A DNA stretch of 36,397 bases from Candidatus Gastranaerophilales bacterium (GTDB taxonomy: Bacteria > Cyanobacteriota > Vampirovibrionia > Gastranaerophilales > Gastranaerophilaceae). Positions 1 to 36,397 of the stretch are shown here, piece after piece. A model generated the notes under the pieces. It saw nothing but the letters and a program-made list of their open reading frames with translations, had not been told where the DNA came from and did no database searches. Both the position numbers and the translations under genes were made by a program. Where the stretch lies: the NCBI GenBank assembly GCA_947589255.1, contig CANQAL010000007.1:1-36397 (forward strand), read 5' to 3'. The first letter of the stretch is position 1. Each line of letters begins with the position of its first letter.

Positions 1-753
1 CTGCCATTAATGACGATGATTAATATTGAGCAAACAGTAGGTGCCGCATCTATTACAAGGTTTAACCAGTATAGAAGCGTACAGTTCTCAGGTCAGGGTT
101 CAGCAGGCAAGAGTTCGGGCGAAGCCATGAAATCCATGGAACAGGTTGCAACAAAGACTCTGCCAAAAGATGTAGGTTATGACTGGTCAGGTACATCATT
201 ACAGGAAAGAGAATCTTCGGGACAAACAGGTGTAGTTATTGCCTTAGCTCTGACTTTCGTATACTTGTTCTTGGTTGCACTGTATGAAAGCTGGTCAATA
301 CCTGTTGCGGTATTGTTAATAGCTCCTGTTGCCGCATTAGGTGCTTTAATATTCCAAATGATGATAGGTCAATCCTTTGACTTATATTCTCAGGTTGGTA
401 TGATAGCCCTAATCGGTATTGCGGCAAAACAATCCATATTAATCGTAGAATTCGCAAAAGATTTGCATGAAAATAAAGGGTTAAGTATTGAAGATGCCGC
501 TATAGAAGCTGCAAGAATAAGGTTTAGAGCTATTATGATGACGGCTTTAGCTTTTGTATTCGGTGTATTACCAATGGTATTCGCAACAGGTGCAGGTGCT
601 CAGAGCAGAATTTCAGTCGGTTCTACGGTATTCGGCGGTATGACGGCCGCTGCTACCATAGGTACTATCTTAACACCTGTTTTCTATGTTCTTGTTCAAT
701 CATTAGTTGAAAATCTTGAAAAGAGGAAAAAAGAAAAAGCTGAAAATAAATAG
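1..753 (+). CDS. RND efflux pump inner-membrane permease, C-terminal part (partial)
   Basis: This is the C-terminal end of a hydrophobe/amphiphile RND transporter (AcrB/HAE1 type), a proton-driven inner-membrane drug or solute exporter. The frame is open to base 1, so the gene begins outside the window and no internal Met is its start. The remaining 250 residues show the family signature of the last porter segment ([15 protein letters not shown]), a short periplasmic stretch, then the final transmembrane helices, including the segments [22 protein letters not shown] and [20 protein letters not shown] and the [19 protein letters not shown] region. The cytoplasmic tail is rich in Lys and Glu. 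The TolC-like gene follows directly, which is the usual partner arrangement. The adaptor gene, if present, must lie upstream of the window. Confidence 0.93.
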
Positions 754-775
754 TTTTAAGAGTAGAGTGGGAAAA

Positions 776-2446
776 ATGAATAAAAAATTATTGTTATTTA
801 TATTATTAGTTATGGCAAGCCCTGTTTTTGCGGAGGACGAAAATGCAATAAGGGATGAAATTATTATTCCTCAAATAATAAACGAACTTCCTTCAAGAAT
901 GACAACAGAGCAAACTCAAAATGCAGTTGAAATAAAGAAAACTAAAAGTAAAAAGTCCTTAAAAAATATCTTTATAAGAAATAAAGTGACAAAGAATGAA
1001 CAAGCAGAAGAGATAAAGCCTGAAGAACCTAATATTGAAGAAATAAAAACAATAGAAAAAGTTCAAAAAGAACAAAAGAAAAAAGCGAAACTCACTAAAA
1101 AACAAAAAAAACAGGAAAAGAAAAAACAAACAGAAATAAAAGAAATTCCGGCCGTTTCCGATGGAAATTCGGAAAAAGTATTAACAGATACGGCTTATCA
1201 AGGCAGTATTGAAACAAACAAAATTATAGAAGTTGATGAATGCGTTAAACTTGCGCTTGAACATCATCCTGCAATTAAGTCTGCAATGAGTAATGCAGAG
1301 ATATATAAAAGTAAAATAGCGCAGGCTTGGGCAAATTATTTCCCGACTTTTTCGGCAGGAGTAAGCTATTCAAGAAATGATATGCAGGTATCAAACTTTG
1401 CATTTCCTACTCAAATTTATGATATGTTTTACACTCCTACGGTATCAGGTAACATGTTGTTATTTGATTTCGGTAAAACAAAAGCTCAGGCGGATTTAGC
1501 AAAAAGAACCTATGAATCGGCAAAATATAATCTTGAAACAGCAATCAATACGGTTGTATTTACCGTAAAACAGGCATATTACAATTTACTTTTTGCTCAA
1601 CAGCAGGTTAAAGTTTATGAAGATACCGTAAAGGATTATACACTTCACTTAGAACAGGCAAAAGCATATTATGATATCGGTACAAAGGCAAAAATAGATG
1701 TATTAACGGCTGAACATAATTTGGGAAGAGCTAAATTGAATCTGCTTCAGGCAAAAAATACATTGAAAATCGCATATGTACAATTAAGCAACGCAATGGG
1801 CATGCCTGATTATTCCGATTATGATGTAACGGATAATTTAACAACAAAAGCTTATGACATAAATGCTGATGATGCGGTTAATACGGCATACGATACAAGC
1901 CCCGAGTTATTGGCGGCAAAAAAGAAAGCGGATGCGTCTGAACTATTGGTTCGTGCATCAAGAAGGGCTTTTACCCCTAATTTATCGGGGTTTGCGTCTT
2001 ATTCAAGGGGCGGGAAAAGAATGGATACCGATTACGGGTATCAAATCGGAGCGCAGTTGAACTATCAAACGGTTAATTTACTGCAGTTAAAAAAGCAGGT
2101 TGATGAGGCAAAAGCTACATACAAAAAAGACCTTGCGGATTATGAAAATACTAAACAAACCATATATTTTGAGGTTAAACAGGCATATTTAAATATGACA
2201 ACCGCTCAAGAAAGTATAGCAGTAGCAAAATTATCAATGGATCAGGCAAAAGAGCAATACGACCAAGCATCAGGCAGATATAAAGTAGGCTTAGGCGATG
2301 CAATAGAACTTAAAGATGCGGAAACAACATATAGAAATTCCCAGCTTGATTATTACAATACACTGTTAAATTACCATGTATCTGCAGCAAACCTTGAAAA
2401 GTTAATGGGTGTGCCGTTAAATACATCTGATGTTGATTTATTATAA
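776..2446 (+). CDS. TolC-like outer-membrane efflux channel with Lys-rich spacer
   Basis: An outer-membrane efflux protein that would complete the tripartite pump with the RND permease just upstream (22 bases between genes). The ATG at 776 is chosen because it gives a clean signal peptide ([19 protein letters not shown], cut before EDEN). A longer frame from 707 would overlap the permease gene and bury that signal. The protein has 556 residues. After the signal comes an unusual spacer of roughly residues 30-150, very rich in Lys and Glu. Two OEP repeats follow, from about residue 155 ([17 protein letters not shown]) to the end, with the coiled-coil periplasmic helices and the conserved [22 protein letters not shown] ending typical of TolC relatives. 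The 3' end overlaps that of thrC by 6 bases. Confidence 0.92.
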
Positions 2447-3508
2447 GTTAATAATATTAAGGATTTCGTGTAAATCCGCTTTGGTTCTTTTAACTTGAGC
2501 GCCTGCGTATTTTATTGCACTATCGGGGTCTTTTAAGCCGTTACCCGTTAAAATACAAACAGATGTTGAATCCTTTTTAACAAGTCCCATTTTATTAGCT
2601 TTAATTAATCCTGCAACGGAGGCGGCACTTCCGGGTTCAGCTAAAATGCCCTCCGTTGATGCCATAAGTTTATATGCTTCAATAATTTCTTCATCCGTTA
2701 CACAGTCAATTCTGCCGTCAGATAAATCTCTAGCTCTTTCAGCCTGTTTCCAGCTTGCGGGATTTCCTATTCTTATTGCAGTTGCAATGGTTTCAGGATG
2801 CATAATTCTTTCACCTCTAACTATTGCGGCTGCGCCTTCGGCTTCATATCCCATCATTTTAGGAAGCTGTGTACATTTTTGAAGATTAAAGAATTCTTCA
2901 TAACCTTTAAAATATGCGGTTATATTACCAGCATTACCAACGGGTATAAAATGGTAATCAGGAGCATCGCCCAAAGCTTCTATAATTTCAAAAGCCCCTG
3001 TTTTTTGACCTTCAATTCTGTATGGGTTTACCGAATTTACTAATGTAATGGGCGAGTTTTTGGAAATTTCAATAACCATTTCAAGCGCTTCATCAAAATT
3101 GCCTTGAATAGCAATAATTTCAGCGCCGTACATCATGGCTTGAGAAAGTTTTCCGAGTGCAATATAACCGTCAGGAATTAAAACAAAAACTCTGACACCT
3201 GCTTTTGCGCCGTATGCGGCAGCCGCTGCACTTGTATTGCCTGTTGAAGCGCAAATAATAGCTTTTGACCCCGCTTCAACGGCTTTTGTAACAGCCATTG
3301 TCATGCCTCTGTCTTTAAAACTGCCCGTGGGGTTCGCCCCCTCATATTTTAAATAAACATTACCTTTTAATCCTATCTTCTTTGCTAAATTATCGGCTTT
3401 TATTAGCGGAGTATTCCCTTCATTTAAAGTAATTATCGGGGTTGAATCCGATACTGGCAGATATTGTCTATATTTATTTATTAATCCCTGATAATGATTT
3501 TTTTCCAT
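2441..3508 (-). CDS. thrC: Threonine synthase
   Basis: A PLP enzyme that converts O-phosphohomoserine to threonine, the last step of the pathway. It has 355 residues, the length of the short Bacillus-type threonine synthases. The PLP-binding lysine is K65 in [11 protein letters not shown]. The phosphate-binding glycine loop is seen in [18 protein letters not shown], and [11 protein letters not shown]-like sequence ([13 protein letters not shown]) lies near the C-terminus. A strong AGGAGG overlaps the stop codon of hom and sits 5 bases before the ATG, so hom and thrC are clearly co-translated from one message. Homoserine kinase (thrB), needed between the two steps, is not in the window. The gene ends convergently inside the end of the TolC-like gene, with no obvious terminator. 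Confidence 0.96.
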
Positions 3509-3517
3509 AAAAGCCTC

Positions 3518-4789
3518 CTAATTCATTACCCTTAACAGGTTGTTTATATTTTTTATACTTTCAGATTGAATTAATTCTTTTAATGCGTTTTGAACATCCG
3601 ATTCTTTACTTGTTTCCGTTAAAACGACAATTTCAGCGGTGTTGTCTTTGTTAATACCTTTTTGCATAATTGTTGAAATGTTAATGTTATTTTTTCCGCA
3701 GATTGTACCTATAATACCGATAGTACCGGGGTTATTGCTTGTTGTGATTGAAATATAATAGTCGTTATAGGTATCACCGATATCAATTTGTTCTGCTGTT
3801 TCATTGTGAGTACAAATTGATTGCGGGAGCGGAGAATTGGTAATTTCAAGTTCGGAGGCTAAAACAAGTAAATCTCCGACAACGGAGCTTGAAGTAGGTT
3901 CAGCGCCTGCGCCTGCCCCTGTAAATACCAAATCACCGACAGGATACCCTGACAGCATTATAGAATTTGTCGCATTGTTTACTTTTGCAAGTAAATGTTT
4001 TTTTGCAACAAGCATAGGATGAACTCTTACATCAATTTTACCATCGTCCAATACTCTGCCCATTGCTATAAGTTTTATTTTGTAACCTAATTCTTTTGCT
4101 GATTTAATATCCTGCGGAGTTATTTTTGTTATCCCTTCACGATAAATTTTATTTATATCAATTCTTTTATTAAATGAGATTGTTGATAAAATAGAGATTT
4201 TATAAGAGGCATCAAAACCTTCAACATCACCTGTAGGGTCGGTTTCGGCATAGCCAAGTTCCTGCGCCTGTTTAAGCGCTGTTTCATAAGATAATTCCTG
4301 TTCTGCCATTTTAGTTAATATGTAATTTGTTGTTCCGTTTAGTATTGCTGCTATTTTTGTAATTTTATTAGCACATAGTATGGTTTTTATAGGCATTATA
4401 ATCGGAATACCGCCTGCCACTGCCGCTTCATACAATATTACGGTATTTTTTTCTTTTGCTAAAGAAAAAAGTTCGCTTCCTTTTTTTGCTAAAAGTTCTT
4501 TATTTGCAGTAACTATATGTTTTCCGTTATTTATAGCGGTTTTTAATACGTCAAATATAGGATTTATTCCGCCTGCTACTTCCACAATTACATCAATATC
4601 GGGATTATTAACGATTTCATAAGGGTTATCGGTTAATAAAGAATTATCAAAATTTTCAATATTTCTTTTTTTATTAATATTTTTTACGGCAATTTTTTTA
4701 ACGGTAATTTCGTTAAAAGATTTTAATGTTTCAAAAACACCGCACCCTACCGTGCCAAAACCTATTATTCCTATATTTAATGATTTCAT
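3518..4789 (-). CDS. hom: Homoserine dehydrogenase with C-terminal ACT domain
   Basis: Reduces aspartate semialdehyde to homoserine with NAD(P)H, at the branch to threonine and methionine. The N-terminus has the dinucleotide-binding GIIGFGTVGCGV (residues 7-18), followed by HIVTANKELLAKKGSELF with the conserved ANK. The catalytic region carries AAILNGTTNYILTKM and GYAETDPTGDVEGFDASYK. Residues about 345-423 form an ACT domain (YYISITTSNNPGTIGIIGTI), the usual site of threonine feedback inhibition. Length 423 is normal for the monofunctional enzyme. The RBS GGAG lies just before the ATG. It is first gene of the hom-thrC operon, 9 bases before thrC. Confidence 0.97.
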   Translation of the reverse strand: MKSLNIGIIGFGTVGCGVFETLKSFNEITVKKIAVKNINKKRNIENFDNSLLTDNPYEIVNNPDIDVIVEVAGGINPIFDVLKTAINNGKHIVTANKELLAKKGSELFSLAKEKNTVILYEAAVAGGIPIIMPIKTILCANKITKIAAILNGTTNYILTKMAEQELSYETALKQAQELGYAETDPTGDVEGFDASYKISILSTISFNKRIDINKIYREGITKITPQDIKSAKELGYKIKLIAMGRVLDDGKIDVRVHPMLVAKKHLLAKVNNATNSIMLSGYPVGDLVFTGAGAGAEPTSSSVVGDLLVLASELEITNSPLPQSICTHNETAEQIDIGDTYNDYYISITTSNNPGTIGIIGTICGKNNINISTIMQKGINKDNTAEIVVLTETSKESDVQNALKELIQSESIKNINNLLRVMN

Positions 4790-4853
4790 AATTACTCCGA
4801 TTAAGATTTATAAGATAATTAAACCACAATTAAGATATTAATGAAATATTACA

Positions 4854-4886
4854 AAAAAAGAGATGATAAAAAATCATCTCTTTTTT
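4854..4886 (-). terminator. Hairpin terminator of the zinc-ribbon gene
   Basis: A perfect 14-bp stem (4854-4867 with 4873-4886) around a 5-base A loop; the stem ends in A6/T6, so on the minus strand it is followed by a U run. It sits 17 bases past the stop of the small zinc-ribbon gene and before the hom promoter region, so it would isolate hom-thrC. The symmetric shape could work in both directions. Confidence 0.85.
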
Positions 4887-4903
4887 AATATTAAAAAAAA
4901 TTA

Positions 4904-5182
4904 TTAATTAGCTTCAGCCTCTTTTATGGCAGCATAACAGTCTTTACAGTATACTTCTTTACCTTCAATGGGTTTAAAAGGAACTTTAGTCTGGCAGCCG
5001 CATTTAGAACATGTAACTTCGTACATTTTTTTTCTGTTTTTTTGTCTTCTGTTTTTTCTGCATTCGGGGCAACGTTTTGGTTTGTTAACAAGACCTCTTT
5101 GAGCATAAAATTCTTGCTCCCCGGCAGTAAATACAAATTCACTTCCGCAATCTTCGCAAATGAGCTTTTCGTCTTCGTACAT
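4904..5182 (-). CDS. Small zinc-ribbon protein with CxxC-x17-CxxC domain
   Basis: A 92-residue protein with two zinc-ribbon-like modules. The first has CEDC near residue 9 and CPEC near residue 38, around a YAQRGL segment as found in the probable zinc-ribbon domain of many small bacterial proteins. The second has CSKC and CKDC separated by exactly 17 residues, the CxxC-x17-CxxC pattern of a recognised small domain family. Between them is a basic stretch (RKNRRQKNRKK) that may touch nucleic acid. An AAGGAG site lies 9 bases before the ATG. The gene stands alone, closed by its own hairpin terminator. The function is not known; a role in RNA or DNA binding is only an inference from the zinc ribbons and basic linker. 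Confidence 0.85.
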   Translation of the reverse strand: MYEDEKLICEDCGSEFVFTAGEQEFYAQRGLVNKPKRCPECRKNRRQKNRKKMYEVTCSKCGCQTKVPFKPIEGKEVYCKDCYAAIKEAEAN

Positions 5183-5295
5183 TTTGGTTTTCTCCTTAGT
5201 TTGGTAATATTTGTAAATAATTGCGATAGGAATAAAAGTTTTTCGGAAAATTTATTACTAAGTAGTTATCTACAAAAAATATTGTATAATTTTAG

Positions 5296-5325
5296 TTGAC
5301 TTTTAGCAAGAATTTTTCTTAAACT
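5296..5325 (+). promoter_or_regulatory. Possible promoter of the four-gene operon
   Basis: TTGACT (5296-5301) followed after 18 bases by TAAACT (5320-5325), about 105 bases before the first gene at 5430. The -35 match is good and the -10 is only 4 of 6, so this is a candidate. The rest of the 247-base gap is AT-rich; nothing else was recognised in it. Confidence 0.45.
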
Positions 5326-5429
5326 AAATAATGTAAAAATATGTAAATTTTTTATAAAAAAGGTCAAAAATGTAGCAATAATTATTATTTAGCATGTTTA
5401 TAATATCGGGCATATATATGTGAGGTAAA

Positions 5430-6509
5430 ATGGTCTATCAACCGGGAATACAAAATAATAATTCGTATAGGAGTTCTGTTTCTTTTGCCAAAAATAAAGA
5501 TACCAAAGGTAAGAAAAAGGAAAAATATGTACATGATGCATATTTAATGGTTGAAGAAAGAGAAAAACATCCGTTATTATTAGGTGCCAAAATTCAAGCC
5601 GATAAATTAGTAAAAGCATTTACCGTTTATCCTAAAAAAGGGTTAAAAGGCAGTAAGAATGCTAATTTCTATGAATTTTTAACAATGGGGACGGTACCGT
5701 ATTTGGCAGGAAGTGCTATGTTAATAGCGGTATTTAACTTTGCCGCTAAATATTTTAAAACGGAAGCATTTACAAAATCTTTAAAACATGGTCAGAAAAT
5801 GGCTCTGGGTGTTTTATTCTACGGACTTGCAAAGACCTTTTCAAAAAAATTAATTGAGCTTCCCGTAAAATGGAAACACGGAATTGATGTAAATCTTCCT
5901 TATAAAAAAGAAATAAAAGAAATACCCGAAGAAGATAATAAAAAGAATTTGATAAAATATGAATATCATAAAGCATATGAAAGTGTTGATTTCCCAAGAT
6001 GGGATATACTTTATGATAATGAAAACTTTGGTAAAGAAAGAAATGCATATTACGATAAAATTGCTAAGAAAATGCATTTGAATACAGGTGATTTAACATC
6101 TTCAGATCAAAAAGTTAAACCTAAAATAAAAGAAAAATTAATCCAAACCAAACTATTCTCAACCATTGCATCATATTTATGGGCAGCAGTCGGAGTGGGT
6201 GTTGCTATGCAAGAGCCGTTTGAACGGATATCATTTATTCCTGAAAGACTAAAATTGGGTTATGGTATAAAAAATCCGTTACAATTTGTTAAGTTATTCG
6301 GAAAAAGATTTGTTGAAAGCTGCAAGTCCTTCGTCAATAATAGCAACAAAAGTAGTGCAATAGCAGGAAGAATTTTGTTAGGAACTGCAATTGGTGTAAC
6401 TTTATTAGGCAATTTTAAAACACTTTTTGACTTTAATAAAGATAAGGGGTCAAAAAATAAGGCGGCTGTATCATTAATTGATAAAACTAAAGAAAAGGTA
6501 GTATGTTAG
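5430..6509 (+). CDS. Hypothetical multi-pass membrane protein, first gene of unknown operon
   Basis: I do not recognise a named family. The start is supported by GAGG 6 bases upstream. The 359-residue protein has a polar N-terminus with the short motif SSVSFAKN (about residues 15-22), a basic stretch, and hydrophobic segments near residues 85-108 and 122-140. After that come a charged middle part and further hydrophobic segments near 238-258 and 315-335. The region PVKWKHGIDVN (about 147-157), a following P-x-W-D-x-LY segment and the 238-262 hydrophobic region have matching counterparts, in the same order, in the next protein, so the two look like distant paralogues. It is basic overall and ends in a Lys-rich tail. 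The next gene starts 2 bases after the stop, so they are one transcript. No enzymatic motif was seen. Confidence 0.8.
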   Translation: MVYQPGIQNNNSYRSSVSFAKNKDTKGKKKEKYVHDAYLMVEEREKHPLLLGAKIQADKLVKAFTVYPKKGLKGSKNANFYEFLTMGTVPYLAGSAMLIAVFNFAAKYFKTEAFTKSLKHGQKMALGVLFYGLAKTFSKKLIELPVKWKHGIDVNLPYKKEIKEIPEEDNKKNLIKYEYHKAYESVDFPRWDILYDNENFGKERNAYYDKIAKKMHLNTGDLTSSDQKVKPKIKEKLIQTKLFSTIASYLWAAVGVGVAMQEPFERISFIPERLKLGYGIKNPLQFVKLFGKRFVESCKSFVNNSNKSSAIAGRILLGTAIGVTLLGNFKTLFDFNKDKGSKNKAAVSLIDKTKEKVVC

Positions 6510-6510
6510 T

Positions 6511-9081
6511 ATGTCAAACTTATTAGATGCATATCAATCACATCAAAATATAAACAATCCTTCACCGCTATATAAACATACTTATACGATTAATACAGAA
6601 GGAAAAGTTAAACCTTTGGAGGATAAAGGTAAATTACTTCCTTCAAGAATTTTTGGTTCTCCTATAGAATATGCAAAAGATATAAAAAAAGATATAGTAA
6701 ATATAGGCCGTGCGGCAAACGGGCAAGCAAATGACCATGAACTTGGCAGAATAAATGATATAGCATTAAAGCTGGGTTCACTTGCAATAGCAAGTTATTT
6801 ATTTGTTAAAAATCCGCTTAAATTAAGCAAGTCAATGGAATTTGTCGGGATGGGTACATTCTTGGGTTCTATGGCTTTATGGCCTAAGATAGCATTGCAG
6901 GCTCCTATTAAAGCAAGAACCGGTGTTGATATTCATCAAAAATATATTGATTCCGAAGGTCGTAAAAAAATGCTCTTCCTTGATCCTCAGTATGATTTAA
7001 CTGATTTATATTCAAGAGAAGATTTAGACAGAATGGGTAGAAAGCTTAAAGTTAGCAAAAATCTTCCCGACCGTGATAACTTTATTAAACAAAGAGCAAA
7101 GAAAACAGCAGTACAAGCTAATACTTTATGGATGTTATCGGCAGGATTTGCCAGCCCTGTTATGAGCGCATTAGCTTGTAATGCACTTGAAACTCCAATT
7201 AATGAAGCATTGGAAAAATCGGCCCTTAAAACAACGGAAAAAGCTCTTAAACAAGGTAAACCGGCAGGTATAATTAATACATGGATAAATAAATTCAGGA
7301 TGGCTTCTAAAGAAAAAGCATTAATGAAGTTCCTTGAACAAAATGCGGAAAATGAAGTAACCGATGTAATGCTTGGCAGAATAGCTAATGAATTTTTGCC
7401 AAATGCCAATTCTTTTGATTTTGCAAATACGGTAAAAAGTTCTTTAAAAGAAATAACAAAAAATGCTCAAAAAACATTACCCGTAGATTTTGAGTCAGTT
7501 TCTAATATTTTAAAAGATCTTGTTCCTCAAAACTTTATCTCTTCATTATCTGATAAGGAAAAAAATTATATCGTAAAATTAATTGCTGAAGGAAATTCCA
7601 AAAAAGCTTCTGACAGATTGGTTGCATTGTTAACGGATGCCGAAGATTTAAACAGAACTCAAAGTCAGCAGATATTAAAAGAAATAAAACATAAACTAAG
7701 TGATGAATTTAAACCTCAAAAGGTAACATTAGGAAAGATTTCAAATAAAATAAAATCTTTAAATGAATTATTAAAAGATTTTTCATCCGATAAGAAATTG
7801 GTTGATGACTATATTAGTGCAAGAGTAGGAGATAAATCCGGAACTTATATAGCAAATCACTGGGGCAGAGCTTGTAAGAAACTCTTTAAAGCTTTAAAAT
7901 TCAGCGAAAAAGACCTTATGGAATTACAAAACGGTAATATGCAAGTCTTCTTCGAAAAACTTAAGGCATTATCCGAGTCTAAAGATCAAAATACAGTAGA
8001 TTCTTTATTGAAAGATTTACTTAACCTTATGGATGATTATGAAGCAAAAACAGGAACCGATTTTCTTGATACTGTTAAAAAAGGTATGAGAAAAGCCGGC
8101 AGAAATACTTTTGAAAATATAAAAGACGACGATTTCAAAACATTATCAGATAAGATTTTTAATAATAGAGCTTCTCAAATAATCAAAAAGTTCTGTGAAG
8201 ATAAAAAAATAGATAATAGTATTATTAACAACTTATTAAAAGAATTTGAAACCAAAGTAGATGCAGATGATATTCAAGGGGCTTTAAAATTACTGGAAGA
8301 AACTCCTTTAATAAAAGATCAAGAAAATAAATTCGGGAAAGAAATTATTAACGAAATAAAACAAGCATTAAATGCTTCAAAAAGCGGCACTGTCGAAAAT
8401 ACTGTAACCTTAATGGCTGCAGAAAGAGCTTTAGGTGCTAAAGCTTCATTGTACAGATTAATTCAAACATTAGATGTATTAAATCCTGCAAATAAATCAA
8501 AACTTGATGATAAAATCAGAGTGGCATTTAAGAATATTAAAAATTCAGAAGCAGATACGGAAACAGTAAACAGATTATCCGAAATTATTAAGAAAATTCT
8601 TATGGAGGCTACTCCTACTGATTATGTTGAGAAATTTACAACATCTAATTTCAATATAACATTGGATGAATACCGTATAATATCAAATGTTTTATTTGAT
8701 AAAGCAGATGATGTTATTCTTTTAACCAAACCTCAAGGCGGAAAGGAAGCACTTAAAGGCTTTAATCAATATTTAAGTGAACTTAAAACTAAAGTTTGGG
8801 ATTGGACAAATTACATGACTCCTGAATTAAAGAAAAGAGTAACTGAAGACAATGCAGCTACAAACGGTATGAATGCTGTTGAAAGAAGTAATCTCATTGG
8901 TAAAACCGTAAAAGATTATATGAAAGAAACAGCTGAAAAAATGTATAATTCAAGAAAATGGCTAAAGACCTTCGGCATTGCAATGGCAGTAATTCTTGGT
9001 GTTACACTTGTTGCAGGGCTTTTTGTAGGAAGAAAAAGCAAGATAGAAAAAGAATTGGAAGAGAACAAACAAAATGGCTAA
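6511..9081 (+). CDS. Hypothetical large helical membrane protein, paralogue of its upstream neighbour
   Basis: An 856-residue protein of no family I can name. Hydrophobic segments lie near residues 90-125, 203-230 and, at the C-terminus, about 823-846 (FGIAMAVILGVTLVAGLFVG), followed by a charged tail. PIKARTGVDIH (about 131-141), a DPQYDLTDLYSRED region and the 203-231 segment ending ALETPI correspond in order to features of the preceding 359-residue protein. Between residues about 240 and 800 lies a long, hydrophilic, Lys/Glu/Leu/Asn-rich helical region with no recognised motif, which accounts for the difference in length. The ORF starts 2 bases after the previous stop and overlaps the next start by 8 bases, so translation of all three is likely coupled. 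A scaffold or envelope-organising role is possible but is a guess. Confidence 0.8.
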   Translation: MSNLLDAYQSHQNINNPSPLYKHTYTINTEGKVKPLEDKGKLLPSRIFGSPIEYAKDIKKDIVNIGRAANGQANDHELGRINDIALKLGSLAIASYLFVKNPLKLSKSMEFVGMGTFLGSMALWPKIALQAPIKARTGVDIHQKYIDSEGRKKMLFLDPQYDLTDLYSREDLDRMGRKLKVSKNLPDRDNFIKQRAKKTAVQANTLWMLSAGFASPVMSALACNALETPINEALEKSALKTTEKALKQGKPAGIINTWINKFRMASKEKALMKFLEQNAENEVTDVMLGRIANEFLPNANSFDFANTVKSSLKEITKNAQKTLPVDFESVSNILKDLVPQNFISSLSDKEKNYIVKLIAEGNSKKASDRLVALLTDAEDLNRTQSQQILKEIKHKLSDEFKPQKVTLGKISNKIKSLNELLKDFSSDKKLVDDYISARVGDKSGTYIANHWGRACKKLFKALKFSEKDLMELQNGNMQVFFEKLKALSESKDQNTVDSLLKDLLNLMDDYEAKTGTDFLDTVKKGMRKAGRNTFENIKDDDFKTLSDKIFNNRASQIIKKFCEDKKIDNSIINNLLKEFETKVDADDIQGALKLLEETPLIKDQENKFGKEIINEIKQALNASKSGTVENTVTLMAAERALGAKASLYRLIQTLDVLNPANKSKLDDKIRVAFKNIKNSEADTETVNRLSEIIKKILMEATPTDYVEKFTTSNFNITLDEYRIISNVLFDKADDVILLTKPQGGKEALKGFNQYLSELKTKVWDWTNYMTPELKKRVTEDNAATNGMNAVERSNLIGKTVKDYMKETAEKMYNSRKWLKTFGIAMAVILGVTLVAGLFVGRKSKIEKELEENKQNG

Positions 9082-10813
9082 CTATTTAAATTTATATTTG
9101 AATAAAGTTTCGCAATCCTTACCAAGTCAGGTACAGCAGGTAAATTGTGTTGCTTCGGCTGTTAATGTTCAAAAAGAAGTAGAACCAAAAGGAACAAATG
9201 TCCTTGAGAGATTTCTTCAAAATCAAGGTATAAATGCTGCTGCAGGAATTAATCAAGCAAATAATAACGGAGTTAAAGAATATAAAAATAATTTAAGAAC
9301 AAAGTTTCAAAATAATGATGCCGTTATAATGGGTATAATTATGAGAAGCTTTGGGGCTAAAGATTTAACAGGTAACCAGCTTTTAAGAGAAGGAGATATA
9401 AGAGGCAACTTTAATAATGCAGTGGAAAGACTGGACGAATTAAAGAATTTAGGTATAAATACACTGCATGTATTACCTGTAAATCCGCCCGGTAAAATGA
9501 ATGCAATGGGTACGGCAGGTTCTGTTTATGCTCCAAAGGACTTTTTACAGATAGACCCTGCACTAGACGATAAAAACGACCCGAGAACAGTAAAAGAAGA
9601 ATTTAAAAACTTTATAAATGAATGCCATAAAAGAGGCATTAGTGTAATGCTTGATTTGCCAAGTTGTGCATCATATGACTTATTTAAAAAAAGACCTGAA
9701 TTAATGGCATTTGAAAAAGACGGAACACCTAAGACCCCCGGCGGCTGGGCTGATATCAGAATGTTTAATCCTTGGCAAGATGAAACAAAAAGAGAATTAA
9801 ACCATGAACTCTTTAAAATGCATAAAGATTTTGTTGATATGTGTATTGAATTGGGTGTAGACGGTATCAGAAGTGATGTTGCCAGAACTAAACCGACGGA
9901 ATTCTGGGATAATTTAATTACATATTCAAGAAATATAGATCCTGAATTTGCTTGGCTGGCTGAAAGCTATACTTATGAAGATGCTTCTCCTCAATTAAAT
10001 ATGGATTATGACAGACCTGAAGACTCGCTAAGAGCAGGTTTTGACAGCTATTATGGTCAATATCATATCTTTAATGAATGGACAAGTGCTCATGAATTAT
10101 ATGATTATGTAAATGAAAATCTGGATATGTCACAAAACTTAAATTCAGGTAAATCATTAATTGGTTCATTCGGTACTCATGATGATATTTCAATAATGAA
10201 TCATGGCGGTGTTATTTTTACAAACCTTGTTTCAGGGCTTCAAGCCACATTACCGATGTTAAATCCGTATTACTTTGACGGATATCAATCGGGCGATGAT
10301 TATATATACGACTTTGCAGATAAACAAGATAATGAAACTGATACCGATACTAATAATTGTTTTGTTCATAAAGGTAAGCCCGATATATTTAATTTCTCAA
10401 GACCGTTAATAGGCAAACATCCCGAATGCGGTGAGTTCATGAAAAATACTCTTGATGTAAGAAATAATGAAAAATATCATAAAATATTAACAAAAGGTTC
10501 ATTTATTCCTTTAACTGTTGATAAAAACGGTAATGATCAAATTATTGCTTTTGCAAGACATTTGAACGGAAAGACTTTATTGGTTGTAGCAAACAGAGAT
10601 GTTAACGTAAGACAATCGGGCATAATTAATATTCCGGGTTTAAGCGGCAGTCAAAAATTAAATAATTTATTTATGTCCTATGGTGATAACAGTGAATTTC
10701 AGGTTTCAGACGGTCAAATAGTCGCTGACCTTGGTCCGGGCAGAATTCATTTATTTGAAATAAATACACCTCAAATAGAACAATCAGGTTTAAAGGTTTC
10801 TAAACAAAAATAA
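9074..10813 (+). CDS. GH13 (alpha-amylase superfamily)-like protein with altered region I
   Basis: The body is a GH13-type TIM barrel. Strand 1 is IIMRSFGAKD near residues 88-97, followed by GNFNNAVERLDELKNLGINTLHVLPV. Region II gives the nucleophile D268 in GIRSDVAR, region III the acid/base E297 in WLAES, and region IV D370 in GTHDD, so the catalytic triad looks present. Region I, normally DxxxNH, reads D194-LPSCA, so the usual Asn and His are missing. The stretch RPELMAFEKDG and ARTKPTEFWDNLI recalls GlgE-type maltosyltransferases, which also lack that His, but this subfamily call is tentative. About 80 residues at the N-terminus are extra, without a signal peptide, so it should be cytoplasmic. 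A C-terminal beta domain follows from about residue 470. Substrate is unknown. The start overlaps the previous gene by 8 bases. Confidence 0.85.
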   Translation: MANYLNLYLNKVSQSLPSQVQQVNCVASAVNVQKEVEPKGTNVLERFLQNQGINAAAGINQANNNGVKEYKNNLRTKFQNNDAVIMGIIMRSFGAKDLTGNQLLREGDIRGNFNNAVERLDELKNLGINTLHVLPVNPPGKMNAMGTAGSVYAPKDFLQIDPALDDKNDPRTVKEEFKNFINECHKRGISVMLDLPSCASYDLFKKRPELMAFEKDGTPKTPGGWADIRMFNPWQDETKRELNHELFKMHKDFVDMCIELGVDGIRSDVARTKPTEFWDNLITYSRNIDPEFAWLAESYTYEDASPQLNMDYDRPEDSLRAGFDSYYGQYHIFNEWTSAHELYDYVNENLDMSQNLNSGKSLIGSFGTHDDISIMNHGGVIFTNLVSGLQATLPMLNPYYFDGYQSGDDYIYDFADKQDNETDTDTNNCFVHKGKPDIFNFSRPLIGKHPECGEFMKNTLDVRNNEKYHKILTKGSFIPLTVDKNGNDQIIAFARHLNGKTLLVVANRDVNVRQSGIINIPGLSGSQKLNNLFMSYGDNSEFQVSDGQIVADLGPGRIHLFEINTPQIEQSGLKVSKQK

Positions 10814-10823
10814 CAGGTTTATT

Positions 10824-11123
10824 ATGTTAATCAGTAATTTAAATAACAGTTGTAGTAATCTTGCTTTTTGTTCTAATATACTTGAACAAAAAAAACAGAC
10901 TTCTTTTTCTGCTAAATACAATAATGATGTGCTGATTAAAAGAACTAAAAAAACAATAGCCGAGTGCGTTTTTGTTGCATTAAATCTTTCCGTTATTTAT
11001 TTTGCCTTGAAAAGAGCAGGTAAATATAAGAAAATTGAGTTGTTTAATTTAAGACAAATAAGAAAATCAAAACTACTTGCTCCAACTAAGGATTTAAGTG
11101 TAAAACGGTTTATCGGATATTAG
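10824..11123 (+). CDS. Small hypothetical protein with one transmembrane segment
   Basis: A 99-residue protein, last in the four-gene operon, starting 10 bases after the GH13-like gene. The N-terminal third is polar and contains TSFSAKYN (about residues 26-33), similar to the SVSFAKN motif in the first protein of the operon. One hydrophobic segment spans about residues 47-64 (CVFVALNLSVIYFALKRAG). The C-terminal third is strongly basic. There is no family match that I recognise. Its 3' end overlaps that of deoC by 14 bases, so the two genes converge without a separate terminator. Its place in the operon and normal composition make it a likely real gene; its role is unknown. Confidence 0.7.
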   Translation: MLISNLNNSCSNLAFCSNILEQKKQTSFSAKYNNDVLIKRTKKTIAECVFVALNLSVIYFALKRAGKYKKIELFNLRQIRKSKLLAPTKDLSVKRFIGY

Positions 11124-11772
11124 AATTTTCAACTAATTGAACCCCTGAACTTGTACCAAGTCGTGATGCTCCCGCATTAATAAGTTCAACTGCTTTTTCG
11201 TATGTTTTTATTCCGCCGGAAGCTTTTATTTTTACATCGGAATCTTTTAAAACTTCATGCATTAATTTTATATCTTCAACTTTTGCACCGACTCCGTTTT
11301 TTACAAATCCCGTTGAAGTCTTTGCAAAATCAGCTCCCGACAATTTTATTATTTTGCAAGCCTTTTCTATTTCATCTTTTGTAAGTAAATCTGTTTCTAT
11401 AATTACCTTTAGAGGGATTTTTGCACAGGCTTGTTTTACCGTTTGAATATCTTTTAAAGTATAGCCGAAGTCTTTATCTTTAATGGATTGTACCGATATG
11501 ACCATATCTATTTCATCAGCACCCAGTTCTATGGCTTTTTGAGCCTCATATGCTTTAACTTCACTTAAACATGCGCCTAATGGAAAACCGACAACGGTTA
11601 CTATTTTAATTCCGCTGTTTCTAAGATATTCTTTTGCAAACTCCACATTGGAACTGTTTACGCATACACCTTTAAAATTGTATTTTTTAGCTTCATCAAA
11701 CAGTTTTATTAATTCTTCTTTTGTTGCATCTTGTTTTAAAAGAGTGTGTTCAATATATTGTGATAAATCCAT
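11110..11772 (-). CDS. deoC: Deoxyribose-phosphate aldolase
   Basis: A class I aldolase that splits 2-deoxyribose-5-phosphate into glyceraldehyde-3-phosphate and acetaldehyde, in deoxyribonucleoside salvage. It has 220 residues, the usual bacterial length. Family motifs are IEHTLLKQDATKEEL at the N-terminus, EIDMVISV, KVIIETDLL, the Schiff-base lysine in GADFAKTSTGF, and KASGGIKTYEKAVELI followed by GASRLGTSSG (phosphate binding). It is the last gene of a pilT-recO-deoC run, 2 bases after recO. The message reads into the oppositely oriented small membrane-protein gene, with which it overlaps by 14 bases. Confidence 0.96.
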   Translation of the reverse strand: MDLSQYIEHTLLKQDATKEELIKLFDEAKKYNFKGVCVNSSNVEFAKEYLRNSGIKIVTVVGFPLGACLSEVKAYEAQKAIELGADEIDMVISVQSIKDKDFGYTLKDIQTVKQACAKIPLKVIIETDLLTKDEIEKACKIIKLSGADFAKTSTGFVKNGVGAKVEDIKLMHEVLKDSDVKIKASGGIKTYEKAVELINAGASRLGTSSGVQLVENSNIR

Positions 11773-11774
11773 AA

Positions 11775-12542
11775 TTACCTTATACTTTCAAGCATTTGCA
11801 GTGTTTTAAATCTTTTTGGCGAATAGTATTGAATATAATCTTTTAAAAGATTTATACAAATATCGCATATTTTCTCGGTTGTAAGTTCTTCATACTTTGT
11901 ATGAACCTTAAAATCTTCTTTTAATAAAGTGTTTAAAAATTCTTTTATTTTAAACGGGATTTTTATTTTTTTTGTTATTGTGGCGGCACATTTTCTGCAA
12001 AAAATTCCGCCTTGTTCTATAGAAAAGTAAATTTCTTCGTTTTCGTTTAAATTGCAGCTGCATTTAACGCATTCATCCAGTTCCAGAGAGTATCCCGTTA
12101 TATCCATAATTTTAAGTTGAAATTTTAATACAGAAAGCATTGCCTGAATTTTAGTCTGTGATAAAGAAATTTGCTCTAAAAATGTATAAAATAAATTATA
12201 GATTTCTTCGCTGTTCGGGTCATTTTCTATTCCGAAGTTAGCAACAATTTCAGCGCAATACATGGAATAAAAAAGTTTATTCATATCATTTCTTAAATTA
12301 AAGAAAGTATTTAAAGCTTCTGCCTGGCAAATTGTATCAAGATTTCTGCCTTTATTGAGCATTAATTTATTTGCAACAAGCATATCCATTCTTCCGCCGA
12401 GTTTACTTGTAGTTTTTTTAATTCCTTTGGCAATGCCTTTAATAAGTCCTTTATCTTTGGAATACATGACAATAATTTTATCAGCTTCACTGATATTGTA
12501 AGATTTTAAATTAATAACATCAGTAACAAATTGTTCTTTCAT
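11775..12542 (-). CDS. recO: DNA repair protein RecO
   Basis: RecO loads RecA onto SSB-coated single-stranded DNA together with RecR in gap repair. The N-terminal OB fold is visible as FVTDVINLKSYNISEADKIIVMYSKDKGLIKGIAKGIKK with a following KLGGRMD. The middle is helical, and there are two cysteine pairs, CVKC and CRKC, consistent with the zinc site in many RecO proteins. The open frame extends to 12578, but that adds 12 residues that overlap the pilT-like gene. The ATG at 12542 matches the family N-terminus and lies 1 base after the pilT-like stop codon, which gives 255 residues and a tightly coupled pair. Confidence 0.92.
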   Translation of the reverse strand: MKEQFVTDVINLKSYNISEADKIIVMYSKDKGLIKGIAKGIKKTTSKLGGRMDMLVANKLMLNKGRNLDTICQAEALNTFFNLRNDMNKLFYSMYCAEIVANFGIENDPNSEEIYNLFYTFLEQISLSQTKIQAMLSVLKFQLKIMDITGYSLELDECVKCSCNLNENEEIYFSIEQGGIFCRKCAATITKKIKIPFKIKEFLNTLLKEDFKVHTKYEELTTEKICDICINLLKDYIQYYSPKRFKTLQMLESIR

Positions 12543-12543
12543 T

Positions 12544-13638
12544 TTAGTATTCCATCTTACCGCTTCCGGTATATACACCTCTTATAAGATGCATAAGTTC
12601 ATTGGGGTTATCTGAATTTTCAAGAGCCGTTTCTTTTGTGATAAGTCCTTGTTTGTAAAAATCATATAAAGACATATTAAAAGTAATCATATCGTTATAT
12701 GAGCCGGCTTGAACAAGTTTATATATTTCTTCAAGTTTATCTTTTATAATAAAATCTTTAATTGTAGGTGTTGAAATTAATAATTCAACCGCAGGAATTC
12801 TGCCTTTTCCGTCTGATTTAGGCATAAGCTTTTGAGAAACGGAGCCTCTGAATACTTCGGCAAATTGCGCTCTTACTGCATTTCTTTCTGAAGGCGGGAA
12901 AAAGCTCAAAACACGGTTTATTGTTTGAATTGCATTATATGTATGAAGTGTTGCAAAAACCAAATGCCCTGTTTCTGCTGCGTGCAGGGCACTTTGTATT
13001 GTATCCATATCTCTTATTTCGCCTATTAATATAACATCAGGGTCTTGTCTTAGGGCGAATTTAAGTCCGTCTATATAATTTGCGGTATCTATTCCTATTT
13101 GTCTTTGGGTAAAAATTGATTTTTTACTTTTATATACATATTCAATAGGATCTTCAATTGTAACAATATGTTTTTTTTGATTTTTATTAATATTTTCTAT
13201 AATTGATGCAATGGTTGTAGATTTTCCCGAACCTGCAACACCTGTTACAAGAACAATTCCGTTATCGACTTGTGAAAGTTTTTCAAGTGTCGGCGGTAAA
13301 TTTAATTCTTTAATTGACGGTATATCGTATGATACAAGTCTTACCGTCATTGCGTGATACCCGAAGGACATTGCAAGGTTTACTCTGAATCGGGAAACTC
13401 CTTCTATTTCATAAGGAAAATCACTATCGAATGAGGTGAATATTTTATCTCTCATAGAAACGGGTGCAATATGATCTATTGCTTCTATCATATTATCTTC
13501 TGTTACAACAGGCAGTTTTGATTTTATGATTTTCCCGTCAATACGAAATGACGGTACTTCTCCTACTATATAGTGAAGGTCTGAAGCATTAATTTCTGCA
13601 GCTTTTTTCAGCAATGTATCTATTGTATATTCTTCCAT
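12544..13638 (-). CDS. pilT: PilT-like type IV pilus retraction ATPase
   Basis: A hexameric secretion-type ATPase that powers pilus retraction at the inner membrane. It has 364 residues. The N-terminal domain (MEEYTIDTLLKKAAEINASDLHYIVG) is the PilT/PilB PAS-like part. The Walker A is GVAGSGKST (133-141), the Asp box EDPIEYVY follows, Walker B is DVILIGEIRD, and the His box is ATLHTYNA. The PilT-type AIRAQF-like stretch (NAVRAQFAEVFRG) is present, while the cysteine zinc site of PilB is absent, so retraction ATPase is preferred over assembly ATPase. It could also be a PilU-like paralogue. GGGAG lies 6 bases before the ATG. It heads the recO-deoC run. The prepilin-like gene in this window is 19 kb away. 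Confidence 0.9.
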   Translation of the reverse strand: MEEYTIDTLLKKAAEINASDLHYIVGEVPSFRIDGKIIKSKLPVVTEDNMIEAIDHIAPVSMRDKIFTSFDSDFPYEIEGVSRFRVNLAMSFGYHAMTVRLVSYDIPSIKELNLPPTLEKLSQVDNGIVLVTGVAGSGKSTTIASIIENINKNQKKHIVTIEDPIEYVYKSKKSIFTQRQIGIDTANYIDGLKFALRQDPDVILIGEIRDMDTIQSALHAAETGHLVFATLHTYNAIQTINRVLSFFPPSERNAVRAQFAEVFRGSVSQKLMPKSDGKGRIPAVELLISTPTIKDFIIKDKLEEIYKLVQAGSYNDMITFNMSLYDFYKQGLITKETALENSDNPNELMHLIRGVYTGSGKMEY

Positions 13639-13652
13639 TATGTTCTCCCAAA

Positions 13653-13692
13653 TTTCTAATAAACAGTATATACTTTTTTTACTTATTAGAAA
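13653..13692. repeat. 10-bp inverted repeat in the pilT-smc divergent region
   Basis: TTTCTAATAA (13653-13662) is repeated perfectly in inverse orientation at 13683-13692, with 20 bases between. It lies 14 bases upstream of the pilT-like ATG and in the region shared with the smc promoter. It may be an operator or a chance feature of AT-rich DNA. Confidence 0.4.
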
Positions 13693-13717
13693 ATAAATTT
13701 ACAAATATGTAAAGTTT

Positions 13718-13746
13718 TTGACTAGTAAGTTTATTTGTTGTGTAAT
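13718..13746 (+). promoter_or_regulatory. Sigma-70 type promoter of smc-scpA-scpB
   Basis: TTGACT (13718-13723), a 17-base spacer, and TGTAAT (13741-13746). Both boxes are 5 of 6 matches with ideal spacing. It lies 35 bases before the smc ATG, so the leader would be short (about 28 bases), and no clear Shine-Dalgarno precedes that ATG. Confidence 0.75.
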
Positions 13747-13751
13747 ATTAT

Positions 13752-13763
13752 ATGTCTAGACAT
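13752..13763. promoter_or_regulatory. 12-bp perfect palindrome at the smc transcription start
   Basis: ATGTCTAGACAT, perfectly self-complementary, begins 6 bases after the smc -10 box and covers the expected transcription start. Such a position suits a repressor site; no known regulator is assigned to it. Confidence 0.45.
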
Positions 13764-13780
13764 GGGTATCATCACATTTA

Positions 13781-16700
13781 ATGTATATAAAAGAACTGGA
13801 AGTCGACAATTTTAAATCATTTGCAAATGATATGACAATACCGTTCCTAAAGGGTTTTACCACTATAGCCGGTCCGAACGGTTCAGGGAAAAGTAATATC
13901 ATTGACTCGATATTGTTTGCTTTAGGGTTTGCAAGTGCAAGAAATCTGCGTATGGAGCAGGTTTCGGAGTTTATATCCACACATACCAAAAAAAATGAGG
14001 CATTCGTTAAAGTTGTGTTTGCCCCTGAAAGTAATGAGGAAGAACAAATCTCCGTTGCAAGAAGATTAAGAAAATCTACTCAAGGCTATATAAGTACTTA
14101 TTATTTGAACGATAAAACTGCAACATTAACGGAGATTCATACTAAGCTTGAAAAATACCGTGTAACCCCAAACAGTTATAACGTTATGATGCAAAATGAC
14201 GTAATGAGTATTACGAATTGTTCTCCGAAGGACAGAAGGGGAATAATTGATGAAATAGCAGGTGTTGCTGATTTTAACAGAAGAATTGAAAAAGCGCAGG
14301 AAGAACTGTTAACCGTTGAAAAACGGGTGGATGATGCTAATTTAATTTTAAGCCAGATTGATGAAACTATTGAAAGACTTGCCTGTGAAAAAGAAACGGC
14401 GCTTAAATATCAAAAACTTAAAACTGAAAAAATTCAGCTTGAAAGCCAAATTACAACTGTTAAATATTTTGATATTAAAAGAAATCTTGAAATTGCCCAT
14501 CAAAATATTTTAGATGCCAATAAAAGAAAAAAAGAAGAAGAAGAAAATCTTAAAAAACTGGAAGATTCTCTTGCTGAAATAAAGAAACGGTATAATGAAA
14601 TATCGGAGCTTGTTAAAAATAACGGTGAAGCGGAACAAATTGAAACAAAAAAACAGCTGGAGGAATTAAAAGGGCAGATTTCCAGAAAGGAAATGGCTAT
14701 AAATTCCGTTGAAAAAACTGTTCATGATAATTTAAAGACTATCGAAAATGCTAAAAACGGAATTGAAAATAATAAATCAAAGATTGAAGAAATTAATTTA
14801 AAAATAGAAAATAAAAAAGCTGAAATATCTTCTATTGAAGAAAATATTAAAATTCAGGAAAAAGAACTTCAAAAAATACTTGAAGAAGTTTCAGGCTTAA
14901 GCGAGAATGCCGATAAGCAGATTGAGCAGAGAAATAATCTTAAAAAAGAACTTGAAAAATTAAAAGAAGAAGAGTGGAATATAAGAAATGAGAGCCTGCC
15001 GTTAGAAACAGAACTTGCTTCTTATAAAAAAGATATAGAAAATGCTAAAAAATCACTGGCTGAGCTTGCTTCATTTAAAGCAAACTATAAGGATAATAAA
15101 GATAAGCTTACACTTCAAGTGGAAGAATTGACCAAAGAACTTGATTCTTGCAAAATAGCACAGGAAAATATTGTTTATAATCTGGATAAAAATAAAAATG
15201 AACTGTCTGATATGATGCACGATGTTCAGATGGCACAAAGAAAATTACTGACACTTGAGGCACAAAAATCTGTAACGGAGGAAGCATCACTTGGCAGAGC
15301 AACGGATACCATATTAAAAGCTAAAATCAGGGGAGTACATGCTCCGTTATTGCAGTTAGGAACTGCGGATAAAGAATATTCAATCGCTTTAGAAGTTGCT
15401 ATGGGCGGAAGAATGAAAAACATTGTTGTTGATGATGAAGAAATTGCAAGACAGTGTATCGAGTTTTTGAAATCGGCAAGAGCCGGCAGTGCAACATTTC
15501 TTCCCTTAAACAGAATGAAGAAAGCGCCTAACAGCTTAAAAATGCCCAAAGAAAAAGGTGTTATAGATTATGCGGTTAATCTTGTTGATTTTGATGATAA
15601 ATATTTAGATGCATTTTATTATGCGCTGGGTGAAACTCTTATTGTTGAAGATTATGACAGTGCTAAAAGGTTAATCGGAAAATATCGTTTAGTTACTCTG
15701 GACGGCAGTTTGTTTGAAAAATCAGGCGCAATAACAGGCGGAGACAGGCAGTCCTCCGGTTTAAGATTTTCTCAAAACCAGGATGAAGAACTTGATAAAT
15801 ACAGAGAAAGATTTGCTCAGCTTCAAAAGCAATATTCCGCACTTGAAAAAACAAGAGAAGATTTGGAAGCTCAAAGAGAAAAAATCAGATTAAATTACTC
15901 AAACACAATGACAGCCTTAAACAGCGCTAAGATTGAACTTAATAACTTAAATAATAATTCTCAAAATAATGAAAATAAAATTGAAGAATACAATAAAACA
16001 ATTAAAGATAGTGAACCGAAAGTTCAAAATATTGAGAAAAAACTTGAAAAGTATGAAGAAAAACTTGTCGGTTTAAATGACAAAATGGCGGTTTTACAAG
16101 ATAAAATTGCCGAAATAGAAAGTAAAATGTCAGAAGGTGAACTTAAAAAACTAAAAGAAATGACCTCTGCCATTGAAAATCAAATTAAGGAATATCAAAA
16201 TAAGATATTAAGATGCAATAATGAAATCAACGATTTTAAGCGGGATATTGATTTCAATCAGGTATTTATCGGCACAAAAGAAGAACAAATACAAAAACTC
16301 TTAAAAGATAATGAAACGGCTCAGCAGGATAAAGAAAAATTTGCGCTTGAAATAAAAGAAATAGAAGTAAAAGCTAATGAACTTGAAGAAAAAATAAAAG
16401 CATTAGGCGAAAAGCTTGTTGAACTTCAAAAACAAAGAGATTTAATCCAAGAAGAAATGCTTTCAAATGAAACTCAAAAAAATAAAGTTAACAACGAAAT
16501 TGAAAAGTTAACGGAACAGGTTGAATCCTTTAAAGCAAGAAGGCAGGATTTAGAGCCTCAGCTTGAAGAAATAAGAAATGAATTAAAAGAAAATCAGATA
16601 GATATAACTAATTTAACACCGACAGAAATATCAACGGAAGAAATTACGGGAAAGATCCAGCGCTTGCAAAAGAGGATGGAGGAAATGGAACCTGTCAATA

Positions 16701-17278
16701 TGCTTGCGATACAGGCATATGATGAAGTAAAAGCAAAACAAGACGAAAAAAAAGAGCAAATAGCCACACTGACAAATGAGCGAAAAGAAATCTTAGCAAA
16801 AATGACAGGCTATGAGCAGGTAAAAAAAGAAACATTTTTAAAGACATTTAATAATATAAACGAAAACTTTAAAGATATATTTGCGAAGTTATCTGAAGGT
16901 GAAGGTGCTTTAGTCTTAGAAAATCCTGATAATCCGTTTGAAGGAGGTTTGACTATTGAAGCACAGCACAGGGATAAAAAACGGCAGAAGCTCGGTGCTA
17001 TGTCCGGCGGAGAAAAGTCACTTACTGCATTAGCTTTGGTTTTTGCAATACAAAAATACATGCCTGCACCGTTTTATGCTTTGGATGAAGTTGATGCGAG
17101 CCTTGATGAGATTAACGTAGGAAGAGTTGCGGATATGATACAAGAGCAGTCAAAAAATACGCAATTTATAGTAGTTAGTCACAAGAAATCTATGGTAGAA
17201 TCAGCTAATAGGACAATAGGTGTAACACAAAAAGAACATGGAAAAACCCATGTTACCGGGGTAAAATTTAGGGACTAG
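13781..17278 (+). CDS. smc: Chromosome partition protein SMC
   Basis: The ATPase and long coiled coil of the bacterial condensin, acting in chromosome compaction and segregation. It has 1165 residues. Walker A is GPNGSGKS (31-38). A coiled coil runs from about 165 to 505 and the hinge from about 510 to 665 (IRGVHAPLLQLGTADKEYSIALEVAMGG). A second coiled coil follows, then the signature LGAMSGGEKSLTALAL near 1068-1083, and Walker B with FYALDEVDASLDE. The N-terminus (IPFLKGFTTIAGPNGSGKSN, LGFASARNLRMEQVSEFI) resembles cyanobacterial and archaeal SMC more than the Bacillus type. ScpA starts 4 bases after the stop and ScpB follows, giving the whole complex in one operon. The start is fixed by homology, as the RBS is weak. 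Confidence 0.97.
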   Translation: MYIKELEVDNFKSFANDMTIPFLKGFTTIAGPNGSGKSNIIDSILFALGFASARNLRMEQVSEFISTHTKKNEAFVKVVFAPESNEEEQISVARRLRKSTQGYISTYYLNDKTATLTEIHTKLEKYRVTPNSYNVMMQNDVMSITNCSPKDRRGIIDEIAGVADFNRRIEKAQEELLTVEKRVDDANLILSQIDETIERLACEKETALKYQKLKTEKIQLESQITTVKYFDIKRNLEIAHQNILDANKRKKEEEENLKKLEDSLAEIKKRYNEISELVKNNGEAEQIETKKQLEELKGQISRKEMAINSVEKTVHDNLKTIENAKNGIENNKSKIEEINLKIENKKAEISSIEENIKIQEKELQKILEEVSGLSENADKQIEQRNNLKKELEKLKEEEWNIRNESLPLETELASYKKDIENAKKSLAELASFKANYKDNKDKLTLQVEELTKELDSCKIAQENIVYNLDKNKNELSDMMHDVQMAQRKLLTLEAQKSVTEEASLGRATDTILKAKIRGVHAPLLQLGTADKEYSIALEVAMGGRMKNIVVDDEEIARQCIEFLKSARAGSATFLPLNRMKKAPNSLKMPKEKGVIDYAVNLVDFDDKYLDAFYYALGETLIVEDYDSAKRLIGKYRLVTLDGSLFEKSGAITGGDRQSSGLRFSQNQDEELDKYRERFAQLQKQYSALEKTREDLEAQREKIRLNYSNTMTALNSAKIELNNLNNNSQNNENKIEEYNKTIKDSEPKVQNIEKKLEKYEEKLVGLNDKMAVLQDKIAEIESKMSEGELKKLKEMTSAIENQIKEYQNKILRCNNEINDFKRDIDFNQVFIGTKEEQIQKLLKDNETAQQDKEKFALEIKEIEVKANELEEKIKALGEKLVELQKQRDLIQEEMLSNETQKNKVNNEIEKLTEQVESFKARRQDLEPQLEEIRNELKENQIDITNLTPTEISTEEITGKIQRLQKRMEEMEPVNMLAIQAYDEVKAKQDEKKEQIATLTNERKEILAKMTGYEQVKKETFLKTFNNINENFKDIFAKLSEGEGALVLENPDNPFEGGLTIEAQHRDKKRQKLGAMSGGEKSLTALALVFAIQKYMPAPFYALDEVDASLDEINVGRVADMIQEQSKNTQFIVVSHKKSMVESANRTIGVTQKEHGKTHVTGVKFRD

Positions 17279-17282
17279 TTAA

Positions 17283-18143
17283 ATGTTAAATCCAAAGGAT
17301 GCAGATAATTTTTATATAGAAAGTTCAAGAGAATTTTATAAAACGGATTCCGGATTTTCTGTTGATTCTATAATTGATACACCGATAGAAGAACATGACG
17401 GAATAGAAATACTTGTGCAGATGGCAAAGCAAGGCAAAATAGATCCTTGGAATATTGATATAGCTGATATTGCGGATAAATATATGATACATCTTGCGGA
17501 AAGCAAATTAAATAATTTAAGAAACAGTTCAAGAGCATTATTTTTCTTAGCTGTTTTGTTGAAACTGAAATCTAATGTGCTTGTAGGGCTTGACCCTATG
17601 GAATTTGAAGTTCATGAACAAACTTCAGATGATTTTGATAATGAACTTCCACCCGAGGATGATATGTATTATCAGGATTATCCCGATAATGTAATACCCA
17701 TTGAAGATATTATCCAAAGAAGAACGAGTGTAAAGTTAAATCGAAACAGGATAGTAACTTTAAAAGATTTAATAAGACAATTGGAATTTTATGAAGAGCT
17801 TGATAAAAAACAGGCGGTAAAGAACTCATTGGAGCGGGCAAAAAGAAGAGTTCACAGTTATAAAAATATGTCTTCAGATGATATTATTAATCTTGCACAA
17901 GAGGAATACATTGAAAGCGGAGTTAAAATACTGCACGAAAATCTTATAAAAATTTTTGAAAAAGAAGAAAAAGTTGAGTTAAATACACTAACATTGCTTG
18001 GTTTAGATAAGATAACCGCATATGTTTCACTGTTATTTTTAACCGCAGAAAGTGACTTTGAACTTGAACAGAAAGAATTTTATTCCGATTTATATGTTAA
18101 AAAGAAATCTCCCGTACAGGAAGATGAAGAAATGACGGCATAG
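17283..18143 (+). CDS. scpA: Segregation and condensation protein A
   Basis: The kleisin subunit that bridges the SMC heads. It has 286 residues. The N-terminal part shows the kleisin motif GIEILVQMAKQGKIDPWNIDIADIADKYM (about 38-66; key residues the DPWNIDI block), which contacts the SMC neck. The LFFLAVLLKLKSNVLV helix comes next, then an acidic linker and a C-terminal winged-helix region (LDKITAYVSLLFLTAESDFELEQKEFYSDLYVK) that binds the SMC cap. It sits 4 bases behind smc and 9 bases before scpB. About 30 residues precede the kleisin motif, a little more than in many ScpA proteins. Confidence 0.95.
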   Translation: MLNPKDADNFYIESSREFYKTDSGFSVDSIIDTPIEEHDGIEILVQMAKQGKIDPWNIDIADIADKYMIHLAESKLNNLRNSSRALFFLAVLLKLKSNVLVGLDPMEFEVHEQTSDDFDNELPPEDDMYYQDYPDNVIPIEDIIQRRTSVKLNRNRIVTLKDLIRQLEFYEELDKKQAVKNSLERAKRRVHSYKNMSSDDIINLAQEEYIESGVKILHENLIKIFEKEEKVELNTLTLLGLDKITAYVSLLFLTAESDFELEQKEFYSDLYVKKKSPVQEDEEMTA

Positions 18144-18152
18144 CGGGGTTTT

Positions 18153-18668
18153 ATGGATTTAAAATCAAGAATAGAAGCTGTATTATATGTAACGGGAAAA
18201 GCTGTTGAACTAAAAGAAATAGCTAAAATTCTTGATGCGGATGAAGCAGAGGTTGAAGATGCAATGCTTTCTCTTATTATGGATTATTCCTCGAGAGACG
18301 GTGCACTTGAAATTGATGATGAAAACGGGTATATTATTCAAGTAAAAAGTGAGTATATGGATATAGTAGAAAAATTATGCCCTGTAGATATTTCTAATTC
18401 CGTATTAAAAACTCTTACGGTTATAGCTTTAAAGGAACCCATAAGGCAGTCTGTTTTAAAAGATTTAAGAGGGTCAAGTGCTTATGAACATGTCCAAGAA
18501 TTAATTGATAAAGGACTTATCAGCAGAAAAAAAGATAAGAACGGTCGTTCATATAACTTAAAAACTACGCCAAAATTTGCAGAATATTTTAAAATAAAAG
18601 GTAATGCTGATATTTTATCTAAATTAGAAACAGAAAAGTTATCTGAAGTATTAGAACTCAATAAATAA
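18153..18668 (+). CDS. scpB: Segregation and condensation protein B
   Basis: The winged-helix protein that dimerises and binds ScpA in the SMC-ScpAB complex. It has 171 residues and starts MDLKSRIEAVLYVTGKAVEL, the family opening (LkxxIEALLFVxG). The second winged helix shows LKTLTVIALKEPIRQSVLKDLRGSSAYEHVQELIDKGLI followed by RSYNLKTTPKFAEYF. The length is near the lower end of the family. It closes the smc-scpA-scpB set. The next gene begins 11 bases later with a clear AGGAG site and may belong to the same transcript. Confidence 0.95.
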   Translation: MDLKSRIEAVLYVTGKAVELKEIAKILDADEAEVEDAMLSLIMDYSSRDGALEIDDENGYIIQVKSEYMDIVEKLCPVDISNSVLKTLTVIALKEPIRQSVLKDLRGSSAYEHVQELIDKGLISRKKDKNGRSYNLKTTPKFAEYFKIKGNADILSKLETEKLSEVLELNK

Positions 18669-18679
18669 AAGGAGAATAT

Positions 18680-20239
18680 ATGGAAGAACAAGAAATTAAC
18701 GAACAAAGTAATAATGATAAAAATAATGTTAATTATAATAACCCGCCTAAAAAAGAAAAAAATATAAAAATAACGGTTATTATATTCATACTGTTATTAT
18801 TATTACTTCTTTTTTGTAAGTTATATTTAAGTAAAATAATCCCCGAATATATTTTCAATCAAGGTAAAAAATATTTAGAAGCAGGTCAATATGAAAGAGC
18901 ATTAAAAATGTTTGAATCTGCCGAGGCTAAAATGCCTCATAATGAAGAACCTGTTTATTACAGAGCATTGACTTTGTCTAAGATGCCGATTACATCTGAA
19001 ACTCAAAAAGCATTATATGAAATAACCCAGCTTGATGACTGTGATAAAGCAGGAGATTTGGCGGAAAAAACATTAATGAAAATAAGAAATGATTTGGAAA
19101 GACAAATCGGTCCGAATTTTGTTGATAATGTTTTATATGAAGATAAACTTGTAAGATGGAATAATTCAGGACTTATAAAATATGCAATAACCGCTAATTT
19201 TACGGTTCCTGATTCATATTATGAAGATGTAAGAAATGCTTTTAAAAACTGGCAAAATGCAACTAGTAATGTTATAAAATTCAGAGAAGTTGAAAGTACT
19301 AATAATGCTCAAATAATCGTTAAATTTACGGATAGTTTACCGCTTGAAAATAATGATGATGTCAATAAAATGGGTGTTGTTAAACCTGAAATCAAAGATG
19401 CTACATTACTAAAAATGAATATCAGTTTAAAAGCACATAACAATGGCGGGAAAGCATTAACCGACAATCAAATAACAGAACTTGCTCAGCATGAAATCGG
19501 GCATGCTTTAGGTCTTTGGGGACATAGTGCACACGATGATGATGTTATGTCTTATAACGGAGATTATGTATATGATGATAATAATGTTAAGGCAATTTCT
19601 TACAGAGATTTAAATACATTATTACTAATTTATAATATGATTCCCGATGTTATTGATATAAAATTATCAAATTCCGAAATGAAGAATATGTTTTATCATT
19701 ATGTTTTAACTACATATCCGGGTGAAAACTTTAAGGCTGAAATACAAAGGTTAATTGATATACTGAATAAAGACAGCAATAATATTGTAACGTGGGTTGA
19801 TTTAGCAATAAATCTTGGATATAAAAAACAATATGCCCGTTCAAACTATGTTTTAAACAAAGTACTTCCTTTGACATATACGGATTTAGCAAATGAACAG
19901 GTTGTTTTATATAACTTAGCTGCAAATTATTACAAGATGAGAGATTATGAAACTTCTCAAAAGTATTTATTTATGGCTTCTAAGATAAAAGATGATTTTG
20001 ATACTCAACTGCTTGGTGCCTTTATTGATTTTAAACTTAAAAATATTGATATTGCTAAAGGAAAATTAATACATTTAAACAGAGAATATCCTGATAATAT
20101 TGAGATTGCTTTAAAATTAGCAGAAGTTTATTATACATTAAATGATAAAGAAAAAGAAAAATTAGTAATTAAGAATCTTGTTAAATCTAATCCGGATGCA
20201 TTAAATGACAGAAGAGTAAGAAAATATAGTAAAAATTAA
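18680..20239 (+). CDS. Membrane-anchored matrixin-like zinc metalloprotease with TPR-like repeats
   Basis: A 519-residue protein. The first 35 residues are polar, one transmembrane helix spans about 34-52 (VIIFILLLLLLLFCKLYL), and the rest should face the periplasm or cell exterior. A TPR-like unit follows (residues 58-95, YLEAGQYERALKMFESAEAKMP). The protease core has the full metzincin zinc motif HEIGHALGLWGH (271-282) and a Met-turn VMSY with M290. The C-terminal 180 residues contain further TPR-like helix pairs (NYYKMRDYETSQKYLFMASKI and a later unit). Matrixin-type domains cut proteins; the substrate here is unknown. It has AGGAG before its ATG, follows scpB by 11 bases, and ends 4 bases into the end of rimO on the other strand. 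Confidence 0.85.
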   Translation: MEEQEINEQSNNDKNNVNYNNPPKKEKNIKITVIIFILLLLLLLFCKLYLSKIIPEYIFNQGKKYLEAGQYERALKMFESAEAKMPHNEEPVYYRALTLSKMPITSETQKALYEITQLDDCDKAGDLAEKTLMKIRNDLERQIGPNFVDNVLYEDKLVRWNNSGLIKYAITANFTVPDSYYEDVRNAFKNWQNATSNVIKFREVESTNNAQIIVKFTDSLPLENNDDVNKMGVVKPEIKDATLLKMNISLKAHNNGGKALTDNQITELAQHEIGHALGLWGHSAHDDDVMSYNGDYVYDDNNVKAISYRDLNTLLLIYNMIPDVIDIKLSNSEMKNMFYHYVLTTYPGENFKAEIQRLIDILNKDSNNIVTWVDLAINLGYKKQYARSNYVLNKVLPLTYTDLANEQVVLYNLAANYYKMRDYETSQKYLFMASKIKDDFDTQLLGAFIDFKLKNIDIAKGKLIHLNREYPDNIEIALKLAEVYYTLNDKEKEKLVIKNLVKSNPDALNDRRVRKYSKN

Positions 20240-21543
20240 AATTCGGCAATTAAGTCGTATTGAGCAGCTCCCGTAATCTTAGCGGTGATTATATCACCCG
20301 GAATAACGGGAGTTGTTGTATTAATATAAATAAGTCCGTCTACTTCGGGTGCATCTTTATATGTTCGGGCAATAACGGTATTATTTTCTTCATTTACCGT
20401 TTCTATAATACATTCAATTTTTTTGCCTATAAGTTTTTCATTTATTGATTTTGAAATTTCCTGTTGAAGCTCCATTAGGGCTTTTTTTCGTTGTCTTTTA
20501 ATTTTTGCATTGATTTGAGGTTTCAGCGAATATGCTTTTGTATTTTTTTCACGGGAAAATTCAAAAACTCCGAGCCTGTCTATTTTCATTTCCTTTATAA
20601 AGTTATAAAGTTCATTAAAATCTTGTTCCGTTTCATTCGGGTAGCCTGTAATAAATGTTGTTCTTATTGCGCAATTTGGAATTAACTTTCTTATTTTTCT
20701 TATAAGTTTTTTATAATCCATAACGGGTCTGTTCATAAGCTCCAGCATATTTTTGCTTACATGTTGGAGCGGAACATCAATATATTTAACGACTTTATCC
20801 AATTTATTAATTGTCATTAAAAGTTCATCCGTAAGCAAAGACGGATAAGTATACATAATTCTAATCCAGCTCAAGTCTTCAATTTTGTTGAGTTCGGTTA
20901 AAAGTTTATCAAGAGAAGGTTTTCCGTAAATATCTTTTCCGTAGCTTGTTGTATCTTGGGCGATTAAGACAATTTCTGATGTCCCTTTTTTTGCGAGGTC
21001 TTTTGCTTCTTTAACAATATTTTCAATTGTTCTTGATTTATAAGGGCCTCTTAATTGCGGGATTATGCAGTATCCGCAGTTAAAGTCGCATCCGTCTGCA
21101 ATTTTTATATAAGAGCTTGCTCCCATTGTAATTTGCTGGCGCTCTACATCCTCGGGGTAGATATATTCCGGAGTTTCATTTACTTCATATTTAACTTTAT
21201 TATCTTTTGTAATTTTTTTTATAACATCAACAATTTTATTAATATCAGAAGTGCCTAAAAATGCTGATGCTTCAGGGATTAATTCTTGGAGTTCTTTTTT
21301 ATGTTTTTGAGGCAGACAGCCTGTTATTACTATCTTTTTTCCTGATTTTATCATATCAAATATTGAAGCAACGGATTCTTTTTCGGCATCATTAATAAAT
21401 GAGCAGGTATTAATGATTACAATATCTGCTTTTGTTTCATCAAGAGTAATTTTATATCCTGCCTGAGCCAGTTTCCCGAGCATTAACTCGGAATCTATAA
21501 GATTTTTAGCGCATCCGTGGTTTATTAAAGCGATTGTTCTCAT
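20236..21543 (-). CDS. rimO: Ribosomal protein S12 methylthiotransferase RimO
   Basis: A radical SAM enzyme that methylthiolates the conserved aspartate of ribosomal protein S12. It has 435 residues. The N-terminal UPF0004 domain starts MRTIALINHGCAKNLIDSE, with the first cluster cysteine in GCAKN; two more cysteines are in NTCSF and TGCLPQ. The radical SAM cluster motif is CDFNCGYC, inside IADGCDFNCGYCIIPQLRGP, and a TRAM domain fills the C-terminus (ENNTVIARTYKDAPEVDGLIYI). The NLIDSE and DFNCGYCIIP sequences fit RimO better than MiaB. The ATG overlaps the TGA of the upstream membrane-protein gene by 4 bases, so translation is coupled. Confidence 0.93.
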   Translation of the reverse strand: MRTIALINHGCAKNLIDSELMLGKLAQAGYKITLDETKADIVIINTCSFINDAEKESVASIFDMIKSGKKIVITGCLPQKHKKELQELIPEASAFLGTSDINKIVDVIKKITKDNKVKYEVNETPEYIYPEDVERQQITMGASSYIKIADGCDFNCGYCIIPQLRGPYKSRTIENIVKEAKDLAKKGTSEIVLIAQDTTSYGKDIYGKPSLDKLLTELNKIEDLSWIRIMYTYPSLLTDELLMTINKLDKVVKYIDVPLQHVSKNMLELMNRPVMDYKKLIRKIRKLIPNCAIRTTFITGYPNETEQDFNELYNFIKEMKIDRLGVFEFSREKNTKAYSLKPQINAKIKRQRKKALMELQQEISKSINEKLIGKKIECIIETVNEENNTVIARTYKDAPEVDGLIYINTTTPVIPGDIITAKITGAAQYDLIAEF

Positions 21544-23063
21544 TTATTATCCTTTGCAAATATTTTCATATTATTTTTATCAGAAATCAGGCTGTAATTA
21601 TTTTTTATCATCTCATAAAAATTTTGTGCATAATCAATCCCGAAGAAACTTTTTCCGTATTCTATATTATCAATCGGGAGGATAATAAAGTAATCGGGTT
21701 TATTTTCTTCAAAATGTTTTATAATTTCCGTTTCGCCAAAAATATCTTCATAAAACATAGGGTTAAGATTGTAGTATGTATTATCTGAGTTTCTGTTTGT
21801 CAGGTAGTTTATAATAATTCCTTCAGGCAGGATGACTATTTTATCCGTGTTTTTAGTGTTTTGATTTATGAAATCCACAGCATTTTTAACGGTTTTCCCG
21901 TCTTTTTTGTAGGTATAAATTATTCCTTTATCTGAAATAAGTTTATAATTTTTTAATTGAAGCGAGTTAAAATCATTGACGGCAAAAAATATTAAGAATA
22001 TTACAAGTGCTGTTTTTATAATATTTTTAGGGAAATTTATCTTTTGTAATATGCTAATTGTGCATATAAGGCAGATTGGAAAGATAAAAGCTCCCATATG
22101 GTTTATATTTAAGTAGAAAAATGATTTTAAACATGCGCTTAAGGTGCATAAAACAAGGATAAATAAAGGTTTATCTTCATAAATTTTTTTAAAGAACGAT
22201 ATTAATAATATAAAATTTATAATCGGCAGGAAGGCGAAAATTGAATAAAATCCGTTATTTAGGGTTGAAAATAAAATTGCTTTATAATCAAAATACATTC
22301 CGAATTTTAAGAAGAATACTTTTAAAATAGGGGAATTATAAAAATTAACGAGCAGATGTATGTTTCTTTTTACATCTTGTATGTCAAGACCTTGAAATAT
22401 AAGAACAAATAAACATATTAAAGGGAAAACGGCTAAGCATAAAAGAGCTTTTATAAAGTTTTTCCCGCCTAAAGGCTTTAAAAATATTAAACCGTACAAT
22501 AAAATAAGTCCGTATAAAATAAATTCATACTTATTTGCAAAGCACAAGCCCGCAAACAGGCATGATATATAAGCAAAATTAGGAGTTTGAGTTTTTATGT
22601 ATTTAATTAAAAATAAAACCGAAATTAAAAAAGCGCTCAGTGCATAGGAAATTGAAAATGTATAAGGCAGATTTGAATTATAAAGGAAAGTCCCGAATAC
22701 AAGCGAAAGCATTACCGTTAAAGAGATTAAAAGCGGTAAGTGTTTATCCGTATATTCTTTAGAAATAAAATAAATTGCAGAAACGATAAAGAAAGAGTTT
22801 ATAATCCCCGCACAATAAAGAGTATTGATTTTTGAGCCGAAAATCAAAAATAGTAAGCTGTTAAACAGATAAGCAAACGGGCCGTAAAGGTTGTTAAAAA
22901 TATTTTTATATAAAACCGCCCCGCCGCCTGAGATTTGCTCGGGGATATAAAATTCTCTGCCGGTATCAATCAATAATAATCCCTGATGAAGAAAGAAAAA
23001 GGGCAAAACTGTAATAAAAATAATTGTCAAAATAAAAAAATCATTTTTAAAAAATTTCGTCAT
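21540..23063 (-). CDS. GT-C type membrane glycosyltransferase-like protein
   Basis: A 507-residue protein with about 10-11 hydrophobic helices followed by a soluble C-terminal part of about 130 residues. The first loop reads LLIDTGREFYIPEQISGG, with acidic residues in the place of the catalytic Asp/Glu of GT-C enzymes, followed by ALYKNIFNNLYGPFAYLFNSL-like sequence (LYKNIFNNLYGPFAY), as in PMT/ArnT-type (GT39/GT83) proteins. Such enzymes transfer sugars from polyprenyl carriers to lipids or proteins at the outer face of the inner membrane. The donor and acceptor cannot be told. It sits 9 bases after mutS and overlaps rimO by 4 bases. The neighbours share no pathway with it, so the operon looks like a housekeeping run. 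Confidence 0.7.
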   Translation of the reverse strand: MTKFFKNDFFILTIIFITVLPFFFLHQGLLLIDTGREFYIPEQISGGGAVLYKNIFNNLYGPFAYLFNSLLFLIFGSKINTLYCAGIINSFFIVSAIYFISKEYTDKHLPLLISLTVMLSLVFGTFLYNSNLPYTFSISYALSAFLISVLFLIKYIKTQTPNFAYISCLFAGLCFANKYEFILYGLILLYGLIFLKPLGGKNFIKALLCLAVFPLICLFVLIFQGLDIQDVKRNIHLLVNFYNSPILKVFFLKFGMYFDYKAILFSTLNNGFYSIFAFLPIINFILLISFFKKIYEDKPLFILVLCTLSACLKSFFYLNINHMGAFIFPICLICTISILQKINFPKNIIKTALVIFLIFFAVNDFNSLQLKNYKLISDKGIIYTYKKDGKTVKNAVDFINQNTKNTDKIVILPEGIIINYLTNRNSDNTYYNLNPMFYEDIFGETEIIKHFEENKPDYFIILPIDNIEYGKSFFGIDYAQNFYEMIKNNYSLISDKNNMKIFAKDNK

Positions 23064-23072
23064 AAAAAATTC

Positions 23073-25646
23073 CTAATCAAAAGATAAAGTTAATTGAGGT
23101 ACCTCGGGGGAGTTTTGTTTTGATTTTTTAGAGGATAAGTCTTTAGAATAATCTTTTTGCATTCTTGTCATAAGGCTTTGGGCTTTCGATATGACACTAT
23201 CAGGCAGTCCTGCCATTTTAGCGACCTGAATACCGTAGCTTTTGCTTGCGCTCCCGGGGATAACTTTTCTTAAAAATCTTATTTCCCCGTCTTCTTCCGA
23301 GATTGTAATTCTGTAATTTTTAATCTGCTCAATAGATTTAGGCATAACGTTTAATTCATGGTAATGCGTTGCAAAGATAGTTCTGGCTTTAATTTTAGTG
23401 GCAATATATTCAGCAACTGACCAAGCAATAGCAACACCATCGTATGTGGAAGTCCCTCTTCCTATTTCATCAAGCAGAATAAGACTTTTTTCGGTTGCAC
23501 TGTTAAGGATGTAAGCAGTTTCACTCATTTCAACCATAAAAGTAGATTGACCTAGTGATAAATCATCCACGGCACCGACTCTTGTAAAGATTTTATCGAC
23601 AATCCCGATTTTTGCGTAAGAAGCGGGGACGAAAGAACCTATTTGAGCTAACAGAACAATAAGGGCATTTTGGCGCATATATGTGGATTTTCCTGCCATA
23701 TTAGGACCTGTAAGTATCATAAATTGAGTATCTTCTAAATTATGAATATCCGCAATAAGTTTTAAATCGTTGGGTACATATTGTCCCATAGGTAAAATCT
23801 TTTCTACAACGGGGTGTCTGCCGTCTTTTATGTACAGTTCTTCGGTATTTGTAATTTCAGGCTTTGTATAATCGGATTCTATTGCGTTTACTGCAAAAGA
23901 AAGCAGAACATCAAACCTTGAAAGAAAGTGTGCTGCCGCTTTTATATCATCAACATAGTTTTTTGAGTATTCAACTAAATCGTTATATATTTTTTGTTCA
24001 AGTTCCGAAGATTTAAATTGTGCCGAAAAAACATCATCTTCGTGTTTTTTAAGTTCTTCCGTTGTAAATCTTTCAACATTTGTAAGGGTTTGTTTTCTTA
24101 CATAATTTATAGGCACTTGCGAGAGGTTAGATTTTGTAACTTCAATAAAGAAGCCGAAATTGCGGTTATAATTAACCCTTAAATTTTTGATTCCCGTTAA
24201 TTCTTTTTGTTTTTCTTCAAAATCTTTAAGCCAATTTTCACCGCCCGTTATAAGGTTTCTATAGTAATCAAGCTCGGCATTAACATCATCTTTAATAATT
24301 CCGCCATCCTTGATGTTTACCGGCGGGTCATCTTGAATTGTACGGCTGATAACGGAAGCAAATTCAACAAGTTCATTAACGGAATTTGAAAATTCGTTAA
24401 GATAGGGGCTTTTAAAGTTATCGGAAACCGCTTTAAAATTAGGGAAGATTGATAAAGTCTCTTTAAGCGCCAGAAAGTCCCTCGGGTTAATTGTCGAGTT
24501 GCTTAATTTAACCGCTAACCTTTCAATATCGGTCATTTTTTCAAGCAGATTGGAAAGAGTAATTCTTGCCTGCGGAGCATTGATTAATTCTTCGACGGCA
24601 TTTTGCCTAAGAGTGATTTCATCAATATTTTTAACGGGCTGAGTTATCCAGGATTTTAATAATCTTGAGCCCATGGAGGTTTTAACTTTATCTATTGCCC
24701 AAAGAAGGCTTCCGAACTTAGTTTTGTCTTTTGAGGTTTCGGTTAATTCAAGGTTTTTTCTTGTTGATGCGTCAATGGAAACGAATTCCGAAATATTATA
24801 GGGTGTAATTACATCAAATTTAGGGAAAACACCCTTTTGAGTTTCCGAGATATAGTCGATTATAGCGCCTGCGGCTCTAAAGGCAAGTTTATTTTCGCTG
24901 TAGCCGAAGGAATCTAAAGATATTACATTAAATACTTTTTTTATATTTTCAACGGCTCTTAAATCGTTAAAAGATGAGCATGACATTTTAGTGCAGGGGT
25001 AAATTGAAGTAATTTCATCAGGCAGGTCAATTTTTTCCTCGGGAACAATCTGAAACGGGGTTATTTTTTGTTTTTTAACGGGTGTTAAGATTTCAGCCGG
25101 TTTAATTCTGGCGAGTTCGGATAAAATATCATTAAGACTTCCTTTTGTTACTTTAAACTCGCCTGTAGAAATATCCGTATAAGCAAGCCCGAAAAGTTTA
25201 TCTTCTTCTATAACGGAAGCGAGATAGTTATTTCCCGTAGGTTCAAGCAGATTAATTTCCGTAATAGTGCCTGCGGTAATTGTTTTAACAATATCCCGTT
25301 TAACAAGACCTTTAACTTCTTTAGGGTTTTCAAGCTGTTCGCAGACGGCAACTTTAAAATTCTTTTCCAAAAGCTTAGGGATATAAGTGTTTAAAGATTT
25401 AACGGGAATACCCGCCATCGGGACTTTGCCCAAATTCCCGCCTTCTTTGTGTGTCAGTGTCAATCCGAGTTCTTTTTGAAACAAAACGGCATCTTCAAAA
25501 AAACCTTCGTAAAAGTCGCCCATTCTGTAGAGAAGAACTACCCCCTGATATTTTTTCTTAATATCGAGGAACTGCTTAAACATAGGTGTAGCAAGTTCAT
25601 AATCGACATCCAGACTGTTAGTATTCTTGATTTCTTCATTTATCAT
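23073..25646 (-). CDS. mutS: DNA mismatch repair protein MutS
   Basis: Recognises mismatches and small loops and recruits MutL through ATP-driven sliding. With the ATG at 25646 it has 857 residues, normal for MutS1. The mismatch-binding Phe-x-Glu is F45-Y-E47 in RMGDFYEGFFEDA. The ATPase part has Walker A GPNMAGKSTYMRQ (about 645-657), LDEIGRGTSTYDG as Walker B with signature, and ATHYHELNVM. The frame also extends to a TTG at 25685, adding 13 residues, but neither site has a clear RBS and the ATG fits the family start better. MutL is not in the window. It leads the mutS, GT-C, rimO run and diverges from the next operon across 69 bases. Confidence 0.96.
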   Translation of the reverse strand: MINEEIKNTNSLDVDYELATPMFKQFLDIKKKYQGVVLLYRMGDFYEGFFEDAVLFQKELGLTLTHKEGGNLGKVPMAGIPVKSLNTYIPKLLEKNFKVAVCEQLENPKEVKGLVKRDIVKTITAGTITEINLLEPTGNNYLASVIEEDKLFGLAYTDISTGEFKVTKGSLNDILSELARIKPAEILTPVKKQKITPFQIVPEEKIDLPDEITSIYPCTKMSCSSFNDLRAVENIKKVFNVISLDSFGYSENKLAFRAAGAIIDYISETQKGVFPKFDVITPYNISEFVSIDASTRKNLELTETSKDKTKFGSLLWAIDKVKTSMGSRLLKSWITQPVKNIDEITLRQNAVEELINAPQARITLSNLLEKMTDIERLAVKLSNSTINPRDFLALKETLSIFPNFKAVSDNFKSPYLNEFSNSVNELVEFASVISRTIQDDPPVNIKDGGIIKDDVNAELDYYRNLITGGENWLKDFEEKQKELTGIKNLRVNYNRNFGFFIEVTKSNLSQVPINYVRKQTLTNVERFTTEELKKHEDDVFSAQFKSSELEQKIYNDLVEYSKNYVDDIKAAAHFLSRFDVLLSFAVNAIESDYTKPEITNTEELYIKDGRHPVVEKILPMGQYVPNDLKLIADIHNLEDTQFMILTGPNMAGKSTYMRQNALIVLLAQIGSFVPASYAKIGIVDKIFTRVGAVDDLSLGQSTFMVEMSETAYILNSATEKSLILLDEIGRGTSTYDGVAIAWSVAEYIATKIKARTIFATHYHELNVMPKSIEQIKNYRITISEEDGEIRFLRKVIPGSASKSYGIQVAKMAGLPDSVISKAQSLMTRMQKDYSKDLSSKKSKQNSPEVPQLTLSFD

Positions 25647-25715
25647 AGCTATACTTAATGTATTACAAATTTTAGTTATTTTCAAATAAATTAAGTGATA
25701 TATAAAGGAGTTGTA

Positions 25716-26321
25716 ATGAAAGGCTGTTTAAGTTTAATAATAAAGACTGTTATTGCGGTTTTGGTATTTTTCGGACTTCTTCATTTAGGTGTTATTGATT
25801 TTATAAAGGATAAAATTAATGAATCAAAGTCGCCCTCTCAAGAGCAAATGCTTGAAAAGACAAAAGATATTATTGATTTATCCGATATTGATGATGAATA
25901 TACCATTGATAAAAATCTTAAATTGCTTAAAAACAGGATGATTATAGCGGATCATAACGCATCAGGGCAAAAGATGATTATGATAGAGCCTGCAAAAGAA
26001 AATATACTAACTAAAGAAGATATAAAAAGTGATAATCTTCAATCAAAAATAGAAAATGCAATAAATAAATATAAGTATAAGCCGGTTAAATTTGATAAAA
26101 TAGAGGTTTCAAAAAAAGGTACTTTAAAAGGGATTAACCAAGATATTCCGTATGCAAAAGTAAGTGCCGAAATAGCAAATCTTCCGATAAAGGATATGGA
26201 AGGGATTGTAGGGGTTGCACAGCTTAAGAACGGTAAAAATTTAATAGTTATATCCGTAAATGAAAAAGGAAAATATTCGCAGATTATTGCAAATACATTC
26301 TATGAACAGGTTAAAGAGTAA
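25716..26321 (+). CDS. Hypothetical protein with N-terminal membrane anchor
   Basis: A 201-residue protein of no family I recognise. The ATG at 25716 is chosen over a GTG at 25695 because AAGGAG lies 5 bases before it. The N-terminus MKGCLSLIIKTVIAVLVFFG is a hydrophobic anchor or signal of about 20 residues; a Cys at position 4 is too close to the start to be a classical lipobox. The remaining part is hydrophilic, with alternating Lys and Glu, and ends with two short beta-like stretches (LIVISVNEKGKYSQIIANTFYEQV). Its stop overlaps the ribD start by 1 base (TAATG), so the two are coupled. A link with riboflavin synthesis is not implied by the sequence. Confidence 0.75.
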   Translation: MKGCLSLIIKTVIAVLVFFGLLHLGVIDFIKDKINESKSPSQEQMLEKTKDIIDLSDIDDEYTIDKNLKLLKNRMIIADHNASGQKMIMIEPAKENILTKEDIKSDNLQSKIENAINKYKYKPVKFDKIEVSKKGTLKGINQDIPYAKVSAEIANLPIKDMEGIVGVAQLKNGKNLIVISVNEKGKYSQIIANTFYEQVKE

Positions 26322-27421
26322 TGCAAAAAGAATATAACAGACTGATGAAAAGATGTATAACCCTTGCCAAAAAAGGATACGGCAGGGTATCGCCAAATCC
26401 TTTAGTCGGGGCTGTTATATTTGATGATGATTATAGAATAATTTCGGAAGGTTATCACGCAAAGTGCGGACAAAACCATGCCGAGCGAAATGCTGTTTTA
26501 AATGCAAAAGAAGATTTAAAAGGGAAATCCATAATAGTAAATCTTGAGCCATGCTCGCACTTTGGTAAAACTCCCCCCTGTGCCGATTTGATAATTGAAA
26601 AGGGTATAAAGCGGGTTATTTCGGGACTGGTTGACCCTAATCCGAAAGTATCGGGCAGGGGCATAGACAAACTTAAAAATGCGGGTATTGAAGTTATAGA
26701 AGGCATCTTAGAAAATGAATGCCGAGAGTTAAATAAAATTTTTATAAAAAATCAAACGGAAAAACTTCCTTATATAACAATAAAGACCGCAGTTACAATG
26801 GATGGTAAAATAGCTTCAGGCTGTTATCGGTCAAAATGGATAACCGATGAAGCTTCAAGAAAAGAAGTTCATAAGTTAAGGAATATCTATGACGGAATAC
26901 TGACAGGCAGTTCAACGATTATAAAAGATAATCCGATGCTTTCATGCCGACTTAAGGGCGGAAGAAATCCCGTAAGGATTATAGCTGATACTAACCTTTC
27001 ATGCCCGCCAAACTCCAAAGTGTTTGCGGATGACGGAGCAAGAGTAATAATATTGACGGGTGAAAAAGTTTCTGCAAAAAGAGTTAAGGAATACCCTTCA
27101 AACATAGAGATAATAAAATGTCCGTTGAAAGAAGATAAACTTGATATAAAAAAAGCGGTTGAGATTTTATATGGAAACGGGATAATGAGCATACTGGTTG
27201 AAGCGGGGGCGAGAATAAATAAATCAATAATTGAAGCGGAATTAGCGGATGAACTGATTGAATTTATAGCACCGAAGATACTCGGGGACAAAACGGGAAT
27301 TAATTTTGTCGAAGGATTTAACAGAGAAGAGATATCGAAATGTAACAATTTAAAAATCCTATCGACTAAATTAATTAAAAACGATATAATGGTTATCAGC
27401 AGATTTAAGAAATTTTTATAA
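26321..27421 (+). CDS. ribD: Bifunctional riboflavin biosynthesis protein RibD
   Basis: Catalyses two steps of riboflavin synthesis: deamination of the diaminopyrimidine product of GTP cyclohydrolase II and NADPH-dependent reduction of the ribosyl chain. It has 366 residues. The deaminase has the zinc site H53-A-E55 with C78 in EPCSHFGKTPPC and C87. The reductase starts near residue 150 (PYITIKTAVTMDGKIASG), with the NADPH-binding LTGSSTIIKDNPMLSCR and ILVEAGARINKS. No FMN riboswitch precedes it. The other rib genes are not in the window. Its start overlaps the stop of the upstream anchor protein by 1 base, and a GGDEF gene follows after 12 bases. Confidence 0.95.
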   Translation: MQKEYNRLMKRCITLAKKGYGRVSPNPLVGAVIFDDDYRIISEGYHAKCGQNHAERNAVLNAKEDLKGKSIIVNLEPCSHFGKTPPCADLIIEKGIKRVISGLVDPNPKVSGRGIDKLKNAGIEVIEGILENECRELNKIFIKNQTEKLPYITIKTAVTMDGKIASGCYRSKWITDEASRKEVHKLRNIYDGILTGSSTIIKDNPMLSCRLKGGRNPVRIIADTNLSCPPNSKVFADDGARVIILTGEKVSAKRVKEYPSNIEIIKCPLKEDKLDIKKAVEILYGNGIMSILVEAGARINKSIIEAELADELIEFIAPKILGDKTGINFVEGFNREEISKCNNLKILSTKLIKNDIMVISRFKKFL

Positions 27422-27433
27422 TATAATAATAGT

Positions 27434-29029
27434 ATGACGAATGAATTAGCTGAAAAAGTATATAGTTTACAAAAGAATGTGCTGGAACTGCACAATCTGT
27501 TTGACTTAAATATGGCTGCAAACCAGTCAAGAACGATAGAGGAATTATTGTCAAAGGTTTCATTTTTGGTAAAATCCTCACTATCGTTAAAAAATGTACG
27601 ATTTTTTATAAATAACGGCGGAACATTCCAAACCAAGAATATAAGCAGTGAAAGCGATTTAGAATTTGAATTTAATGCTGATAACGCACCGTTTTTACAG
27701 TCAGAAACAGACAAACTTATAAAAGTTGTCAATAATGACGGGAGTTATATATATAAAGCATTTTGGAACACTTATAAATTAAGCGAGCTTGAAACGGAAT
27801 ATTTAAAAGTGTTTTACAGTGAAGGTAAGGCATATTGTCTGTGTTCTATAAGTAAAAAAGAGGACGGAGAAGCTTTAAATGAAGAAGATTTTAGGTATCT
27901 TGATCAAGTGTTTAACTGTATAGATCCGATTTTACTGAAATTTATAAGAGATAAAGAGCAGGAAAGCAAGATACATGAATTAAATAAGACAATTCATAAT
28001 CTGTCAATTCTTTATAATATTTCGCAGGCGGTAAACTTTATAGATGACTTAAAGCGGTTAATAAGCATAATTCTTGATAAAGCAATAGAAACGGTAAATG
28101 CGGAAAAAGGTTCTTTAATGCTTTATGATTCATCGGATAATACTTTGCAGGTAAAAGTAGTATTCGGATTAAAAGATAAAAAACACGAAGATGACATAAA
28201 TAACGGTATTGTAGAGTGTACTAAATTAAAGCCCGATAGCGGGATTGCAGGTAAAGTATTTACCGAAAAGAAGTCTATTATAACGAACTTAGGCGGTAAT
28301 GACCCGAGATTTAATCAATTATCCGCAGACAGCAATGTATCATCATTAATATGCGTTCCGCTGATAGCAAAAGGCGAATGTATCGGAATTATTAATATAA
28401 CAAACAAGAAAAACGGAAAACTGTTTAATAAAAAAGACTTAGAGTTTGTAGAGGCATTAGCTAACCAAGCAGCTATTGCGGTTGATAATGCACAGTTGTA
28501 TGAACTGGCTACAAAAGACGGTTTAACGAAATTATATATACACAGGCACTTCTATTTCTTATTGGAATCTGAAATTAAAAGAGTTCAAAGGTATCATCAT
28601 GTTCTTTCGTTAATAATGATGGATATAGATAACTTTAAGCATGTAAATGATACATACGGTCACTTAGTAGGTGATATGGTGCTGAAAGAAATAGCAGCAA
28701 CAATTCAAAAGACAATAAGACATGTAGATATTCCCGCAAGGTACGGCGGAGAAGAATTTACAATAATTCTGCCCGAAACTGCGGCATTAAATGCCGTAAC
28801 AATCGCTGAACGTTTAAGACAAAGAATCAGCGAAATAGAAGTTAGAGTTGATGATAAAACAGTTATCAAGCCGACAGTCAGCATGGGTATTGCAGAATTT
28901 CCTAATGCGGCAGATAACATAAAAGACTTAATTGACTTTGCTGATAAAGCTTTATATGTTTCCAAAGAAAACGGTAAAAATTGTATTCATTTATATTTTG
29001 ATGAAAAATTTTCAAGATATACCCCTTAA
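27434..29029 (+). CDS. GAF-GGDEF diguanylate cyclase
   Basis: Makes the second messenger c-di-GMP from two GTP molecules. It has 531 residues without transmembrane segments, so it is likely cytoplasmic. Residues about 1-170 form an N-terminal sensor-like region with a GAF-like look; a clear GAF domain lies near 185-350 (LNKTIHNLSILYNISQAVNF, GSLMLYDSSD, SSLICVPLIAKGECIGIINI). The GGDEF domain covers about 365-525, with active-site GGEEF (438-442) and, 5 residues ahead of it, RHVD (429-432), which fits the RxxD inhibitory product-binding site. Activity and product feedback are therefore both plausible. It follows ribD by 12 bases. The ligand of the GAF domain is unknown. Confidence 0.93.
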   Translation: MTNELAEKVYSLQKNVLELHNLFDLNMAANQSRTIEELLSKVSFLVKSSLSLKNVRFFINNGGTFQTKNISSESDLEFEFNADNAPFLQSETDKLIKVVNNDGSYIYKAFWNTYKLSELETEYLKVFYSEGKAYCLCSISKKEDGEALNEEDFRYLDQVFNCIDPILLKFIRDKEQESKIHELNKTIHNLSILYNISQAVNFIDDLKRLISIILDKAIETVNAEKGSLMLYDSSDNTLQVKVVFGLKDKKHEDDINNGIVECTKLKPDSGIAGKVFTEKKSIITNLGGNDPRFNQLSADSNVSSLICVPLIAKGECIGIINITNKKNGKLFNKKDLEFVEALANQAAIAVDNAQLYELATKDGLTKLYIHRHFYFLLESEIKRVQRYHHVLSLIMMDIDNFKHVNDTYGHLVGDMVLKEIAATIQKTIRHVDIPARYGGEEFTIILPETAALNAVTIAERLRQRISEIEVRVDDKTVIKPTVSMGIAEFPNAADNIKDLIDFADKALYVSKENGKNCIHLYFDEKFSRYTP

Positions 29030-29092
29030 AAAATTTTGTAAAAAGTTAGAAACAATTCGGGCATGGAAATAATCTAAAATTCATGCTTGCAA

Positions 29093-29098
29093 TATAAT
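29093..29098 (+). promoter_or_regulatory. Possible -10 box upstream of coaD
   Basis: A perfect TATAAT, 36 bases before the coaD start, in the 104-base gap after the GGDEF gene. No good -35 box stands 16-18 bases before it, so the call is weak. It would begin a coaD, coiled-coil protein, dnaB transcript. Confidence 0.3.
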
Positions 29099-29133
29099 GA
29101 AATTATGGTAACTGTTAATAAAAGGCGGAAAAA

Positions 29134-29616
29134 TTGAAAACTGCAATATATCCCGGGAGTTTTGATCCTGTTACGAAAGGGCATTTAGATGTCTTAAAGC
29201 GGGCTGCGGATATATTTGATAAAGTAATAGTGGTTGTTTGCGTAAATATCAGTAAAAAGAGTTTTATTCCCGTAGAGGATAGGATAAAATTAATAAAGGA
29301 GTCATGCTCGGATTTAGAAAATGTGGAAGTTGACAGTTTCGACGGTTTGACTATAGATTATGCAAAAAAAAGGAATGCGAATGTAATAATAAGGGGGCTT
29401 AGGGCGGTATCTGATTTTGAGTATGAAATGCAGTTATCGCAAGCGAATAGTGCATTATGCTCTGATATACATACAGTATTTTTAATAACAAAGCCCAAAT
29501 ATAATTTTATATCATCAGGTACGGTAAAAGAAATCGCATTAATGAAAGGTGATATTTCCAAGTTTGTGCCTGAACCCGTAAAGAATTATTTAGAAAAAAA
29601 ATATATGAAAGGTTAA
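29134..29616 (+). CDS. coaD: Phosphopantetheine adenylyltransferase
   Basis: Transfers AMP from ATP to 4'-phosphopantetheine, the fourth step of coenzyme A synthesis. It has 160 residues, the normal length. The nucleotidyltransferase motif is in AIYPGSFDPVTKGHLDV (TxGH), and the C-terminal ISSGTVKEIA matches the conserved ISSTxVRE site. The start codon is TTG at 29134. It is supported by the family N-terminus (MKTAIYPGSFDP) and by AAGGCGG 5 bases upstream. A coiled-coil protein gene follows after 4 bases. The rare start may hold expression low. Confidence 0.96.
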   Translation: MKTAIYPGSFDPVTKGHLDVLKRAADIFDKVIVVVCVNISKKSFIPVEDRIKLIKESCSDLENVEVDSFDGLTIDYAKKRNANVIIRGLRAVSDFEYEMQLSQANSALCSDIHTVFLITKPKYNFISSGTVKEIALMKGDISKFVPEPVKNYLEKKYMKG

Positions 29617-29620
29617 AGCC

Positions 29621-30196
29621 ATGACAGAGTTAAGAGTTAGTCATTTAATAGACGAAGCGGATGAAATGCTTGATAATAAATTTCATGTAGGAAGCTATTG
29701 TTTATTTATGAATACCGATGATATTCAGGATATATTAAGCAAAATAAGAGCAATATTGCCTGAAGAAATAAAAACTGCCGAAATGATATTAAAAAGACGG
29801 GATGATATATATATGGAAGCCCAGAGCAAAGCAGACAGAATAATCAGTGAAGCACAAAACACGGCAGCAAATATATTAAGCCAATCGGAATTAATAAGAG
29901 CGGTAAGAGAGAAGGCAGCTAAAATTCAAGAACAGGTTAAAGAAAGCTGTGACGAAATGAAGAATAAAGCAATAGAGGAAGCTGATTCTGTCAGAAGAGC
30001 CGCTTATCAAGATGCAATGCAGACAAGAGAAGGCGCTCAAGACTATGCGGAAAAAGTTCTTGAAAGTTTAGAACGTGATATTAATGAAATCCATAGAATT
30101 GTAAAAAACGGACAAGATTATATTATTCAACAGAAAGCAAAAGATAAAAATCCGTTAAACGAAACATACAAAAACGAAAAGACGGCTGCACAATAA
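29621..30196 (+). CDS. Coiled-coil protein, DivIVA / ATP synthase b-subunit-like
   Basis: A 191-residue, highly charged, almost wholly helical protein. The first 60 residues (VSHLIDEADEMLDNKF, IQDILSKIRAILPEEIKTA) form a small conserved-looking head; residues about 60-170 are an alanine- and glutamate-rich coiled coil with RIISEAQNTAANILSQSE and similar repeats, reminiscent of the b-subunit stalk or DivIVA-like proteins. There is no membrane segment. Similar uncharacterised proteins are, to my knowledge, found beside coaD in clostridia, but this is from memory and the family name is uncertain. It lies 4 bases after coaD and 30 bases before dnaB. Confidence 0.8.
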   Translation: MTELRVSHLIDEADEMLDNKFHVGSYCLFMNTDDIQDILSKIRAILPEEIKTAEMILKRRDDIYMEAQSKADRIISEAQNTAANILSQSELIRAVREKAAKIQEQVKESCDEMKNKAIEEADSVRRAAYQDAMQTREGAQDYAEKVLESLERDINEIHRIVKNGQDYIIQQKAKDKNPLNETYKNEKTAAQ

Positions 30197-30226
30197 TATC
30201 AAAAAATTAGGAATGGTTAAGAGTAA

Positions 30227-31597
30227 ATGGCAGGGAAACTTGTACAACAAAAAGATGACGGCATGCTTAAACTTTTACCTCAAAGCATAGAAGCAGAGGA
30301 AGCAGTGCTTGGTGCGGTATTAGTCAATCCGTCATCATTGGGGAAAATAGTAGATTATATAAGACCTGAGAGTTTTTATAAACCGGCTCATAAAGTTATT
30401 TTTGAGGCGGCATATGAACTGTTTAAAAAGGGCGAACCTGTTGATATAGTTACGGTTTCAGAGTTTTTACGCAATGAAGATAAATTGGAAAAAGCGGGCG
30501 GAAGGTCTTATATTAATGACCTTGCCTTAAATGTTGTAACAACGGCAAATATAGAGTATTATGCGAAGATAATTCAAGAAAAAGAAATAAAGCGGTCTTT
30601 AATAAGCGCAGGTTCCGAGATTGTTTCCATGTCTTATGAGAACGAGGAAACGGATATTGTACTTGATAATGCGCAAAAGCTGATTTTTGATATAGCCGCA
30701 CAAAAAGATACGAGTGATTTAGTTCCCATCCAAAAGCTTGTGGTATCGAGCTATGAAATGATAGAGCAGAGATACAATAATAAAGATGATTTAGTCGGGG
30801 TAACAACAGGGTTTTACGAGTTAAATGATATAACATCAGGGTTTCAGAATTCTGATTTAATAATACTTGCGGCACGGCCATCTATGGGAAAGACGGCATT
30901 TGCGCTGAATTTAGCGCAAAATGTTGCATTAAAAGGGAAAAAGGCGGTTGCCATATTTTCATTAGAAATGCCAAAACAGCAGTTAGTAAAACGTATGCTT
31001 TGTTCTGAGGCAGAAGTTGATACATCAAGGGTAACAGCGGGAAATTTACAGAGTAAAGACTGGGAAAAGCTTGTTGATGCAATGACAAGGTTATCGGATA
31101 CAAGGATATATATAGATGATGCTTCAGGTGTAACCGTCACGGATATTAAGGCAAAATGCCGAAGATTAATGATGGAAGAAAAAGATCTTGGGCTGGTTGT
31201 AATTGATTATTTGCAGTTAATGGAAGGCGGAGGCAATCCCAATGACAGAAACCAGCAGATTTCTCAGATTTCAAGAGGGTTAAAGGGGCTGGCAAGAGAG
31301 CTGAATGTTCCCGTAATAGCGCTTTCTCAGTTATCAAGGGGAGTTGAGCAGAGAAACGATAAACGTCCGATGTTATCGGATTTAAGGGATTCGGGTGCTA
31401 TAGAGCAGGATGCGGATATAGTAATGTTTATATACAGGGATGAATATTACAATAAAGATAACGTGGAAAATAAAGGCAAGGCGGAAATAATAATAGCCAA
31501 GCACAGGAACGGGCCTACAGGCTCATTTGAGTTGTTATTCCAGTCGAACATAACTAAGTTTAAGAATAAGACCAGACCGGCTGCAGAGTTGTATTAA
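30227..31597 (+). CDS. dnaB: Replicative DNA helicase DnaB
   Basis: The hexameric 5'-3' helicase of the replication fork. It has 456 residues, the usual length without an intein. The N-terminal domain (LLPQSIEAEEAVLGAVLVNP) is complete, followed by a linker and the RecA-like motor with Walker A AARPSMGKTAFALN (about 214-227), the H1a region AIFSLEMPKQQLVKRML, Walker B LVVIDYLQLM and the ISRGLKGLARELNVPVIALSQLSRGVEQR segment. The arginine-rich HRNGPTG near the C-terminus is also present. The start ATG at 30227 follows a weak GGAATGG site. The coding sequence ends 25 bases before the large repeat region. Confidence 0.96.
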   Translation: MAGKLVQQKDDGMLKLLPQSIEAEEAVLGAVLVNPSSLGKIVDYIRPESFYKPAHKVIFEAAYELFKKGEPVDIVTVSEFLRNEDKLEKAGGRSYINDLALNVVTTANIEYYAKIIQEKEIKRSLISAGSEIVSMSYENEETDIVLDNAQKLIFDIAAQKDTSDLVPIQKLVVSSYEMIEQRYNNKDDLVGVTTGFYELNDITSGFQNSDLIILAARPSMGKTAFALNLAQNVALKGKKAVAIFSLEMPKQQLVKRMLCSEAEVDTSRVTAGNLQSKDWEKLVDAMTRLSDTRIYIDDASGVTVTDIKAKCRRLMMEEKDLGLVVIDYLQLMEGGGNPNDRNQQISQISRGLKGLARELNVPVIALSQLSRGVEQRNDKRPMLSDLRDSGAIEQDADIVMFIYRDEYYNKDNVENKGKAEIIIAKHRNGPTGSFELLFQSNITKFKNKTRPAAELY

Positions 31598-31621
31598 TTT
31601 TTATTTTTTTCGTATTAATTA

Positions 31622-31792
31622 TTTCAGAAAAATAAAGTTTCGTTCTTATGCTCCGTATAGATAATATCTAAGCTCAAACGAGCTGCGGAACTCGCTGCAC
31701 TTTGTGCAGCTCAAACAGTCCTCGCTTTGACGTCTTTTCGCTAAGATATTAAACTATACTACGCAATGAACTTCAACTTTATTTTTCTGAAA
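31622..31792. repeat. Left unit with 18-bp inverted ends
   Basis: TTTCAGAAAAATAAAGTT at 31622-31639 is repeated exactly in inverse orientation at 31775-31792, bounding a 171-base unit. A third exact copy of the same 18 bases, in the inverse orientation, is at 32013-32030 and closes the larger element. Confidence 0.7.
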
Positions 31793-31811
31793 ATTATCTA
31801 TTTCTTATATT

Positions 31812-31972
31812 GCGGAAATTAATAAATTTGTAAGCCTTGCGGAATATAGTACAACTTCTTAGCGAAGCGGCAGCATTGCCCCGTCTGTTTGAGCGCAGCG
31901 AGTTACGGGGCATTGGCTGAGCTTAGAAGTTATCTATATGGAGCATCAGATTACAAATTTATTAATTTCCGC
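31812..31972. repeat. Inner unit with 22-bp perfect inverted ends
   Basis: The 22 bases 31812-31833 (starting GCGGAAATTAATAAATTTG) recur exactly in inverse orientation at 31951-31972, bounding a 161-base unit. Its end sequences differ from those of the left unit, but its core is an inverted relative of the left unit's core, which suggests two related elements or one that has been rearranged. Confidence 0.7.
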
Positions 31973-32071
31973 TGATAGATTAAAACAAAAAACTTCCTAA
32001 GCATTAGAACGAAACTTTATTTTTCTGAAAAACTAACTAAATTAATAACTAAATTAAGAAAAAATATAAAA

Positions 32072-32305
32072 TTAAGCTTCAATAAAAAGTCTTCTGCCTA
32101 CTATATTTGGTTTACCGTTGTAGTATCCCGCAAAGTACCCGCCTTTTACGGGCTTATTTACGGCATAATTTTTTCTTGCCGTATTACTCGGCTGTAAAAA
32201 TGGGTTTTCAAACGGGTTATAGCCGTTAACTTCTATGGCAGTAGTTTTTGTTGCGACGGGCGCATATAATACTTGTGATACCATGCTTTTTAATTGTTCT
32301 ATCAT
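32072..32305 (-). CDS. Small hypothetical protein
   Basis: A 77-residue reading frame with AAGGGA 6-7 bases before its ATG, which favours a real gene. The sequence has no hydrophobic segment or signal peptide. It contains GYNPFENPFLQP, a basic middle and an aromatic, glycine-rich stretch (KGGYFAGYYNGKPNIVGRR). I recognise no family. It stands alone between the repeat region and a long AT-rich gap, and ends 41 bases from the repeat. It could be a small lineage-specific protein; a chance frame is less likely given the RBS and coding-like composition. Confidence 0.6.
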   Translation of the reverse strand: MIEQLKSMVSQVLYAPVATKTTAIEVNGYNPFENPFLQPSNTARKNYAVNKPVKGGYFAGYYNGKPNIVGRRLFIEA

Positions 32306-32851
32306 ATTATTCCCTTTTTTACATACACATATTTTTTATAATGAAAATAAATCTTATGTCATTAATTATATATTTAATTGTTAAAAATTTTAAATAATTA
32401 ATAAAAAATACTTCGTTTATATGAATAATTTTAGAGGGATACGGGAATTTATAAAATATATTCACAGGTAAAATTATTACAAAATTCAAAAATATTTTAA
32501 AGCGGACATTTAAATAAAAATTTTATTTTTGCCCTGTCTGATTTATTCGGGGGATATAGTATTGAAAAAGTTTTTATTATTTGAATGCAATTATATTTAG
32601 AATAATCTTGTAATAATGTAGTTTGTGAAAATTTAATATAAATACAATAAAAAAAATATATAATTCCTTATAACGTAAATAAAGATACTTTTTATAATGA
32701 AAGATACCAAAAAGTGTTGTATGGCAAAACTGACCGTACATCGTACTTGAAAATTTTACATTTTGTAATCTATTGACGAAATGTTAAAAAAAGTATACAA
32801 TTTACGATTATAGGATTAGTTTAAAAAAAACAAATGAAAGGTAACACGAAT
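32306..32851. other. AT-rich intergenic region
   Basis: About 545 bases without a gene. It holds the upstream region of the small hypothetical gene on the left and the promoter of the prepilin-like gene on the right. A short inverted repeat (ACTTTTT near 32688 with AAAAAGT about 22 bases on) was seen. Nothing else was recognised. Confidence 0.6.
32773..32801 (+). promoter_or_regulatory. Sigma-70 type promoter of the prepilin-like gene
   Basis: TTGACG (32773-32778), exactly 17 bases, then TACAAT (32796-32801). Both boxes match 5 of 6. It ends 50 bases before the chosen ATG at 32852 and is the best-formed promoter in the window. Confidence 0.8.
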
Positions 32852-33451
32852 ATGAAAAAATTAGGTTTCACCCTTGCCGAAGTTTTAATTACTTTGGTAA
32901 TTATTGGTGTAATTGCAGCTATGGCGATTCCGGCTGTAATGTCAAACACAAATGCTCAGGAATATAAAACTGCATTTAAAAAATCTATTGCAACAATGAA
33001 TGATGCTCTTCAATTAGAGTATGCAAGAAACGGTTTAACACCTGCCGATGTTAAAAATCTTGGTTCAAGCAACCCTCCAACAACAGAAATGGCAAATGGT
33101 GATGGATTAACTTTAACAGGTATGTTTGCTCGTAACTTAAATACAGTAAAATTCTCTAGCGGGGATGTACCAGGCGGTTCATGTATTGCAACACAAGATG
33201 GTATGTTTTTCTGTTTCTCTGATTTTACTCAAGCTAATTGCGACGCATACAATACAACATCTTGCGCAAAAATTATTGTTGATGTAAACGGTTCTAAAGG
33301 GCCTAATATTTTAACTGCATCTTCAGCAAGCCCGAGAGACAGATATAATGTTTTAATGTATCAGCAAAAAGTACAACCTGGTGACGTACCAGCTCAAGAA
33401 GTTATGTATGAAAGACCTGTTCAAAAATCTGATGGTACAACAGGACAATAG
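32852..33451 (+). CDS. Type IV pilin-like protein (prepilin N-terminal domain)
   Basis: A prepilin with the class N-terminus MKKLGFTLAEVLITLVIIGV. Prepilin peptidase would cut after Gly5 and methylate Phe; Glu at position 5 of the mature protein (FTLAE) is present, as needed for pilus or pseudopilus assembly. The ATG at 32852 is preferred to one at 32834, because it gives the short basic leader usual for the family and has AAAGG about 9 bases upstream. The mature part (about 194 residues) has four cysteines (SCIA, FFCF, NCDAYNTTSC) that may form disulfides. The sequence could be a minor pilin, a type II secretion pseudopilin or a competence pilin; this cannot be told. It is monocistronic, with its own promoter and a terminator 32 bases on. 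Confidence 0.88.
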   Translation: MKKLGFTLAEVLITLVIIGVIAAMAIPAVMSNTNAQEYKTAFKKSIATMNDALQLEYARNGLTPADVKNLGSSNPPTTEMANGDGLTLTGMFARNLNTVKFSSGDVPGGSCIATQDGMFFCFSDFTQANCDAYNTTSCAKIIVDVNGSKGPNILTASSASPRDRYNVLMYQQKVQPGDVPAQEVMYERPVQKSDGTTGQ

Positions 33452-33483
33452 TTATAATAATTTACAGTTTGTTAATGTAAATA

Positions 33484-33516
33484 AAAACCGGAATGTAATT
33501 ATTACATTCCGGTTTT
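33484..33516. terminator. Bidirectional terminator between prepilin-like gene and gatB
   Basis: AAAACCGGAATGTA (33484-33497) pairs perfectly with 33503-33516 around a 5-base loop; the stem ends in A4/T4 giving U tracts on both strands. It lies 32 bases after the prepilin stop and 15 bases after the gatB stop, so it probably ends both transcripts. Confidence 0.88.
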
Positions 33517-33531
33517 CTTATATTAACTAAT

Positions 33532-34986
33532 TTATCCTTCAAGCCCTTCTTTTAAAAGTTTATTAAGTAACTGCGGGTTTGCTCTGCCTTGAGTTTCTTT
33601 CATAACCTGCCCGACAAAGAACCCGAATAACTTATCCTTACCGCCTCTATATAATTCAACTTGCGAGGGGTTATTGGCAATAACTTTATTGATAATTTCT
33701 TTTAAAGCACCTTCATCTGAAATTACCCCAAGACCTTGTTTTTCAACAAGTTCTTTAGCGCTTCCGCCTTCTTTTAAAAGTGTAACAACAAGCTGTTTAC
33801 CGATATTATTTGAAATAGTGCCTGATGTTACAAGGTTAATTAATTCCGTAAATGAATCAGGTGTCAATTTTGTTTGTTCAAGCAGAAGTTTTTCTTCTTT
33901 TAAATATGCCGCTATTTCTTTCATAAGGAAGTTATTGGCGGTTTTTGGATCAGCCCCCATATTAACCGCTTTATCATAAAACAGGGCAATATCCTGCTGT
34001 TCTACCAAAACATTAGCATCATAAGGAGTTAACCCGTATGAAATGTATCTTTGTCTTCTGTGATTTGGAAGTTCAGGCATTTTAGAAGCGATTTCGTTTA
34101 CCCATTCTCGGGATATTTTTAGAGGCATTAAATCAGGTTCGGGGAAATATCTGTAATCGTGAGCATCTTCTTTCCCTCTCATAGATTTTGTTACACCCTG
34201 ATTATCATCCCAAAGTCTTGTTTCTTGGATAACTTCTTCTCCTGCTTCTACTATATCAATTTGTCTGTCTATTTCATATTCAATCGCTCTTTGAAGCGCT
34301 CTGAAACTGTTAACATTTTTTATTTCTGCTCTTGTGCCAAACTCTTTTTGTCCTATAGGGCGCACGGAAATATTTGCGTCACACCTCATAGAGCCTTCCT
34401 CTAAGTTGCCGTCGCATACTCCTATATATCTTAAGGTGGTTCTTAACTCCTCCATATATGCTCTTGCTTCATCGGATGAGCGCATATCAGGTTCCGATAC
34501 TATCTCTAATAATGGTGTACCTGCCCTGTTTAAATCAACAAGCGAGTAACTTGAACCTGCTATACCTGTTGACCCCATATGGACAAGTTTTCCCGCATCT
34601 TCTTCTAAGTGAGCTCTTGTTATTCCTATTCTTTTCCCTTCAATATCTATATGTCCGTTTACGCAAATCGGCTGGTCATATTGTGATATTTGATAGCCCT
34701 TCGGAAGGTCGGGATAAAAATATTGCTTCCTGTCAAATTTACAATACTCGGGAATTGTACAATTTAGTGCAAGCCCTGTTAATATCCCCATATTTACTAC
34801 TTCTTTGTTTAAAACGGGTAAAACCCCCGGCATGCCTAATGTAATCGGGCTTATATGAGTATTTTGTTCACTTCCGAATTCCGTTGAATCGGGTGCAAAA
34901 ATTTTTGATTTCGTTTTTAACTGCGCGTGAACTTCAAGTCCTATTACAACTTCGTATTTTTTTCTTAATTCTTCCATTGTCGCCAT
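33532..34986 (-). CDS. gatB: Aspartyl/glutamyl-tRNA amidotransferase subunit B
   Basis: The kinase-like and tRNA-binding subunit of GatCAB, which converts mischarged Glu-tRNA(Gln) or Asp-tRNA(Asn) to the correct amide form. It has 484 residues. The cradle domain opens EVVIGLEVHAQLKTKSKIF, with DLPKGYQISQYDQPI, HLEEDAGKLVHMG, VDLNRAGTPLLEIVSEPD and EGSMRCDANISVRP in the expected order. The C-terminal helical and YqeY-like domains follow (GKQLVVTLLKEGGSA to FFVGQVMKETQGRANPQLLNKLL). GatA and GatC are not in the window. AGAGG lies 10 bases before the ATG; a second ATG 3 codons later is possible. Its presence suggests that the organism lacks glutaminyl- or asparaginyl-tRNA synthetase. Confidence 0.96.
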   Translation of the reverse strand: MATMEELRKKYEVVIGLEVHAQLKTKSKIFAPDSTEFGSEQNTHISPITLGMPGVLPVLNKEVVNMGILTGLALNCTIPEYCKFDRKQYFYPDLPKGYQISQYDQPICVNGHIDIEGKRIGITRAHLEEDAGKLVHMGSTGIAGSSYSLVDLNRAGTPLLEIVSEPDMRSSDEARAYMEELRTTLRYIGVCDGNLEEGSMRCDANISVRPIGQKEFGTRAEIKNVNSFRALQRAIEYEIDRQIDIVEAGEEVIQETRLWDDNQGVTKSMRGKEDAHDYRYFPEPDLMPLKISREWVNEIASKMPELPNHRRQRYISYGLTPYDANVLVEQQDIALFYDKAVNMGADPKTANNFLMKEIAAYLKEEKLLLEQTKLTPDSFTELINLVTSGTISNNIGKQLVVTLLKEGGSAKELVEKQGLGVISDEGALKEIINKVIANNPSQVELYRGGKDKLFGFFVGQVMKETQGRANPQLLNKLLKEGLEG

Positions 34987-35054
34987 TTATTATAAACCTC
35001 TGATTCCCTTTGACTGATAAAATCATATCATAAACAAAATTTTCAATTTGTTTT

Positions 35055-35693
35055 TTAATTTTTCAACAGTTCAAAATAATTTTTAGAATATCTTAAAATC
35101 CCTTCATTGCGCATTTTTGATAACTCTCTTGACATTGCGCTCCTATCTACACACAAAAATTTCGCCATTTCTTCTCTTGAATACGGTACGGAAAATATCC
35201 CATCCGCAGTTTTGTATGATTTCAAAAATGCTAAAATTTTATCTCTTGTACTTTTCTGCCCGATTATATCTATTTTTTCATTCAATAAAGAATTTCGCCC
35301 TGATATCATTTTCATGATGTTCTTTATAAGCTGAATATGATATGAACAAAGCTTAGAACAGGGAGTTACCACCTTTTCAAAAGGCAGAAAAAGCACCTCA
35401 CATCCCTCTTGTGTGTAAACATCCACGGGGCTTTTACTCTGCCCCAAACATACTATATTATGTCCGAATATATCGTTTAGCTTTAGTTTTTCAATTATTA
35501 CATTTTCATTTTTAAAATCACTTTTACTTACAATTGCAGAACCTTCCAAAATAACAATTAAAAAATCAATTTTACTGCCTGCCTTAAGAATATAGGTATT
35601 TTTTTTGAAAACCTTTGTTTTAATGCCGAAGCATTGTAAAAGTTCCAAAATATTATTATTTTCAATATTCTCAAATAAATCGATTTTAAGCAT
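35055..35693 (-). CDS. Crp/Fnr family transcriptional regulator
   Basis: A 212-residue regulator of normal family length. Residues about 1-115 form the cyclic-nucleotide-binding-like beta roll (KAGSKIDFLIVILEGSAIVSKSD, DIFGHNIVCLG). A long dimer helix follows, and the C-terminal winged helix-turn-helix reads SREEMAKFLCVDRSAMSRELSKMRNEGIL, with the recognition helix DRSAMSREL. The cysteine set of FNR (N-terminal CxxC) is absent and the conserved cAMP-binding REK-type residues are not obvious, so the ligand is unknown. Its ATG overlaps the stop of the upstream glycine-rich protein by 1 base (TAATG), so the two are translated together; this suggests that they act in one response. Confidence 0.9.
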   Translation of the reverse strand: MLKIDLFENIENNNILELLQCFGIKTKVFKKNTYILKAGSKIDFLIVILEGSAIVSKSDFKNENVIIEKLKLNDIFGHNIVCLGQSKSPVDVYTQEGCEVLFLPFEKVVTPCSKLCSYHIQLIKNIMKMISGRNSLLNEKIDIIGQKSTRDKILAFLKSYKTADGIFSVPYSREEMAKFLCVDRSAMSRELSKMRNEGILRYSKNYFELLKN

Positions 35694-36397
35694 TAAAATT
35701 TATTTCTTTTTATTTTCTTTTTGTTAGTGGAAAGTTTATCAATATGTAAATCTTTTTTAGCATTGTCAATAGAGATTTTGGCTAAAGGTTTGTGATTTCT
35801 TTTATCATAAAAAACAAGCCAATGTTCTCTTTTAGGGTCATCTACCGAAAATGATAATATACCTGATACACTTTCACCCTTTTTTATGGTTTTCATCGCA
35901 AGCGAATTTCGGTAATCTGTAAATATAGAAGGATTATAAGAGTTGTGTAAATCGTTAACCATCGCTATATCAAAAGTCGAAAAATCGCTCTTAGAGTTAT
36001 TTCTTATAATCAAATCAAGCGAAATTGTATTAAGATTGCCGAAAGGATCTTTTTCAAGGTAAATATCGGAAATATTAACATCCAGCCCGTCGTATTTAAT
36101 TTCCTCCTGCCTTACGGAATCAAAAGTCATAACAGGAATAGCTTCCGTACTTTTAATTTTAACCTTGATTTCATCGCCCGGAGATATAAGTACGTCTTTA
36201 CCTTTCCTGAATAAACTCATCCCCAAAGCAATAACCCCGCCTAGTGCTGCTCCGCCAGCTAAAGTATAACCCTGACTTATAATAGCACCTTCAAGTCCTA
36301 CAAGTTCAATGGCCGCCATTGCTCCGTACATACCGCCTATTGCGGTATTTGCAAGATTTTTCCCTACCGCATTTACGGCAGAATGTGCAGGATGAAG
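35693..36397 (-). CDS. Glycine-rich membrane-associated hypothetical protein (partial)
   Basis: The frame stays open to the right edge of the window, adding 22 residues (ending TAIGG) before the first Met at 36331. That Met has a purine-rich site only 1 base away and is a poor start, so the true start probably lies outside. The visible N-terminal part is rich in Ala and Gly (GAMAAIELVGLEGAII, YTLAGGAALGGVIALGMSLF), with GxxxG-like spacing as in glycine-zipper membrane segments. The rest is a beta-rich soluble domain (ISPGDEIKVKIKSTEAIPV; later GNLNTISLDLIIRNNSK; then SGILSFSVDDPKREHWLVFYD) ending in a basic tail. I recognise no family. It is coupled by 1 base to the Crp-like regulator. Confidence 0.7.
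   Translation of the reverse strand, partial: LHPAHSAVNAVGKNLANTAIGGMYGAMAAIELVGLEGAIISQGYTLAGGAALGGVIALGMSLFRKGKDVLISPGDEIKVKIKSTEAIPVMTFDSVRQEEIKYDGLDVNISDIYLEKDPFGNLNTISLDLIIRNNSKSDFSTFDIAMVNDLHNSYNPSIFTDYRNSLAMKTIKKGESVSGILSFSVDDPKREHWLVFYDKRNHKPLAKISIDNAKKDLHIDKLSTNKKKIKRNKF

Follow-up and report, generated by a model that had tools for sequence, protein, structure and literature searches.

The window, a stretch of 36,397 nucleotides, is contig C7 of the Candidatus Gastranaerophilales genome G000, an assembly of 1.83 Mb in 166 contigs with 95% completeness. Directly 3′ of dnaB (a gene name given by eye), positions 31622–32030 hold a set of nested inverted repeats, and an open reading frame scan found no frame of at least 80 amino acids within its two units, A and B (Table 1). 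The 18-bp sequence AACTTTATTTTTCTGAAA occurs there exactly three times, at 31622–31639 on the minus strand and at 31775–31792 and 32013–32030 on the plus strand; the 31-bp outer pair (31622–31652 and 32000–32030) differs by one mismatch, the inner 22-bp pair (31812–31833 and 31951–31972) is perfect, and the halves are alike in inverse orientation, with 71% identity between 31709–31766 and 31837–31894. This layout agrees with the initial annotation, which had described one element inserted into, or fused with, an inverted relative. That description is corrected in one respect: A, with its core on the minus strand, and B, with its core on the plus strand, belong to one repeat family and stand head to head, and each has arms of its own. 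In 31598–32100 the longest exact inverted match measures 25 bp, as against 24 bp for the longest in 1,000 first-order Markov copies of that stretch, 17 of which reached 18 bp. The RNA fold energy of the element corresponds to z = −13.

Table 1. Features of the element 3′ of dnaB and of a related site in the window. G029 and G032 are relatives of the window's genome; the scores come from the covariance model R1, and the cores of A and B are both among the 29 rows used to build it.
Feature	Positions	Strand	Remarks
Left outer arm, 31 bp	31622–31652	+	30 of 31 positions paired with 32000–32030; first 18 bp double as left arm of unit A
Unit A, 171-bp hairpin with 18-bp perfect arms	31622–31792	−	Core on minus strand; inverted in G029
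Unit A, type I core	31641–31766	−	R1, 118.8 bits
Unit A, right arm (third 18-mer copy)	31775–31792	+	Exact match
Unit B, 161-bp hairpin with 22-bp perfect arms	31812–31972	+	Inverted at the dnaB site of G032
Unit B, type I core	31837–31953	+	R1, 110.3 bits
Right outer arm	32000–32030	+	Pairs with left outer arm
Probable scar of a lost third unit, C	31600–31621	+	By-eye comparison with G029 and G032
3′ flank of crp-like gene, element-free in the window	34987–35054	.	G029 and G032 bear a related composite 3′ of the homologue

The proposal that the element is multi-copy, MITE-like, gene-less and rearranged was borne out by dispersed matches in its own genome, its genus and its order. A blastn search returned ten matches in G000 (some being self-matches of the halves) and hits in 26 of the 41 genomes of the genus. 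Model R1, built from 29 copies, located 12 copies in G000. In the order it matched 90 of 192 genomes, of which 88 belong to the window's family, and in the phylum 67 of 292, every one from that family. The core measures approximately 120 bp and exists in at least three related types; almost all genomes with it belong to the window's family of Gastranaerophilales, and copies are numerous, dispersed, gene-less and built of inverted repeats, as are those of a MITE. Searched with one genome per species, the exact core pattern TTAGAAGTTNTCTATACGNAGC gave 21 stretches, all from Candidatus Gastranaerophilales metagenome bins (‘Lapin’ samples), the named genomes being metagenome assemblies. An exact core pattern had no match in viral contigs, and the phage and plasmid collections held no match to the family. 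In 8 of 27 same-genus genomes (the window and 7 of 26 loci, some of which stop at contig ends) a core follows dnaB at a short distance on its 3′ side, against none of nine more distant loci. The literature openly available on Gastranaerophilales and Melainabacteria repeats held, for the terms tried and in the portions accessible, nothing on such elements.

Other arrangements were seen elsewhere in the collection. On contig C35 of G000 (locus L019, 398–1050), a composite of types I and III is duplicated in tandem, with 300 identical bases 353 bp apart, and adjoins a 5S rRNA gene and a partial 5S-like repeat. The copies of G128 and G147 (L179–L190) form a subfamily without private arms, with a constant right side that holds a second hairpin (CCACCCGTTCTTT..AAAGAATGGGTGG) and a repeated unit of approximately 235 bp.

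Strong folding, a conserved internal loop (TGTTTGA/GAGTT) and the recurrent position 3′ of dnaB could each be taken to indicate a structured RNA, a terminator or an RNA-processing element of dnaB, but such a role is very improbable. Among 92 distinct copies, 87 had sufficient flank for placement, and all but one of these (86 of 87) are intergenic by a simple open reading frame call, dispersed beside many unrelated genes. Of the copies that face the 3′ end of a gene, 44 point the same way as that gene and 47 the opposite way (counting a copy between convergent genes twice and pair members separately); intergenic placement without strand preference thus favours a DNA element over an RNA. Pairing in the core is likewise of a DNA type, with strong Watson–Crick covariation. 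The fixed 17-pair lower stem is paired in 99.0% of 491 cells, a percentage favoured by the structure having come from the same alignment, and 45 of its cells are changed on both sides against 6 G–U cells, a scarcity of G–U pairs that is not favoured in this way; sliding the partner columns by one to three destroyed the pairing. Neither the strand-consistent placement nor the G–U-tolerant covariation of a structured RNA was found, and units are inverted in place in relatives. Rfam gave no match in the window; at four element loci it returned just a 5S rRNA and, on another hairpin, a MIR396 hit below threshold. That hairpin is a different, long one in G029 (L079 5590–5743, contig C10 at about 34590–34743), 3′ of a pilin-like gene, opposite window positions 33516–33519 and absent from the window; the hit probably reflects only the length of the hairpin.

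Just outside the core, 48 of the 92 copies carry a perfect inverted arm of at least 14 nt, the other 44 having shorter ones, and 27 of 92 carry one of at least 18 nt. When left and right arms were drawn from different copies, at least 14 nt was reached in 14 of 909 combinations and at least 18 nt in 2 of 909, while shuffled arms reached 14 nt in 0 of 920. Coreless perfect palindromes (arm at least 16, spacer at most 20) are nearly absent, with 1 in approximately 133 kb. From these counts and controls it follows that arms and core belong together, yet the arms are largely private to each copy. Thus, in G202, 8 of 13 copies with near-alike cores bear unrelated arms, whose longest exact matches run from 9 to 27 nt, the other five having one longer unit in common. 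Some subfamilies share arms between loci, such as the AATTTTTATATTATT arm of the window's genus, so that arms are not always new. No arm of at least 14 nt extended as far as the stop codon of any open frame with 90 or more amino acids. The differing arms of the very similar G202 cores might also mean that cores landed in pre-existing palindromes, for example terminators, whose sequences differed from place to place; we reject such targets on account of the near-absence of coreless palindromes, and the A+T-rich arms are unlike usual terminators, which leaves this origin with hardly any likelihood. One coreless 22-bp palindrome, CAACATAATAAATATTATGTTG (L327, contig C33 of G000), lies apparently outside long open frames. 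Canonical SbcD was represented only by relatives below the cut-off, in 32 of 41 genomes.

A single-copy element, fixed at one place in all relatives, was what the initial annotation thought would favour a structured RNA or regulatory element; instead, occupancy and orientation vary among close relatives, including G032 and G029, whose DnaB proteins are 98% and 95% identical to that of the window's genome. The site 3′ of dnaB contains a type III unit (C) and a reversed unit A, without B, in G029, and unit C and a reversed unit B, without A, in G032. Unit A of G029 is identical to that of the window at 169 of 171 positions when inverted, against 100 of 170 otherwise, and unit B of G032, inverted, aligns at 156 of 161. 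Model R1 found C units in L099 and L100. The right arm of the type III hairpin of G029 and G032 reads on into the sequence at the probable scar in the window; G000 retains what looks like the right arm of C only, and by eye the loss of C fits 8-bp TTTTATTT direct repeats.

Comparable differences occur at other sites. On the 3′ side of the crp-like gene (named by eye), G029 bears a related composite and G032 a form of it that is fused in the middle; the window has none. A segment with this gene and its neighbour is inverted between the window (35051–36397) and G029 (L079 7915–9261), where it adjoins a hairpin composite. A tRNA-adjacent copy is present in G029 and G032 and missing between TATTT repeats in G000, which is best read as a loss because G000 is nearer to G032; G039 bears a different unit at this site. 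In a further G000 copy, the interior is both inverted and half deleted. In G032 a single composite links two neighbourhoods which in G029 are separate and have a composite apiece, the outcome that recombination between copies would give. The unit losses fit deletion through short direct repeats. Among the sites compared, none showed a clean, recent insertion opposite an empty ancestral site, and the empty sites for G202 copies came from relatives too distant for base-by-base alignment. The intergenic region orthologous to one G202 copy in G121 (L256, contig C12) carries another tandem repeat family (..AATCTTGGATTATTGGCAGTTCGG..).

Two parts of the initial annotation were not supported, namely that the 18-bp ends are those of a transposon family and that a matching transposase lies elsewhere. 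Outside the element, the 18-mer recurs in its own genome only with two mismatches, no more often than a reversed control pattern, and arms tend to be particular to each copy; no matching transposase was found, nor were terminal repeats common to an autonomous transposon. Target-site duplications were sought, with TA flanking both sides of 3 of 9 composites and nothing consistent among the G202 modules. Paired CATAADAAATATTAT ends, seen in 16 genomes, lie 409–602 bp apart and hold cores, and none spans a gene-bearing element of 1–3 kb. An autonomous parent near the G202, G174, G128 and G147 copies was also considered and dismissed: repeats in these 7–16 kb stretches are short mosaics with a largest pairwise block of 489 bp, the reading frames inside having been scanned unsystematically. 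That the family consists of REP/REPIN-type palindromes moved by a Y1 (RAYT) transposase would accord with hairpins that alternate in orientation and with Y1_Tnp proteins in 11 of 41 genomes of the genus. Y1 is missing, however, from the copy-rich genomes G000, G029, G032, G019 and G025, and none of 12 Y1 loci searched in relatives contains a core; we reject a RAYT link on these absences in G000 and in the relatives' loci, and give the reading as a whole very little chance.

Conserved outer ends occur in the family solely as dif-like sites, and these are limited to a subset of composites. Head-to-head core pairs of the window's genus (g1) end in inverted CATAADAAATATTAT, and among the loci fetched from it all nine inverted pairs of this type 250–900 bp apart enclose cores, with lengths of 409–602 bp. 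Six modules of genus g23 (four in G202, one in G174 and one in G128) lie between inverted ..GATAA-6 bp-TTATGT.. sites. Across 237 loci, 32 GATAA-6 bp-TTATGT sites lie no more than 450 bp from cores (133 kb) and 3 lie more than 1,000 bp away (639 kb), an enrichment that is descriptive since the loci were fetched for their cores and the motif was chosen after it had been seen. Only the 6-bp spacer is enriched, other spacers giving at most one site near cores and 30 permuted patterns at most two. Compared with three dif sequences from a published survey (PMC3025954), the module ends match at 18 of 28 positions (122 of 20,000 permutations were as good) and at 19 (29 of 20,000), a moderate likeness. 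Lone CATAADAAATATTAT sites away from cores were set aside as chance, being mostly in open frames. The isolated site L328 has a dif-like look, but none of the sites listed outside composites in G029 or G032 matches it exactly.

Judging from these sequences, host XerC/XerD-type recombinases may carry and re-sort the composites via their inverted dif-like ends, the window copy having lost its own; we put this forward tentatively, as somewhat less than an even prospect. The enclosure of cores by every g1 pair, the six g23 modules, the concentration of sites with a 6-bp centre near cores and the matches to known dif all point this way. Against it, the window copy has no dif-like site, for which reason we do not file it as a dif module; the likeness to dif is no more than moderate, and the motif was recognized post hoc; neither the chromosomal dif nor the Xer genes of the lineage were located; the XerD-like arm faces outward in g1 and inward in g23, making site orientation genus-dependent; no such sites are visible around most core copies; and a 21-base g23 version also occurs in six viral contigs. 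As mover of the family, a Xer-type recombinase is still the best candidate, if an uncertain one, and it is compatible with a MITE-like reading. The fuller proposal, that gene-less modules ride the Xer dimer-resolution machinery via dif-like ends, that new copies gain fresh arms from local DNA and that the ends reveal the lineage's dif, is more speculative and rather doubtful.

Taken together, the element in the window is most probably an old, decaying compound of a new MITE/REP-like, non-autonomous family of palindromic DNA in Gastranaerophilales gut bacteria. Copies are dispersed and intergenic, the pairing is of a DNA type, units are inverted between their arms and the chromosome is rearranged between copies. 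Each unit would be a structured hairpin core of approximately 120 bp lengthened by perfect inverted arms; we infer that the core is mobilized in trans, that arms may arise at the birth of a copy and then decay, and that flips may result from recombination at the arms or from template switching; the window copy is presumably an old nested derivative without intact outer ends. This would constitute a new palindromic repeat family in uncultured gut bacteria, one that varies in orientation and content among close relatives and reshapes chromosomes. If the ends are Xer sites, the composites would be a minimal, gene-less element exploiting Xer and a first lead to dif in this group, for which the published survey predicted dif in none of five cyanobacterial genomes (PMC3025954).

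Among known systems, bacterial MITEs (reviewed in PMC10969869) are similarly short, gene-less and made of inverted repeats, with many dispersed intergenic copies that presumably depend on functions in trans. Unlike MITEs, the present family has a structured, conserved core, arms that vary per copy in place of constant terminal repeats in most copies, no clear target duplication and no parent transposon found. REP and BIME sequences (PMC2817692) are likewise intergenic imperfect palindromes in alternating orientation and composite arrangements, whereas the core described here is approximately 120 bp with long arms and has no linked RAYT. The dif modules of Acinetobacter differ in that the present composites, of 0.34–0.85 kb, are chromosomal, from another phylum and without genes seen inside, with putative sites known from sequence, and in that the window copy bears no sites. 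As in those modules (PMC6449649), however, some composites lie between inversely oriented dif-like sites with a variable 6-bp centre, a better conserved XerD-side arm and two palindromic inner arms.
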